A DNA stretch of 52,468 nt, from the IMG/VR virus record IMGVR_UViG_3300005663_000006, positions 1-52,468 of that record; one strand, 5' to 3'. The translations under genes were made by a program, and so were the position numbers. Position 1 is the first letter of the stretch, and each line of letters opens with the position of its first letter. This DNA comes from a virus. Below, one piece after another: positions 1 through 52,468 of the stretch. A model generated the notes under the pieces. That model was given only the letters and a program-made list of their open reading frames with translations, made no database searches and was not told where the DNA came from.

Positions 1-77
1 CTAGTCTTGGATGAGATAGAAGAGATGTATGTTCAGAGGTTCCAGCTTTACCAGCAATATATGCCCGACAACATGGA
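1..77. repeat. Terminal overlap of a circular contig, left copy
   Basis: Bases 1-77 are identical to 52392-52468. Both copies encode the same in-frame stretch of the portal protein, so joining the ends restores one continuous gene. The length of 77 matches a common maximum k-mer size of SPAdes-type assemblers. This is therefore most simply an assembly overlap on a circular or circularly permuted molecule, not a biological terminal repeat. Confidence 0.93.
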
Positions 78-549
78 AATAGCGGTGCTTGAGGGTGAGG
101 AATGGTCGCCAAGGGAATTTAACCGAGATAGCATACGGGGTCAATTCAAGTTTGAGATTGAGGCCGATGCTGTTAGCGGGAACAAGCTGGCTCGGTTCGA
201 CCTCTCGCTGACGCTGTTCAGAGAGCTTGGGCAGATTCTAACGCAGATTCATCCGATTGGGATGATTGAGTTGGCCCGCAAGGTACTTAGGGACTCTGGC
301 GATAAAGATGTTAGCAAGATTCTCCCTCCCGAAGTTGAGGAAATGGTTCAGCGGGCACAAGAGAGAGAGGCGCAGCTTAAAGAGCAAGAAGGACAGGTTG
401 ATATGGCTTCCAAGTTGGCCCAGACAGAAATCATGGAAGCAAGGGCCGACTCAGAGAAAGAGAAGCAACAGGCCGAAATCTTTGAGAAGGGCCTAAAGGG
501 AATAGCATTGATTGAGGAAATGAACCAACCAGCGGGGGCGGCTAAGTAG
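1..549 (+). CDS. Portal protein, C-terminal 182 residues (continues from 50796-52391)
   Basis: This is the 3' part of the portal gene, read in frame from codon 1 (CTA GTC TTG GAT). It is the continuation of the open frame that leaves the right edge of the window. The last 80 residues or so are rich in Glu, Gln, Lys and Ala and look like a long coiled coil, as expected for the barrel or crown end of a podovirus portal. The gene stops with TAG at 547-549, whose last base starts the next gene (TAGTG). See the entry at 50796 for the rest of the protein. Confidence 0.9.
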   Translation, partial: LVLDEIEEMYVQRFQLYQQYMPDNMEIAVLEGEEWSPREFNRDSIRGQFKFEIEADAVSGNKLARFDLSLTLFRELGQILTQIHPIGMIELARKVLRDSGDKDVSKILPPEVEEMVQRAQEREAQLKEQEGQVDMASKLAQTEIMEARADSEKEKQQAEIFEKGLKGIALIEEMNQPAGAAK

Positions 550-770
550 TGCAAACGCTACAACCCGAACAGAAATCGGCCCTGAAGGAGTGGTTGAGGC
601 ATCCTAGCGTTCAAGTATTTCAAGGAGTTATCCGCAGAGACTTGCTAAAACAGAGCGAGGTCGATATTATAAGCTCAGTAAACAACTATGGAGAGCTAGC
701 GCACAGCGTAGGCTTCAAGGAGGGAATTGAAAAAACGCTATCACGAATGGATGAGTTAGTAAAACCGTAA
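549..770 (+). CDS. Small hypothetical protein coupled to portal (73 aa)
   Basis: A GTG start overlaps the portal stop by one base, so translation is probably coupled. The protein is a soluble, charged, mainly helical 73-mer with no recognised domain. It is the last gene before a strong terminator. In podoviruses this position often holds a small virion or assembly protein, but nothing in the sequence fixes its role. Confidence 0.65.
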   Translation: MQTLQPEQKSALKEWLRHPSVQVFQGVIRRDLLKQSEVDIISSVNNYGELAHSVGFKEGIEKTLSRMDELVKP

Positions 771-795
771 AAACTTAATACCGACGAAATCAAGG

Positions 796-848
796 CCGTC
801 TTACCTGTACAGGACTGGCGCTGCCAGTAGGTGAGACGGTCTTTTTTT
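796..848 (+). terminator. Rho-independent terminator after the portal operon
   Basis: An 11-bp stem (CCGTCTTACCT at 796-806 with AGGTGAGACGG at 829-839, one G-U pair) encloses a second perfect 6-bp hairpin (ACTGGC/GCCAGT). It is followed directly by TTTTTTT at 842-848. An outer CCGAC/GTCGG pair may extend it. It separates the portal transcript from the scaffold-capsid transcript. Confidence 0.88.
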
Positions 849-883
849 GTCGGTGCCTTGCGGGGGGCAAAAATGGAGCAATC

Positions 884-1774
884 ATGACAGACACAGAACA
901 GGTGCAAACGGATACCGGCACCGAGGATTCACCACCCGAAACGCCGGACTCCGCGCCTCCTGAAGATACGGGACAGGAGGCAGCCACGCCCGAAGGGGAA
1001 GTAGGGGCGGAGGTCGTGGAAGAGGAAAAACTCACTCCCTTCCACGAACATCCCGATTGGATAGCGCGTGAAGAGAAGCTGAAGGAACAGGAACTCGCCA
1101 CGGTTAGGGCCGATGCCAGAGCCGAGGCGTTCCAACAACAGCTTCAACAAGCGCAAGCCGCGCCCAAAGAACAGCCCAAGACGCATGCGCCTGAAGAAGT
1201 GCGTCGCATGCACGAAGAAGGCGAGATAACGGATACGGTTTATCAGGAATATCTCGCAGAGGTGAAGGCCACAGAGAAGTCTGATGCGAGGGAGATGCAG
1301 CGCCTCCAGCGGGAGTCATTTCAAAGGGCGAAGCAGTTGGCCCCAGATATGGCAAACCCTAACACGGTTGATGGCCAGTTATTCGCCGCGCTAACGGACG
1401 ACCTTGCTGGGCCATACACTAGCCTCTTCAATGCTCAGGGACAGCCCCTCGTTTACAACGCCTTTGAACTCGTAGCTCGGGACATTAAGTCCCAACGTGC
1501 AACGCAGACGACTGCGGACACTGCTCGTTTGTCTGAGGAACAGAGGCTTAGGGCCGTTGAAGCGCAGGCGACTAACAACGAGGCACCGCATGGGCGCGGT
1601 ACGGAGGAAGAAATGGGAGACGCCACTAAACAATTAGATGACCGTCAGGCGGCTTACATGGCCAAAAGGTTGGGTAGGCCCCCTACGGACAAAGAGGCCC
1701 GCGAGTATCTGGACCATGATGCCGCGCTCAAGACTGTTAGCGGAACGCCTTGGCCCGAAAAGGCCCGTCGATAG
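884..1774 (+). CDS. Putative capsid scaffolding protein (296 aa)
   Basis: The protein lies between portal and capsid, where tailed phages keep scaffold genes. It is very acidic in the first 70 residues (Glu, Asp, Thr, Pro), then Gln/Ala/Glu-rich and helical from about residue 65 to 155, with a charged basic tail ending ARR. Low-complexity acidic start, coiled-coil middle and basic C-terminus are typical of scaffolds that leave the procapsid. No protease motif was seen. The call rests on position and composition, not on a domain match. Confidence 0.65.
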   Translation: MTDTEQVQTDTGTEDSPPETPDSAPPEDTGQEAATPEGEVGAEVVEEEKLTPFHEHPDWIAREEKLKEQELATVRADARAEAFQQQLQQAQAAPKEQPKTHAPEEVRRMHEEGEITDTVYQEYLAEVKATEKSDAREMQRLQRESFQRAKQLAPDMANPNTVDGQLFAALTDDLAGPYTSLFNAQGQPLVYNAFELVARDIKSQRATQTTADTARLSEEQRLRAVEAQATNNEAPHGRGTEEEMGDATKQLDDRQAAYMAKRLGRPPTDKEAREYLDHDAALKTVSGTPWPEKARR

Positions 1775-2019
1775 TGCGGAAGTGGCGCACCGGACGGGAT
1801 TCGGGCGGCGAGTCCAACAGGCTTCCATGCTCGGTCTGTCGCTGGCAGATAGACGCGAAGGTTCAGCAGATAGGAGGCGGGGCTGGTGACAAAACGGAGG
1901 CTTTTACGGACGTGGACTCAAACACGCTCTTTTTAAGCGTCGTCACCAAGTCCTCGGCTTGCCCATTCTGCGGGACCGACAACTGGCTGACAGGTTCTCG
2001 GGGCACAAGGAGACTCTAA
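1774..2019 (+). CDS. Small zinc-ribbon-like protein (81 aa)
   Basis: I choose the GTG at 1774, which overlaps the scaffold stop in the same TAGTG arrangement seen after the portal. Two CxxC pairs (C19/C22 and C63/C66) would make a four-cysteine zinc ribbon around a Gly/Asp-rich middle. It lies directly upstream of a capsid-associated gene, so a role in head assembly or late regulation is possible but unproven. Confidence 0.6.
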   Translation: MRKWRTGRDSGGESNRLPCSVCRWQIDAKVQQIGGGAGDKTEAFTDVDSNTLFLSVVTKSSACPFCGTDNWLTGSRGTRRL

Positions 2020-2745
2020 ATGGCTTTTGAATATGTAGGCAACCTCGGCGGAGGTGGCCCATACATTATCAAAACCCAGGTTGACGACACGCTTGTAGCT
2101 GGTCAGTGGGTAGTCGCCGTTGATGGTGCCGGGTCAAATCATGGTGCCGTTAGCGACCCCTCTGCCGCTGATGGGCTCAAGGACTGCATCGGTGTCACTA
2201 CCGAAGCGGCAACCGTGTCAACCGTCAAGGCGAGTTCGGGTGTCGAAGTCGAAGTTATTCTGAACGCCCCCGGTTCAATCTGGAGGGCACCGTTCTCAGG
2301 TGCCACTACAATAGGCACGAACCCGACCGTGTTCATCAACGACACGCAGGACACAAATGCGTTGACCGTGACGCACGACCAGACGGGTTACACCGCCGAT
2401 TACGGAAATGGTTACGCTTCGCTTTATTGTCGCACGGGCGCTAACGCCGGTCAGATTCGCAAGATTTCTGACGGCACTACCACGACGTTTGTTGTCGTCC
2501 TGCCTTTTGACAGCACGATTGAGGTTAACGACACATTCGTTCATCTACATACGGCTCTTCCTCTCAGCGTCAGCAAAATCAAACTGACGACTGACTTCCA
2601 GGCCCTTAATAACGTGGCGAACGATGACATCACCTCTTACGGGGATGAAGTCATTGTGCTTTGGTACGACGGTTTGGAAATCGCTGGGCAAGAGCGAGTC
2701 GCATTCACCATGTCAACTGCTATGGACCAGTTGACCATCACCTAA
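2020..2745 (+). CDS. Probable capsid decoration or head-stabilising protein (241 aa)
   Basis: The protein is rich in Val, Thr, Gly and Asp with a predicted all-beta character and no long helices, which suits a virion surface protein. It sits immediately before the major capsid gene with a good ribosome site (AAGGAG) seven bases before ATG. Decoration proteins commonly occupy this place. I do not recognise a specific family. Confidence 0.6.
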   Translation: MAFEYVGNLGGGGPYIIKTQVDDTLVAGQWVVAVDGAGSNHGAVSDPSAADGLKDCIGVTTEAATVSTVKASSGVEVEVILNAPGSIWRAPFSGATTIGTNPTVFINDTQDTNALTVTHDQTGYTADYGNGYASLYCRTGANAGQIRKISDGTTTTFVVVLPFDSTIEVNDTFVHLHTALPLSVSKIKLTTDFQALNNVANDDITSYGDEVIVLWYDGLEIAGQERVAFTMSTAMDQLTIT

Positions 2746-2757
2746 TAGGAGGTCGTC

Positions 2758-3672
2758 ATGGCTAACCCTATGACTAGCGCACAATTCGGCGACCTTCTAG
2801 CGCCGGATTTTAGACGGATATTCTTCGAGAGGTTCGGTTCCAGGCCGTCCATGTTGGGCGAATTGTTTAGCTTCGATACGTCCACCAAGGAGGCTGAGAA
2901 GGATTCTCAAATCGGGACCATGCCGGACGTAGGTCAGTTCTTCGGGACTGTCCCGTACCAAGGCATGAGTCAAGGTTACGACGTTACTTACACTCACCTT
3001 GAGTTCTCTCAGGGGGCCCAGGTTCAGCGAAAGCTGTTCGACGATGACCAGTATCGCATTATGAACACGCGACCGGCTGGCATGGCAAGCGCGGCCTTCA
3101 GGACGAGGGAGACACACGGAGCCCGCATCTTCAACAATGCGTTCTCCAACGATACGTTCTTCTTCAATCACACCGAAGGCTTGTCGCTCTGCAATGACAG
3201 TCACACCACCACCTCGGGCGCTTCGACCACCACGGGGTTCGACAACTTAGTGACGACGGCTCTGACGGCCACAAACCTGACGACTGCCGTTATCGCTATG
3301 CAGGACTTCCGTGGCGACCAGGCCGAGCGCACCGACCCAGTGCCGGATACGCTTCTCATTCCGCCCAATCTCTACGAGACGGCGTATGAAATCATCAAGT
3401 CGCAGGGCAAAGTGGACACCGCACAGAACAATCCAAACGTCCACTTCGGCCAGTACAAAATCATCGTCTGGAATTACCTGACGGACACCAATAACTGGTT
3501 CCTGATTGACTCCACGATGATGGCCGACATGCTGACTTGGTTTGACCGTATCCCACTGGAGTTCGGTCAAATCGAGGACTTCGATACGTTTGTGGCGAAA
3601 TATCGCAGTTACATGAGATATAGTGTTGGCTGGGCCGACTGGAGATGGATTCTCGGGGCGCAGGTAAGCTAA
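2758..3672 (+). CDS. Major capsid protein (304 aa)
   Basis: It is about the right length for an HK97-fold shell protein and lies in the order portal, scaffold, decoration, capsid. An N-terminal arm is followed by a core with DTLLIPPNLYETAYEII (about residues 200-216), which resembles the A-domain segment found in many phage capsid proteins. AGGAGG precedes the ATG by six bases, consistent with heavy expression. A GC-rich hairpin follows the gene. No protease accompanies it. Confidence 0.82.
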   Translation: MANPMTSAQFGDLLAPDFRRIFFERFGSRPSMLGELFSFDTSTKEAEKDSQIGTMPDVGQFFGTVPYQGMSQGYDVTYTHLEFSQGAQVQRKLFDDDQYRIMNTRPAGMASAAFRTRETHGARIFNNAFSNDTFFFNHTEGLSLCNDSHTTTSGASTTTGFDNLVTTALTATNLTTAVIAMQDFRGDQAERTDPVPDTLLIPPNLYETAYEIIKSQGKVDTAQNNPNVHFGQYKIIVWNYLTDTNNWFLIDSTMMADMLTWFDRIPLEFGQIEDFDTFVAKYRSYMRYSVGWADWRWILGAQVS

Positions 3673-3684
3673 CGCGATGGGTAT

Positions 3685-3706
3685 GGGGGCGGCTTATGTC
3701 GCCCCC
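3685..3706 (+). terminator. GC-rich hairpin after the capsid gene
   Basis: GGGGGCG (3685-3691) and CGCCCCC (3700-3706) form a perfect 7-bp stem with an 8-base loop. There is no T-run after it; the next gene's ribosome site follows at once. It may protect the 3' end of the capsid message or weaken read-through rather than end transcription. Confidence 0.5.
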
Positions 3707-3725
3707 TCCCGAATAGGAGAAAGCG

Positions 3726-4358
3726 ATGAAGAGAATTATCGGTTTTGCAGTCGCGCTCCTGCTTGCGTCGGCGATGCCTGTGTCAGCCATTGACATTGAG
3801 GTGTTCAATCATCCTGGCTCGAACACAAACGCCTGGAAGCTGACGGACACGACGATAAATAAATACAACTCGTCTGGTACGTCAATCTGGGCCGTCGATT
3901 CTTCAGGGAACGTGACGATTTCGGGCGATATAAGCGCCGCTGGGGGCTACAAGGTGGCGATTGTATATGCTCACCAAGATGTTGCAGTCAGCCTAGACAG
4001 CCACGCTCCGATTGCTGGCACTGTTCAATCGGGGGCCTCTTCTGGGGGAACAACTGAGTATGTTGCCCCGTGGAGTGGCAGCGTAATAGGGGTGTCATTT
4101 ATATCCAGTTCAGCATTGACGGCTGGTGATGCCCACGTTGATGTAAGCACGGGGACTTGTGGCTCGACGTTGACCAAAACTGGTCTGATTGCTTTTCTGG
4201 GGTCGGGTGAGACAGAAACGACCTACGATTCAGCGACCCAGGCCAAGGATACCGATACCTTCTCCGCTGGAGAATGTATTGGCCTCGTAATGACAACTGG
4301 CTCCGCGTTTGCGCCGGACAACGGCGACTTAACTGCCATCGTGGTGCTGGAGTTCTAA
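3726..4358 (+). CDS. Secreted beta-rich protein with signal peptide (210 aa)
   Basis: The first 21 residues form a clear Sec signal peptide (basic start, Leu/Ala core, cleavage after PVSA). The mature part begins with a segment resembling the start of the fibre at 9588: both share GSNT, then DTT, then SSG with similar spacing. The C-terminal 130 residues are Thr/Ser/Gly-rich beta structure. A signal peptide on a protein placed between capsid and tail genes is odd. It could be an exported fibre-like or envelope protein. It follows AGGAG by five bases. Confidence 0.7.
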   Translation: MKRIIGFAVALLLASAMPVSAIDIEVFNHPGSNTNAWKLTDTTINKYNSSGTSIWAVDSSGNVTISGDISAAGGYKVAIVYAHQDVAVSLDSHAPIAGTVQSGASSGGTTEYVAPWSGSVIGVSFISSSALTAGDAHVDVSTGTCGSTLTKTGLIAFLGSGETETTYDSATQAKDTDTFSAGECIGLVMTTGSAFAPDNGDLTAIVVLEF

Positions 4359-4437
4359 GGAGGTTGAGAGAGAGGCGGCTGCGACTTCGTTTTCAAGCCC
4401 CCCTTGGCGGAATCAAGGTCGCTTCTCTTTCCACCCG

Positions 4438-5580
4438 ATGAGATGTCTAAACCGTTTAATAAAATGGATTCGGGTAGCGAACTCGCCATCACTGTGGGTG
4501 GTGGTGGGGGCACTCCTAATTCCTTGCTTCGTCCTGCTGAAACCCCTTCCGGGCGGAATAGCTATATCCCTTACATCATTCAAGTCTGCGGCTGGCCTAT
4601 CGGTTGCAATCATTCTGTTGGGAATGCTGACGCATATCCCTTGGATAGGGGTCATCTGCCTCTTTATCGTCGCCCAATGGTGGGTGTTTGGGTTGGCGAG
4701 GTGGGCGATAGTATTTCTTCTGTTTCTCATGGGGTGGATGGGATGGCTGCTGGCGTGCCAGAGGGTGGGGGAGAAAGCCGCTCGACTGGTGCAGTGGGCG
4801 TTCCTTTGGGCGGCGGTGGTACAGGTAGTCTTTATGCTTATGCAGTTACATCAGATTGACCCGATTATAATACCGATAGAGGCGAGCGGAAAGCTTCAGA
4901 TGAACATGCCCCAACCCGTTGTCGGTTTATTTGCAAATCCTTCCGATGTGGGAATATTTCTCGCACTCATACTTCCAATGGCTTTAACAATTAACCATAC
5001 CCTCGATGCCACGTTTTCTTTTTTGATTGGATTGGGCATTGCGCTCAGTCGAAGCTCTGCGGCCCTTGGAGCAGCGTTAATCATCATTGGGCTTTGGTTC
5101 GTTCACCTGATTTGGAGCGGAAAGCTATCGTGGCGCTGGTTCCTTGGCACAATTCCCATAGTGGGAGGCCTGTGGTTCTGGTTCACCAAGATAGACCCGC
5201 TCTCACACTCTCTTATGCGCCTCAACATCTGGGGTGCTGGTCTGAGGGTTTGGAAAATATCGCCATGGATTGGTCTTGGTCCCGGCGCGATGGGAAGCAA
5301 GTGGAAATTTCTTCACCGAGGCTCGGCCTGGACGATGTTTCATAACGAATACCTTGAGACGCTTTTCAATGGTGGGATTATCGGCCTTGCTCTAGTGGCG
5401 ATGTTAATTCTCTGGACCGCGCGGCGGTGCTGGTCTCATGAGATACAGCCCGTTCTGTGGATGGGTCTTTTGGCCGTGGCTGTGACGGCTACGGTAAGCA
5501 TACCGTTCCACATTATGCCGACGGCGATAGTCGCGGCTTGGTACTTGGGGCAGACCTGGAGGCGTGATGAAACTATCTAA
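4438..5580 (+). CDS. O-antigen polymerase/ligase-like membrane protein (Wzy/WaaL family, 380 aa)
   Basis: A polytopic membrane protein with about ten hydrophobic segments and the Wzy_C/WaaL signature near the C-terminus: WKISPWIGLGPGAMG (272-286), HNEYLE (302-307) and NGGIIGL (311-317). An upstream LSRSSAAL (203-210) matches the family's conserved Ser-Arg turn. Family members polymerise or ligate lipid-linked glycans on the periplasmic side of the inner membrane. The gene overlaps the next one by 14 bases. The ATG at 4438 has no Shine-Dalgarno; the upstream stretch is pyrimidine-rich, so expression may be low or coupled. Some temperate phages use such enzymes for seroconversion. Here it lies inside a virion operon. 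Confidence 0.82.
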   Translation: MRCLNRLIKWIRVANSPSLWVVVGALLIPCFVLLKPLPGGIAISLTSFKSAAGLSVAIILLGMLTHIPWIGVICLFIVAQWWVFGLARWAIVFLLFLMGWMGWLLACQRVGEKAARLVQWAFLWAAVVQVVFMLMQLHQIDPIIIPIEASGKLQMNMPQPVVGLFANPSDVGIFLALILPMALTINHTLDATFSFLIGLGIALSRSSAALGAALIIIGLWFVHLIWSGKLSWRWFLGTIPIVGGLWFWFTKIDPLSHSLMRLNIWGAGLRVWKISPWIGLGPGAMGSKWKFLHRGSAWTMFHNEYLETLFNGGIIGLALVAMLILWTARRCWSHEIQPVLWMGLLAVAVTATVSIPFHIMPTAIVAAWYLGQTWRRDETI

Positions 5581-6055
5581 GTATAGACAAAAACATTCGG
5601 AAATTGTGGGTGCGGTCATTGCATTGACGGAGCTTTTGCCAGTTGTAAAGGATGCGATGGATTACAGCCTTTCGTTTGTGGCCGACTCCGAGGAAATAGC
5701 GGCCTTAATTGATGAGAACAAAAGGGTGCTGGATAGCCTGGAGGCCCAACGGGAAAGCAATGAAAAGGAAATGGCCGCTGTAAGGGCGAATATTCAAAAA
5801 GAGCGTGACCACTCTAACAAGAAGAAGGAACGCGCCATCGCCCAAGCCAAAGAAATGGACGCGCAGCTTCAGAAGAAGATGGCCGAATATATTGAAAAAG
5901 AGAAGGCTGAGGTTGCGGCCCACAATGAGCGAATGAATGTCTTGGGAGCCAAGGAGAGCGAACTCTCGGCCTCTATCGTACGAAAGACAAGAGAAGAGAG
6001 CGATATAGAAAAGAGATTAAATAAACTCAAGGCTTCGATTGGTGGAGTTGGTTAA
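5567..6055 (+). CDS. Coiled-coil protein (162 aa)
   Basis: I start at ATG 5567, with GGAGG just upstream inside the end of the Wzy-like gene; GTG 5564 is in frame. After a short hydrophobic patch (about residues 14-40), residues 45-155 form an almost unbroken Glu/Lys/Ala heptad-rich coiled coil. It could be a structural rod, a tail-fibre connector or a cytoplasmic partner of the preceding membrane protein. No catalytic motif was seen. Confidence 0.7.
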   Translation: MKLSKYRQKHSEIVGAVIALTELLPVVKDAMDYSLSFVADSEEIAALIDENKRVLDSLEAQRESNEKEMAAVRANIQKERDHSNKKKERAIAQAKEMDAQLQKKMAEYIEKEKAEVAAHNERMNVLGAKESELSASIVRKTREESDIEKRLNKLKASIGGVG

Positions 6056-6059
6056 ATAA

Positions 6060-6425
6060 ATGAGCGATTACCACGTTCTTGGAGTATCGGATAACGGTCA
6101 GGTTGTTCAAGTCGTTTTCCACATAGTTGTTCCCTCTGGGAATAACTTTGTTGGCAAGGCTTACTCACAAGCTATCGTCGAAGATGACTCGGTGAGCAAG
6201 ATAAGTGTTGTGCCCGGATTGGGCACATCTAATCCCACAGAGGTAACTGCTCTCGCCGCCGGAACTCTGGTTGAAAGGTCTTTCTCTTTCAAGGTTGATG
6301 CTGGCCTCTCTAATGCGGCGAAGCGAGACAGGCTAGATGTTGAGTTCAGGGAGATGGAGGCACAGGTGCGGGCTGCGATTCCCCGCAAGTATAACTTCTG
6401 GGGCTTCGAGAGGACGGTTCCGTAA
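6060..6425 (+). CDS. Hypothetical structural protein (121 aa)
   Basis: A compact soluble protein: beta-rich first half, then a helix with alternating acidic and basic residues (about 82-105). It starts five bases after the previous stop and its own stop overlaps the next start (TAATG). It belongs to the tail/fibre operon. No family recognised. Confidence 0.65.
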   Translation: MSDYHVLGVSDNGQVVQVVFHIVVPSGNNFVGKAYSQAIVEDDSVSKISVVPGLGTSNPTEVTALAAGTLVERSFSFKVDAGLSNAAKRDRLDVEFREMEAQVRAAIPRKYNFWGFERTVP

Positions 6426-7027
6426 TGGCTTGGGGCACGGCAACTACATCGGCATTGCTCACCACAGACGCCAACTTTGAGGCGTTTGACGACGGCACCA
6501 ACGCTATCGTTCTCTCGCTCAATCCACGCGAACTAGTGGATTTGGTGTTTAGCATTGCCTCTGAGATTGGTGAAGCGGACGACCTGGAGATTCAGATTCT
6601 TGGTGGGTCGAGAATAATCAACAACGGCATAACCGGTACTATTACCTCAGACACGGTAATTGACCTCGCTGCCGGGGATAACGAAGCCAACGATTTTTAC
6701 ATGGGCATGTATTTCCTGATGACGACTGGTGGCGAAATCAAGGATGTGCGTGAGATTGTAGATTACGTTAGCTCCACCGATGCCGCAACGCTCGTAAGAG
6801 CATTAAGCGGTACGCCGACAATAACTGAAACTTACGACATCTTCCACATGAGGGCAATCGCTCAGTTCATCATCACGGCAGAGACGGTGCTGACCGAAGA
6901 CTTGCCTCAGAATGCAGGGGTGACGATTTCGGGCGTTCCGTTTGTAATTGCCCGCGCTCGAAGCACAGGTGCCACGGACGCTCATATCGCTCTTATGACC
7001 TACAGGGTGGACGGGGTGAGCATCTGA
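6425..7027 (+). CDS. Hypothetical tail or fibre-associated protein (200 aa)
   Basis: Start and stop both overlap neighbours by one base (TAATG at 6423-6427; TGATGA near 7027). The sequence is rich in Thr, Ile, Asp and Gly with many short beta strands and no hydrophobic helices, typical of small virion proteins. Its place before a lectin-like protein suggests a fibre-base or adaptor role by inference only. Confidence 0.65.
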   Translation: MAWGTATTSALLTTDANFEAFDDGTNAIVLSLNPRELVDLVFSIASEIGEADDLEIQILGGSRIINNGITGTITSDTVIDLAAGDNEANDFYMGMYFLMTTGGEIKDVREIVDYVSSTDAATLVRALSGTPTITETYDIFHMRAIAQFIITAETVLTEDLPQNAGVTISGVPFVIARARSTGATDAHIALMTYRVDGVSI

Positions 7028-7875
7028 TGAGTCGTGCCGTATTAGGAATTAGGCCCCCGATGTGGAATGTGGACCGTAGCCTCGTTGCCCCTGAGTGGCG
7101 GTGGGCATGGGATGGACTCGTTGGCGCATGGATGTTTTGGGAAGGGGGCAATCCTCCAAGAGACATTGTGAACGGAGTTCCAAGTGTCTTTGGTTCAACC
7201 GTGCCGACCCGTTCACCAACTCAGCATGGTATGGGGCTATTGACAAATCGCGTTAACAACGAAGGGGCAGAGATAGACCCCTCTTTCGATATTATAGGCA
7301 AGTGGCCCATCCAGACCAGCGGGACAGAAGGAACGATTATTGCCCTTAGTGATACGTCCACTAACAATTTACAGTCGATGTTTGGTAATAGGAATAGTGA
7401 TAATACGGGATGGAGAGTGGGCTTTGTAGCCGACAATAGTCTATGGCTCCTCTTTTCCGGGGTGGCTAATTATAGCGTAGTTATACCAGCCCAATACGCA
7501 AGCACGAACTTGCCTCTTGTGTGGGGGTGGAGCTTTCGGAGTGGAGATATATTCAGGGGCTTCGTCAACGGTGAGCGAATAGTTGGTGACACATCAATCG
7601 CGGCGGGTAAGGTCGTAACTGCGGTGCTTCCTGTTGGGCTTATGGCTGCTTACAGTTCAACAGCACTTGTAAATTCCATGCTTCGAACTACGGTCTGTGT
7701 CCTGGCTTACGATAGATTTTTGTCTGACGCAGAACACGCAGCTCTCGGCAGAGACCTCTTCGGCCCCTTCCGCATGGAAGACATCGCGCCGTGGGCGACT
7801 GTGGCAGTTCCTGGCGTGAGCCAAGCGTTTAGGTATCCCTATCACAAGAGCTTGAGAACCACTCTGGCGGGGTGA
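7027..7875 (+). CDS. LamG/concanavalin-like lectin, candidate receptor-binding protein (282 aa)
   Basis: Residues about 25-235 resemble a LamG/ConA-like jelly roll: GLVGAWMFWEG near the start, alternating strands, and the closing LSDAEHAALGRDLFGPFR segment that ends many such phage domains. These domains bind sugars, so a receptor-binding or capsid-surface lectin is likely. The last 22 residues (VSQAFRYPYH region) resemble the C-terminus of the small protein encoded just downstream at 7885, which suggests tail-end duplication. Confidence 0.72.
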   Translation: MSRAVLGIRPPMWNVDRSLVAPEWRWAWDGLVGAWMFWEGGNPPRDIVNGVPSVFGSTVPTRSPTQHGMGLLTNRVNNEGAEIDPSFDIIGKWPIQTSGTEGTIIALSDTSTNNLQSMFGNRNSDNTGWRVGFVADNSLWLLFSGVANYSVVIPAQYASTNLPLVWGWSFRSGDIFRGFVNGERIVGDTSIAAGKVVTAVLPVGLMAAYSSTALVNSMLRTTVCVLAYDRFLSDAEHAALGRDLFGPFRMEDIAPWATVAVPGVSQAFRYPYHKSLRTTLAG

Positions 7876-7884
7876 GGAATCGGC

Positions 7885-8049
7885 ATGGGAGGGCAATATA
7901 AAAAGAAAACATTTAGGCGCAGGCCCGACTACTTCTTGCTCCTGCGTAGTCTAAGGCGCATGCCGATTACGATTACCGCGCCACCGGATGTGAGTCAACC
8001 ATTCCGATACACCTACCACACGAACCTACGGGTTCTTTTGGCGAGATAA
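7885..8049 (+). CDS. Small repeat-family protein A (54 aa)
   Basis: Begins 10 bases after the lectin gene. The N-terminal half, FRRRPDYFLLLRSLRRMP, is nearly the same as FRRRPDYFLAMRRPRRMP in the gene at 8759. The C-terminal half resembles the end of the lectin (VSQ-FRY-YH-LR). The two-way similarity supports a real gene despite its size. Very basic at the N-terminus. Function unknown. Confidence 0.65.
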   Translation: MGGQYKKKTFRRRPDYFLLLRSLRRMPITITAPPDVSQPFRYTYHTNLRVLLAR

Positions 8050-8080
8050 CACAAGAAGGGAGGGTAAGAAAATCGGCCGC

Positions 8081-8521
8081 ATGTACACAGTCCAGTTTTC
8101 CGAGGTATCGGTCTCGGCGCAACAAGACCTCTTTCAGATAGAGGCGTTGACTGTCCCCGCTATCATCCACGCCATCTATATAAGTCAGTCGTCTGATGTA
8201 GGTGACGCTTCCGCTGCGATGGTCAGTCTCAGAATCAACAGGGTGACGGATGCGGTCACCGACGACTTGGCGACCGTTCAGCTGGACAAGGGGGATGCCA
8301 CACAGCTTGCTGATGTCGCAATCAACGAAACCGTAGAGCTTGTGACCGGCATTGAGGTTATCCACAGCGAGGTATGGAACATCGCTCTGCCTTTCATCTG
8401 GCTGCCCACGCCTGAGATGCGAATTGTAGTCGAAGTAGGAAACGTGGTCGTGGTCAACATGAATACCACAGACACGCTTACGATGTCTGGAACTCTTTAC
8501 TTTGAGGAGGTGGGTGGCTAA
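8081..8521 (+). CDS. Hypothetical beta-rich virion protein (146 aa)
   Basis: The protein is predicted beta-rich with conserved-looking aromatic and Val-rich strands and no signal or membrane segments. A GAGGG site lies some distance before the ATG. The stop overlaps the next start (TAATG). Likely part of the fibre or tail set; family not recognised. Confidence 0.65.
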   Translation: MYTVQFSEVSVSAQQDLFQIEALTVPAIIHAIYISQSSDVGDASAAMVSLRINRVTDAVTDDLATVQLDKGDATQLADVAINETVELVTGIEVIHSEVWNIALPFIWLPTPEMRIVVEVGNVVVVNMNTTDTLTMSGTLYFEEVGG

Positions 8522-8766
8522 TGTCCAGAGAAAAAGCGGCAGCACTTATGGCTCTATCAGATGTTGATATGGCCGTCTATCGTTCCAAGCGCAACCAGCG
8601 CCCTTACTGGCAGAGGTTGTCCCGCGATGAATGGGTAGAGTTTTGCGAAAAGATGGCGATGTGGTTTTCTAAAGAAGCCCCTGATGAATGGGATAATTAC
8701 GTCATTGCCAACAACGCGAGAAAAGCCGCTTCGGACAAGGCGGCGCTAGAGAGAAGGAATGGTTAG
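8521..8766 (+). CDS. Small helical protein (81 aa)
   Basis: Alpha-helical, charged and Trp-rich (EWVEFCEKMAMWF) with no known domain. Coupled by one base to the upstream gene and overlapping the next by eight bases. It may be a chaperone or assembly factor for neighbouring virion proteins; this is inferred from position only. Confidence 0.6.
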   Translation: MSREKAAALMALSDVDMAVYRSKRNQRPYWQRLSRDEWVEFCEKMAMWFSKEAPDEWDNYVIANNARKAASDKAALERRNG

Positions 8767-8941
8767 CGATACGGGCGTATTCAGGCGTAGGCCCGATTAC
8801 TTTTTGGCAATGCGTAGGCCAAGGCGTATGCCGACACTTACCCCGGCGGTTGTTGCTGACGCACGGGTGCTCCACACGCCCCAAAATTACATTGATTGGT
8901 CTGCGGATAAGCAACCCAAGAGAATCCCGGTGGTGATGTGA
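8759..8941 (+). CDS. Small repeat-family protein B (60 aa)
   Basis: A paralogue of the product at 7885: the basic FRRRPDYFL segment and RRMP motif are conserved, while the C-terminal half differs. It overlaps the genes on both sides (8 bases and 1 base). The pair shows local duplication within the fibre cluster. Confidence 0.65.
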   Translation: MVSDTGVFRRRPDYFLAMRRPRRMPTLTPAVVADARVLHTPQNYIDWSADKQPKRIPVVM

Positions 8942-9255
8942 TGAGTACCATGATTTGGAACGGTGACGCTTTCGCACACGAAGCCATTACGGTATCAAAC
9001 TCGGCAAAGAGTTTTACTGCCGTTACTTATGCACCAAGCGGCACCGTGCCGCCCGTACACAGGGCAGTAGTCACGGTAGAGGACCAGAATCTTAGATATA
9101 CGATAGATGGTTCTACTACTCCCACGACTTCGGTAGGCCATTTAGCAAAGGATGAATATGTAATCATTCTGACAAGCAAGACGATGATTCAGAACTTCAA
9201 AGCTATAAGGGCAACGGGGTCGGATAGCAAGATTAAGGTGACTTATTTCAGGTAG
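8941..9255 (+). CDS. Beta-domain protein, paralogue of the secreted protein at 11634 (104 aa)
   Basis: I start at the ATG overlapping the previous stop (TGATG). From GTVPPVHRAVVTVED to the end it aligns with the protein at 11634 (GSVPPVRRALITVTD and an ending of YFR or YER), but it lacks the signal peptide and the cysteines. A compact all-beta virion or decoration domain is likely. Having one exported and one non-exported copy in the same operon is unusual. Confidence 0.7.
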   Translation: MSTMIWNGDAFAHEAITVSNSAKSFTAVTYAPSGTVPPVHRAVVTVEDQNLRYTIDGSTTPTTSVGHLAKDEYVIILTSKTMIQNFKAIRATGSDSKIKVTYFR

Positions 9256-9273
9256 AGGTGAGCCTAGAAAGAC

Positions 9274-9585
9274 ATGGCAGGCATAACTTTTGACGACCTC
9301 AGCGACAAACAAAAGAACGCCGCGCATGAACACTTCTCAACTATCTATACGCGCAACAAGTTGGTTGATGCGCTGATGCTAGTAGAGCGGGTGGAAAAAA
9401 TAGAGAAAGACCTGAAGGGCTGGGCATCTGCTTATGCCAACTTCTTTGACCAGTACGAGGCCATTGATGGGGATGGGAAGAAAAAGATTGGTGAGATTCT
9501 AAGGCTGATGAAACTCGATGACAAGGAAATCTTTGAAAAAGTGTCAAGGCTGCGAGAGGCATTCGACACGGTTGGGGAAATCTAA
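9274..9585 (+). CDS. Helical hypothetical protein (103 aa)
   Basis: Almost entirely helical and charged, with an amphipathic stretch around residues 30-60 and no known motif. It starts after GAGGTGAG and ends two bases before the fibre gene at 9588, so it may be a fibre chaperone or connector by position. Confidence 0.6.
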   Translation: MAGITFDDLSDKQKNAAHEHFSTIYTRNKLVDALMLVERVEKIEKDLKGWASAYANFFDQYEAIDGDGKKKIGEILRLMKLDDKEIFEKVSRLREAFDTVGEI

Positions 9586-9587
9586 GA

Positions 9588-11069
9588 ATGGGTAGGCGGT
9601 ATTTCAGATTCACGCAGCAGGGTTCCAACACGGACCTATACGAGATTGCTGACACCACTCTTAAGTTCTTTGACTCCAGCGGCTCCGAGGCTTTTGACTT
9701 GGACCTGGATGACAACGAATTATCGCTCGACGGACTGCTTCTTCGCGTAGGAGTTGGCTCTACCTTTACCGTTGTATCCGGTGGCGATGATATTGGCGTA
9801 GAGGGGAACGTGGAAGTCCTGGGAGCCATAGCTTTGGGGGAAAACGCCTCCGACCCTGCCGCCGTTGCCAACAGGGGCTTTGTATATACGAAGGATGTGT
9901 CTGCCGCCTCAGAGCTTTTCTATGAGGACGATGGTGGAAATGTCATCCAGCTTACCAGCGGTGGCGCTGTGGTTGGAGCCGACCAGAACTTGTGGGAAAC
10001 GATGTCCTCTGATAGCGGCTCAGTCGCGGCAAACACCACCACAGACACCCTTACTATCGCTGGCTCTGCGGGAATAGATACTTCTATTAGCGGCGACGCC
10101 CTTACGGTTACTCTTGACCTTAACGAGATAACAACTGACACCGTGATTGCTGCCGGGGATTTGGTGGTCTTCACCGACATCACCGACAGCGGAAATCAAA
10201 ATATCACCTTCGCTAACTTTGAAGGCACATTGAACCATGACAGCCTGACGGGGTTCGTCGCCAACGAACACATCGACCATACCTCGGTCACGTTGACTGC
10301 CGGAGAAGGTCTGTCTGGTGGTGGAACCATAGCGGCCAATAGGTCGTTTGCGCTGGACCTCAACGAAATCACGACAGACACAAGCATCGCCGCTGGCGAC
10401 CTCGTTGCATTTACTGATATCACAGATAGTGGCAACCAAAACATTACTTTTGCCAATTTTGAAGGAGCCCTTGACCACGGCAGCATAGCGGGCCTCTCAG
10501 ATGACGACCACTCGCAATACACATTGGTTGCCGGAACAAGGGCTTTCACGGGCGAACAGAGCATGGGAACTAACAAACTCACTAATGTTGTTGACCCCAC
10601 AACGGACCAGGACGCCGCCACCAAGAAATATGTAGATGACAATATTGGCTCTGCCACCAAGGAAATTTTTATCCCGATGCTTTCGGAAGGGGGCTCTGGT
10701 ACTGCCTATACATCAACCGTAGGAGACTTTGCTACGAAGGTGACAAACTCTACCCAAGAGTTTAATACTAACTTCTTCGTCCCCAATGACTTTTCAAGTC
10801 TTACTGACATGGTGGTTATTATTCTTCCAGACGCAACGGAGACGGTGCAATGGGACACATTAACCGACTTTGGGGCTGCTGGAGAAGCACCTGATGCAAA
10901 CTCTGATTCTCAAACCGATGCCACAAAGGCGGTAACGATAAATGTCATAGCAGAGCTTGACATCTCCGCCGCCTTAACGGGGCTTGCGGCAAATGATTAT
11001 GTGGGCTGTAATTTTCAGTCGGACACAGATGACCTACGACCCATTGGACTTAGGATGAAGTACGCATAA
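9588..11069 (+). CDS. Tail fibre protein with duplicated 38-residue module (493 aa)
   Basis: A long Ser/Thr/Gly/Asp-rich protein with classic fibre features: an N-terminal part shared with the secreted protein at 3726, beta-repeat stretches, the GTNKLTNV-DPTTDQDAATK type motif before a C-terminal domain (about residue 345 onward), and two copies of an LDLNEITTDT module. Fibres of this kind trimerise and contact the host surface. See the repeat entries for the codon-level oddity. No chaperone-cleavage motif was recognised. Confidence 0.8.
   Translation: MGRRYFRFTQQGSNTDLYEIADTTLKFFDSSGSEAFDLDLDDNELSLDGLLLRVGVGSTFTVVSGGDDIGVEGNVEVLGAIALGENASDPAAVANRGFVYTKDVSAASELFYEDDGGNVIQLTSGGAVVGADQNLWETMSSDSGSVAANTTTDTLTIAGSAGIDTSISGDALTVTLDLNEITTDTVIAAGDLVVFTDITDSGNQNITFANFEGTLNHDSLTGFVANEHIDHTSVTLTAGEGLSGGGTIAANRSFALDLNEITTDTSIAAGDLVAFTDITDSGNQNITFANFEGALDHGSIAGLSDDDHSQYTLVAGTRAFTGEQSMGTNKLTNVVDPTTDQDAATKKYVDDNIGSATKEIFIPMLSEGGSGTAYTSTVGDFATKVTNSTQEFNTNFFVPNDFSSLTDMVVIILPDATETVQWDTLTDFGAAGEAPDANSDSQTDATKAVTINVIAELDISAALTGLAANDYVGCNFQSDTDDLRPIGLRMKYA
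10113..10226 (+). repeat. Fibre protein repeat, copy 1 (38 codons)
   Basis: Encodes the LDLNEITTDT...FANFEG module. Copy 2 lies at 10353-10466, with starts 240 bp apart. The two protein copies match at 36 of 38 residues, yet only 7 of the 36 shared residues use the same codon. Confidence 0.9.
10353..10466 (+). repeat. Fibre protein repeat, copy 2 (38 codons)
   Basis: Partner of 10113-10226. The only amino-acid changes are Val to Ser and Val to Ala. The DNA differs at nearly every third position. Confidence 0.9.
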
Positions 11070-11079
11070 GGGAAGTTGG

Positions 11080-11622
11080 GTGATTAAGTTGCCAGACAAA
11101 GAAATATCGGAGCGATTGCTTATTAACGAGCTTAAGCAACTTGCCATTCCGGGGTTTACCGGGATAGCTCGGTTGTCGAGAGAGATTGATGATGAAGGTC
11201 GAGCGGTCCTTGGTTCTAACGGCAAGCCAATAATAGTTCCCCGTTACATCCTGATTAAGTATGGGCCGCTGACTCCCGAGCAGGGAACCCTGGTGAGGCA
11301 AACCGTAGAGGACCATGTATCAGATTACGCAATGGAAAAAACGGAGTTGCTTAGAAGATTTCAAGAAGAGGCTGGCCGACGTTCGGCGGTTCATGTTCCT
11401 GAGTGGAATAACTTCAATGCGCTCAAGACGGGCGCGGGAACATTCCGTTCGCCCGAAGTCCGTAGAGGGGCTACGCCATCGCAGATAACCGCACAAGACA
11501 TTTATCAGTATGCCATAGATGCGGAGAGCAAAATAGCAACCCTTGCGACCCGCCAACGGATTGAAGCCGTCAATCCAGAGGCCAACGACCCCTTTAACGA
11601 TGGTGAGGTGTGGCCGGGATAA
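11080..11622 (+). CDS. Hypothetical tail protein (180 aa)
   Basis: A GTG start at 11080 follows AAGGGAAG. The protein is soluble and mixed alpha/beta; residues 60-110 are helical and charged, and the last third is polar. The stop overlaps a possible ATG at 11622. No recognised family; its operon position between two fibre-like genes suggests a virion role. Confidence 0.65.
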   Translation: MIKLPDKEISERLLINELKQLAIPGFTGIARLSREIDDEGRAVLGSNGKPIIVPRYILIKYGPLTPEQGTLVRQTVEDHVSDYAMEKTELLRRFQEEAGRRSAVHVPEWNNFNALKTGAGTFRSPEVRRGATPSQITAQDIYQYAIDAESKIATLATRQRIEAVNPEANDPFNDGEVWPG

Positions 11623-11633
11623 TGGAGGGATAT

Positions 11634-12014
11634 ATGAAAGTTCTGAGGCTCACAGCAATTATCATTCTGGCATGGGTAGGCGTTGCGTCCGCCCAATCCA
11701 TTACCGTCGAGGGGGTTCAGTATGCTTGTGAGAGCGTGACCGTCTCAATCAATGGGACGGGTTCGCTAACTCAGGCTACGTTTCAACCCGGCGGCTCAGT
11801 CCCGCCTGTCAGAAGGGCACTCATAACGGTGACTGACTCTCATGTCATGTGGAGGGCTGATGGGACCACCGCGACGGCGACTGGTGGGCTATTGGCGACG
11901 CTAGAGGATGATGTCTTTGTGATTGTCCTTAATAACGAGGATGCTATCAGAAACTTCTCGGCTTACGGTCTGGGTGCCGCAGCCGCAACGCTCAAAATTT
12001 GCTACGAAAGATAG
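11634..12014 (+). CDS. Secreted paralogue of the beta-domain protein at 8941 (126 aa)
   Basis: ATG 11634 follows GGAGGG and gives a clean Sec signal peptide (MKVLRL, hydrophobic core, cleavage after ASA). ATG 11622, overlapping the previous stop, would add four residues. The mature part contains GSVPPVRRALITV and the same strand order as the protein at 8941, plus two cysteines (in YACESV near the start and KICYER at the end) that could form a disulfide in the periplasm. An exported or envelope function is inferred. Confidence 0.72.
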   Translation: MKVLRLTAIIILAWVGVASAQSITVEGVQYACESVTVSINGTGSLTQATFQPGGSVPPVRRALITVTDSHVMWRADGTTATATGGLLATLEDDVFVIVLNNEDAIRNFSAYGLGAAAATLKICYER

Positions 12015-12022
12015 GAGGTTTT

Positions 12023-12706
12023 ATGGGCACACAATTTCTCAAGCCAAGACAAATCAGAGATAACGAAGAAGAGCGGGATAGGTTGAAAGTGATAATGGAC
12101 CAGCCCGACCCGGATGGGAAGTTTAACAAGGGCGAGGTCGGGGCGCAATTGCATCGGATAAATAAATTCTTGGAGGAGGGGACGCCTCCGCCAACGACGC
12201 TTGAGCGTAGAGATGAGTTGAATAGGGAAATCGCCACGCTTGAGGCGGAGATTAGCGATAACATGCCCTTCAGGGAAGACATGGTTAGGTCAACACCCGG
12301 AACTGGCGACCACCACAGGAAATGGGAGAAGGCAAACAAGTCTAAGATTCTGCGGTGGAAAGATGCCAAGAGGGAGCTAGACCCCACAAACGACGATGTT
12401 GACTTTACTAATGTTGAGATTCTGAGACGCCAGAATGACTTGGGCAAGATTGTTCCCTTCAGACAATATTCGGGCGTTGACATGCGCGGTGGCGATATTG
12501 TTCCGGGAGGGATTCCCGACGCCGAGAAGATAGAGGCGCGAATCGCACCGCCTGAAGTTGCCGTGGCCGTCCTTGAGCAAGAGGAGCCTACAGAGGCACA
12601 GTCTTTTACCGTCGCATGTGATGATTGTCACTTTACGCGGACAAAGGATACCAAGAAAAAGGCTGACTCCGCGCTAAGGATGCACAGGTTAAAGAAACAT
12701 AAATAA
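12023..12706 (+). CDS. Protein with C-terminal C2H2-like zinc finger (227 aa)
   Basis: TAGGAGG precedes ATG 12023 by five bases. Most of the chain is charged helix. The last 28 residues, CDDCHF followed by HRLKKH, form a C-x2-C ... H-x4-H finger like those fused to some phage structural proteins. It precedes the adaptor gene. It could be a head-completion or DNA-contacting virion protein. Confidence 0.68.
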   Translation: MGTQFLKPRQIRDNEEERDRLKVIMDQPDPDGKFNKGEVGAQLHRINKFLEEGTPPPTTLERRDELNREIATLEAEISDNMPFREDMVRSTPGTGDHHRKWEKANKSKILRWKDAKRELDPTNDDVDFTNVEILRRQNDLGKIVPFRQYSGVDMRGGDIVPGGIPDAEKIEARIAPPEVAVAVLEQEEPTEAQSFTVACDDCHFTRTKDTKKKADSALRMHRLKKHK

Positions 12707-12721
12707 TGAGAGAGCCGTCAA

Positions 12722-13846
12722 ATGCAGTGGACATTTCTAAACCTATACGACAGGATTCTGGCAAGGCTTCATTCTTCCAGTTCCAACACCGTGCTTCTTG
12801 CCGAGGTTAAGAACTGGATTAACGTCGCCTACCAGGATTTGCATTCAAGGCCGAACAAGGTCGCGCCGTGGGCCGTCCGCCGTTCCACTGTCCTTACAAC
12901 TGCGCCCACGACTTCATCCACAATCGAACTCACCTTTACGGTTGACGACGCGACTGTTTCGGCTGCTTCTGCCGTATTCACTTCGGGTTTGGTTGGTCAA
13001 AAGATAAAGTTGGACGCCTTCTCTGAGGTCTACACAATCCGCACGTTTACATCCGCCACAGCCATTGAGATGGACCAGATATTTAATGGGACGACTACCA
13101 CTTCATCAGGATGGCGGATATGGGACGACACAGTTCTTATGCCTCCCATGACCCATGAAATTTTGTCTTTACAGATTCGCGGACAAGTTCAGCCCCTGGG
13201 CAAGCTCGACCCGCAGGAGTTCATGGACCAGTATGGCGACAATCATTCACCGGGAACGCCAGTCGATTATTCAGAATACCCCCCAGACGCCCAAGAGGGG
13301 GCCGTGACGGCCCTAACGGGGACTGTCACCTTCAATGATGAGGACACCGCCGTAACTGGCTCGGGAACAGCGTTTCTTACGGAAGCCAAGGTCGGGGACT
13401 TGGTACGAAAAGCGTCAACCGACACCCTTTGGAGGGAAGTCAGTTCCATAGCTTCTGACACCGCTCTCACGCTCAGGCAAGCGTGGAATGGAACAACTGG
13501 TGCTGGTGCTTCCGGTGGTAGCCAGAAGGCCGATGGATGGCAGAGGTTCCAACTTGGGCCGCACGCTGACGATGAATACTCGCTCATTGTTCGTGCCCAG
13601 CATATTCCCGTCGAGATGGCGGCAGATGCCAACATTCCCGAGATGCCAGAGAACATCGTGCCCATTCTCATAGATGGTGCGTTGGCAATCGGGCACGAGT
13701 ATAGGGACGACCCGCGCAAGGAAGAGCAACGCAATAAGTACGAGCAGGAGGTGGCGAAGGTGCTGAGTGATGTTCGCAAGACCTCACAGCGGCCCAGGCT
13801 AACGCCTAACCTCGAAGCTGTCTGTAATGCTTTTCCGGGTAGGTAA
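12722..13846 (+). CDS. Head-to-tail adaptor, SU10-adaptor-like (374 aa)
   Basis: The N-terminal helices (LYDRILARL, then EVKNWINVAYQDLHSRP at about 28-45) match the pattern of SU10-type podovirus adaptors. Two Thr/Ser-rich beta insertions follow (about 60-115 and 190-255), then a helical C-terminal end rich in Glu and Arg. Such proteins form the ring under the portal. The next large gene is a nozzle-like protein, which agrees with this order. Confidence 0.72.
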   Translation: MQWTFLNLYDRILARLHSSSSNTVLLAEVKNWINVAYQDLHSRPNKVAPWAVRRSTVLTTAPTTSSTIELTFTVDDATVSAASAVFTSGLVGQKIKLDAFSEVYTIRTFTSATAIEMDQIFNGTTTTSSGWRIWDDTVLMPPMTHEILSLQIRGQVQPLGKLDPQEFMDQYGDNHSPGTPVDYSEYPPDAQEGAVTALTGTVTFNDEDTAVTGSGTAFLTEAKVGDLVRKASTDTLWREVSSIASDTALTLRQAWNGTTGAGASGGSQKADGWQRFQLGPHADDEYSLIVRAQHIPVEMAADANIPEMPENIVPILIDGALAIGHEYRDDPRKEEQRNKYEQEVAKVLSDVRKTSQRPRLTPNLEAVCNAFPGR

Positions 13847-13852
13847 ACGAGA

Positions 13853-14014
13853 ATGAATTGGATTTGCAACTGCGGAGCGTCGGAATGGCGGGTTGATTAT
13901 CTCAGAATGGGATGGATTTGCGCTAGTTGTAATTGTTTTCTTGGGCGAAAAACATACATGGAGATTGAGTGGATATTCCAAACCAAACAAACATCGCACG
14001 GGAACGGGGACTAA
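13853..14014 (+). CDS. Small cysteine-rich protein (53 aa)
   Basis: Fits exactly between the adaptor stop and the next ATG. It has CNC near the start and C-xx-C-x-C in the middle (ICASCNCF), a likely zinc knuckle or ribbon. GGTAAACGAGA lies upstream. Function unknown; cysteine microproteins recur across this genome. Confidence 0.55.
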   Translation: MNWICNCGASEWRVDYLRMGWICASCNCFLGRKTYMEIEWIFQTKQTSHGNGD

Positions 14015-15553
14015 ATGCCGACCACGCAGACACCAATATTGTTTGACATGGGCAAGGCGCTCTTGCCGGGGCCGGGCGTCTCTAAGGAAATATTGTTGAG
14101 TAACTTTCTGCCCACCCTTCGAGGAACGAAACGCAAGAGAGGGGCACAGATACGTTTTGGGTCGGCAATATCTGGCACCCCCACCGTAACGGGGGTATTC
14201 GACTTTCACCGCTCAGACGGTAGGCAATTCGTAATCATAACGGCAGAGGACAAGATATTCTCATCTGCCGAGGCGTCGAGCGACAGGGATGATATTTCCA
14301 AGAGTGGCCTGTCGTGGGCGGCGGATAGCCTCACTTCTTTTGCCGTCCTCGATGACAAGGTCGTGATGTGCAATAGAGCGGGTGACGCGCCCCAATTCAC
14401 AGATGGCGGAGGACTCACCCAAGATGTGACGGGCATGGGAAACCATAAATATGTCGTCTCACACAAAGGGAGGCTTTTTGCCGCTGGCAAGGATGGGGCT
14501 TCCATTGATTATTCAGGCGTCAACGACATTCTTGATTGGTCTAACAACGGCGGAACGATTACGAATATCATCAAAGACCACGGAAAGATAACTGGCCTAT
14601 CAATGAGCCACTTCAACCTAATATATGTCTTTTATGCCGGAGGCCGCGGGCAAAGTGCGGCCATATATCGCCTCAATACTCCGGCTATAGGCACTCCCTC
14701 CGACTGGACTCTGGAACCAGTCGTTAGGGGCATTACCACACTAAGCCATCAATCCATCGTACCCGTTGGTAACGATATAGGGTTTGTGTCTAACAAGCCT
14801 TCGTTCCATCTTATATCCACAGTAGAGAAGTTCGGCGACCTAGAAGCAACCGAACACAGCCTGGCCATTGAAGATTCATGGAAGTCTGGTCTAAATACTG
14901 GCAAGGGTCGTCTTGAAAATATCGTGGGAATTTACTACGGAGAAGAAAATCTTGTCTGCTTTGGCGTTACCGCTTCGGGGTCAAGCACCAACGACCTTAT
15001 CTATTCCATGTCAACGGCAATCCAAGATGAGAATGGAAACTTTGAGTGGCAAGAATGGAAAGGACTGGCCCCTATCTCTATGGCAACCATAAACCTAAAT
15101 GGACGGGAAAGACTTATAACGGGCGACACCGCAGGATTCGTAAATCTTCAGGACGACAGCACCTTCAGCGACAACGGTTCTGCGGCGATAACGGGAACCA
15201 TAAATCTTGGAAGCGTAGCATTCATAAATCCAGTAATGAGAAAGGGCCACAAGAGGCTCAAGTATGCATATATCAATAATAAAATCTCAGACACGGCGAC
15301 GCTTACTTATAGAGTGTCCGACAAAAACAATCTTGGCCCAATTAACACGGCTACGATGAACGTGAACGGGCAAGGATTTGTGATGGGGACCAACTTGATA
15401 GGTGACAACATTGGAGAAGATAGAATCTTATCGGACGAGGTAGAAATATTTGATAGCGGAGAGAGAATGGAATTATCAGTAGCCCACAGCACGAATGAAA
15501 CAGGGCTCGAAATAATGTGGCTGTCTCCTATGGTAACAGAGGAATCACACTAA
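14015..15553 (+). CDS. Tail nozzle / beta-propeller-like protein (512 aa)
   Basis: An all-beta protein with repeating blade-like units, for example DDKVVMCNRAGDAPQFTDG and GRLFAAGKDGASIDYSGVND. These are characteristic of the propeller-type nozzle or stabilisation proteins below the adaptor of SU10/P22-like phages. It lies immediately downstream of the adaptor and is coupled (TAATG) to the following fibre gene. I infer a tail-tip nozzle that closes the DNA channel. Confidence 0.7.
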   Translation: MPTTQTPILFDMGKALLPGPGVSKEILLSNFLPTLRGTKRKRGAQIRFGSAISGTPTVTGVFDFHRSDGRQFVIITAEDKIFSSAEASSDRDDISKSGLSWAADSLTSFAVLDDKVVMCNRAGDAPQFTDGGGLTQDVTGMGNHKYVVSHKGRLFAAGKDGASIDYSGVNDILDWSNNGGTITNIIKDHGKITGLSMSHFNLIYVFYAGGRGQSAAIYRLNTPAIGTPSDWTLEPVVRGITTLSHQSIVPVGNDIGFVSNKPSFHLISTVEKFGDLEATEHSLAIEDSWKSGLNTGKGRLENIVGIYYGEENLVCFGVTASGSSTNDLIYSMSTAIQDENGNFEWQEWKGLAPISMATINLNGRERLITGDTAGFVNLQDDSTFSDNGSAAITGTINLGSVAFINPVMRKGHKRLKYAYINNKISDTATLTYRVSDKNNLGPINTATMNVNGQGFVMGTNLIGDNIGEDRILSDEVEIFDSGERMELSVAHSTNETGLEIMWLSPMVTEESH

Positions 15554-17064
15554 TGGCACTATCACGCTTAAATGAGTTCAATGATGGAACCGCCCTTACA
15601 GAGACAAAACAAGAGGGCGAGTTTGACAATATCTACAACAACGCGCTAACGCTCATAAGCCCGTTGACGGGCAACCTCGATGCAGACGGCAATCAGATAA
15701 TCAGCCATGTCATTGAGAGCGCCACATCCAATCCGGGTTCGGAGCTTAACGAAGGAAGGCTGTTCTACCGCTCAGACATCAATCAACCCATCTTCTACGA
15801 CGGTGCGGATTTTACGGGGACCGCCCCTGATGTCCGAGTCCTTACAAACCAGTCTGGTGGCACTGCCGCAGTGGGCGCTGTAGTCGTCATAGACTCGGCT
15901 AACGCAAGTTCTTTTACCACCACGACCACCGAAGGCAATACCTTCCTCCCCTGCGTAGTCCTTGAAAGCACCAACAACACTTCCAAAGGACTTGTCTGCG
16001 TAGGCGGGTTTGTCACCACCCTCAACGTCACAGGCTCTACGGCCATAAGGGACTATCTCAAGACCTCGACAACGGGGGGCAAGGCCGTCCCCACTACCAC
16101 GTTTGAGACGGGCGTGTTCGCCATCGCCCTGACCACAAGTTCTACAGCGGTAAGCGCATTTATATTCGGCCCCAACACCGTGACTGCCATAGACACCACC
16201 ACAAACCTTCAAAACCTTATTAAAAATGGCGGCATGGAACATTGGTCGGTTGGCACCTCATCTGCCCCAGATGGATGGACTCTTACTGGGGCCAGCGCAA
16301 CTGTCGCCAGAGAAGGCACCACGTTCAAGTTGGGGACGTATTCTGCCGCCGTCACAAGGGCGGGGACCGACCTAACTCTTTCCCAGGATGTCTCTGGGAT
16401 ACACCCGGACTTCCAGCTTAATTACTTTGATAGTCGGGTGGTAACGTTCGGGGCGTGGGTGAGCGCATCTGTATCAAGCACCACCAGGCTTGCCATATCG
16501 GACGGCGTGGGCACGGGGACGAGTTCTTTTCACGATGGCGACAACACGTTTCAGTTCTTGACCGTTACCCGCACCATAGACTCGTCCGCCACAGACGTTA
16601 CCCCCGAACTTCAGATAAACACCTCCAATACGACTAGCTACATAGACGGGGCCATATTGGTGCAGGGTTCCAACTCGCCTGCTTTTTCCCCGCATCCCTC
16701 GGATACCATCGTGCCCACGATAGACCCGCAGGGCACCCCGAACGCCAACCAGCTTTACAAGTCCAACTTCGTTAAGGGGTGGATAGAGTTTGATGGGACG
16801 GGGACCATTGCGACTAACGATAGCTTTAATGTGTCGGGCGTCGTTGACAATGGGACGGGATTATACACCATTTCGTGGGATAGGGATTTCTCAGATGCCA
16901 ATTACGCCGTGGCTGCCATGTCAGCGCAGGACGGCGGTGATGGCGGAAACGTTTCCATCATATCGAAGGCCGCTGGAACCATGCAGATAAATACTACAGG
17001 GACGGACGCCAATACAGATGTTGACCTTGACCTTATCTGCCTAATTGCAATAGGGGCACACTAA
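15553..17064 (+). CDS. Tail fibre with carbohydrate-binding-like module (503 aa)
   Basis: I start at the ATG overlapping the previous stop. Residues about 1-60 form a tail-binding end. The middle contains LIKNGGMEHWSVGTSSAPDGW, which strongly resembles the entry strand of CBM4/9-like sugar-binding jelly rolls (about 218-370). The last 90 residues (FVKGWIEFDGTGTI and on) resemble the C-terminal trimer domain of many phage fibres. Probable receptor-binding fibre. Confidence 0.75.
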   Translation: MALSRLNEFNDGTALTETKQEGEFDNIYNNALTLISPLTGNLDADGNQIISHVIESATSNPGSELNEGRLFYRSDINQPIFYDGADFTGTAPDVRVLTNQSGGTAAVGAVVVIDSANASSFTTTTTEGNTFLPCVVLESTNNTSKGLVCVGGFVTTLNVTGSTAIRDYLKTSTTGGKAVPTTTFETGVFAIALTTSSTAVSAFIFGPNTVTAIDTTTNLQNLIKNGGMEHWSVGTSSAPDGWTLTGASATVAREGTTFKLGTYSAAVTRAGTDLTLSQDVSGIHPDFQLNYFDSRVVTFGAWVSASVSSTTRLAISDGVGTGTSSFHDGDNTFQFLTVTRTIDSSATDVTPELQINTSNTTSYIDGAILVQGSNSPAFSPHPSDTIVPTIDPQGTPNANQLYKSNFVKGWIEFDGTGTIATNDSFNVSGVVDNGTGLYTISWDRDFSDANYAVAAMSAQDGGDGGNVSIISKAAGTMQINTTGTDANTDVDLDLICLIAIGAH

Positions 17065-17399
17065 TGAGAAGGATATTCATTAAGCCGGATGGGAGCTTTT
17101 TTATTCACCTCGCTATACCACACGCGGGAGAGAGCATTAAGTCAGCCCTCAATAGGGTATGGCCCGAAAGAGGCGGCTTGCCCTTTGAAGATGTGAGCGT
17201 GGCCAACTTCCCAACGGAAGGCGTTAGGGAGCAATGGAAGTGGGATGGGAACAAGGTCGTTTACGACCCATCCGTTAAGACTCAGATGCAGATTCTAAGG
17301 GAACTGGAGAAGCAGATAGACGATGAGCTTGAGCTTGAGAGTCCAAACATGGTTAAGATTATGCGGCTTGTTCGCAAGAAAGAGAAAGGGCAACTCTAA
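17064..17399 (+). CDS. Small protein linked to the fibre, possible assembly factor (111 aa)
   Basis: Overlaps the fibre stop (TAATG) and the next start. The segment NFPTEGVREQWKWDGNKV resembles a conserved Arg-x-x-W pattern in small proteins encoded just after fibre genes of many prophages, followed by a helical charged tail. A fibre chaperone role is inferred. Confidence 0.6.
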   Translation: MRRIFIKPDGSFFIHLAIPHAGESIKSALNRVWPERGGLPFEDVSVANFPTEGVREQWKWDGNKVVYDPSVKTQMQILRELEKQIDDELELESPNMVKIMRLVRKKEKGQL

Positions 17400-18178
17400 T
17401 GGGATTCTTTTCGGGCACGACAGAGGATGTTGCACCTCCAGCTCCGCCTCCATCGGCTGCTGAGACGGGGGCATTTACGGGCGCTACATCAGCCTTCACG
17501 GGGGCCGCAGGCGATATTGAGCGCCAGAGGGCACTAGAGCAGCAGACCCTCGGCCTCCAACAAGGCGTCACGGGAACGTCTAGGACGCTTCAAGACCTCA
17601 TACTACAGAACCTAATTAAGACGTTCTCGCCTGAAGGGTTGCGGGGTCAGGCCGGACTTGTCGGTCAGGCATTTCAAGAGCCCTTCAGACAGCAAGAAGA
17701 AGCGTTAATTGCTCAGTTTCAGAACCAAGGATTCAACCCCTTTGGCACCACCTCTGGAGCTCAGGCGTTGGGCCAGTTCGGGGCAAGCAAAGCCTCTGCC
17801 ATTGCTCAGGCACTATTACAAAATCTGCAATTTTCCAGCGAACTTGGGATACAGCAAGTAAATCCCTCTGTTCCGACTGCCCCTCTTAGGAACCTTGCCT
17901 CTCCTGGTTTCGGCATAGGATTGGGGCAGGCCCAGACTCAGCTAGGTGGGACATTGGGCAGAATCCGAGCGGCGCAGTTCAATCCTGAGATACTTAGCCA
18001 GGGGCCGAGGGCTCCGGGTGTGTTTGCTGGTGCGGGAGCGGTGATTGGTGGGATTGGAGGAGCCTTGATTGGTGGAATCCCGACTGGAGGCATTGGCGCA
18101 CTTCCAGGTGCGGCGATAGGCGCAGGTGTGGGCGGTGCCGCAGGTGCTTCCCTTGGCACGGCGCTTAGCAGGGGCTAA
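17399..18178 (+). CDS. Ejection protein with glycine-zipper C-terminus (259 aa)
   Basis: Pro/Ala-rich start, Gln/Leu-rich amphipathic helices (about 45-165), then a long Gly/Ala run from about 205 to the end with repeated GxxxG and GAxIG spacing. Such glycine zippers insert in membranes and occur in podovirus ejection proteins that form a channel across the envelope. It is first in a row of three likely ejection genes. Confidence 0.65.
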   Translation: MGFFSGTTEDVAPPAPPPSAAETGAFTGATSAFTGAAGDIERQRALEQQTLGLQQGVTGTSRTLQDLILQNLIKTFSPEGLRGQAGLVGQAFQEPFRQQEEALIAQFQNQGFNPFGTTSGAQALGQFGASKASAIAQALLQNLQFSSELGIQQVNPSVPTAPLRNLASPGFGIGLGQAQTQLGGTLGRIRAAQFNPEILSQGPRAPGVFAGAGAVIGGIGGALIGGIPTGGIGALPGAAIGAGVGGAAGASLGTALSRG

Positions 18179-18180
18179 TA

Positions 18181-19362
18181 ATGCCAATCACACGCATACC
18201 CCCGACGGGACAGAGAGAGATAGAGTTTGCCACTGGCAATCTGTTCAAGGGGTTAAACCTCGCGAGGCAGTTTCAAGCTCTTTCCCTACAAGAAGAGCAG
18301 GCGAAGGTGGAGGCGGTTCAACGTGAACTAGAGAATCGCATCCGACTAGCGCAGGAAAGTAGAGCGGCTACCACGTTTCAGGGGCAGGAAGCGGCGCTCA
18401 GTGAAATTGCCCGCAGAAGGGAACCCGCTCCGCCCGGACAACTCATCCCACCTTCGTTGGGGCCTCCAAGCACAGAATCGCTCCTGACCCTTCCTGAGCT
18501 TAGAGCTAAAGCTGGCATCGGGGCGAAGGTGCCCGCGAAAGAGGTCAAGAGACTAACGCCGATTCAGAAGATTGAGCAGGGCAGGTTGCTTTTGGACACG
18601 GAGGGGGGCAGGGGCGCGGGAGTTAGCCTTCTTAATCAGGGCCTAGCTGCCGCAGGTTCTACTTACAGAGTTCCTAAGAACTCACCCACGCAAGTGGTGA
18701 CGGGGATGGCTGACTTGATGATTGGCTACAACGCCGCAACTAAAGACATAGACTTCAACCTTCCAGCCAATGCCGCAAAGCTCGATACAATAGAAAGTGG
18801 ATTGTTGGAGAATCTTACGAAAAGTGAGGCATTCCAGCGGGCCACCCCAGACAATAAGACAAAAATGGCTAACGCGGCGGGCAAGTTTTTTGAAGCAAAG
18901 CGAAAGATGCGGCAGAAAAGTCGAACCGTGCGGGAAACGATACTAGACAAGGTAACGAGGGGAATACCATTAACAACGTCAGAACAAAAGGTTTACGACG
19001 AAGCCATCAAAAGAAAAGACCCCCTAACTCCAGAGGAAGTCGGAGAAAGGACGGAGGCAAGAACCCTAGCGAGGCTCAAGTCTTACAGGCAAGAAAGACA
19101 AAAGGCGATTGCGACCAACAACCTTGACGACCTGAGGTCTCTCATAACCGATGCTGAAGAAAAGTTGTTGGGTCGGGCAGACCCAGAGGAAGTAGAGAGG
19201 CTTATGTGGGGAACGCTTGAAGCGCACTATCGCACAAAGAGAAAGCCGAAAATATCTCCCGATGAGTTTGAGAAGCGAGGGGAAGAGCTAGAAACTAATT
19301 ATGGCTATAACGAAGAGACAATTGTTCGCTTGCTCAGACTTCAGTTCAAGGTAACACAATAA
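18181..19362 (+). CDS. Internal virion / ejection protein (393 aa)
   Basis: Soluble, highly charged and mainly helical, with a coiled-coil start (about 20-80), a Pro-rich linker (about 80-100) and a helical C-terminal half. It lies between the glycine-zipper protein and a very large protein, the order typical of ejection gene triplets. No enzyme motif visible. Confidence 0.6.
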   Translation: MPITRIPPTGQREIEFATGNLFKGLNLARQFQALSLQEEQAKVEAVQRELENRIRLAQESRAATTFQGQEAALSEIARRREPAPPGQLIPPSLGPPSTESLLTLPELRAKAGIGAKVPAKEVKRLTPIQKIEQGRLLLDTEGGRGAGVSLLNQGLAAAGSTYRVPKNSPTQVVTGMADLMIGYNAATKDIDFNLPANAAKLDTIESGLLENLTKSEAFQRATPDNKTKMANAAGKFFEAKRKMRQKSRTVRETILDKVTRGIPLTTSEQKVYDEAIKRKDPLTPEEVGERTEARTLARLKSYRQERQKAIATNNLDDLRSLITDAEEKLLGRADPEEVERLMWGTLEAHYRTKRKPKISPDEFEKRGEELETNYGYNEETIVRLLRLQFKVTQ

Positions 19363-19376
19363 CGGGGCAATGGTTA

Positions 19377-22300
19377 ATGCCGACCAATAACAAATACTTA
19401 GACATCTATAACAAGATGGAAGCGGCGGAGAACCCCGAAACCGCTCCTTTCTCCAAAACATTTAACGAGCCTGACATCACGTTGTATATAACGCCAGCGG
19501 GCGTACTTGCCCAGCCCCCCGAAAGAGACGAACCCGTTGTTGGAACAGGAGAAACCCCCGGTGGAGGACTTGCACAGCGGACAACAAGTTTTATGGATAT
19601 TTACAATAAGCAGGAAGGCCGGGAGGTAAATGAGAAGGAATTTCAGACGGGCCTCGAACCCATCGCCATCCCTCGATTGGAGGATGTTTCCGAAGCAGGG
19701 CTCCCCGAAGAACTTGCATTGGGCGACCCGAGACAGATGGAAGTTGCGTTGCGTCCGTTTGTTGTGCCGGGGGCCATAGTCAGGGGTGCGGCGAAGGAAG
19801 TATTTGAAACAGAGAATTTAGACGAAGGAGCCTTGGGGATTCTTGAGAACATATTAGATGCCGCCCAGGAATCGGGGGCCAATGCACTCTTGAGAGGGCA
19901 GGGGGTAACGGGTGAGGATTTATTGAAGGCGCGGGGCTACAAAGAGCCTGGGTTTGTCAAAAGTTTTGGCGTTGACCTGATAACTGACCCCCTTATATGG
20001 GGGTTGTATAAGCATCTTTTGGCTCCTTCCACATGGAAGGCAATATCTGTGGCTCTACCAGCTCTTGCAAGGAGGATTACGGGGAAGATAGCGATACCTG
20101 CCCAGAGGGAATGGAAGAGGCTTCTTAGGGTTGCTCGGGGCGAATCAAAGTTAGGGGCACAAAGGGCAAGCGAAATTGGCAAGGAATTGGTGGCATCAAA
20201 GGAGCTTGTAGAGGCTATCAGTCAGCGCGCAGGGAAGCCCATAGGACCAGCCGCCATCGAAGAACGATTGGGCCAACTAAAGCGTGGGGGCCTCACGACC
20301 ATCGAAGAGTTTGACAACATCATAAATCCTATAAACGCTGAATATGATGCCACTTGGAAGGTGGGGCAGGAGCTAGACATCTTTCCGCAAGATACGTTTA
20401 TTAAGGCGCTATCCCGAAAGGAAATCAATCAATTAGTTCTAAGGAGGCGTTCGCTTGAGAATGAAATAGAAAGGCTGTCTGGCGGAAGGATTAACCGCAG
20501 GCTGGACAGGTTGAAGGGCGCTGGAAAGCGTGTAGAGGACTATGTAGAAATAACGGCCGAGAACTGGGAATTATATCGGGACGAACTGGATGCGATGGAT
20601 CTCCTTGTGGACGACAAGCCCCTGCCACAGTTGATAAATCAAGGCTTCAGAGTACTGAAGAGTGAGGGAGTGGGGGTTCCGGCTCTTCAGGGGGAAATCG
20701 CCAAGACTGCGAGGGCCGCCAGGAAGTTCCCAGGCAGGGCAAAGCAAATAGGGAAAATCGTAGAGAAGATAGATGACATAGAGTTTCGCATACAAACGGC
20801 CTATCGTCTTGGTGGCACGGCTCACATGAGGCGAATGTATCTTGTGAACGAGCTTGCCAGGGAGCCATCGGGCTATCCATTTAAGCGAATGAGGATGAAC
20901 CTCAGCGGAACAAAGCGGCGGCTTGACCTTCCCCCCGAGTGGCGTAAGGCCCACGGTGAAATCACAAAGCCCGCCTTCCCGGTTGCGCGGGCGATGGCCG
21001 AGATGAAACACGACATTGCCTACGCCAAGATGTTTAAGACCATTCTAAATAATCCTGAGTGGGCAGACGATGTGGCCAGGGTAGGCTTCAAGCAATTGCC
21101 CAAGAGGGATAATTTGGGGGTTCTTAATGGGAAATATGTCCACCCGGAGATATTTAATGAGCTAGAATTTATGACAAGGCAGAGGGGTAACTGGTCGAAG
21201 CTCATGGGTGAGATAACTGCCACTTGGAAGTTCTTCAAGGTTATTGCCAATCCCCCGACCCACTTCAGGAACATAATGTCCAATAGTATATTGGCAGACC
21301 TTGGTGGGTTGCCTCTTAGAACCCAACCGAAATACTTGACAAAAGCACTCAATGAGTTTAGAAACGAAGGCAAGCATTTCCAGGCCATGATGAACGATGG
21401 TGCGCTTCAGACGACCTTCGCCGACATAGAGGTGCAGGCTTTCGTAGATGGGTGGGCTACGGTGAAAGAGCAAGATGCGCTCACCAAGTTCATCAAGGTA
21501 AAGAGGAATATCGGAAACAAGCTAGGGGCGGAACATGCAAGAAAGATTTACGCCGCTGAGGAGAACATCTTCAAGCTGGCAAAATATATCCACAACAGGG
21601 AAGCGCGAGGGATGAGTCATATTGACGCAGTTGACGATGCCCTTAAGTGGCTTTTCGATTACAGCGATGTGCCTCGCATTGTCCACATACTCAGAAGCTC
21701 ACCCTTGGGCGCACCCTTCGTCACTTTTGTTTACAAGGCCCTACCAAGGGTAGCAGAGGCAGCGGTCAATAACCCCGTCCGTTTCTGGAAATACCCCCTT
21801 GCGTTTATGGGGATGGAAGAATTCGCACGACTAAAGAAAGGCGAATCGGTTGAGGAGATGAAGGCACGAAAAGAGGATATGCCCGATTACATGAAGGTTG
21901 GGTATTATCTGTCTCTACCCTTCAAGGACAAGAACGACAGGACGCTGTATCTCGACCTAACATATATTCTTCCTTGGGGCGACATAGCGGAGCAGGGAGA
22001 CATCAGCTTTCTTAAAGGCATTGTGCCGAGGGGCGTACAGCCCCTCCAACATCCTGTATCCAAGGGAGCCATCGAGATACTCACGAATAAAAATATGTTT
22101 CTCTCTGGGGGCGGTAGGGATGTTCAAATCTGGAATCCTACAACGGACGGCCCTGCGGAAATAGCAGAGAAGGTCGGCTCTTACTTCTGGAAGCAGTGGC
22201 TCCCGGCTTGGGCGGGCATCCCTGGAACCGAACTCAAGGGCTATTCGTGGCAGAGGGTACAGAAGGCAATAGAGGGCGAGTTCGGCCTTGGCACGGGAGG

Positions 22301-22610
22301 CGTTAATTTCTACGGTCAGCCCCCCGATAGTCTCAAGCAAGCCATTGCTAACGCTGTATTCGGCCTCAAGACTAAATCAGTTGACGAACCCCTTGAAAGA
22401 CGAAAGAGAATTCGCGGAACCAAGATGGACATAAGAAAAATCAGGGCGAGGATTAGGTCAACGCAAAGGGATAGAAGGCTGACGCCTGAACAAAAAAGGA
22501 CGGAAACTAGAAGGCTGAGGCGGTTGCTTGAGAGTGCGGTGCCATCCCCGCAAAGCAGGGTTCCGACTCAACCAACCACCCCCACCGCTGTTTTCGAGAC
22601 TAGAGGCTAA
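19377..22610 (+). CDS. Large internal virion protein (1077 aa)
   Basis: By far the largest protein here. It has a disordered start, long helical regions (190-480), a conserved-looking block WKFFKVIANPPTHFRNIMSN (about 618-637) with FDYSDVPR nearby, and a very basic C-terminal tail rich in Arg. Size, helicity and position fit the big ejection protein of podoviruses, which enters the cell ahead of DNA. I found no lytic transglycosylase or protease signature, so cell-wall activity is not claimed. Confidence 0.65.
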   Translation: MPTNNKYLDIYNKMEAAENPETAPFSKTFNEPDITLYITPAGVLAQPPERDEPVVGTGETPGGGLAQRTTSFMDIYNKQEGREVNEKEFQTGLEPIAIPRLEDVSEAGLPEELALGDPRQMEVALRPFVVPGAIVRGAAKEVFETENLDEGALGILENILDAAQESGANALLRGQGVTGEDLLKARGYKEPGFVKSFGVDLITDPLIWGLYKHLLAPSTWKAISVALPALARRITGKIAIPAQREWKRLLRVARGESKLGAQRASEIGKELVASKELVEAISQRAGKPIGPAAIEERLGQLKRGGLTTIEEFDNIINPINAEYDATWKVGQELDIFPQDTFIKALSRKEINQLVLRRRSLENEIERLSGGRINRRLDRLKGAGKRVEDYVEITAENWELYRDELDAMDLLVDDKPLPQLINQGFRVLKSEGVGVPALQGEIAKTARAARKFPGRAKQIGKIVEKIDDIEFRIQTAYRLGGTAHMRRMYLVNELAREPSGYPFKRMRMNLSGTKRRLDLPPEWRKAHGEITKPAFPVARAMAEMKHDIAYAKMFKTILNNPEWADDVARVGFKQLPKRDNLGVLNGKYVHPEIFNELEFMTRQRGNWSKLMGEITATWKFFKVIANPPTHFRNIMSNSILADLGGLPLRTQPKYLTKALNEFRNEGKHFQAMMNDGALQTTFADIEVQAFVDGWATVKEQDALTKFIKVKRNIGNKLGAEHARKIYAAEENIFKLAKYIHNREARGMSHIDAVDDALKWLFDYSDVPRIVHILRSSPLGAPFVTFVYKALPRVAEAAVNNPVRFWKYPLAFMGMEEFARLKKGESVEEMKARKEDMPDYMKVGYYLSLPFKDKNDRTLYLDLTYILPWGDIAEQGDISFLKGIVPRGVQPLQHPVSKGAIEILTNKNMFLSGGGRDVQIWNPTTDGPAEIAEKVGSYFWKQWLPAWAGIPGTELKGYSWQRVQKAIEGEFGLGTGGVNFYGQPPDSLKQAIANAVFGLKTKSVDEPLERRKRIRGTKMDIRKIRARIRSTQRDRRLTPEQKRTETRRLRRLLESAVPSPQSRVPTQPTTPTAVFETRG

Positions 22611-22900
22611 TGGACGACCTCAGAGACACAATCATCCAGACCGCCGAGCGGGTGGAACATATACAGGCAGACATGACGGAGGTGAAAGAGTCATTCAAAA
22701 TCATTGGTGCCAAGGTCGTAAAGCAAGAAGTGGTCTCTGGCAATCTAGTGAAGCGCCAAGACAAGCATCAAGAATTACTTGAGGGGCATAGCGATGCTTT
22801 GAGTTCTATGAAATGGGTGCCGATAACCCTACGGATGGTCGTCGGTTCGATAGTTGGAATGGCGCTTTGGATAGTAAGGCAGGCATTGACGGGGGAATGA
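22610..22900 (+). CDS. XhlA-like holin (96 aa)
   Basis: An amphipathic coiled coil (residues 1-65, Glu/Lys/Val-rich) is followed by one transmembrane helix (WVPITLRMVVGSIVGMALWIV, with a few charges) at 69-89 and a short cytoplasmic tail. This is the layout of haemolysin XhlA-type holins. It overlaps the stop of the large virion gene and starts the lysis cluster. Confidence 0.65.
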   Translation: MDDLRDTIIQTAERVEHIQADMTEVKESFKIIGAKVVKQEVVSGNLVKRQDKHQELLEGHSDALSSMKWVPITLRMVVGSIVGMALWIVRQALTGE

Positions 22901-22904
22901 TGAA

Positions 22905-23201
22905 ATGAGCAACACTAGAAAAGAAGTTGAGAAATTGCTCAAGCGAGAATTCATAGTAATAGAGGGTTCCGGCAATGGGGTTGAACCTAAAGATTTTAGA
23001 TTCGGAGCATTGAAAGATGTAAGGGAGTTAATAGACGATTTGGTTGAAAACCAATCCGAAATTGAAACCCTTATTTCATTTCACATGGATACCCGTGGAT
23101 ATACCCAATATCGCATAGCTGGCAGATACACCTATGTTCATGTTTTGGGTGCGTTGGAGATAATTAAAACCAAGGTTTTGAGAGAAATGCACGGAGGTTA
23201 A
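22905..23201 (+). CDS. Hypothetical protein in lysis cluster (98 aa)
   Basis: Soluble mixed alpha/beta protein with no signal peptide; GAATGATGAA precedes the start. A/T-richer than the neighbours. It lies between holin and endolysin. No family recognised. Confidence 0.6.
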   Translation: MSNTRKEVEKLLKREFIVIEGSGNGVEPKDFRFGALKDVRELIDDLVENQSEIETLISFHMDTRGYTQYRIAGRYTYVHVLGALEIIKTKVLREMHGG

Positions 23202-23204
23202 AGA

Positions 23205-23510
23205 ATGACTTTTATAGAATTTTGCGTAGCGTGCTTGCAGTTACAAGTAGCTTGCGGGGGAAGGGTGACCTCTTGGGGCCGCTCATCTTTCGGTAACGAT
23301 GAGATTGGGGGCGTCTTGACCAGCTACCACACCCTGATGATGGGTGTTGACTGGACCTGGAGCAAGGCAGAGCTATTGGCGACCACTGTTTCAGACAAAC
23401 ATGGAACCACTTTGAATGGCCGCCAGCGCATGGAGATTATGGCCCCGAGGCTAGGGCTGAAGGTCATTGATGAAGGCGACCACTTGCACATTCAACCCAA
23501 GAGACTATGA
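23205..23510 (+). CDS. Compact M15-type peptidase endolysin (101 aa)
   Basis: Contains the M15 zinc-peptidase pattern: VTSWGRSSFGNDEIGG, then S-x-H (H42), seven residues later D49, and near the end D92-H-L-H95, spaced as in D-Ala-D-Ala carboxypeptidase and L-alanyl-D-glutamate endopeptidase endolysins. At 101 residues it is shorter than usual (about 120-150) and lacks a cell-wall binding domain. It would cleave the peptide stems of peptidoglycan. It lies between a XhlA-like and a two-helix holin candidate, so it is probably the lysis enzyme. Confidence 0.75.
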   Translation: MTFIEFCVACLQLQVACGGRVTSWGRSSFGNDEIGGVLTSYHTLMMGVDWTWSKAELLATTVSDKHGTTLNGRQRMEIMAPRLGLKVIDEGDHLHIQPKRL

Positions 23511-23737
23511 ACGAAGTAAAGACCTTCAAGGTAACTGCACGCTGCGAGAAGTGTGACAACGTACAAGACCTCCTAGTGGGGGCTGATGATGAGTTTGATG
23601 CCATCAAGCTAACCACTAGAGCAATATGTCGCATTTGCGGCCCCCCCTTGTGGGAGGTTAGAAATATTGAAGAGATGGAAGGGCAAGACTGTTTTACGCC
23701 CAAACTACCAGAGGACAATGGATACCTTTGGAACTAG
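23507..23737 (+). CDS. Four-cysteine zinc-ribbon protein (76 aa)
   Basis: ATGA overlap with the endolysin stop. Two CxxC pairs (CEKC near residue 13 and CRIC near residue 41) in a small acidic chain suggest a zinc ribbon. Function unknown. Confidence 0.6.
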   Translation: MNEVKTFKVTARCEKCDNVQDLLVGADDEFDAIKLTTRAICRICGPPLWEVRNIEEMEGQDCFTPKLPEDNGYLWN

Positions 23738-23749
23738 GAGGAAGGACGG

Positions 23750-23992
23750 ATGTTTAAGATTTTAGGATTCTTAAATGGTGCGCGGGGCATGATTCAAGGC
23801 AAAAAAACCTACATCGTTGCGACGATGGCGGTCTTGGCCGTTGTCAACCAGGTGCTTGGTTTGGGGCTTGAATATAGCGCGGGCAATCTCGGCCTCATCG
23901 CTTTCGGCAAGCAGGCTTGGCAACTCTGGTTGGGCCTTGGCTTTATGACGGGTGCGGCCAAGATAAACAGGCTTGCCAATGGGAACAGCTAA
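23750..23992 (+). CDS. Two-helix membrane protein, second holin candidate (80 aa)
   Basis: Basic N-terminus, a first hydrophobic helix at about 20-38 and a second at about 50-70, with a polar hairpin between and a charged tail. This shape is common for class II/III holins next to an endolysin. AGGAGGA lies before the start. Either this or the protein at 22610 could set lysis timing; the other may be an antiholin or partner. Confidence 0.6.
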   Translation: MFKILGFLNGARGMIQGKKTYIVATMAVLAVVNQVLGLGLEYSAGNLGLIAFGKQAWQLWLGLGFMTGAAKINRLANGNS

Positions 23993-24071
23993 GAGAGTAT
24001 TTCTTTGGTTTGTCGCGTACAACGCTAGCCGATTCATAGTGATGTTTATAGCTATGTACGGATACCACTAG
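23979..24071 (+). CDS. Possible 30-aa membrane peptide
   Basis: Overlaps the end of the holin-like gene by 14 bases and ends 14 bases before the next start. It has a basic start and an aromatic hydrophobic helix. The tight packing supports it; size keeps confidence low. Confidence 0.35.
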   Translation: MGTAKRVFLWFVAYNASRFIVMFIAMYGYH

Positions 24072-24085
24072 AGAGGAGGTGATAA

Positions 24086-24259
24086 ATGATGAAGAGGCTA
24101 TTAGGAGTTTTGTTCCTGAGTCTATTTGTGGTTGGGTGTGCGGGAGATGTGACGGGCATCCCTTGGAAGGTATGGAAGGACGCCAACATCCCCTGTGAGG
24201 GCGGAGAGGAGTACGACTATCGCGGCTCGACTTGCCCGGCTCCAGATTTAGACGAGTAA
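24086..24259 (+). CDS. Small lipoprotein (57 aa), possible outer-membrane spanin
   Basis: AGGAGG lies six bases before ATG. A short signal with lipobox-like FVVGC (Cys18) is followed by a 39-residue mature part with two more cysteines and acidic residues. Its place after endolysin and holin fits an o-spanin, but it is not Pro-rich and no clear i-spanin partner is adjacent, so another lipoprotein role remains open. Confidence 0.6.
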   Translation: MMKRLLGVLFLSLFVVGCAGDVTGIPWKVWKDANIPCEGGEEYDYRGSTCPAPDLDE

Positions 24260-24393
24260 TGAGAAACGCCACGCCAGACAGAGCCATTGATTTCCGAAAG
24301 AGCAAAAGGGCTAGGGATTATGAAGCCCATAGGGAATGGTTTGAGCGGAAGCATCCTTATGGGCTAAAGCGGAAACCTTATGATGGAAGGTAG
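24259..24393 (+). CDS. Very basic small protein (44 aa)
   Basis: Starts inside the lipoprotein stop (TAATG). Rich in Arg, Lys, His and aromatic residues, with no cysteine and no membrane segment. Coupling supports a real gene; function unknown. Confidence 0.5.
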   Translation: MRNATPDRAIDFRKSKRARDYEAHREWFERKHPYGLKRKPYDGR

Positions 24394-24396
24394 TTG

Positions 24397-24819
24397 ATGA
24401 CGAGACAATTTATATTGTCCATTCTAATGTCTCTGCTCCTTGTCGGATGCGCGGGGACTTTGCCGAGATACAGCGGCCCTTTTGCCGTCCGCACTCCCGC
24501 TAACAAACCCCTCGTTATGGGCCAAGTCAAACTCACCACTGAGGTAGAGCCGAGGACTACGGTATTGGACGCCCTGGTTGAAGCGGGCGGACTTACTCAA
24601 GCCGCAGCCGAGGAGAGCGCAATCCTATATTGCCCCGGTGAGAAGCTGAAGCGTCTGGACCTGAAAGCATTGGTTAGGGGCGACATGACGCAGAACGCAA
24701 TCTTGAATCCGGGGTGCCATATCTGGGTGCCTAAGACCATTAGGGCAGAGGTGGGGACATGGTTCGGTGCCCTGCGTGGCTCAGGAGATGCGATATATCT
24801 CTTGCGTGGTGGCGACTAA
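24397..24819 (+). CDS. SLBB-domain lipoprotein, Wza-like fragment (140 aa)
   Basis: A signal peptide ends in lipobox LLVGC (Cys19). The mature chain holds one SLBB beta-grasp pattern: a first strand, TVLDALVEAGGLTQAA, a middle strand pair, DLKALVRGD, and the closing NPGCHIWVPK. SLBB modules form the stacked rings of Wza and related polysaccharide exporters. At 140 residues it is one module without the transmembrane ring. It lies among lysis genes, 19 kb from the Wzy-like gene. It could dock on a host exporter, but that is inference. Confidence 0.75.
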   Translation: MTRQFILSILMSLLLVGCAGTLPRYSGPFAVRTPANKPLVMGQVKLTTEVEPRTTVLDALVEAGGLTQAAAEESAILYCPGEKLKRLDLKALVRGDMTQNAILNPGCHIWVPKTIRAEVGTWFGALRGSGDAIYLLRGGD

Positions 24820-24998
24820 TGGGTGTCTGGGAGTTCGCTATCTGGGTCGCGCTGTGGGCGGCTATCCTTGCCAAGCCCGGAAGCATAGACCCCATAATGC
24901 CTGTTGTTCTCGGCCCGTTTGAGTTTTTTATCATATGGGTTGGGCTTGGGGTATGGGCGTTACTTATGTTCCTCTACCGCAATCCCAAGAAGCCCTAG
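24819..24998 (+). CDS. Two-helix membrane protein (59 aa)
   Basis: TAATG coupling to the SLBB lipoprotein. Two hydrophobic, Trp-rich helices (about 4-20 and 31-53) with a short basic C-terminal end. It may be a partner of the lipoprotein, or a holin-like or spanin-like component. No family recognised. Confidence 0.6.
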   Translation: MGVWEFAIWVALWAAILAKPGSIDPIMPVVLGPFEFFIIWVGLGVWALLMFLYRNPKKP

Positions 24999-25005
24999 CC
25001 CCTAT

Positions 25006-25263
25006 ATGCTAACCAAGCAACAAAGATACCGCATCCGGCATAAATGGCAGGGGCTCTGTATGTTATGCCCCAAGCCATCCGAGTCGGGCAAGGTTGTTTG
25101 CGCCCATCATTTAGAAGAAGCGCGGGTCTCCTCGAAAAAACGGAGAGAGATAAACGCGGCGAGTGGTCGGTGTGTCAGATGCACCCACCCAATGCACTCG
25201 CAGATGGATAGGGGCTATGCGACCTGTCTTAAATGCCGGGAAAGGAGAACATGGAGCTTATAA
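25006..25263 (+). CDS. Multi-cysteine zinc protein (85 aa)
   Basis: ATG 25006 is chosen because the stretch before it covers the previous gene. Three CxxC pairs plus a CAHH segment indicate one or two zinc sites in a strongly basic chain. The spacing is close to recombination-endonuclease or HNH-like folds, but the catalytic pattern is not complete. It overlaps the next start by 13 bases. Confidence 0.6.
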   Translation: MLTKQQRYRIRHKWQGLCMLCPKPSESGKVVCAHHLEEARVSSKKRREINAASGRCVRCTHPMHSQMDRGYATCLKCRERRTWSL

Positions 25264-26111
25264 CGAAAGAATTGCCACCCTCGCACAAGCTCTTCCTTGT
25301 AGGGGATTTTCATGAGGGGGCGGTGGCGCAACACTCAGACGCTATCGACCAAACGATAGGAGCGGTTCTGGCCGAAAAAGACAATTACGTTGCGATAATG
25401 GGAGACCTTTGTGAAGCCATACTTGTCGCAGACCGTCGGTATTCGCCCGAGAACATTGACCCTGGCTCCCCCAGCATCATCCTTCAATATCAGAATATCA
25501 CCGAAAAGCTCCGGCCAATCAAAGACCGCATCCTTTATATACACACCGGAAACCACGACATCCTCTTGGCAAACAAGGGCGTGGGGGACATGGTTCGTGA
25601 CTATACTTGCCGAGAGCTTGGGGTTCCGTATGGAACATACGCCGCCGCCCTTACCGTCCAGAACAAGGGCAAGAAATCTAGCGGGGTTCAGTATAGAGCC
25701 TTCACCGCGCACGGCTGGGGAACGCTTAGAAGCGCCGCCGACGACCCAGTTAGGCAAGAAAGCAACATGAAGTTGTCCCTGAAAAGAAAGCTGAAGAATA
25801 AGTTTGGTTCCGCATCCCTGATGGCGATGGGGCACTCACATCGTCTCCTTGTTAGCGAACCTACCACCAATCTATATCTGGTTGACGAGGGAGGCGCACT
25901 AAAACAGAGATACACCATTGACCGCCATGAGGGCCTATACGTTCACCCAGACCATAGATGGTACTGTGCCACGGGCTCGTTTCTCAAAACCTTCGTAAAA
26001 TCGGCGGTGACATATAGCGAGAGGGCGGGCTTCGACCCAACGGAAATCGGCTATGTCGTGGCACGCATCGAGGACACTAAAATTATCAACGTAGAGAAGG
26101 TGGTGTTATGA
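25251..26111 (+). CDS. Calcineurin-like metallophosphoesterase (286 aa)
   Basis: I choose ATG 25251, which has AAAGGAG upstream. All five family blocks are present: GDFH (18-21), GDLCE (51-55), GNHD (100-103), H154 and GHSH (194-197), giving a complete di-metal site. Substrate cannot be told from sequence; phage relatives are annotated as nucleases or phosphodiesterases. It has no partner ATPase of the Rad50/SbcC type nearby. It overlaps the next gene in an ATGA junction. Confidence 0.85.
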   Translation: MELITKELPPSHKLFLVGDFHEGAVAQHSDAIDQTIGAVLAEKDNYVAIMGDLCEAILVADRRYSPENIDPGSPSIILQYQNITEKLRPIKDRILYIHTGNHDILLANKGVGDMVRDYTCRELGVPYGTYAAALTVQNKGKKSSGVQYRAFTAHGWGTLRSAADDPVRQESNMKLSLKRKLKNKFGSASLMAMGHSHRLLVSEPTTNLYLVDEGGALKQRYTIDRHEGLYVHPDHRWYCATGSFLKTFVKSAVTYSERAGFDPTEIGYVVARIEDTKIINVEKVVL

Positions 26112-26431
26112 ATTGGGCAGAGATAGCAAAGACGTTAAAGCCCGGAGAGCATGTCATGGTAGCGTGGAGTGATGCATCCTCCACGGAAGAATGGCACTAT
26201 ACAAAGGATGATGATTTCTGCTTCGCCCAAAATCTTTGTGAGACAAATGGTTTCATATTAAAGGCAGATGAAAAGTATATCGTTATTCACTCTACTCGCT
26301 CATTTGCTCACGCCCAGGACAAAAATGAGGACAAAGCTGATGGGTTTATGTTAACCCTCAACATCCCAAGCGGATGTATCACAAAGATTCACCGCAACCC
26401 CAAGTGGGGCGAGACGATTGAACTATCTTGA
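26108..26431 (+). CDS. Hypothetical protein (107 aa)
   Basis: ATGA overlap with the phosphoesterase stop. Soluble, aromatic and acidic, with several Lys-Asp turns. No signal peptide or domain recognised. Coupling suggests it is co-translated with the phosphoesterase. Confidence 0.6.
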   Translation: MNWAEIAKTLKPGEHVMVAWSDASSTEEWHYTKDDDFCFAQNLCETNGFILKADEKYIVIHSTRSFAHAQDKNEDKADGFMLTLNIPSGCITKIHRNPKWGETIELS

Positions 26432-26747
26432 AATATTCTATGCGATAATTGCCGCCTTTGGCGCGGTGGCGAATGAAACCATCTACCGTGCTTACAAGGG
26501 GAACATCGTTTCTATGCTCTGGGCAATAATCCCCTTGCAAGCTATGATTGCTTTCGGGATATATGGATTACTAAAGCACTCATCGGCTCTCATCGGGGGA
26601 GTGATTGTCTTTAGTTTTTTCGTCTGGACGTTGAGGGTTATAACCAGCATGGTTGTTTTGGGCGAGCCCGTTACGTTGGGGAAATTTGTAAGCATTGGAC
26701 TTGTATTTGCCGCCATCTTGGTTGATAAGCTCGGTCTATTCGGATGA
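26418..26747 (+). CDS. Four-helix EamA/SMR-like membrane protein (109 aa)
   Basis: Four hydrophobic helices in 109 residues, with the VVLGEPVTLGKFVSIGLVFAAI pattern resembling the last helices of EamA and small multidrug-resistance families, some of which flip lipid-linked sugars. Only a TTG start (26418) keeps the first helix; the next ATG comes at residue 33. Function as transporter or flippase is inferred from weak similarity. Confidence 0.6.
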   Translation: MNYLEIFYAIIAAFGAVANETIYRAYKGNIVSMLWAIIPLQAMIAFGIYGLLKHSSALIGGVIVFSFFVWTLRVITSMVVLGEPVTLGKFVSIGLVFAAILVDKLGLFG

Positions 26748-26995
26748 AAGTTGAGTGCCCGGTTTGGCAGCGAACCATAAACAAAATGGTTAAACGAGCC
26801 AACATGATGATGGAGAGGTTCGGCACCACGCTAGAGGAAAGTAAGGATTCTACCCCCATCAAGTTGCTTAGGGAGGCCCAAGAGGAAGCCCTAGACATCG
26901 CCGTGTACCTAGAGGCCCTCATAGACAAGCTGGAGCTATCCGAGAAATATCAGGAGTGGAAAGACAGGAATAATGATGCCCCGCCCCAACCCTAA
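26744..26995 (+). CDS. Helical protein, possibly MazG-like (83 aa)
   Basis: ATGA overlap with the membrane gene. The segment REAQEEALDIAVYLEALI (around residues 44-61) resembles the Glu/Asp-rich helix of small MazG-like nucleotide pyrophosphohydrolases found in phages, but the chain is short and only one acidic helix is clear. Tentative. Confidence 0.45.
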   Translation: MKVECPVWQRTINKMVKRANMMMERFGTTLEESKDSTPIKLLREAQEEALDIAVYLEALIDKLELSEKYQEWKDRNNDAPPQP

Positions 26996-27035
26996 ATAGA
27001 CCACATCCCAATCTGAATTTTTTCTGAAAAAAGAG

Positions 27036-27064
27036 TTGACAACTTCGTGCCCGTGGTGTATCTT
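27036..27064 (+). promoter_or_regulatory. Sigma70-type promoter of the early operon
   Basis: TTGACA (27036-27041), a 17-bp spacer and TATCTT (27059-27064). An A/T-rich tract just upstream (GAATTTTTTCT and A-runs at 27015-27033) could act as an UP element. It drives the RHH regulator and probably the genes after it. Confidence 0.7.
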
Positions 27065-27071
27065 GTCTCGT

Positions 27072-27233
27072 ATGAACACTAAAACGAGAGAGCTAAGAAT
27101 TAGGAAGGTGCCCGTCGAGGTACACAAACTGATTAAGCTAGAAGCTGTGCGAGAGGGCATCTCGTTCAACGACAGGGTTAATCAAATCCTACAAAAACAT
27201 TGTGGCGAAGCAGCGAGGTTTTCATATCCATGA
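27072..27233 (+). CDS. Ribbon-helix-helix DNA-binding protein, Arc-like (53 aa)
   Basis: First gene after the promoter at 27036. Residues 5-40 fit an RHH fold: a strand (ELRIRKVP), helix A (VEVHKLIKLEAVREG) and helix B (SFNDRVNQIL). Such dimers repress nearby promoters, so autoregulation of the early operon is plausible. ATG 27072 lies only eight bases after the -10 hexamer, so the message is nearly leaderless. Confidence 0.7.
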   Translation: MNTKTRELRIRKVPVEVHKLIKLEAVREGISFNDRVNQILQKHCGEAARFSYP

Positions 27234-27321
27234 TAGCGGCTCGGTCTCCTGCCAAAATCCCTCCCTCTGGTGTGGTGCATTGTATCTATCAGGGCCGGGC
27301 CGCTTCCTTTAGGGTGACGCC

Positions 27322-27594
27322 ATGACCATCACGCTGAAAGACATCGAGCGGGCGGAGCAAATTCTTGAGGCACATCGCTCTGGAGACATGGAATCATTAT
27401 CTGCCAATGATATACAGTTTGTTAGGCAACTCATGCTTCCCGCCATGCTCAAGCTGGTGCGGGAGATGTATTCGGTCATTAAAGAAGTGGCGTGGCACAA
27501 GAATCTTGCCCTCGACCATGCTAAGGATTGCAAATGTTGTGGTTGCGTAGCCCGCCGTCTCGTGAAGCGGATGGAGGGAGAACCTACCCCATGA
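27322..27594 (+). CDS. Hypothetical protein with CxxCxC motif (90 aa)
   Basis: Helical with a late cysteine cluster (CKCCGC around residues 70-75) suggesting a metal site. The 88 bases upstream hold no gene and no clear promoter. ATGA overlap with the next gene. Confidence 0.6.
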   Translation: MTITLKDIERAEQILEAHRSGDMESLSANDIQFVRQLMLPAMLKLVREMYSVIKEVAWHKNLALDHAKDCKCCGCVARRLVKRMEGEPTP

Positions 27595-27776
27595 CCGCTT
27601 CTACCTGTAGAGACTGCGCTGCGAGAGTCCAGATAGACGCGATAGTTTCGCAACTCCAACGGGCCATAATGCACATGAACGTTTATGGCCACCTAGACCT
27701 TGATATGGCATATCGGCTCATAGCTGAGGCGGAACCATTGTTAGCGACAGTCATAGATATAAAGCGGGAGCTTTGA
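27591..27776 (+). CDS. Small hypothetical protein (61 aa)
   Basis: ATGA-coupled. One CxxC near the start (CRDC) and an amphipathic helical remainder. Role unknown. Confidence 0.55.
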   Translation: MTASTCRDCAARVQIDAIVSQLQRAIMHMNVYGHLDLDMAYRLIAEAEPLLATVIDIKREL

Positions 27777-27777
27777 C

Positions 27778-28221
27778 GTGAGCGTTCATTTCATGTCTAC
27801 GCGGCTCGATTGGTCCACGCCCCAAGGTGTGTTCGACGAACTAGACAAAGAGTTCAATTTTAATTGGGATGTCTGCGCGGACGAAAAGAACGCTAAATGT
27901 TTCTACTACTTTCCGGGCGACAGAGGGCTTGATTGTAATTGGAGCGGGACTTGCTTTATGAATCCCCCATTCGGACGGGAAATCTCTAAGTGGATAAAGA
28001 AGGCCCACGATGAGGCCAAGGCGGGCCGTGCAACCATAGTGTGTCTCATCCCTTCGCGCACAGATACATCGTGGTGGCACTCTTATGTAATGAAAGCCGA
28101 CGAAATCCGATTTATCAAGGGGCGACTCAAGTTCAATGGTCATAAGAACAGTGCCCCATTTCCAAGCGCGATAGTTGTTTTCAGGCCCAATAGTGTTGGG
28201 ACTCAATCTTTATCGGAGTGA
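27778..28221 (+). CDS. Phage DNA N6-adenine methyltransferase, Dam-like (147 aa)
   Basis: A GTG start one base after the previous stop. It has the phage Dam family order: DWSTPQGVFDELDKEF near the start, DVCA, catalytic NPPF (62-65), and the closing KGRLKFNGHKN-APFPSA block. It methylates adenine N6, probably to protect phage DNA from host nucleases or to mark replication. Length is usual for the family. No cognate restriction enzyme is nearby. Confidence 0.85.
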   Translation: MSVHFMSTRLDWSTPQGVFDELDKEFNFNWDVCADEKNAKCFYYFPGDRGLDCNWSGTCFMNPPFGREISKWIKKAHDEAKAGRATIVCLIPSRTDTSWWHSYVMKADEIRFIKGRLKFNGHKNSAPFPSAIVVFRPNSVGTQSLSE

Positions 28222-28225
28222 AGCA

Positions 28226-28369
28226 ATGGGAGGCTTTGAGGTGGGACACCGCGCAATACATAAAAGTTCATCTTTCTCATTATCAACACCGTGGGCAGTC
28301 GTTCTCATTGTTGCCGTTGCCCTCGGCATGGTTCTCGGCAGTTGGTATAGTTGCGGGTTCAGGTGGTAG
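28226..28369 (+). CDS. Single-helix membrane peptide (47 aa)
   Basis: ATG 28226 follows GAAGCA. A polar first half is followed by one strong transmembrane helix (about 20-38) and a short Cys/Arg end. Ends two bases before the next ATG. Confidence 0.5.
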   Translation: MGGFEVGHRAIHKSSSFSLSTPWAVVLIVAVALGMVLGSWYSCGFRW

Positions 28370-28371
28370 CG

Positions 28372-28722
28372 ATGAAGCGCCATCCTAAAACCAAGGAGAT
28401 TCTTAAAGAAATGGAATGGTGGGCGAAACAAAAGGAATGGAATAGCTCTCCAGACGAAATACATGAATTGATTTGCGGAGCATATCATCCCTACCCCCAA
28501 CACCCCTGGGGGGCAAGCAATCTCATGGATTGGGATGGTATCCATCTTCGATTCTCAGAATATTTCCAAACCTATAGCGAGGAAGCGGGAGACAACCGAC
28601 AGGCCCTTCATTTTGTTCCTAGGGGTTGCGCGGGATTGGTTATGACCTACTGTGCCCGTCCGGGCGTGGGCAAGGTCGTCAAACACAAAATCGGCAATTG
28701 TCCATTGGCGAAGACGCGATGA
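28372..28722 (+). CDS. Hypothetical protein (116 aa)
   Basis: Begins right after the previous stop. Basic helical start, then a His/Pro/Trp-rich middle (around 45-60) and a Cys-containing C-terminal end. No recognised domain. ATGA overlap to the next gene. Confidence 0.6.
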   Translation: MKRHPKTKEILKEMEWWAKQKEWNSSPDEIHELICGAYHPYPQHPWGASNLMDWDGIHLRFSEYFQTYSEEAGDNRQALHFVPRGCAGLVMTYCARPGVGKVVKHKIGNCPLAKTR

Positions 28723-28811
28723 AGTTCCTTGCGGCGGTACTCGTAATTATAATCTGCGCTGGCACAGCGGCTTACATTGTCGCAAAGGTAGCGGAGAGAT
28801 GGAATGACTAA
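28719..28811 (+). CDS. 30-aa membrane peptide
   Basis: ATGA-coupled to the upstream gene. One hydrophobic helix fills residues 3-22, with a charged tail. Several peptides like this recur in the genome. Confidence 0.5.
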   Translation: MKFLAAVLVIIICAGTAAYIVAKVAERWND

Positions 28812-28837
28812 TTATGGCCGGGGCGGGGCATTGAGGT

Positions 28838-28999
28838 TTGCCTGTAACTCCCTCCCAGGATTACCGGCTCTTGTTCCGTTCCCGGCGTCTATTTGGGGTG
28901 TTCCAGCTTGATTTGGTCGACTCCCGCAAGGGATTCGAGGGCGCCATTGATGGCTGGAGCATCCCTCTAATGAAGGGGGACACACAATGCCACCAGTAG
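28838..28999 (+). CDS. Possible 53-aa protein with TTG start
   Basis: An open frame covers the gap between 28811 and 28987 and overlaps the next gene by 13 bases. The product looks like a folded protein (hydrophobic/charged alternation in the middle). GGGGCGGGG lies upstream. The non-ATG start keeps it doubtful. Confidence 0.35.
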   Translation: MPVTPSQDYRLLFRSRRLFGVFQLDLVDSRKGFEGAIDGWSIPLMKGDTQCHQ

Positions 29000-29343
29000 T
29001 AGTTGAGGCACCGCAAGTAGCACCAGCAGCACCCGCAACTTTTCCGAAGTGGTACACGGAGGCACCGCTTGATGGGGCCCCGTCAGAGGAAATGCGAATT
29101 CTGATGGATGAATTGCGAACTGCATTGTTGGACTATTCTCACCCGAAAGCAATCCGCCGCTTGATTTGGGGGTGCATACACATTTGCTTGCATGACAACA
29201 GCCACAAGGAAGCCATTTTGGGCTTTCTTGATACCAAGGGCTTTGTTTTTGGCTTAAGAAAGAATCCCCTTTCTTGCTCAGATTATCGCGCTTCGTCTCT
29301 CAGTTTTTTCCCGCAAATCTATATCTGTGGTCGTCGCCCATGA
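28987..29343 (+). CDS. Hypothetical protein (118 aa)
   Basis: AAGGGGGA precedes the ATG. Pro/Ala-rich linker start, then helical residues 30-90 with several His and Cys. The last 25 residues look different in composition, as if extended by read-through of a lost stop. No domain recognised. Confidence 0.55.
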   Translation: MPPVVVEAPQVAPAAPATFPKWYTEAPLDGAPSEEMRILMDELRTALLDYSHPKAIRRLIWGCIHICLHDNSHKEAILGFLDTKGFVFGLRKNPLSCSDYRASSLSFFPQIYICGRRP

Positions 29344-29380
29344 TTACCCCCACCCCTGCCAAGAGGTTATCGATATTACA

Positions 29381-29611
29381 ATGGACATAGACAAGCTGAT
29401 AGAGCAAATCAATCTGAATTTCAAGCCCCCCTTCGTTGAAGAAGGTCTTGTGAAAGCCTGGAGAGGCATCAAGGGCGATTTCTGTCTCCGCATTGGCAAG
29501 CGAGACATTCAACTTTATGAGAATGGTGATTTTATGGGGGCCGGAACTTGTCTACTCGAAGATGACCAGATTGCTCTCGATGCTGAAGTTGATCGAGGTA
29601 GAGGAAAATAG
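29381..29611 (+). CDS. Hypothetical protein (76 aa)
   Basis: I take the second in-frame start (ATG 29381) since the first part of the longer frame overlaps the upstream gene. A small alpha/beta protein with a regular hydrophobic pattern and an acidic end. Unknown. Confidence 0.55.
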   Translation: MDIDKLIEQINLNFKPPFVEEGLVKAWRGIKGDFCLRIGKRDIQLYENGDFMGAGTCLLEDDQIALDAEVDRGRGK

Positions 29612-29642
29612 TGGACTGCGCTATCTGTGCGAAGGGGCAATA

Positions 29643-29834
29643 ATGTTCGATATTGAGTTTGTGTGGGTTATAGTTATTTCTCTAATCATATATTTACTAA
29701 TAGTTGCAACCGTGCTTTTGATTTGGGGCGCTGGTTTATGGCAACGCATCTTTTTCGTTTTGGCGGGAATTCCATCTGGCACTTTGGGCCCCTTTATTTA
29801 TCGCCATTTTATTGATAGGCACTCTTCCCCATGA
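29643..29834 (+). CDS. Two-helix membrane protein (63 aa)
   Basis: ATG 29643 follows GAAGGGGCAATA. Two strong hydrophobic helices (about 5-28 and 34-50) and a basic His/Arg tail. A/T-rich codons compared with the next gene. Unknown. Confidence 0.6.
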   Translation: MFDIEFVWVIVISLIIYLLIVATVLLIWGAGLWQRIFFVLAGIPSGTLGPFIYRHFIDRHSSP

Positions 29835-29853
29835 CCACCCGGAGGGAATAGCG

Positions 29854-30795
29854 ATGAATGAGCAAGCAGTTGTACAAAAGGTTGACCCGTACCAGCTAAT
29901 GGACTTGATGGATGATGCGGCCATTATCGAGGAGATAAAGGGTCGCATCAGCAAGGCATGGGCCTATAATTTCAGACAAGGCAACGAGGACGTCTGGGGG
30001 TTGTCCAAGGTCGGGGTGGATGCTTGCTGTCGAGAGATGGCGAAGATGGGTGAGGTCATAAGGGAAGATGGCGTGGACTATGGCGTTGACCCTACCGACG
30101 ACCGCTATATTCTCTTCAAGGCATCGGCCACACGATACGCCGTCAACAAAAACGGTGAACAGGTCATGCTTGATAGTGCCTACGGGACAAAGCGGCAATG
30201 CCGTCTCATCGTTACCAGCCGCGAAGGAGTAACCGACAGGGAAAACAACTTCTGGTTTGAACAGGGGGCGATGAAGGCCCTCAGAAATGCCAGGGCGCGG
30301 CTTATTTCAGAAGAGGTTAGGGCGCAAATCATGTCCCTGGCAAAAGAGGGGGGCAAGGTTGCGCAGATAAGCGAAGAGGTCGTTGAGGGGGCCGTAAAGC
30401 CCCCACAGCCGCCGCCCCAACCCCAACCAGCGGCCCAAGCCTCACCTACTGGCCGTCCCGTCTGCCCCCAATGCGGCCAGCCCGCAATCATCAAGGGGAA
30501 AGAGGAATATGGCGGCGGGTGGCTATGTTGGAAGAAGGAGGGTGGCTGCGGTGCCAAGTTCGATAGCGACCCGTTAGTTATCGTAGAGGAAGATGCCGAA
30601 CCCGCCGAAGAACCCCTTACCGACTACCATACAGCCCTGGACGCCCTCTCAGGTGCGTTAACGGTTGAGGAAATCACCATAGTGTTCAACGACCACTATG
30701 GTCACCTAAAGGGTGAAGCGAAGGCCAATTTCAAGATGGCCTTCGACAAGAAGAAGATCGCGCTTGAGAAGGGCGGCGATGATGTACCGATGTAG
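29854..30795 (+). CDS. Putative ssDNA-binding/annealing protein with zinc ribbon (313 aa)
   Basis: GGAGGG lies before ATG 29854. The N-terminal 170 residues show a pattern I associate with phage single-strand annealing or DNA-binding proteins: GLSKVGVDACCREM, followed by a strand-rich core and FEQGAMKALRNARARLISEE. A Pro/Gln linker (about 185-205) leads to a zinc ribbon (CPQCGQ ... CWKKEGGCG), then a helical C-terminal domain. Neighbours Gam and RusA make a recombination role likely, but no single family match is certain. Confidence 0.5.
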   Translation: MNEQAVVQKVDPYQLMDLMDDAAIIEEIKGRISKAWAYNFRQGNEDVWGLSKVGVDACCREMAKMGEVIREDGVDYGVDPTDDRYILFKASATRYAVNKNGEQVMLDSAYGTKRQCRLIVTSREGVTDRENNFWFEQGAMKALRNARARLISEEVRAQIMSLAKEGGKVAQISEEVVEGAVKPPQPPPQPQPAAQASPTGRPVCPQCGQPAIIKGKEEYGGGWLCWKKEGGCGAKFDSDPLVIVEEDAEPAEEPLTDYHTALDALSGALTVEEITIVFNDHYGHLKGEAKANFKMAFDKKKIALEKGGDDVPM

Positions 30796-30798
30796 GGA

Positions 30799-31068
30799 GT
30801 GAGTGTGAAAAAACTTCTTATTGTTTTCTTGGTAGTCGCATGGGTTTCGTGCGGAGCGGTGTCAACAAATTACAATTGGTATCAAAGGTTTGGGGTGGTG
30901 AACCAAGACGAATTCGCTGTTAATTTTTTAATAGGAATGGTCGCGGGGCCAACCATGCTTCTCGAATTTCTGGACAACCCTTTTTCCAACAACACGCCTG
31001 TTTTCATAAAGAAGGATTGCGAGAAGGTGTTTATTGGTGACGGCGAATTAGCGTGCAGGAACTACTAA
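30799..31068 (+). CDS. Small envelope protein with signal-like N-terminus (89 aa)
   Basis: GTG start three bases after the previous stop; GTG 30805 is also possible. Hydrophobic residues 5-16 end in WVSCGA, a weak lipobox, so it may be a lipoprotein or membrane anchor. Two more Cys near the end. Placed between recombination genes, which is unusual for an exported protein. Confidence 0.5.
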   Translation: MSVKKLLIVFLVVAWVSCGAVSTNYNWYQRFGVVNQDEFAVNFLIGMVAGPTMLLEFLDNPFSNNTPVFIKKDCEKVFIGDGELACRNY

Positions 31069-31086
31069 CCAGGGGGAGGAATAATC

Positions 31087-31704
31087 ATGCAAGAGTCACA
31101 GAATACCGTAGAGAGCGCAATCTATTGGCAAGGGTATGACGAGCCGCTACCCGCCGTGATATACCAAGACCCTGATGGCGACCTAACGCTGGGGGGAATA
31201 GTTGTCCGCGACATTAAGGCAGAGCAGGAAATCGTCAAGGAGCAGTTCAAGATTGATGACCAGGGGAAGGCGAACTGGGCGATACGAAGGATAAGAGAGG
31301 CCCATGAGAGGGCGCATGGCGTTGATGATGTCGCACAAAAAGAACTTGACCGCATAATGGCGTGGAAAAATAAGGTTCAAAATAAAGAACAGCGGGAAAT
31401 TGATTTCTTTGAGTCCCGTCTTCGAGACTACGCCCACGATGAGCTTGCCAAGAGCGATGGTAATGAGAAGTCCATTCCGCTATCCGAGGGCACACTAAAA
31501 TTTATCAGGAAACAGCCGAAGCTCCGCTTTGATGCTGAGAAGTTAATCCAAGAGCTAGAAAGCGAAGGACTGGAGAAGCTAATCCGCAGGAAGACCGAGC
31601 CTAACTTGGTTGAGATAAAAGCGGCCTTGCGAGATGGGTTCGAAATAAAAGCAATCACGCTGGAAGAGCAGGAAGATAGCTTCACGGTGAGCTTGAATGA
31701 TTGA
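31087..31704 (+). CDS. gam: Host-nuclease inhibitor Gam-like protein (205 aa)
   Basis: Helical protein with the Mu Gam-type core: a long coiled region (55-130) then IPLSEGTLKFIRKQPKLRFD, matching the conserved GTLKFR-P segment, and a C-terminal helix with repeated Lys and Glu. Gam binds DNA ends and shields them from RecBCD-like exonucleases. GGGGGAGGA precedes the ATG. It works with the nearby recombination and methylation genes to protect linear phage DNA. Confidence 0.72.
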   Translation: MQESQNTVESAIYWQGYDEPLPAVIYQDPDGDLTLGGIVVRDIKAEQEIVKEQFKIDDQGKANWAIRRIREAHERAHGVDDVAQKELDRIMAWKNKVQNKEQREIDFFESRLRDYAHDELAKSDGNEKSIPLSEGTLKFIRKQPKLRFDAEKLIQELESEGLEKLIRRKTEPNLVEIKAALRDGFEIKAITLEEQEDSFTVSLND

Positions 31705-31870
31705 GTTAATTAAAATAATATTAACTTTAATGGTTTCAACAGTATTTATAGTTGGTGTTTTGGGCTACATCAGGGTTGGTTTTGAAGCCCCACCCTGGTA
31801 TGTGAGTATGTGTCTTGGTGCGGCCATAGGTGCGACATATTATTTACTTGTTTCCATCGCTTTTAAGTAG
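31697..31870 (+). CDS. Two-helix membrane protein (57 aa)
   Basis: Overlaps gam by eight bases. Two hydrophobic helices (about 3-25 and 37-55) joined by a Pro/Trp loop. Strikingly A/T-rich start codons (ATT, TTA, ATA). Unknown. Confidence 0.6.
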   Translation: MIELIKIILTLMVSTVFIVGVLGYIRVGFEAPPWYVSMCLGAAIGATYYLLVSIAFK

Positions 31871-31883
31871 CCGGGGAAACGAT

Positions 31884-31982
31884 ATGGGTTTTCGGGTTGA
31901 TTGCGGAACTTGTGTTAAGTGGTCAGGGGGTCAGCTTGTGGCTGGCTCCCGCCCCGGCTTGAGGGAAAGGAATAATGAGTAA
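31884..31982 (+). CDS. Possible 32-aa cysteine peptide
   Basis: Open frame between two genes with a CxxC (CGTC) and an 8-base overlap with the next start. GGGGAAAC upstream. Short and unconfirmed. Confidence 0.3.
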   Translation: MGFRVDCGTCVKWSGGQLVAGSRPGLRERNNE

Positions 31983-32292
31983 AGAAGAATGTCCACATTG
32001 TAATGAGTTAGCCTTTGTCCCCCTGCGTACGATTCTAGTATCGGGAGGGTATGGCGATATAGACCTTTGGGAGTGTCAAAATTGTAAGCACGAAGAGGCG
32101 GCACTCGTGATATGGGCCGATTGGGGCATAACTGAGGAAACAGCACTAAGAATATCTAGGGCATTAAAGGTTGCGGTAGATAAATACGAACACGGAATGA
32201 TTGAGAGACGCAAGGCTTCCGGCATATATCCTTGTTGCGATGCATTACATGAGTTTGATTCTGGATTGGGCAGGTTACATATCAAACCATAA
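31975..32292 (+). CDS. Zinc-ribbon protein (105 aa)
   Basis: AAAGGA lies before ATG. Two CxxC pairs (CPHC at 6-9, CQNC at about 34-37) form a zinc ribbon with strand-rich spacing; a helical middle and a late CC follow. Unknown; may bind nucleic acid. Confidence 0.6.
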   Translation: MSKEECPHCNELAFVPLRTILVSGGYGDIDLWECQNCKHEEAALVIWADWGITEETALRISRALKVAVDKYEHGMIERRKASGIYPCCDALHEFDSGLGRLHIKP

Positions 32293-32304
32293 GGAATCAG
32301 CCCC

Positions 32305-32460
32305 ATGAAGCCCATGACTGAAAGCTACTGCCCCACCTGTAACGAGCGCCACGCATGGCCCTGTTTCCGCCTCTGGACGCGCAGGGTTCTCTTCGTTTCG
32401 CTATTGGCGTTTATCTTCCTTGGGCTCTACTATGCCCTTCCGCCGTTTAGGGGGGGCTAG
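32305..32460 (+). CDS. Zinc-knuckle membrane peptide (51 aa)
   Basis: AAGGA precedes ATG 32305. CPTC and one more Cys at the start, then a hydrophobic helix at about 27-43. A CPTC-type head is common in small phage early proteins. Confidence 0.5.
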   Translation: MKPMTESYCPTCNERHAWPCFRLWTRRVLFVSLLAFIFLGLYYALPPFRGG

Positions 32461-32540
32461 TGGGCACCATCAAGATTATACAAAGCCGCTCGAAGTTATT
32501 TGGCTTTGTACGGCTTGTCATGCTGACACGCATCGTCTAG
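32460..32540 (+). CDS. Possible 26-aa basic peptide
   Basis: GTG overlapping the previous TAG, the same coupling used after the portal and scaffold genes. Basic and hydrophobic. Weak case. Confidence 0.25.
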   Translation: MGTIKIIQSRSKLFGFVRLVMLTRIV

Positions 32541-32553
32541 CGCGGAATCAAGC

Positions 32554-32994
32554 ATGAATAAATCAATCCACATCTTAATTCCCATCAGACCTGTGCCCAT
32601 GTCCACAAAGATAATTCGCATGGCCAACGGAAGGCCCAAGGTAATGAAATCAACGAAAAGCCTAGTCTGGCAGAACCAAGCAAAGCCCTTCATAAACAAG
32701 GCGTTTGCGGGCAAAGACATCATAGATGAGCCCGTGGGCATAGAGATATTTTATTACTTCGCGCCGCCCAAGTCGTGGCCCAAGGAAAAGAAGCGGCTTG
32801 CGCTAGCGGGCAAGATAAGACCGACTAGCAAGACGACTCAAGGTGACGTGGACAACTTGACCAAGGGATTTTTGGATAGTTTGGTGGCTGGTGGACACCT
32901 AAAAGACGACAGCCTGGTCGTGTCGCTCTTCGCGGCTAAATACTACGCACCCGAAGAGCGCACCGAAGCCAAGGTGGTGGGGGAGGAATCATGA
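32554..32994 (+). CDS. rusA: RusA-family Holliday junction resolvase (146 aa)
   Basis: Contains the RusA core: an N-terminal strand with IPIRPVP, then GDVDNLTKGFLDSL with D98, D100 and K104 in the same spacing as the catalytic D70, D72 and K76 of E. coli RusA, and LKDDSLV (D118/D119) for the third acidic site. It cuts four-way DNA junctions before packaging. Full usual length. ATGA overlap with the next gene. Confidence 0.87.
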   Translation: MNKSIHILIPIRPVPMSTKIIRMANGRPKVMKSTKSLVWQNQAKPFINKAFAGKDIIDEPVGIEIFYYFAPPKSWPKEKKRLALAGKIRPTSKTTQGDVDNLTKGFLDSLVAGGHLKDDSLVVSLFAAKYYAPEERTEAKVVGEES

Positions 32995-33353
32995 GCGACA
33001 AGCTGACGGTGAATATGTATCCGGGCAGGGTTGAAGATATACAAAAGTGCGCCCATAAAATTCTCGACAAGATTGAGGGCCAAGAAGAACACCCCGCCAA
33101 TCTGTACGTCATAGACTCTACAAGGAGGGGGCTTGATGACCTAGTTGCCGACTGGCATAGCCTCACCGCCCGCAACGCTGCGCTTCGGGAAGCGTTGGAG
33201 TTCTATGCTGACTCGACCAACCACCGGGCTTCTTGGGCTCATTCAGACGTACCATCCAGCGCAGGGCTTGGTGGGCCATCTCGCATATCATCATTAGTAG
33301 AGCGAGACTGTGGCACAAAGGCCCGCACAGCACTGGAGCGAGGCGATGAGTGA
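32991..33353 (+). CDS. Hypothetical early protein (120 aa)
   Basis: ATGA-coupled to rusA. The segment DDLVADWHSL (about 49-58), with a later alpha-helix and TKARTALERG end, echoes the protein at 37193 (DILIADWHRQ, then AQAAIEKG), so the two may be distant relatives. Function unknown. Confidence 0.6.
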   Translation: MSDKLTVNMYPGRVEDIQKCAHKILDKIEGQEEHPANLYVIDSTRRGLDDLVADWHSLTARNAALREALEFYADSTNHRASWAHSDVPSSAGLGGPSRISSLVERDCGTKARTALERGDE

Positions 33354-33477
33354 GCCATACCTTAAATTCGACACACATCAAAAGTGGAAAGAGTTTATCG
33401 GTCCACTCACCTTATTCTATTTGGTAGCAATGCTCGCCGCGGGCCTTGGTGGGTTTCTTGTTGGAGCGGCGACGTGA
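33346..33477 (+). CDS. Single-helix membrane peptide (43 aa)
   Basis: Overlaps the upstream gene by eight bases. Polar first half, hydrophobic Gly/Ala/Leu helix second half (about 22-42). Unknown. Confidence 0.5.
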   Translation: MSEPYLKFDTHQKWKEFIGPLTLFYLVAMLAAGLGGFLVGAAT

Positions 33478-33542
33478 ACGACCCCACCATCAGGCGGCAC
33501 AAGGTGGGGAATTGCAGGGTGGAGGTAGGTGCTAATGGATAA
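33474..33542 (+). CDS. Possible 22-aa peptide
   Basis: GTGA overlap with the previous stop and overlap with the next start. Basic with one Cys. Too short for confidence, but the junctions follow the genome's coupling style. Confidence 0.2.
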   Translation: MNDPTIRRHKVGNCRVEVGANG

Positions 33543-33726
33543 AGAACAATACGAGCGCGAAATTGAGAACTTCCTACATAAGTATTGGTCGGAGGACAAG
33601 ACAAGGCAAGCAATGGAGCTATGTTCAGAGCAAATAAATGAGGCACACGAAAGGGGGCTACCTGCCGAGCTTTTGGCATCAAGCATTGTATCGGTGCCAT
33701 TCAACCCCGGCGCAAGTCGGGGCTGA
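33535..33726 (+). CDS. Helical hypothetical protein (63 aa)
   Basis: ATG 33535 with GGAGG upstream. Acidic and helical for residues 1-45, then a short hydrophobic end. No family recognised. Confidence 0.6.
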   Translation: MDKEQYEREIENFLHKYWSEDKTRQAMELCSEQINEAHERGLPAELLASSIVSVPFNPGASRG

Positions 33727-33740
33727 GGGGAGGAAATTCC

Positions 33741-33920
33741 ATGAGCGAATACGATGAACTTACGCTGGATGAACTGGTTCATTTGGCCCGCTATCATCTA
33801 AAAGATGCAGACATGGAAATATCAAGGGAGCGGTTTGGAGAGGTTCGGGAAATGTTCCGCAATGTTGAGCGAGTCTTTGATGTGGCAGAGGAAGTGTTGT
33901 CTGAAATGGCTCGGGGCTGA
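33741..33920 (+). CDS. Acidic helical protein (59 aa)
   Basis: GGGGAGGAA precedes ATG. A regular helix with many Glu, Val and Arg, suited to a small coiled-coil dimer. The last gene before the strong promoter at 33931. Confidence 0.55.
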   Translation: MSEYDELTLDELVHLARYHLKDADMEISRERFGEVREMFRNVERVFDVAEEVLSEMARG

Positions 33921-33930
33921 GGGGAGAAGG

Positions 33931-33958
33931 TTGACAACTCCTACCATTTGTGTATAAT
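33931..33958 (+). promoter_or_regulatory. Strong sigma70-type promoter
   Basis: Perfect TTGACA (33931-33936), 16-bp spacer and perfect TATAAT (33953-33958). Both hexamers match the bacterial consensus. It points at the HNH and replication-initiator genes and is probably the main early promoter of the replication block. Confidence 0.82.
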
Positions 33959-33996
33959 GAAGATGGCTGTCTTAGCGGATAGGCCACTCAGTCATT

Positions 33997-34032
33997 GGAT
34001 GGGGGGCGATGCTCACCCATTGTCCCCTATCC
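33997..34032 (+). promoter_or_regulatory. Leader hairpin after the 33931 promoter
   Basis: GGATGGGGG (33997-34005) pairs with CCCCTATCC (34024-34032), nine pairs including one G-U, in the untranslated leader about 20 bases before the GTG start at 34052. There is no T-run. It could control translation or message stability. Confidence 0.5.
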
Positions 34033-34051
34033 CCCAACCACGAGGTGAGTC

Positions 34052-34567
34052 GTGACTACAAAAACCGCCCCCCGAAAAACCTACCGAGAACTACTAAAAC
34101 ATCCGAATTGGCAGAAGAAACGTCTTGAAATATTGGAGCGTCATGAATTTCAATGTCAAGCCTGCGAGAAGGAGGGCGAGACGCTTCATGTTCATCATTC
34201 TTATTATGAAAAAGGATTTAAACCGTGGGAATATCCAGACGAAAGCCTGTGGTGTTTATGTGAAGGATGCCATGCGCATATTGAAAAATTAAAAACACTC
34301 CTGCGGCAAGCAATAGGAAAATTAGCCCCCCATGAATTTGAGATGATGGTTGGGTTTGCGCTTGGCTTACAAGCATACGACTATTCCGAAATAGAGATAG
34401 ATGTTAGCTCCTTTGAAATCGGTGATGGTGTTGCAAAGGCACAAAACGTATGCGTTAAGGAGCTTCTTAAATCATTAGGTAAGAGCAAAAAGACTTCTGG
34501 CAACCTTCTTCGGGAAGTCCGGCAAAAAAAACTAAACAAATTTAAGGCAAAGGCGGGTCATGGCTAG
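34052..34567 (+). CDS. HNH-family protein (171 aa)
   Basis: GTG start after ACGAGGTGAG. LHVHHSYY (about 45-52) and CEGCHAHIEK (about 70-79), together with an earlier CQAC pair, match the HNH/McrA-like nuclease pattern; PNWQKKRLEILERH at the start is common in these phage proteins. The C-terminal 90 residues are a separate helical domain. It could be a homing-type or DNA-processing nuclease. It lies directly ahead of the replication initiator. Confidence 0.7.
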   Translation: MTTKTAPRKTYRELLKHPNWQKKRLEILERHEFQCQACEKEGETLHVHHSYYEKGFKPWEYPDESLWCLCEGCHAHIEKLKTLLRQAIGKLAPHEFEMMVGFALGLQAYDYSEIEIDVSSFEIGDGVAKAQNVCVKELLKSLGKSKKTSGNLLREVRQKKLNKFKAKAGHG

Positions 34568-35270
34568 AATAAGAACCTGCAAGCCAGAGTTCTATGTTGA
34601 CTCAACGCTGGGTGAGCTAGGTCACGTTGTTAGAGATTTTTATCGCTCGACTTGGAATTTCTTTGACGACTATGGCCGATTTCCTCTCGACCCAAAGTCT
34701 CTTGCCGTTTCAATCTATCCTTATGAAAAACGAATGGGGCCAAAGCGGGTAGCAGAAATGATTATGGTTTTGATAGATGCCGGTAGATTTATTCTTTACG
34801 AGGTAGATGGCCGACATTTTTTGCAGGTTCCAAATTGGCATCACCAGAAAATTGACCGCCCAAGCGCCGAGAGAATACCGCCCCCTAGTGACGACAATAC
34901 AATCAACGACATGGAGGATATTCGGCGAACGCTCGACGAATGCTCGACGACCACTCGCTCTGTAGGTAGGTATCAGGTATCAGGTAGGTATCAGGTAGGT
35001 AATACACACGGTGTGCCTGAAAACTTCGATAGATTTTGGAAAGTTTATCCACGAAAAGTTGGAAAGGATAAAGCAATAGAAAAATGGAGCAAGGCCGCAG
35101 GGGCGTCAATCGAAATAATTCTTTCTGCCGTAGAAAATCAAAAGCAAACGGACCAATGGAGGCGGGGCGTCATACCAAATCCCGCCACATGGCTTAATCA
35201 GAAAAGGTGGGAGGATGAATTGGATGAGAAACCAGAGGCCACGTTGCCCGAGTCAATGCGGAGGGGGTAG
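34560..35270 (+). CDS. Replication initiator, phage O / DnaD-like (236 aa)
   Basis: Two-domain initiator design: an N-terminal winged-helix-like part (RTCKPEF at 5-11, TLGELGHVVRDFYRSTWN) and a C-terminal block FDRFWKVYPRKVGKDKAIEKW, ending in IPNPATWLNQKRWEDE, typical of phage O-like proteins that load host DnaB. The linker (about 120-150) is encoded by tandem repeats, as in lambda O where the origin lies inside the gene. It overlaps the HNH gene by eight bases. Confidence 0.78.
   Translation: MARIRTCKPEFYVDSTLGELGHVVRDFYRSTWNFFDDYGRFPLDPKSLAVSIYPYEKRMGPKRVAEMIMVLIDAGRFILYEVDGRHFLQVPNWHHQKIDRPSAERIPPPSDDNTINDMEDIRRTLDECSTTTRSVGRYQVSGRYQVGNTHGVPENFDRFWKVYPRKVGKDKAIEKWSKAAGASIEIILSAVENQKQTDQWRRGVIPNPATWLNQKRWEDELDEKPEATLPESMRRG
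34931..35015 (+). repeat. Direct-repeat cluster inside the initiator gene, candidate origin
   Basis: GCTCGACGA occurs at 34931-34939 and 34942-34950. Then TAGGTATCAGG-type units repeat from 34962 to 35003 (GTAGGTAGGTATCAGGTATC and on). A CACAC-G-GTGTG palindrome lies at 35005-35015. Iterons within an O-like gene are the classic layout of lambdoid origins. Confidence 0.6.
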
Positions 35271-35272
35271 GG

Positions 35273-35380
35273 GTGGGCAAGAAACATCTGGATAAATTTA
35301 GGGGCAAGATGAAGCTGGTAGAGAAAAAATGGTTGGAAAGGGTTGAGCGCAAAAAGGAGAAAAAGAAGGCAACGAAATGA
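35273..35380 (+). CDS. Very basic small protein (35 aa)
   Basis: GTG start two bases after the initiator stop, with GGAGGGGGTAGG upstream. Sixteen of 35 residues are Lys or Arg. ATGA overlap with the next gene. May bind DNA or RNA. Confidence 0.5.
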   Translation: MGKKHLDKFRGKMKLVEKKWLERVERKKEKKKATK

Positions 35381-35757
35381 TGGCGGACAAACAAAAACAG
35401 AAACGACGGAAGCGGTTGTTTGAAGCACACCCATATTGCCATTGGTGCGGGGCGGAGGTTGACAACTCCCCCTTCGTGTCGCACCAACCTCCCTCGCCTG
35501 ATGCCGCCACCATCGACCATAGGTATGGGAAGCTAGACCCCAGAAGACGTTCCACCTTAGACCCTGATGCCATGTCCGTTCTGTCTTGTTGGGAATGTAA
35601 CAACCGACGCGGACAGGAGGACGCGGACAAGTTGGGAATAAAAGAGTTAAGGAGGCGTTCGGGGCGGTGGCCCAAGAAGGACCGACCACTCGTTGGTCTA
35701 AGGTATTTTCTGCGAACACTCCTTCACCGCGCCGCTCTGGACAAATCAGATGAATGA
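35377..35757 (+). CDS. HNH-like zinc protein (126 aa)
   Basis: HPYCHWCGAEV near residues 18-28, ATIDHRYGKL (about 44-53), then LSCWECNNRRGQE (69-81) give the C-x2-C ... DH ... C-x2-CN spacing of HNH endonucleases. ATGA-coupled. With the initiator next door it may process replication or packaging intermediates. Confidence 0.7.
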   Translation: MMADKQKQKRRKRLFEAHPYCHWCGAEVDNSPFVSHQPPSPDAATIDHRYGKLDPRRRSTLDPDAMSVLSCWECNNRRGQEDADKLGIKELRRRSGRWPKKDRPLVGLRYFLRTLLHRAALDKSDE

Positions 35758-35770
35758 AGTGGGGGAAGAG

Positions 35771-35959
35771 ATGAGCAAGCGGAAGGACGTAGGCGGTCTG
35801 TTGCTCTTGGCGGCACTGCTAATTGGCGTGATGGCCGCATTGTTGGCCGAGCTAGGCATAAGGGTGGGACTCGCGCCTCAAATAGCAGGAATTTTTCAAG
35901 GAGTGTTCATTGCAACTACCATCTTTGCCCTTCACCAAATAGTGCAATCAGATGAATAA
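35771..35959 (+). CDS. Two-helix membrane protein (62 aa)
   Basis: ATG 35771 has GGGGGAAGAG upstream; ATG 35750 would add seven residues and overlaps the HNH gene. Two helices (about 8-28 and 35-56). Eight-base overlap with the next gene. Confidence 0.6.
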   Translation: MSKRKDVGGLLLLAALLIGVMAALLAELGIRVGLAPQIAGIFQGVFIATTIFALHQIVQSDE

Positions 35960-36401
35960 AATAAAGAAGCTCCTCGAAGATTTGCCCGAACACCTTATCC
36001 CCGTAGCTGGGGTGCTTGTGGGGTTTAACGCCACCCTAGATAGGCCGTGGACGAAAGTGCAAATTGCTTCCCATGCCGAGGGCCTAGCAGGGGCCGATGT
36101 TGAGTTGCTACGCAAGGCCACCCACAAGGCCTACGATAACTCCCACGAATACTTTCAGGGCAAGCCGTCCGTGGAACAACTGCGGCGGCTTATGGACACG
36201 ATTTGGCAGGAGGACAACGAGAAGCGGAAGGATAAAGAGCTTGCAGACGGCAGGGAACAAGCCAAGATAATGCGTGACGCTGCCTCTAGCGCAGAGCACA
36301 AAGACACCGCCACCAAATGCCTGGCCCTGCTTGGGCAGCGCATGGACGGCAAGATTGGCCAGGGGGAGTTTGAGGCGCGGGTGAAGGAGACGACGGAATG
36401 A
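35952..36401 (+). CDS. Hypothetical replication-region protein (149 aa)
   Basis: Helical, with a hydrophobic N-terminal third and a charged C-terminal coiled coil (about 85-149). Position downstream of the initiator suggests a replication accessory (helicase-loader-like) role, but no motif supports this. ATGA overlap with the next gene. Confidence 0.55.
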   Translation: MNKIKKLLEDLPEHLIPVAGVLVGFNATLDRPWTKVQIASHAEGLAGADVELLRKATHKAYDNSHEYFQGKPSVEQLRRLMDTIWQEDNEKRKDKELADGREQAKIMRDAASSAEHKDTATKCLALLGQRMDGKIGQGEFEARVKETTE

Positions 36402-36847
36402 CTTGGACAAATAGGGCGAGAGAAACGCAGATGTGTGGTTGCGGGGCATGGGAGAAGATTGAGGCGGCGCTGGAGAGGATATTGTCCAGGAAGAAGGGCA
36501 TCAACTTTCGACACTCGGAAAACATCTTGTGCGCCTGGGACAATGAAATGGATTATGAAGTGGAGTGCGCAAACCTCTGCGACCTCCCCGCCGCAATCAT
36601 GGAGCTTCGGGACAAGGTTGACTCGCCCAAGCCCGAAGAGCGTGAGTGGCGGGAGGGGGACTACGTTGAGAGGTTGGATAGCGTCGATACGCGCATAAAG
36701 GCGGGCGAGGTTCGGGTTATATCTGAGGTTGTGGGGGAGGGGAGATTTAGGATATGGCGCAAGAACCCGGCGGAGTTTCACGCCACCAAAGATTCATCTT
36801 GGCGCAACTTAACTATCGAGGGGGAGATGGCGGGGGAAAAGGAATGA
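36398..36847 (+). CDS. Hypothetical protein (149 aa)
   Basis: Starts with CGC, then a helical segment, and a second half with beta/Trp-rich pattern from REGDYVERLDS to RIWRKNP. Resembles small phage proteins with an SH3-like barrel at the C-terminus; not firm. Confidence 0.55.
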   Translation: MTWTNRARETQMCGCGAWEKIEAALERILSRKKGINFRHSENILCAWDNEMDYEVECANLCDLPAAIMELRDKVDSPKPEEREWREGDYVERLDSVDTRIKAGEVRVISEVVGEGRFRIWRKNPAEFHATKDSSWRNLTIEGEMAGEKE

Positions 36848-37044
36848 GCCATCCCCTGCCCGCCGAATATATACCCTCGCCGTGGAAGCGCCCCGACCCC
36901 ATAGAATACGACCGGCCACTCATAGCGAAAGCGAAGGCTGGCAACGTGGTGGCCCAAAGAACCCTGATGCGTAAATATGGGCTGCGGGTATTTACGGAAG
37001 AGGAGCTATGTGCCTACCCCGACGCAAAGGGGGGTCATGGATGA
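36844..37044 (+). CDS. Small basic protein (66 aa)
   Basis: ATGA overlap. Pro-rich start, then a helical basic region. No domain recognised. Confidence 0.55.
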   Translation: MSHPLPAEYIPSPWKRPDPIEYDRPLIAKAKAGNVVAQRTLMRKYGLRVFTEEELCAYPDAKGGHG

Positions 37045-37148
37045 TTACACAGATGCTAATTCCGGCTCCGTATTCATACCTACAATCGTCTGAACGAACA
37101 AAATGCGTCCCCACCTACCAGCAAGGAAATCGAGGGGCTCAAAAATGA
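37041..37148 (+). CDS. Possible 35-aa protein
   Basis: Exact ATGA overlap with the previous gene makes translation likely. A Pro/Tyr/Ser start and a Gln/Arg end. Unknown. Confidence 0.4.
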   Translation: MITQMLIPAPYSYLQSSERTKCVPTYQQGNRGAQK

Positions 37149-37192
37149 AATGCGGAGCCGGACTGTTCATTTTGTGAACGCAGGGGGATGAA

Positions 37193-37528
37193 ATGAGCGA
37201 GCTGACGGTTGAGCAAGTGAACAGGTTTCATGCTCTGTTTAGGCGAGACGTGGCATCCGTAAAGACCTGTGGAAATTGTTACAGCGATGAAATTTACGAG
37301 TGCCATTCCTGTTGCTGTGGCACCAAGGCAGATGTTGATATACTCATCGCCGACTGGCACCGCCAGCGGGAAATAATAGAGGAACTATATGACCCCGAAC
37401 CTGGGAACTGTCAACATTGCGAACCTATCATCGCCTCATCCGATGAAGGAACTAATCACTATCGTCACATGGAAGGCTGTGTGATGAAAAGCGCCCAAGC
37501 CGCCATAGAGAAAGGCCCCCATGCCTAG
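37193..37528 (+). CDS. Cysteine-rich early protein (111 aa)
   Basis: Shares the D-x-L-x-ADWH motif with the protein at 32991. Ten cysteines, including CGNC, CHSCCC and CQHC, suggest two zinc sites. Preceded by AGGGGGATGAA. Confidence 0.6.
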   Translation: MSELTVEQVNRFHALFRRDVASVKTCGNCYSDEIYECHSCCCGTKADVDILIADWHRQREIIEELYDPEPGNCQHCEPIIASSDEGTNHYRHMEGCVMKSAQAAIEKGPHA

Positions 37529-37742
37529 TGAGTCCACCAATATGGAAAAACTGACGGGAACTAACCCTGTGATTATTCATGCATTTTGCAAATATTGGGG
37601 GGAACGGCTCGACATCGAGCCAGGGGAGATTTTTGACATCCTCTACATCTGGGAACTGGATTTCAGAGGAAAGCAGGTTTCGGACACGACAGGAGCTGTG
37701 GACCGTGAGGCTTATGGAAAAGAGAAAGGCCCCCAGGGTTAG
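37521..37742 (+). CDS. Small hypothetical protein (73 aa)
   Basis: Eight-base overlap with the upstream gene. Alpha/beta, acidic, one Cys. Its last codons run into the convergent terminator at 37726, so the stop lies inside the stem. Confidence 0.55.
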   Translation: MPSESTNMEKLTGTNPVIIHAFCKYWGERLDIEPGEIFDILYIWELDFRGKQVSDTTGAVDREAYGKEKGPQG

Positions 37743-37753
37743 CCAGGGGCCTT
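37726..37753. terminator. Terminator hairpin between convergent operons
   Basis: AAGGCCCC (37726-37733) and GGGGCCTT (37746-37753) pair perfectly over eight bases with a 12-base loop. It sits where the forward early operon meets the reverse operon. The T-run is weak (GGTATTT), so it may act on both strands. Confidence 0.62.
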
Positions 37754-37770
37754 GGGGTGGTATTTAGTTC

Positions 37771-38172
37771 TCAGCATATCCTTCTAAGGATTTGACTTAA
37801 AGGATGCTCGTCCACATCAAACAGGGATTCGCCAGCTAAGAATATCTGACAGTTTACCTCGTTTCGTTGTTCGTCCCAGCACATGTGCATTACCTCACTT
37901 TGAAATTCCTTCGATAAGGCACGACTAAACTTACTCGCCTCGCCCCATGTCCAATAATTGAACACTCCAGCGAGAACAAAATAAGAACCCTTGGGACCAT
38001 CTAGTTCTTTTGTGGACCAGCCGATGCGGTCCTCCTCAAAAATTTGCTCGGCAGCATTTCCTGTCTCTATGGAGACCTTTCTAATCCTGGCCCTCACATC
38101 CTCCACATCGGCCCCACCTGAGAAAACCCCGCCAGTCCTAATTCCAATAAGATGTGAAACATAATATCCCAT
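37771..38172 (-). CDS. Hypothetical protein (133 aa), last gene of the reverse operon
   Basis: Read from 38172 down. Soluble alpha/beta, with two Cys near the C-terminus. The start follows a GGAGGG-type site. No family recognised. Confidence 0.6.
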   Translation of the reverse strand: MGYYVSHLIGIRTGGVFSGGADVEDVRARIRKVSIETGNAAEQIFEEDRIGWSTKELDGPKGSYFVLAGVFNYWTWGEASKFSRALSKEFQSEVMHMCWDEQRNEVNCQIFLAGESLFDVDEHPLSQILRRIC

Positions 38173-38187
38173 GTCTCTCAGCCCTCC

Positions 38188-38364
38188 CTATACCATGCCG
38201 ATGGGAATGTAGACGGTTCCTATTTTCCCCCAATTTGGCCATAAAAAGTAAGCGGGCTTTTCGTTGTCTAAAAACACGCAGAAATCAGCACTTATTGGTT
38301 CAATTATGGTTTTATGTCTATGGATAATAAGTGAAAAACCGTATTTCCCGAAATTAAGATACAA
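38188..38364 (-). CDS. Small protein with TTG start (58 aa)
   Basis: No ATG exists, but a TTG at 38364 has a perfect AGGAGG (bases 38373-38378) eight nucleotides upstream. Ends in TVYIPIGMV, echoing SAYVPIGMV at the end of the protein at 38600. The shared tail and the ribosome site support a real gene. Confidence 0.55.
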   Translation of the reverse strand: MYLNFGKYGFSLIIHRHKTIIEPISADFCVFLDNEKPAYFLWPNWGKIGTVYIPIGMV

Positions 38365-38376
38365 TTGTCTCTCCTC

Positions 38377-38577
38377 CTAGCTAATGTATCGCCTGGTTTC
38401 TGTGTGCTTGAACTTGTCCACGCCATCCACTGTGCCCATGTACATATATAGGCCAGCGTAGTTGGGACGGGTGGGCACGTTAGACAATGCGCCCCGCTTA
38501 ATAGCCCTTTGAAATGCGTCCACCGAGTTCCCGAAAATGGGTTGCTTGTGTCGTGATTCTCTGCTATGCTCATTCAC
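38377..38577 (-). CDS. Small hypothetical protein (66 aa)
   Basis: I take GTG 38577 because GGAGGATTCAAC stands just before it, identical to the leader of the next upstream gene. The longer in-frame ATG 38649 lies inside that upstream gene. Alpha/beta with a GLYMYMG segment. Confidence 0.6.
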   Translation of the reverse strand: MNEHSRESRHKQPIFGNSVDAFQRAIKRGALSNVPTRPNYAGLYMYMGTVDGVDKFKHTETRRYIS

Positions 38578-38599
38578 GTTGAATCCTCCATTGTGAAGA

Positions 38600-38908
38600 T
38601 TAAACCATCCCGATGGGAACGTAAGCGCTCCAAGGTCGGCCATTTCCATAGTCTAGGCCCCAAGGTTCAAACCAATAACCTTTGAACAAATACCATAGAG
38701 AACCATAGGCCGACGATGGGCCACCTGTCTTTACGTTGGTATCGGACCACAACCAAGAGATGGTTTTCGGGTACAGATAAAAGTCGTCATCGTAGTCGAG
38801 GGGAAACAGGAAGGTCCCCGCCTTTACGAACCTATCCCTCCGGTTCCCATTTTTGGCTTTCTTGCCGATTTTTTCCTTGCGACGTTCGGGATAATATGTT
38901 AGCCTCAT
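38600..38908 (-). CDS. Hypothetical protein (102 aa)
   Basis: ATG 38908 has AAAGGAGG and the GGAGGATTCAAC leader. Basic N-terminus, then a Tyr/Trp/Asp-rich region and a YVPIGMV end. GTG 38980 overlapping the previous stop would add 24 residues. Unknown. Confidence 0.6.
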   Translation of the reverse strand: MRLTYYPERRKEKIGKKAKNGNRRDRFVKAGTFLFPLDYDDDFYLYPKTISWLWSDTNVKTGGPSSAYGSLWYLFKGYWFEPWGLDYGNGRPWSAYVPIGMV

Positions 38909-38976
38909 TTTGTTGAATCCTCCTTTCGGGGTGGTTTCAGCCTCGGCTGGGTGACTGCTTTCCAGTGAGTGGGCGG

Positions 38977-39255
38977 TCACTCGGCTTCCTCGTTTATTCC
39001 TGGCACGGCCTCTAGGGCGGCTTGGGCCAAGTCGTTCACATCCAACAGGACATGAGTGTATGGCCCACCCTTGTTCAGACAGTCTATGGTTTTGGTCTTT
39101 ATTGCTTTCAATATTTTATGCAATCGTTTGACCTGGCCCCGAAGCTTTCCTTTCTCTGCTCGCTCAAGGTCAAGGTCGTGGATGAGGTTTCCAACAATTC
39201 CTGACTCTCCTCGGAACACTTTAAGATGTGCTGATGTTAGCCTACGCTCACTCAT
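38977..39255 (-). CDS. Helical hypothetical protein (92 aa)
   Basis: ATG 39255, preceded by AAGGG. Lys/Arg/Leu coiled coil in the middle. Unknown. Confidence 0.6.
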   Translation of the reverse strand: MSERRLTSAHLKVFRGESGIVGNLIHDLDLERAEKGKLRGQVKRLHKILKAIKTKTIDCLNKGGPYTHVLLDVNDLAQAALEAVPGINEEAE

Positions 39256-39277
39256 CCCTTCTCACCCCCTTTCGTAG

Positions 39278-39439
39278 TTAGTTGCGCTTTCTTTCTCGGC
39301 CCTCGATATGCTTACCATCACCGTGGCACCAAGGGCACTCGACAGAGCATTTGTGGTTGTCCTGTAGCTCCTTATCGGTTCGAAATGCAGCCTTGTTGGG
39401 CCACATCCGGCCCCTGCCTAAGCAAAACCCACAATTCAC
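39278..39439 (-). CDS. DnaJ-zinc-finger-like protein (53 aa)
   Basis: GTG 39439 with AAAGGGGG upstream. CGFCLGRG and CPWCHGDG are two CxxCxGxG repeats, half of the four that make the DnaJ cysteine-rich domain. It may hold one zinc. It could mimic or bind a host chaperone. Confidence 0.55.
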   Translation of the reverse strand: MNCGFCLGRGRMWPNKAAFRTDKELQDNHKCSVECPWCHGDGKHIEGRERKRN

Positions 39440-39443
39440 TTTC

Positions 39444-39632
39444 TCACCCCCTTTCTCTTTCGGCTTTGAACCGCTCAACCTCTTTCTTGTCGAGCAACCG
39501 TCTCTTGCCGCCTACGATGGCAACCACGTTCAGCTTGCCAGAGTCGCACCATCCGCGCACGGTTGATTCAGACACTTCGAGGATACGCGACGCCTCGATG
39601 GTGGTGATTAGGTCTTCCGGGTCAATCTTCAT
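39444..39632 (-). CDS. MerR/excisionase-type helix-turn-helix protein (62 aa)
   Basis: TTIEASRILEVSESTVRGWCDSG forms the HTH and KRRLLDKKEVERF the wing, a standard small excisionase/MerR_1 fold. ATGA overlap with the gene before it. It is a candidate regulator for the reverse operon or the forward promoter next door. No integrase accompanies it. Confidence 0.78.
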   Translation of the reverse strand: MKIDPEDLITTIEASRILEVSESTVRGWCDSGKLNVVAIVGGKRRLLDKKEVERFKAERERG

Positions 39633-39934
39633 GGTGATTGCTCCTCGCTATTAAGTAGCCATTTGATAAACCTAATCCTTGCCCAGTTTGCAGAAAGCTC
39701 AAACGCATTCTCCCGGACCTCTATTTTGGTTGTGTTTCGGATTGCAAACTTGACGGCCTTTCTTATTCTAAAGTCATTGTATGACTCATCCTCTCCTCGG
39801 AGGATTAGGCGTGCTCCTGCTCCTGGCCCGTCCTCAACCTCGTTTGCCTTGCCCCACGCTCCCAGCAAGCGCAACTCCAAGAAGTGGGCGCGGTTCTCGT
39901 ATCGCCACAATTCTCTTTCCAACTTCTCCTTCAT
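39629..39934 (-). CDS. Hypothetical protein (101 aa)
   Basis: ATG 39934 with AAAGGGGA. Helical and very basic, ending in a Trp/Arg segment. Coupled to the HTH gene by ATGA. Unknown. Confidence 0.58.
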   Translation of the reverse strand: MKEKLERELWRYENRAHFLELRLLGAWGKANEVEDGPGAGARLILRGEDESYNDFRIRKAVKFAIRNTTKIEVRENAFELSANWARIRFIKWLLNSEEQSP

Positions 39935-40016
39935 TACGTTCCCCTTTCGTTGAGCGTTAATTCGCTCCCCGGCCCCCAGCAAGAGCCGGAGGCGGGAATT
40001 AAACCGACGTTAGGGC

Positions 40017-40247
40017 CTAACAGTCAGAATCATCTAGGCCATGCTCCCCAAGGATGCGGCGCGATTCCGAGCCCTCCCACCTCACCGGAGACCACACAGG
40101 ATTGTCGGCCACAATTCGGTCATTTTTTGGGTCATAATACGCATGGTTAAGGTAATGCTTAAACTGGTCAACCCTTCCTAGCTGCGCAAGCCTAGCCTTG
40201 AAAAAAACCTTTTCCCTGTACCCAGCGTTCCTGAGCATTAGTCTCAT
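40017..40247 (-). CDS. Hypothetical protein (76 aa)
   Basis: ATG 40247 follows GAGGAGAGAGACG, a leader like that of the gene at 40490. Basic start and Asp-rich end. Unknown. Confidence 0.58.
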   Translation of the reverse strand: MRLMLRNAGYREKVFFKARLAQLGRVDQFKHYLNHAYYDPKNDRIVADNPVWSPVRWEGSESRRILGEHGLDDSDC

Positions 40248-40271
40248 CGTCTCTCTCCTCTTAGGTCAGCC

Positions 40272-40490
40272 TCACACCCTCTCGCCATACTCGTCTTTTG
40301 GAAGATGGCAAGAATCTACGATGGTGAAGCCAATCCCATCAAATTGCTTTTGGTGTTGCAACGCGTTGAACCTCTCGCGGGGAAAGTTCCTTGGTACGCC
40401 CAACCTTCCACATTTAGGACAACGCTTTCGGCGCTTGCCAGGCTCTTTGCAATCCACGCTCACCCTATTGGCTTCTCGTATTGTGCCCAT
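40272..40490 (-). CDS. CxxC protein, first gene of the reverse operon (72 aa)
   Basis: AGGAGGAGAGACG precedes ATG 40490. CPKCGRLG (about 24-31) is a zinc-ribbon half, with other cysteines at positions 14 and about 61. About 45 bases from the reverse promoter. Confidence 0.6.
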   Translation of the reverse strand: MGTIREANRVSVDCKEPGKRRKRCPKCGRLGVPRNFPRERFNALQHQKQFDGIGFTIVDSCHLPKDEYGERV

Positions 40491-40535
40491 CGTCTCTCCT
40501 CCTCGTTAGGGTTGCTGTGTCAGCCTCTATCTATC

Positions 40536-40564
40536 AATATACATTCCCCCAAGATATAAGTCAA
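40536..40564 (-). promoter_or_regulatory. Sigma70-type promoter of the reverse operon
   Basis: Read on the reverse strand: TTGACT (40564-40559), 17-bp spacer and TATATT (40541-40536). It is back to back with the forward promoter at 40600, so one regulator could act on both. Confidence 0.72.
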
Positions 40565-40599
40565 GGGAAAAGTGACCTATTTCAAGAAAAAAATAATCC

Positions 40600-40627
40600 T
40601 TGCATAATCTGGGAGCTGTGTTATATT
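40600..40627 (+). promoter_or_regulatory. Sigma70-type promoter of the right-hand operon
   Basis: TTGCAT (40600-40605), 16-bp spacer, TATATT (40622-40627). The leader that follows contains an attenuator-like hairpin. Confidence 0.65.
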
Positions 40628-40644
40628 ACATCCTGTAATTAGGG

Positions 40645-40677
40645 GCCGGTACCTTGGGAGGGGATGTCGGCTTTTTT
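40645..40677 (+). terminator. Attenuator-like hairpin in the leader
   Basis: GCCG (40645-40648) pairs with CGGC (40668-40671), extended by wobble pairs, and is followed by TTTTTT (40672-40677). ACATCC and GGATGT flank it as an alternative stem. It lies between the promoter and the first gene. Confidence 0.5.
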
Positions 40678-40694
40678 CTATTGGGGGATGGTAG

Positions 40695-40907
40695 ATGCTT
40701 GGGATGAGAGAGGCGGCAATATATATAAGAGACCTCGAAGCTGACAACGCACGGCTGAGGGAAACATTGGAGTGGGTAGACAATCGATTGTTTAGAGAGA
40801 CGGATGGTCTCCCACAATTACAACGCTGCTATAAATGCTCGGGGCTATTTACTGAGATAGCCAGAGAGTGCATAGAAAGAATACAATCAGCCATTAATAA
40901 AGAATAA
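40695..40907 (+). CDS. Small hypothetical protein (70 aa)
   Basis: GGGGGATGG precedes the ATG. Helical with one CYKC pair in the middle, acidic. First gene after the attenuator. Confidence 0.58.
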   Translation: MLGMREAAIYIRDLEADNARLRETLEWVDNRLFRETDGLPQLQRCYKCSGLFTEIARECIERIQSAINKE

Positions 40908-40938
40908 AGCCTTATAATAAAGAAAGGATCTTATATAT

Positions 40939-41199
40939 ATGGTGATTGAGTTCGAGGAACACAAGGTAGAGTCGGTTGAAAGGTCCCCCATTGCCATTGT
41001 CTGCGATAGATGCAATGCCCGATTTCGTCACAAAGATGACATCTGGGAGTATCTGGAAATCCTGCGGGTCGATTTCACGGGAGGATATGGTTCCATCTTC
41101 GGGGATGGCTGCAAGTTTGAATGTGACCTTTGTCAAGAGTGCGTGAAGAAGATCCTGGGCCCCTTCCTGAGGAAAACCCAAATCAATGAATATATATAA
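40939..41199 (+). CDS. Zinc-ribbon protein (86 aa)
   Basis: Leader AAAGAAAGGAT is shared with the next gene. CDRC (22-25) and CDLCQEC (about 62-68) give a four- or five-cysteine metal site. Ends in a short A/T-rich, Ile-rich tail. Confidence 0.58.
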   Translation: MVIEFEEHKVESVERSPIAIVCDRCNARFRHKDDIWEYLEILRVDFTGGYGSIFGDGCKFECDLCQECVKKILGPFLRKTQINEYI

Positions 41200-41221
41200 A
41201 TAAAGAAAGGATATTAAATAT

Positions 41222-41743
41222 ATGAGCAAGGCACCACACGGTACACCAGAAATTAAAGCCCTCGCATCCATAAAACATAGAGACGGAGAAACACACAGAG
41301 AAATAGCCGAACAATTAGGAATATCCAGATCTACATCAGAACGATGGATCAGCGAACACGCAACCGAGACAAGCAAAGAATCCCTGGAACAAATAAAAGA
41401 AGCAATCGAAAAAGCAGACTACGCCTTCCTAGCACAATCTGCATATATACAGTCTTTAATAACTAATACTATTATAAAGAAAATACACGGCAATGAATTA
41501 GACCACCTGAGCCTGCAGGAACTATTCAGAGCGGGCGTAGAAGAAGGCAAAAGATATGGTATCAGGACCGATAAGGTCTTGATGAGGGAAGGAGGGGTCA
41601 TTCCAGGGGCCCCTGCGCCCTCTGTGGCGGCTCTGTTGGCCCTTGCGCTGTCCAGGGCTGAGATGGATAGGGCGGCTGCTGAGCGCATTAAGGCCGAGAC
41701 TAAGGCATACGAGGCCAGCTACAAGGAGAAGCTTGTCAATTAG
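41222..41743 (+). CDS. terS: Putative small terminase subunit with HTH (173 aa)
   Basis: HREIAEQLGISRSTSERWISEH (about residues 25-46) is a Myb/HTH-like DNA-binding helix pair as in small terminases. The rest is helical, with a Glu/Ala-rich C-terminal oligomerisation region. The large terminase is 6 kb downstream, farther than usual. The first 120 codons are A-rich with AGA and ATA codons; the last 50 are G/C-rich, a clear change of composition inside the gene. Confidence 0.55.
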   Translation: MSKAPHGTPEIKALASIKHRDGETHREIAEQLGISRSTSERWISEHATETSKESLEQIKEAIEKADYAFLAQSAYIQSLITNTIIKKIHGNELDHLSLQELFRAGVEEGKRYGIRTDKVLMREGGVIPGAPAPSVAALLALALSRAEMDRAAAERIKAETKAYEASYKEKLVN

Positions 41744-41747
41744 TCCT

Positions 41748-42044
41748 ATGAATGGGCGATATGCCCAGCTTCCGATAATATCTATTAAGTTAACTGTCTA
41801 TCATATCAATAGGATACAGCGAGACAGGGCGTCTATCCTTCCCGAGGGTCATAATCAAACGAATATAGAGCGCATGGAGCCTGTGACCGTGACGCATTGG
41901 CATGGTGGGGCGGGGGCCGTGGTCCTGGACCTGGACAGGCAATCTCTGGAAAATGAAGGGGGGGGGAGCCCCCAAACGCACTCAGAATGTGAATATACTG
42001 TCCGTAACGGGAATTTTTTCTGGAAGGGTTTAGCCTGTGGATGA
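41748..42044 (+). other. Leader region of the XRE gene holding a doubtful 98-aa frame
   Basis: An open frame runs across this 290-base stretch, but its end encodes the repeated leader element found before other genes, so the frame is more likely noncoding. Codon choice is irregular and there is a GGGGGGG tract. I see no other gene here; it probably holds regulation for the gene at 42037. Confidence 0.45.
42007..42021 (+). promoter_or_regulatory. Repeated leader element, copy 1
   Basis: ACGGGAATTTTTTCT, 30 bases before the start of the XRE gene at 42037. The flanks also match copy 2 (TATACTGTC before, GGGTTT and GCCT after). Confidence 0.75.
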
Positions 42045-42261
42045 GTTTTTCAATTCAAGCATCGCTACCCAAATCAAAACACTTCGCAAGCAACGGGATT
42101 GGACGCAGGAGGATTTAGCGAAAAAAGCGAATATGAAGCAAGCAAGAATTTCACTTTTAGAAAATGCAAGTTATTCATCATGGAGCATGAGCACACTAAG
42201 AAGGCTAGCCGAGGCGTTCGACTTAACTTTATATGTTACGTTTGAGGTGGCTAATGATTAA
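42037..42261 (+). CDS. XRE-family HTH regulator (74 aa)
   Basis: GTG start with GGAAGGG upstream. A Cro/C1-type HTH: IKTLRKQRDWTQEDLAKKA, then ARISLLENASY and a third helix; the length fits a one-domain repressor or antitoxin. It is the first gene bearing the repeated leader element, so it could control itself and the other genes that carry it. Confidence 0.82.
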   Translation: MDEFFNSSIATQIKTLRKQRDWTQEDLAKKANMKQARISLLENASYSSWSMSTLRRLAEAFDLTLYVTFEVAND

Positions 42262-43036
42262 CAAGGAATTGCTGGAGAGGAAGTTTGTTGGGATGGGCTC
42301 TCGCGTGAAGTTTCGTTCGTTGGTTCGCAGGCATCGTGACGATGGTGCGGTAATATCGGTTGATGTGGGTCGAGACAGGCGGGGGGAGTTCTTTGATGTG
42401 CGCCTGCTTCCCGATTCTCGGCTCGACTTACTTGTTATGGACGTTCAGGCCAAGGACCGCCATCTTTTGCTTATGGTCAAGGGCGAGGGACTGTTTCACA
42501 AGTATCTCTGCGGGCACGATGAGCGCCATTGGTTTGTAGCGGCTGTTCCTGAGTCTTCGGGGGCGTCAAGTGTTAGCCAGGCGATGGATGCACTCAGGCC
42601 CGAAATGGTGAAAGAAGCGAGGGGCTACATCCGTCAAGGCGAATGGTTTTTTATTCCTGCTCCCGGAAAAGAGATAGAAGATATACTCGTCTTGAAGAAG
42701 GAGTCGTTGATTCGAGGTGGGGGCAAGCCACATGTTGCTGAGTTTTTGTGTCGAGAGGGCGGCACCCTCGTCTACGTCAATCGGTTAAACCCCAACGGAC
42801 TTACCCAGGAAGAATATGAGGAAGGCTTGAAAAACATTAAAGTCGCAAGGGAGCGAGGCGAGATTGTGCCGGGAGGGGGCCCTTTCACAAGAATGATGCG
42901 GGATATGGATGTCTATGTTAAAGGTCGCATATCACATTCTGACCATGCGACCGTTACACTCAATGTATGGCATAGGGTGGCGATGAATACTGAGAATCAA
43001 TCGAACGCGATGGCGTTTGTGGCTTTTCTGGATTAA
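42254..43036 (+). CDS. Hypothetical protein of a bacterial/phage family (260 aa)
   Basis: Overlaps the XRE gene by eight bases. The segments VDVGRDRRGEFFDVRL, VQAKDRHLLLMVK and CGHDERHWFVAAVPE recall a conserved family of unknown function that I have seen in diverse bacteria and mobile elements. Alpha/beta with a basic C-terminal half. Pairing with an XRE gene is reminiscent of toxin-antitoxin layouts, but size and lack of a toxin motif argue against a firm call. Confidence 0.6.
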   Translation: MINKELLERKFVGMGSRVKFRSLVRRHRDDGAVISVDVGRDRRGEFFDVRLLPDSRLDLLVMDVQAKDRHLLLMVKGEGLFHKYLCGHDERHWFVAAVPESSGASSVSQAMDALRPEMVKEARGYIRQGEWFFIPAPGKEIEDILVLKKESLIRGGGKPHVAEFLCREGGTLVYVNRLNPNGLTQEEYEEGLKNIKVARERGEIVPGGGPFTRMMRDMDVYVKGRISHSDHATVTLNVWHRVAMNTENQSNAMAFVAFLD

Positions 43037-43121
43037 ATATGCCCTCACGTGGTTTTTTTTGAGAGAGGGTTCGGGTGGTGGTCGATGCCCATGATGCTGA
43101 AATGGAATTATACTGTCTCTC

Positions 43122-43136
43122 GTGGGAATTTTTTCT
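43122..43136 (+). promoter_or_regulatory. Repeated leader element, copy 2
   Basis: GTGGGAATTTTTTCT, 32 bases before the start at 43154, followed by AGGAGGG. TATACTGTC stands upstream as in copy 1. A degenerate copy (ACGTGGTTTTTTTT) lies at 43047. Confidence 0.75.
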
Positions 43137-43153
43137 AGGAGGGTTTTTGCCTT

Positions 43154-43423
43154 GTGAGTGTTTCTGGTTATGAGGGTTATGGTGGCGGGGAGGTTTTTTT
43201 CCGTCGTACCACGACTCCTTGGTATTTGCTGGATGTTTTGACGAAGGCTGATGGAGAGGCTGGTTTGGTTTATGCGACTAAGCGGGAAGCCAGGGTTGCT
43301 GCGAGTGCTATTCGTAGTGTCGGGTGGATGCCTCGATTAGAGAGGTGTTCGTGGGGGCCTCGTTCGCACCTGAAGAGGCGCTTTAGATATACCTGGAAGG
43401 CCGAATGGCGCGTTATGTGGTGA
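43154..43423 (+). CDS. Small basic protein (89 aa)
   Basis: GTG start, AGGAGGG upstream. Gly/Tyr-rich start, then strongly basic with many Arg and Trp residues. Unknown. Confidence 0.55.
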   Translation: MSVSGYEGYGGGEVFFRRTTTPWYLLDVLTKADGEAGLVYATKREARVAASAIRSVGWMPRLERCSWGPRSHLKRRFRYTWKAEWRVMW

Positions 43424-43429
43424 CCCGCC

Positions 43430-43444
43430 ACGGGATTTTTTTCT
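43430..43444 (+). promoter_or_regulatory. Repeated leader element, copy 3
   Basis: ACGGGATTTTTTTCT, 28 bases before the start at 43458. CCCG upstream pairs with CGGG to give a 4-bp hairpin before the T-run. Confidence 0.72.
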
Positions 43445-43457
43445 TAGGATTTAGAGC

Positions 43458-43727
43458 ATGGCCATGGCATTTGATAAATTTCAGAAACTCGACAGTTTTT
43501 TAAAGTTAGAGCCCGGCTGGGATAGCTATGGTGCCCCTGCAATTTCCAGAAAAGCTTTATTCGCGGCTCAGAATATAATGTTTCATCTTTTGACCAACGC
43601 CCCTTCTTTTATTGGTCCGACATCCCACGGTGGCGTTCATTTAGAATGGAATCATGGTGGCTATAGCATTGAGATTGAGATTGGTCCCAATGGTAAGATA
43701 TCTGAGGCTTGTTTTTTTGATGATTAA
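43458..43727 (+). CDS. Small conserved-type protein (89 aa)
   Basis: LEPGWDSYGAPAIS and the later GGVHLEWNHGGYSIEIEIGPNG match a compact family I recognise from phages and mobile elements, often described as hypothetical. Two strands and helices form a single domain. Function unknown. Confidence 0.68.
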   Translation: MAMAFDKFQKLDSFLKLEPGWDSYGAPAISRKALFAAQNIMFHLLTNAPSFIGPTSHGGVHLEWNHGGYSIEIEIGPNGKISEACFFDD

Positions 43728-43733
43728 TCCGCC

Positions 43734-43748
43734 AGGGGAATTTTTTCT
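43734..43748 (+). promoter_or_regulatory. Repeated leader element, copy 4
   Basis: AGGGGAATTTTTTCT, 36 bases before the start at 43770. Confidence 0.72.
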
Positions 43749-43769
43749 GTAATAGTTTGAGGGGGTTAT

Positions 43770-43895
43770 ATGGTTTGGTTTGCTCTTGTCATCTCGCTTG
43801 GCTTTATTCTTATCTGTCTGGCTCTGTGGATAATCAATGCATGGCTTAAGGAATTAGATTCGCGGGTGGCTGAATTGGAGAGACGCAAGGCATGA
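43770..43895 (+). CDS. Single-helix membrane peptide with coiled tail (41 aa)
   Basis: GAGGGGG precedes the ATG. One hydrophobic helix (3-25) followed by a charged helical tail. ATGA overlap with a 23-aa frame that crosses element copy 5 and is doubtful. Confidence 0.55.
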   Translation: MVWFALVISLGFILICLALWIINAWLKELDSRVAELERRKA

Positions 43896-43942
43896 CGTTC
43901 AGGGATATGATTGAAAGGGTTCGTTTAGAGGTGGGTTGTTCC

Positions 43943-43958
43943 ACGGGAATTTTTTTCA
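43943..43958 (+). promoter_or_regulatory. Repeated leader element, copy 5
   Basis: ACGGGAATTTTTTTCA, 38 bases before the start at 43981. TTCC upstream pairs with GGAA. Confidence 0.72.
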
Positions 43959-43980
43959 CATAGTTTAGGAGGTGTGCGAC

Positions 43981-44220
43981 ATGGGTAACGAGGTAATTGT
44001 TCAGTTGGAAGAGTGTGAGTATTCGGGTTGGAGAATAAGGTTAATTTTTCCCCTCAAGAATATGCATGGGAAGCCTTCTAGTGCCGACCTTGACTATTGG
44101 GAGGATAGCGAGGAGATGAGTGAGTCTGGGGCTGTTCATGTGGCGAGGGTGGTTGCTGATTTGTTCGTGAATGCGAAGGCACAGTATCGGGTTCCCAAGC
44201 ATGAGATTACGGAGCTTTAA
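43981..44220 (+). CDS. Hypothetical protein (79 aa)
   Basis: AGGAGGTG precedes ATG 43981. Alpha/beta with an acidic middle. TAATG coupling to the next frame. Unknown. Confidence 0.6.
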   Translation: MGNEVIVQLEECEYSGWRIRLIFPLKNMHGKPSSADLDYWEDSEEMSESGAVHVARVVADLFVNAKAQYRVPKHEITEL

Positions 44221-44366
44221 TGCCTGGCGTGAGGCTATATCAGCAATGGTGGATTTATTGGTGTAGGCATTATGGTTATGGGGCGGACCAGCTTCCCCGC
44301 GTTGGGCGCAGATACAACATTGGGCACAATGAGTTAGGTTCCGCTTTGGCCGTTCCCGGGGTTTAG
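44220..44366 (+). CDS. Aromatic small protein (48 aa)
   Basis: ATG overlaps the previous stop. Trp/Tyr/Arg-rich, one Cys. After it, a 57-base gap holds an 18-aa frame with little support. Confidence 0.45.
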   Translation: MPGVRLYQQWWIYWCRHYGYGADQLPRVGRRYNIGHNELGSALAVPGV

Positions 44367-44425
44367 GACATGTCTATTTCTCGCAGGGGTTTTTTAGGTG
44401 GTGTTGCGTGGCGGAAGGTAGTATA

Positions 44426-44527
44426 ATGCGGGAACATTTTATTGGGATTGCTTTCACGCTTATTTTGGCTATTGTCAGTTTCATTTTTCTTGCTGAGTTA
44501 TCCGGCTGGTGGTTGGGGGTTAAGTGA
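44426..44527 (+). CDS. Single-helix membrane peptide (33 aa)
   Basis: ATG in TAATG arrangement. A hydrophobic helix fills residues 5-25. Coupled to the next gene by a TGATG junction. Confidence 0.5.
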   Translation: MREHFIGIAFTLILAIVSFIFLAELSGWWLGVK

Positions 44528-44721
44528 TGATTAGTCGGGAAAATTCAGATGCTCTTTGCGGATTTTTATTTTTGGTCTTGATATTCCTTCTTTGTCTTAT
44601 TGTGCTTCCCACAAGAGAGTTCTTAATTTTTTTTAGTGTTTTAGCGGTTGTCGGAACAATCGCCTCGATGTTGGTTCTTAAATATGCATGGCGACTCCGT
44701 AAGTGGGATAACGATGACTAA
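44527..44721 (+). CDS. Two-helix membrane protein (64 aa)
   Basis: ATG 44527 (GTG 44524 also possible). Two hydrophobic helices (9-28, 32-52) with a basic Arg-rich end. Eight-base overlap downstream. Confidence 0.58.
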   Translation: MISRENSDALCGFLFLVLIFLLCLIVLPTREFLIFFSVLAVVGTIASMLVLKYAWRLRKWDNDD

Positions 44722-44911
44722 AGCCATCCGCTACCCAGAAAATCATTCCAAGTTCGTCAAGCGTCCTGTGAGGGCCTACGAGGAAAAGATACGAACGTGT
44801 CTGGGGATTACTTGGCATGGCGAATATTGCGATGCGAAGTTTTTGTCGTGGGGGCCCCAGAATAGGTTCTGCGGTAAATGCGGGACGAAGCAGAGGGGGG
44901 CGGGGTTTTGA
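44714..44911 (+). CDS. Basic zinc-ribbon protein (65 aa)
   Basis: Contains a single Cys near the middle, YCDAKF, and FCGKCGTK near the end, giving a four-Cys ribbon. TGATG coupling to the next gene. Confidence 0.58.
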   Translation: MTKAIRYPENHSKFVKRPVRAYEEKIRTCLGITWHGEYCDAKFLSWGPQNRFCGKCGTKQRGAGF

Positions 44912-45117
44912 TGTCTGGATTAGTTGATGCGATATTAACCATTCAGCGCAGACTGGACAATATTGAGGATTTTTTGATTGGGATATTTAACAGCCAAGAT
45001 GGTAGCGTCACCATCGGTCAGGTGACCAAGATGAAAGAGTTTCACTCGGTCGTTGAGGAATTGCGCAAGAGCCCTACATTGATTAAACCGGGTGAATATC
45101 CAATGGGAGTTCCCTAA
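44911..45117 (+). CDS. Helical protein (68 aa)
   Basis: Coupled start. Amphipathic helices with Ile/Leu repeats and a Gly-rich end. Its stop lies within the first copy of the direct repeat at 45115-45130. Confidence 0.55.
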   Translation: MSGLVDAILTIQRRLDNIEDFLIGIFNSQDGSVTIGQVTKMKEFHSVVEELRKSPTLIKPGEYPMGVP

Positions 45118-45130
45118 ATGCCCACCTGGA
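45115..45130. repeat. 16-bp direct repeat, copy 1
   Basis: TAAATGCCCACCTGGA, repeated at 45375-45390. The copies start 260 bp apart and bracket the gene at 45138. Each carries a stop and an ATG CCC ACC TGG (MPTW) start; only copy 2 leads into a long frame. Confidence 0.8.
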
Positions 45131-45137
45131 TTTTAGA

Positions 45138-45377
45138 ATGAACTATTCTGAAATCGTCGCAAAAGTTAAGGAGTGCCTCGATGATAAGAGACCAATATAC
45201 CATGAAGATTTGGCAAAATTTCTTAGCGGTGTTTATAACGAACCCTCGCTTATGAATGTAAAGGGATTTGTTATGAGCCGGGAATTTATAGATATTTTGG
45301 TGGAAGGTGAAATTTGGAACATGAAAAATGCGTGGCGGAAACACAAATTTGAAGCGGCGCGTAGAATGGGGCCATAA
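45138..45377 (+). CDS. Small hypothetical protein between direct repeats (79 aa)
   Basis: Helical, charged, A/T-richer than its neighbours. It fills the space between the two repeat copies, so it may be an insertion or a duplication product. Unknown. Confidence 0.6.
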   Translation: MNYSEIVAKVKECLDDKRPIYHEDLAKFLSGVYNEPSLMNVKGFVMSREFIDILVEGEIWNMKNAWRKHKFEAARRMGP

Positions 45378-45390
45378 ATGCCCACCTGGA
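45375..45390. repeat. 16-bp direct repeat, copy 2
   Basis: Second TAAATGCCCACCTGGA, at the start of the 82-aa gene at 45378. Confidence 0.8.
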
Positions 45391-45626
45391 CGCTCTGGCT
45401 TCTGTTTTTAACGACATGGAATTATTCGGGCGTCGCCATGACCCCAGGATTTGTGTCGTGGATGCTCTATGAGACTAGGACTGAGTGCCTGCAGGCGGCC
45501 AAGACGTTGATTCAGCCGACTGTCTGTATGACCGTTGATATGCCCCACCCGTATCCCATAGCAATGACTGAGAGCGAATACGAAGAGGCGATGCGTGAGA
45601 AGAGGATAAAGGAGGAGGCGTTTTAG
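45378..45626 (+). CDS. Signal-like small protein (82 aa)
   Basis: Begins with MPTWTLWLLFL, a membrane-type segment, then a two-Cys region and an acidic helix. Could be an anchored periplasmic protein with a disulfide. Confidence 0.58.
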   Translation: MPTWTLWLLFLTTWNYSGVAMTPGFVSWMLYETRTECLQAAKTLIQPTVCMTVDMPHPYPIAMTESEYEEAMREKRIKEEAF

Positions 45627-45806
45627 GTGAACCTTGACCCTCGCCCCCTATTTTATGGTTTCTGCTTCTTTATTTTGCTGGTGTCGGTGCTAATGATGAT
45701 TCGCACTTGCAAGCGTGATTTTATAAGCAGGGCATCTGGCCCGTCTCAAGCGTGGGCAACTTGTCAGAAGGCGTCTAGCGTCGGTGTGAGATTGAATGGG
45801 TGCTGA
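45627..45806 (+). CDS. Membrane-anchored small protein (59 aa)
   Basis: GTG start directly after the previous stop; GGAGGAGGCG upstream. One hydrophobic helix (8-27), then a basic region with several Cys. Confidence 0.5.
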   Translation: MNLDPRPLFYGFCFFILLVSVLMMIRTCKRDFISRASGPSQAWATCQKASSVGVRLNGC

Positions 45807-45807
45807 G

Positions 45808-46041
45808 ATGAGCAAAGGAATTGAATTTCGTGATGGCAAAATATTCAAAGTTCCATTTTCAAATAGGTCAGAATATCTTCACGCCCTCTGGCTTCAGTAT
45901 TTGGGTGAGAAACGGGTAGATGAGTCGAAAAGAGTGGTCGGTTTTGATAGCCCCGACGTCCACAGGCTTCGCAGGATTGCCGAGACTGAGCATAAGCTAA
46001 TGAATCCGGCCGAGGGCGTTCACTTCGAGGGGGATGGATGA
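45808..46041 (+). CDS. Hypothetical protein (77 aa)
   Basis: Begins after a GCTGAG leader at ATG 45808; a GTG-type upstream start would overlap the previous gene. Alpha/beta; His-rich end. Unknown. Confidence 0.58.
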   Translation: MSKGIEFRDGKIFKVPFSNRSEYLHALWLQYLGEKRVDESKRVVGFDSPDVHRLRRIAETEHKLMNPAEGVHFEGDG

Positions 46042-46237
46042 GATGGTGGAGGCAGGGAAATCTAAGGCGATGGAAGCGGCTAGGAATCTACGCTCAAATT
46101 TATGCAGGGAGTTAATGGAGCGAGAAGGCATCTCTGCTCCGGTCCCACCATCGTTCCTAGCGATGGCAAAAACAGCCCTAGACCTTCTAAACATAATCGA
46201 ATTGATAATAATTGAAAACGCGGAGCGGGAGGAATGA
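46034..46237 (+). CDS. Helical small protein (67 aa)
   Basis: Eight-base overlap with the previous gene. Two helices, one hydrophobic near the end (Leu/Ile). Coupled ATGA to the next gene. Confidence 0.55.
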   Translation: MDEMVEAGKSKAMEAARNLRSNLCRELMEREGISAPVPPSFLAMAKTALDLLNIIELIIIENAEREE

Positions 46238-46770
46238 ACGATAACGCCTACATCGGCCCATGCCACCACTGCCAAGGAGAAATTGGCGAGAACGATAGCT
46301 ACGTCCAGAGGGGTAGCTTGGAGGGCGACGAGATAGAGCAGTTTCATGTCCGATGCTTTAGGGAAGTGGAGCCCAAGGGGGAGCATGGAATGATGTTGAG
46401 AAAATTCGGATGGTTGATACTCTTTCTTTTGTCTCTGAGCATTTCATTTCCGGCATACGCCCAGCCCGAACTGAAGGTGGGGCAGAAGGTAGAATTGTTC
46501 AAGGGGGCGACAGGTATTTCGGGAAAGTGTTTTATTGTAAGACTAGACAAAGATGGAACGGTGTGGTGTAGCACTAACAGATTGGGTTATTCTGCGACGG
46601 CCTACGACGACTACCGCATCCTCAACCCCGCCCCCAGGCCGGAGTTTAAGTTGCCGAGCAATTGGGAGTTTTGTAGCGACTGCGGCGAGAAAAACAGACT
46701 GTCTATTTGGGAGAACGACAAAGCCATCGCCGACGAACTGCGTTGGCTACGGAAAAAGATTGAAAAATAA
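46234..46770 (+). CDS. Zinc-finger plus secreted-domain fusion, or two stacked genes (178 aa)
   Basis: Residues 1-50 hold CHHCQGE and a later His and Cys (FHVRC), a PARP/LIM-like zinc pattern. At residues 53-76 a complete signal peptide begins (MMLRKFGW..., cleavage near AYA), followed by a 100-residue beta-rich domain with two Cys pairs. An internal ribosome site (AAGGGGGAG) lies six to seven bases before the ATG at 46390. It may express a short secreted protein as well as the full chain. Confidence 0.6.
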   Translation: MNDNAYIGPCHHCQGEIGENDSYVQRGSLEGDEIEQFHVRCFREVEPKGEHGMMLRKFGWLILFLLSLSISFPAYAQPELKVGQKVELFKGATGISGKCFIVRLDKDGTVWCSTNRLGYSATAYDDYRILNPAPRPEFKLPSNWEFCSDCGEKNRLSIWENDKAIADELRWLRKKIEK

Positions 46771-47584
46771 ACTGTGGATTTTAATTCTTGCGCCACTCCT
46801 GTTTTTTCTTGTGGTGGGAGGGCTGCTTGGAATTTCTCCTAGTCTGAGGGCCTACGTCTACCGAGAGTTCAGCTACCAGATACTCGCGGACCGATTTGAT
46901 AACACCGAGGAGGTCAGAAAATATGTATACGAAAATGCCTCGGTTCTAAAATCTCGCAAAGCTTGGCCGTTCAAGAAAGAAGCAGTCATATATACAAATC
47001 CCTGGTATTATCTTGAGCGCGGAATGGCCTTCTGCGACCAGTTAGACGTATTGATGGCCCAAATACTAAGGAAGAAGGGCACGAAGAGGTCTTTCGTCGT
47101 TTGGTATATCGACAGGAAGAAAGGAACGTCCCCGCATTCGATACTCTATGTGGAAGATGAAAAGAAGTTCTACGACCCATTGGTTGAAGAGGGCATCCTT
47201 CTGCCCATGAAAGATTACAATTTCAGGTTGGCGATGTTGACGACACCATCGCTTGTCGATTCGCTCACTCGATGGTCTTTTCGCATCTTTGGCCCTCGAC
47301 TCGCCTACATATATCAGGACTTCTACCTCTGGATGCTCGGTCCGGAGGTTCCTAGTGTAACTAAGGCTATGAAGCACTACGGCCCTCCGGCGATGGAGCT
47401 TGAGCCAAAATTGTTGTTCTACTATAAAGCTATAAACTATCAGCTTTACGGAAGGAAAAAAGCTGCAAGGTGGTACTACTACAAACTTATCAATGTGTCT
47501 GTTGGAGAAGAGGACAAGGATAGAGATAGGCTTGCTCGTCGGTTTTATTATATGATGTATGGGAAGGACGGCAATGAAACCTGA
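46760..47584 (+). CDS. Membrane-anchored transglutaminase-like protein (274 aa)
   Basis: The TTG at 46760 is the first sensible start; the frame before it overlaps the previous gene. A signal anchor (residues 5-26) is followed by the order RGMAFCDQL (C92), SPHSILYV (H126) and KKFYDPLVEEG (D139), the Cys-His-Asp order of transglutaminase-like and related cysteine-protease folds. It could crosslink or cleave envelope proteins or peptidoglycan-linked peptides from outside the inner membrane. The remainder is helical with Tyr-rich segments. Enzyme activity is inferred. Confidence 0.6.
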   Translation: MKNKLWILILAPLLFFLVVGGLLGISPSLRAYVYREFSYQILADRFDNTEEVRKYVYENASVLKSRKAWPFKKEAVIYTNPWYYLERGMAFCDQLDVLMAQILRKKGTKRSFVVWYIDRKKGTSPHSILYVEDEKKFYDPLVEEGILLPMKDYNFRLAMLTTPSLVDSLTRWSFRIFGPRLAYIYQDFYLWMLGPEVPSVTKAMKHYGPPAMELEPKLLFYYKAINYQLYGRKKAARWYYYKLINVSVGEEDKDRDRLARRFYYMMYGKDGNET

Positions 47585-47864
47585 CTGTCGATATTGCGAA
47601 CATGCCCGCGTAAAGTACATATTTAAGGAACCCATGACGGTTGCTGATATTCTGAAGAATGAGAGCAATTCACGCGGCCCGCTTAGACCCGAATACTTCA
47701 GGCCCACATCGGCCCAAGTGACTACAGTAGAAATATTCTGCGAAGAGGGCTACTGGAAGAATATGTTCGGTGGCGATATTACATTCGACCACATGGGTGC
47801 GTTGGACGGTTCTTATATTCAGACCGCCGCTGCGGGGTGTAAGGATTTCGAGGAGATGGATTAG
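47574..47864 (+). CDS. Cysteine small protein (96 aa)
   Basis: ATG 47574 overlaps the previous gene by 11 bases. CRYC near the start and two later Cys suggest a zinc site. Precedes the large terminase. Unknown. Confidence 0.58.
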   Translation: MKPDCRYCEHARVKYIFKEPMTVADILKNESNSRGPLRPEYFRPTSAQVTTVEIFCEEGYWKNMFGGDITFDHMGALDGSYIQTAAAGCKDFEEMD

Positions 47865-47915
47865 GTGAATGATGGAGGTGTTGTTTTAATCTAAGGGGGT
47901 AGGCCATGAAACTAA

Positions 47916-49574
47916 ATGACCGAAGAGCAAGCAACGCTCACAGAAGAAGACATAGACGCCCTCGGTGAAGAGGCAGTCCAGGCCCTCTTAGAACAGGCGG
48001 GATTCTCATCCGTTGAGGAACTTCTTTCAGGCCATGAGCAGGACGTTCTGAAAGAGCAGGCAAGACGTCTCAACCCCATAAAGTTCTACGAGCCGAACCG
48101 CGCACAAGAACCATTCCACCACGCAAAGACCGCCAGCGGTTCTATCCCCAAGCTCAGATTATTTGAAGCTGGAAACAAGGTCGGCAAGTCCACCGCTGGA
48201 ATGATAGAGGGCATTTCATTCTCGCTAGGCTACAAGCCCTGGCTCCCCGAGGACCACCCAGGGCGTAATACCCCCGTTCCCGTCCCAAACACAGGTCGCA
48301 TCATCGCAGAGGACTTCCCCACGGGCGTCCAGCAGAACGTCATGTCGCTGATGAAAGAGTGGCGACCCGTTGGCGAGATGCCCCACGGCGAAAAATGGTT
48401 CAAAAAGAATCAGGCGGGTTATGTCGCGCAGATATTTTTCAACAACGGCTCCATCATCCATCTAATGAGCTACGACCAGGACGAAGAGAAATTTGAGGGA
48501 GTTGACTGGGACTGGACGATGTATAACGAGCCGCCACCCAGAGGCGTGTTCATCGCTAACGAGCGGGGGAAGATAGCCAGGTCTGGTTATTCATGGATGG
48601 CTTACACGCCCCTCAAGGAGCCCTGGATTCACGATGAGATAGTGACCAAGGTAGACGAAGACGACAATAGCCAGCAATTCAGGGGAACCATCTGGGACAA
48701 CTGGATTGGCACCAAGTTTGAAAGCGCACACACGGGGAAAGTCCACAGGGGGATGTTATCGCTTGAGGACATTCAAGAGTTCGAGAAGCGTCTGACTCCG
48801 AGTGAGCGCAGAAGCAGAATATTTGGTGAGTGGCAGCACTTGGAAGGTCTTATCTTCGGCGAGTTCGACACGATGCGAGACGAAAAGACGGGAGAGAAAA
48901 TAGAGCATATAGTCGATGATTATATCCCGGCGCGTGAGGTGATGTGGATTGAAGGCATAGACCCGCACGACAAGAAACCCACCTGCATGCTGTTCGCTTT
49001 TGTGGATGCAGAGGACAATGTGTGGTTCGTTGACCAGCTCGTTATGGAAGGGAAATCCGTTCCAGAGATGGCCGATGAGATAATGCAGAAGCGGGCGGAC
49101 CTTCGATACCTCAAGCCCGCATGGACCGTTATGGACGTTAAGGCTGGCGGGTGGGATTTGGCTGGCTCCAGAAGCGCCGAGGCGATAGAGAGCTTCGAGA
49201 CTCAGTTTGCCAACTGCGGCATCTACACGATTGGGTCTGATTCAAGGCCGGGGACTATGGATTCATCCATCAAGATAGTGCGGGAATATCTGAGGACTGA
49301 ATACAACGTCAGGACGAAACGCCAGGAGCCCAAGGCACGATTCATGCGTAAACTAGCGGTGGCGGCGGAGACAAATAGAGGTCTCTACGGGTGCATCCAT
49401 CAGATGAAGCGGTGGATGTGGACCGACAAGGGTGAGCCGGAGAAGAAGTTCGACGATTTCCCGGCGATTATCAGGTATATGCTTTCGCGTAGGCCCAGGT
49501 ATCGGAGTCCCACGCGGCCCGAAAAGGTCGTTGCGGCATATAGTAAGCCCGCAGCAAGCGACGCAGGGTACTAG
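47916..49574 (+). CDS. terL: Terminase large subunit (552 aa)
   Basis: ATPase with Walker A GNKVGKST (86-93), Walker B ending at E205 (VDWDWTMYNE), and a nuclease C-terminal domain starting at GIDPHD (about 346), with DFPAIIRYML near the end. It packages DNA into the capsid. AAGGGGG lies 17 bases from the ATG; an out-of-frame short frame with a closer ribosome site lies just upstream. It is well separated from the putative small subunit. Confidence 0.92.
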   Translation: MTEEQATLTEEDIDALGEEAVQALLEQAGFSSVEELLSGHEQDVLKEQARRLNPIKFYEPNRAQEPFHHAKTASGSIPKLRLFEAGNKVGKSTAGMIEGISFSLGYKPWLPEDHPGRNTPVPVPNTGRIIAEDFPTGVQQNVMSLMKEWRPVGEMPHGEKWFKKNQAGYVAQIFFNNGSIIHLMSYDQDEEKFEGVDWDWTMYNEPPPRGVFIANERGKIARSGYSWMAYTPLKEPWIHDEIVTKVDEDDNSQQFRGTIWDNWIGTKFESAHTGKVHRGMLSLEDIQEFEKRLTPSERRSRIFGEWQHLEGLIFGEFDTMRDEKTGEKIEHIVDDYIPAREVMWIEGIDPHDKKPTCMLFAFVDAEDNVWFVDQLVMEGKSVPEMADEIMQKRADLRYLKPAWTVMDVKAGGWDLAGSRSAEAIESFETQFANCGIYTIGSDSRPGTMDSSIKIVREYLRTEYNVRTKRQEPKARFMRKLAVAAETNRGLYGCIHQMKRWMWTDKGEPEKKFDDFPAIIRYMLSRRPRYRSPTRPEKVVAAYSKPAASDAGY

Positions 49575-49577
49575 GAT

Positions 49578-49829
49578 ATGAAACTTGTTCTCATCGAATG
49601 GATAGATTCTCACTCTGGCAGGGGATGGCGCACCACAGAGGAAATAGAGAGGTGTGCGGAGCCGCTTTATTGTCGCTCCGTCGGATGGTTAATAAAAGAG
49701 ACGAAGCAAGTTAAGGTCATTGTACCTCATATAGCGGGCGAGAAAAATGGGGACATAATTCTCCAAGGTTGCGGAGATTTAACAATCCCCACAAAAGCAA
49801 TAATAAAAATTACCACGCTCAAGGAATAA
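49578..49829 (+). CDS. Small phage protein (83 aa)
   Basis: Begins four bases after terL. The pattern LIEWIDSHSGRGW and YCRSVGWLIKE recalls a compact family often next to packaging genes of phages. Beta-rich. Function unknown. Confidence 0.65.
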   Translation: MKLVLIEWIDSHSGRGWRTTEEIERCAEPLYCRSVGWLIKETKQVKVIVPHIAGEKNGDIILQGCGDLTIPTKAIIKITTLKE

Positions 49830-49857
49830 GGTTTTCAATGGGTTATGCTTGGGGGTA

Positions 49858-49886
49858 GTGACATTTGCAAAGATGTAGTGTAAATT
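49858..49886 (+). promoter_or_regulatory. Candidate promoter before the packaging/portal operon
   Basis: GTGACA (49858-49863), 17-bp spacer, TAAATT (49881-49886). A moderate match. The next gene starts 23 bases later, and the portal follows. Confidence 0.45.
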
Positions 49887-49908
49887 GCAACTGGAGTGTA
49901 TTCATTTT

Positions 49909-50055
49909 ATGGTAATTAGGCGAGTCAAGGGCGGCTACAAAGTCACCTCAAAGAAATCAGGTCGGCCCTTGAGCAAGAAACCCAAAAGCAAACGGGCGGC
50001 GCAGAAACAAGAAGCCGCCATCAATATCTCGAAAGCCAAAAGGAGGAAGAATTAA
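49909..50055 (+). CDS. Very basic small protein (48 aa)
   Basis: Rich in Lys, Arg and Gly, with [17 protein letters not shown] followed by a second basic block, a pattern found in many phage-encoded small proteins near packaging genes. May bind DNA in the head. No cysteine. Confidence 0.62.
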
Positions 50056-50316
50056 ATGGCTGGAAAGGGCGGAAATGTCAAGGATTTCAGTCGTCCCCCA
50101 GACAAGGGCGACAGGATGCGCGGTGTTCACGACAACAAGCTAGAGGGTCGTGAGATGGATTACAGGCTAATGGGCAACTATGTCAATGCGCCCATTCAGG
50201 CGGCGGCTTCAAAGGCCAAGAACGCCGGGGCCGTTAGGGGTTCAGGTAAGCAGAGTCCCCGGAAAGGTCCAGAACACTCTCGCACCAAAGGAAAGGTAGC
50301 CGGGAGGAAGAGGTAG
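50056..50316 (+). CDS. Basic, Gly/Arg-rich protein (86 aa)
   Basis: AGGAGGAAGAA precedes the ATG right after the previous stop. Low-complexity Gly/Lys/Arg-rich ends around a mixed middle. DNA-binding or virion protein likely by composition. Confidence 0.6.
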   Translation: MAGKGGNVKDFSRPPDKGDRMRGVHDNKLEGREMDYRLMGNYVNAPIQAAASKAKNAGAVRGSGKQSPRKGPEHSRTKGKVAGRKR

Positions 50317-50318
50317 CC

Positions 50319-50558
50319 GTGGATGGGCCAATTCAGGGCTACGATGCGGTTTATAAGAAGCTAGACAAACACCCCACTAGTGGACATGAAATTTATCCAG
50401 AGTGGTATGTTAGGCTGAGTGGGCCATTTCCAGTGTCGGCAATCTGTGATTTCTATCTTGAGACAATGCTTGAGGGGGATGATGCCGCTCCGTTAAATCG
50501 CAGGACCGCAATATTCATCAAGAAGCTTGCTAAAATTATTGAGGAGGACGAGAAATAA
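50319..50558 (+). CDS. Hypothetical protein (79 aa)
   Basis: GTG start. Alpha/beta with a folded-looking pattern and an acidic end. TAATG coupling to the next gene. Unknown. Confidence 0.6.
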   Translation: MDGPIQGYDAVYKKLDKHPTSGHEIYPEWYVRLSGPFPVSAICDFYLETMLEGDDAAPLNRRTAIFIKKLAKIIEEDEK

Positions 50559-50752
50559 TGGCTGGACCAGGATTTCCAACGAAGTTCGATAATGGCCTAC
50601 CGCTTCGCAAGGTCAACAACCCGAGGACGCCCGGACGGGGCAAGGGGCCGCGTGGCGAGACAATCAACGTAGAGGCTCACGCAAGAGCCAAGTTCAATAA
50701 GCAGCGCAGGGCCGCATCGGGGCACACTAAGCGGCCAGCGATAGGAAAATAA
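50558..50752 (+). CDS. Basic small protein (64 aa)
   Basis: ATG overlaps the previous stop. Pro/Gly/Arg-rich N-terminal half and a Lys/Arg helical end. It is the last small gene before portal. Confidence 0.58.
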   Translation: MAGPGFPTKFDNGLPLRKVNNPRTPGRGKGPRGETINVEAHARAKFNKQRRAASGHTKRPAIGK

Positions 50753-50795
50753 GTTACAAATAAATCACTCGACGGGGGGCTGTCGGTAAATATAT

Positions 50796-52468
50796 TTGCC
50801 ACATGACACAATAGACGACCTTGACCTGAAGGGACACGATACACCACCCGTCGCAACCACCCTTGAAGAACTAAGGGCCGCGCCGGAAGTCCCCATAGGC
50901 TCACGACTAGCACCCCGGAAGCCCGACCTGAAGAAATCAGAAAGAGACTCCATCGCCGAGATGGTTGTGGAGGACTTCAACCGCGATTGGGATTCCCGTT
51001 CCGAGTGGCGCGAAGAAAGACGTGGCCTCGTTGACCGATACCGGATGAAGTCAATTTCCAAGACCGATCCATTTGAGGGTTGTGCTAACGTAAGGCTCCC
51101 CACCACCATGATTGCCGTCCACGCCACTCAGGCCCGCATGATGGCATCCATCCACGGCAACGACCCCGCTGTAAAGATAAAGGGCGTCAACGCATTTGGG
51201 CGAGAGAATAAGAATCAGGCCGAAACCCTGATGCACTGGGACGCAAGGGTGAGGGACGGGGGCGACTTCAAATTGCTCTACAGGGTGACTCATAGCGTCT
51301 GCGCCGAGGGCGCACGGCCCATATACACCTACTGGGACCGTGACAGCCGCTTTGTTCAAGACACCATACTCGTCTACATCAATGATTTGACGGGCGAAAT
51401 CGTGGCAGACGCGGCGGGCAATCCATTTCCCGTCGATGAAGCCCAGCCGCAGATTCAGCTACCGGACGGCACGACGGCAAGGGCCGCCATGAAGGTCATT
51501 GAGCGCGAGAGCATCGTCTATGACGCCCCCCGCTCCATTGATCTTAACCCGGAGGATTTCTTGGTTCCCTACGATGCCAAGGGCATACAGTGGCCTGAGT
51601 CGGCTCATGTCATGATGATTGAGCGGGAAACCTTCAACCGCGTTAAACAGAAAAAGCGCACTGGCAAATATTATCTCACGCGAAACGAGTTGAAAGACAT
51701 CCTCAATTTTGCCCGGACGGGTGGAGATTCGGAAGCAAAAGGGAAGTCCGAACACGACCAGTCGCTTGACGATATAGAGGGCAAGCAAGAGGTCGCCAAG
51801 CCTAGACTGCCCGAGCAGGAACTTGACTTGGTGCGATGGTTCGGACGGTATGACCTCAACAACGACGGGATAGATGAAGAGGTAATATTCCTAGTCCAGC
51901 CAGATACGAGAATATTGGTCTGGTGGGCATATCTGGATGATGTCTATCAGCATGGGAAGCGGCCTTTTGCATATCCACGGTTCAGATTGCAGCCAGGAAG
52001 GTTCGACGGCTTTGGCTTGGGTCAGATTCTCAAGTCCATTGATGATGCGGTCAACGCTCTTTTCAATATTGCTCTGGACTGGGGCAAGATTCAGAATATG
52101 CCTTATTTCTTTTACGTTCCGGGCATGATTGAAGATGAGCGTATCAAGTTAAAGCCCGGTGAGGGCGTTCCGGTTCGGGGAAAGGGCGCGGTTGAGTTTC
52201 CGGGCAAGACGGGCTCCATTGATTTTGCTATTTCTCTGCTTGGTGTTCTCCAAAGCTACGTTGAGCGGGTTACTCTGGTTTCGGATGAGACGGTAGGTCG
52301 TCAATCCGAGATTGCCAAGACCAGGGCGACGAAGGGCGGGACGCTTGCCATTCTCGGTGAAGGGAATATCGGCTTCGAGCTTGGCAACCGCCTAGTCTTG
52401 GATGAGATAGAAGAGATGTATGTTCAGAGGTTCCAGCTTTACCAGCAATATATGCCCGACAACATGGA
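50796..52468 (+). CDS. Portal protein, N-terminal part (continues across the join to 549; 714 aa total)
   Basis: The frame is open from 50790 and continues past the right edge into 1-549. It carries portal features: charged start (DFNRDWDSR), DPFEGCANVRLPTT, the ELDLVRWFGRYDLNNDGID segment (about 350-370), then GRFDGFGLGQILKSIDDAVN and a long C-terminal coil. TTG 50796 is the earliest start but has no good ribosome site; ATG 50961 would give 659 residues. ATG 50803 lies one frame away and stops at once, so a lost base or an unusual start is possible. Right size for a podovirus portal. Confidence 0.88.
   Translation, partial: MPHDTIDDLDLKGHDTPPVATTLEELRAAPEVPIGSRLAPRKPDLKKSERDSIAEMVVEDFNRDWDSRSEWREERRGLVDRYRMKSISKTDPFEGCANVRLPTTMIAVHATQARMMASIHGNDPAVKIKGVNAFGRENKNQAETLMHWDARVRDGGDFKLLYRVTHSVCAEGARPIYTYWDRDSRFVQDTILVYINDLTGEIVADAAGNPFPVDEAQPQIQLPDGTTARAAMKVIERESIVYDAPRSIDLNPEDFLVPYDAKGIQWPESAHVMMIERETFNRVKQKKRTGKYYLTRNELKDILNFARTGGDSEAKGKSEHDQSLDDIEGKQEVAKPRLPEQELDLVRWFGRYDLNNDGIDEEVIFLVQPDTRILVWWAYLDDVYQHGKRPFAYPRFRLQPGRFDGFGLGQILKSIDDAVNALFNIALDWGKIQNMPYFFYVPGMIEDERIKLKPGEGVPVRGKGAVEFPGKTGSIDFAISLLGVLQSYVERVTLVSDETVGRQSEIAKTRATKGGTLAILGEGNIGFELGNRLVLDEIEEMYVQRFQLYQQYMPDNM
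52392..52468. repeat. Terminal overlap, right copy
   Basis: Identical to 1-77; see there. Confidence 0.93.

What the first reader, a model, noticed from the sequence alone, without database searches (positions are those of the whole stretch)
42007..43958. A 15-bp leader element repeated before five small genes
ACGGGAATTTTTTCT-like copies at 42007, 43122, 43430, 43734 and 43943 stand 28-38 bases before start codons, always just ahead of the ribosome site. Copies 1 and 2 also share TATACTGTC and downstream bases. The first controls an XRE regulator. It may be an operator or phage-specific promoter, or a mini-terminator (short stem plus T6) that sets expression gene by gene.
Basis: partly seen in the sequence, partly recalled or inferred. 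Interest (0 to 1): 0.78.

Follow-up and report, generated by a model that had tools for sequence, protein, structure and literature searches.

The report
Repeated leader before phage genes
A little-known phage carries five same-direction copies of a short G-rich plus T-run sequence, each just ahead of the ribosome-binding site of a small gene; it looks like a home-grown gene-start signal spread by copying leaders, comparable in kind to the 'start-associated sequences' of some mycobacterial phages, whose job is also unknown.

Summary
The core GGGA(A/T)T6-7C occurs five times, all on the + strand within 2 kb. The core lies 26-36 nt before the starts at 42037, 43154, 43458, 43770 and 43981, directly ahead of the Shine-Dalgarno (SD) sequence. 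No exact copy lies elsewhere in the window, and a local Markov model never gives more than one.

Copies 1 and 2 are duplicates of a whole leader, through the start codon. Copies 3/4 share upstream bases and 4/5 share downstream bases. This suggests spread by leader duplication with drift.

The element is private to this phage. It is absent from 28 capsid relatives, and across IMG/VR it is not more common ahead of an SD than a reversed control (5 hits against 18). No fold is shared by the copies, copies 3-5 have no promoter hexamers, and the element is not palindromic. No copy lies in the divergent control region, where an XRE operator would be expected.

Best reading: a start-associated leader element acting in mRNA at translation initiation (U-tract beside the SD), analogous to the SAS of cluster K mycobacteriophages but different in sequence and position. 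This function is inferred. Passive leader duplication, an operator or stoperator, and an attenuator remain open. Some relatives seem to carry their own unrelated start-associated repeats.

The parts
42007..42021 (+). copy 1 (ACGGGAATTTTTTCT), GGG 28 nt before GTG at 42037; SD GGAAGGG adjacent
41986..42036 (+). leader of copy 1, homologous to the leader of copy 2, with TATACTGTC at about 41995-42003
   Evidence: 78% over 46 nt; alignment
42037..42261 (+). XRE-type HTH regulator, 74 aa (HTH_3 / HTH_37)
   Evidence: Pfam HTH_3 E 2.9e-13
42254..43036 (+). 260-aa protein of unknown family, overlapping the end of the XRE gene; has no copy of the element of its own
   Evidence: 16 relatives in viral contigs, none seen with an XRE gene directly upstream
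43122..43136 (+). copy 2 (GTGGGAATTTTTTCT), GGG 30 nt before GTG at 43154; SD AGGAGGG adjacent
43154..43423 (+). 89-aa orphan protein
   Evidence: no family at E<=0.01
43430..43444 (+). copy 3 (ACGGGATTTTTTTCT), GGG 26 nt before ATG at 43458; SD TTAGGA adjacent
43458..43727 (+). 89-aa protein with an EPGWDSYG motif
   Evidence: three relatives, 35-47% identity, none with repeated copies of the element in the flanks
43734..43748 (+). copy 4 (AGGGGAATTTTTTCT), GGG 34 nt before ATG at 43770; SD GAGGGGG about 10 nt downstream
43770..43895 (+). 41-aa predicted small membrane protein (hydrophobic N-terminal half)
   Evidence: translation read by eye; no Pfam family
43943..43958 (+). copy 5 (ACGGGAATTTTTTTC, one extra T), GGG 36 nt before ATG at 43981; SD AGGAGG about 9 nt downstream
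43981..44220 (+). 79-aa orphan protein (ATG start; an in-frame GTG at 43972 would give 82 aa)
   Evidence: no family
40672..40679 (+). TTTTTTCT tract before the SD of the first rightward gene (start 40695); related T-tract without GGGA, uncertain member

Best explanation
The element is a dispersed, one-orientation, start-associated leader of the rightward early genes of this phage. Shown: five copies, each between the preceding gene and the SD of a small gene, private to this phage, with pairwise homology that suggests copying of leader segments. Inferred: it acts in the mRNA as an upstream part of the translation initiation region. The single-stranded U6-7 tract beside the SD would serve as a docking or standby site for the ribosome (a U-rich S1-type enhancer), and the conserved GGGA 5' of it would be a recognition mark for a phage- or host-encoded RNA-binding factor that sets the yield of these small proteins together. 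Copies 1 and 2 may also carry their own -10 hexamer (TATACT).
For: Fixed orientation and a fixed place, 26-36 nt before five starts and just 5' of the SD. Not chance under local composition. In the window 9 pairs of leaders match at 16/20 or better, against 0 pairs of equal stretches inside genes. A U6CU tract also stands before the SD of the first rightward gene. No competing RNA fold or Rfam family. No promoter hexamers at copies 3-5. Precedents: the SAS of cluster K mycobacteriophages, 13-bp one-orientation repeats at gene starts of the non-structural half, for which a role in translation initiation is proposed but untested (PMC3203893); and an A/U-rich enhancer upstream of the SD in the T7 gene 10 leader, proposed to act through ribosomal protein S1 (PMC8748333).
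Against: Only five copies in one genome and no close relative, so there is no conservation test of function. The gap between the U-tract and the SD differs (0-2 nt in copies 1-3, about 9-10 nt in 4-5). U-rich enhancers need no GGGA, so its conservation is unexplained. Common descent by duplication could explain the likeness without function. In predicted folds of some copies the U-tract pairs with the SD region, which would hinder initiation.
Confidence: 0.42

Rival explanations
1. Passive leader duplication: a leader with a good SD was copied with, or recombined in front of, incoming small genes (a gene-boundary linker for module shuffling). The copies are alike by recent descent, not because GGGA-T6 is read by anything.
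For: Copies 1 and 2 are alike through the start codon. Different pairs share different flanks. Two other leader or start pairs lie nearby with different sequences: 40916/41199 (92%) and 45112/45372 (95%). Some relatives also have leader pairs, e.g. a near-identical stretch of about 30 nt in G011. The 42-46 kb stretch is a G+T-rich island.
Against: Apart from copies 1/2, the flanks have diverged while GGGAWT6 is invariant in all five, which points to selection on the core.
Confidence: 0.22
2. DNA operator or stoperator: the XRE protein (or the phage repressor) binds the asymmetric site in each leader and blocks initiation or elongation, autoregulating its own gene through copy 1.
For: Copy 1 precedes the XRE gene. 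Asymmetric, one-orientation sites in short intergenic gaps are what cluster A mycobacteriophage stoperators look like (PMC9283540 abstract, supplemented by own knowledge).
Against: No copy in the divergent control region around 40.5-40.7 kb or before the leftward genes. The only inverted symmetry is GAA-T4-TTC, which copies 3 and 5 break. Small XRE dimers usually bind palindromes (own knowledge). T-run length varies. No site outside 2 kb.
Confidence: 0.15
3. Attenuator or pause site: a small hairpin (YCC...GGR) followed by U6-7 ends or pauses part of the transcription before each gene, grading expression along the operon.
For: Every copy is G-rich followed by U6-7. Stems of 3-6 bp can be drawn upstream of each, and the terminator scan flags copies 3 and 5. 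Upstream folding is somewhat better than shuffles (fractions 0.19, 0.39, 0.08, 0.28, 0.05).
Against: Stems abutting the T-run are only 3-4 bp (about -3 kcal/mol). The stronger stems of copies 3 and 5 end 4-5 nt before the T-run. No stem is shared by sequence or position. The terminator scan of the region found 10 sites against 6.6 expected.
Confidence: 0.13
4. Phage-specific promoter, with transcripts starting at or just after the element before each gene.
For: Copies 1 and 2 carry TATACTGTC about 14-15 nt upstream of GGG, where a -10 box would give a start near GGG.
Against: Copies 3-5 share nothing at that place; copies 3 and 4 begin 6 nt after the preceding stop codon; the sigma-70 scan finds no site. 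No phage RNA polymerase was among the proteins scanned, but not all proteins were scanned.
Confidence: 0.08

Closest known systems
Start-Associated Sequences (SAS) of cluster K mycobacteriophages (GGGATAGGAGCCC; PMC3203893)
   Same: Short asymmetric repeat, one orientation, at gene starts, in non-structural genes, rare or absent outside the phage group; function unknown, translation initiation proposed.
   Different: Sequence unrelated. The SAS contains the SD and lies 3-7 bp from the start; ours lies 5' of the SD, with GGG 26-36 nt from the start. 11-19 copies per genome and conserved in a cluster; here five copies in one phage. No extended 17-bp inverted repeat seen.
Cluster A mycobacteriophage stoperators (L5 type)
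   Same: Asymmetric sites oriented with transcription in short intergenic gaps.
   Different: Stoperators are distributed across the genome and are bound by the immunity repressor; ours are five in 2 kb, and no binding protein is known.
U-rich or A/U-rich S1-type translation enhancers (T7 gene 10 leader; PMC8748333)
   Same: U-rich tract just upstream of the SD.
   Different: Not known to me as repeated dispersed copies with a conserved GGGA 5' end.

Membership tests
Cluster K SAS | matches GGGATAGGAGCCC with at most 2 deviations | tested here: not met
   Element is GGGAWTTTTTTC, by comparison with the consensus
Cluster K SAS | located 3-7 bp before the start codon and containing the SD | tested here: not met
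   GGG to start 26-36 nt; the SD lies downstream of the element
Cluster K SAS | single orientation, upstream of starts, confined to non-structural genes | tested here: met
   5 of 5 on + strand before starts; recognised head and tail genes lie elsewhere in the window
Stoperator | sites distributed across the genome | tested here: not met
   all copies within 42.0-44.0 kb
Stoperator | bound by the phage repressor | not testable with these tools
   needs a binding assay
Intrinsic terminator | GC-rich stem abutting the U-tract | tested here: not met
   abutting stems 3-4 bp, about -3 kcal/mol; stronger stems end 4-5 nt early
Sigma-70 promoter | -35 and -10 hexamers at proper spacing | tested here: not met
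   no hit at any copy; TATACT alone at copies 1 and 2
S1-type U-rich enhancer | stimulates translation through S1 | not testable with these tools
   needs reporter and toeprint assays

The most novel reading that the evidence does not exclude
A group of uncultivated phages whose members each invent and spread their own start-associated leader sequence (here GGGAWT6-7C; CAGGAGAGACC in G014) as a private tag read by a cognate phage factor, so that newly captured small genes are put under common post-transcriptional control.
Probability: 0.12. Interest if true: 0.7.

Novelty: new variant of a known kind. Interest (0 to 1): 0.38.

Why it matters
Repeated gene-start sequences are known mainly from mycobacteriophages, and their job has been open since 2011. 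A second, unrelated instance in an uncultivated phage, and apparent further ones in its relatives, would suggest that such private leader signals arise repeatedly. It would also give a compact five-site case in which translation enhancement, repressor binding and attenuation can be told apart with simple reporters.

Tried and rejected
DNA similarity to phage records: no match. Element in 28 capsid relatives plus one XRE-homologue record: no exact copy, three 1-mismatch hits; their placement relative to gene starts was not systematically checked. Element near homologues of the 260-aa and 89-aa genes: none repeated. Pattern element+SD+ATG in IMG/VR: 5 single hits against 18 for the reversed control, so not a widespread phage signal. 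Same pattern in 84,980 genomes: 45 hits, one per locus, across many phyla, read as background; no control was run there, and a search for repeated copies in those loci found no similar array. Genome-wide 12-mer over-representation was uninformative for this element because it ignores position. Coding reading of the element rejected: the frames through the copies differ (by eye). Rfam: nothing. A conserved XRE plus 260-aa operon was not seen in relatives. The 260-aa search in capsid relatives was empty.

Full report
Observation. The window is a 52,468-base IMG/VR virus record. It encodes a phage of no close known relative: the major capsid protein is at most about 60% identical to full-length relatives in IMG/VR and under 30% to phage records. 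Head and tail genes are recognised in the first 17 kb. A Mu Gam-like protein and a replication initiation protein lie at 31-35 kb. Leftward genes occupy about 37.8-40.8 kb and rightward genes follow from 40.7 kb. The core is GGGA(A/T)T6-7C. Four copies match it exactly, the fifth has one T more, and no other exact copy exists on either strand. A second-order Markov model of the region gave zero cores in 1991 of 2000 runs and one in the other 9; four were observed.

Anatomy. GGG stands 28, 30, 26, 34 and 36 nt before the starts at 42037, 43154, 43458, 43770 and 43981, and the SD follows directly (copies 1-3) or after about 9-10 nt (copies 4, 5). Copies 1 and 2 share 78% over 46 nt and the likeness reaches the GTG start codon. 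Copies 3 and 4 share CCGCCA(C/G)GGG upstream; copies 4 and 5 share ATAGTTT and the SD downstream. Alignment of all five leaves 14 invariant columns, ten of them the GGGA and T6 core. This chain of partial likeness fits copying of leader segments followed by drift around a kept core. In a position-blind comparison, 9 pairs of leaders in the window matched at 16/20 or better, against 0 pairs of equal stretches inside genes.

Spread. The element is private. Among 28 records of capsid relatives and one XRE-homologue record there is no exact 13-mer copy and only three single 1-mismatch hits; I did not map those hits relative to gene starts. Flanks of homologues of the 260-aa and 89-aa genes lack repeated copies. 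In all IMG/VR the pattern element+SD+ATG has 5 hits, one per locus, fewer than the reversed control with 18. In 84,980 genomes it has 45 hits scattered over many phyla; no reversed control was run there, so that these are background is an inference. No fetched locus holds a comparable array.

Relatives may have their own. G014 (capsid 53% identical) has CAGGAGAGACC directly before at least five starts within 2 kb, plus one on the other strand before an ATG; this repeat includes the SD, so part of its likeness is expected of any SD. G011 has two leaders alike over about 30 nt, G006 a 24-26-nt pair and a CCAGAAAGGAA set, and G024 three leaders ending AATGGAGAAT. The same test gives as many or more pairs inside genes as before starts in G014, G015, G020 and G026, so the generalisation to the group is a lead, not a result.

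Mechanism. Promoter: only copies 1 and 2 have TATACT and no sigma-70 site is found. Terminator: stems that abut the T-run are 3-4 bp, and the fraction of shuffles folding as well is 0.05-0.39; no fold is shared by the five leaders and Rfam finds nothing. Operator: the site is asymmetric, T-run length varies, and no copy lies in the divergent control region. Remaining and best by position is a start-associated element in the mRNA next to the SD. The U6-7 tract resembles U-rich enhancers upstream of the SD, for which an interaction with ribosomal protein S1 has been proposed (PMC8748333). The conserved GGGA would then be a mark for a further factor. Passive duplication is the main rival.

Comparison. 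The nearest known kind is the SAS of cluster K mycobacteriophages (PMC3203893; PMC12699233): short, asymmetric, one-orientation repeats at starts of non-structural genes, function untested. Ours fails two defining features, sequence and position relative to the SD, so it is not a member; it may work like one.

Noticed in passing
window 40916-40941 and 41199-41224: A second duplicated leader, AATAAAGAAAGGAT(C/A)TTA(T/A)ATATATG, 92% identical, ending in the start codons of two neighbouring genes.
   Followed up: partly
window 45112-45130 and 45372-45390: Duplicated gene start TAAATGCCCACCTGGA; the first copy opens an ORF that stops after 7 codons and runs into the next gene's ATG, as if a gene start were left behind by recombination.
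   Followed up: no
window 42000-46000: Compositional island: G- and T-rich coding strand (AT skew about -0.1, GC skew about +0.24), unlike most of the phage.
   Followed up: partly
window 4438-5580: O-antigen ligase-like protein (Wzy_C, E 5.8e-09) a little downstream of the major capsid gene.
   Followed up: no
L080 (G014:C1 25461-27486): A relative with its own start-associated repeat CAGGAGAGACC before at least five genes.
   Followed up: partly
L089 (G011:C1 25741-26388): Near-identical leader of about 30 nt (CCTTAACTCCAAGGACGGAGCCCACAAACGGA) before two genes.
   Followed up: no
L098 (G006:C1 2899 and 16810): Leader stretch ATTTAAGAAATACTTTTGTTAATTT shared by two distant genes, not including the SD.
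   Followed up: no
window 44371-44427: 18-codon ORF MSISRRGFLGGVAWRKVV with a Tat-like SRRGFL motif whose codons form GGGGTTTTTTAGG, a look-alike of the element (coordinates read by eye).
   Followed up: no
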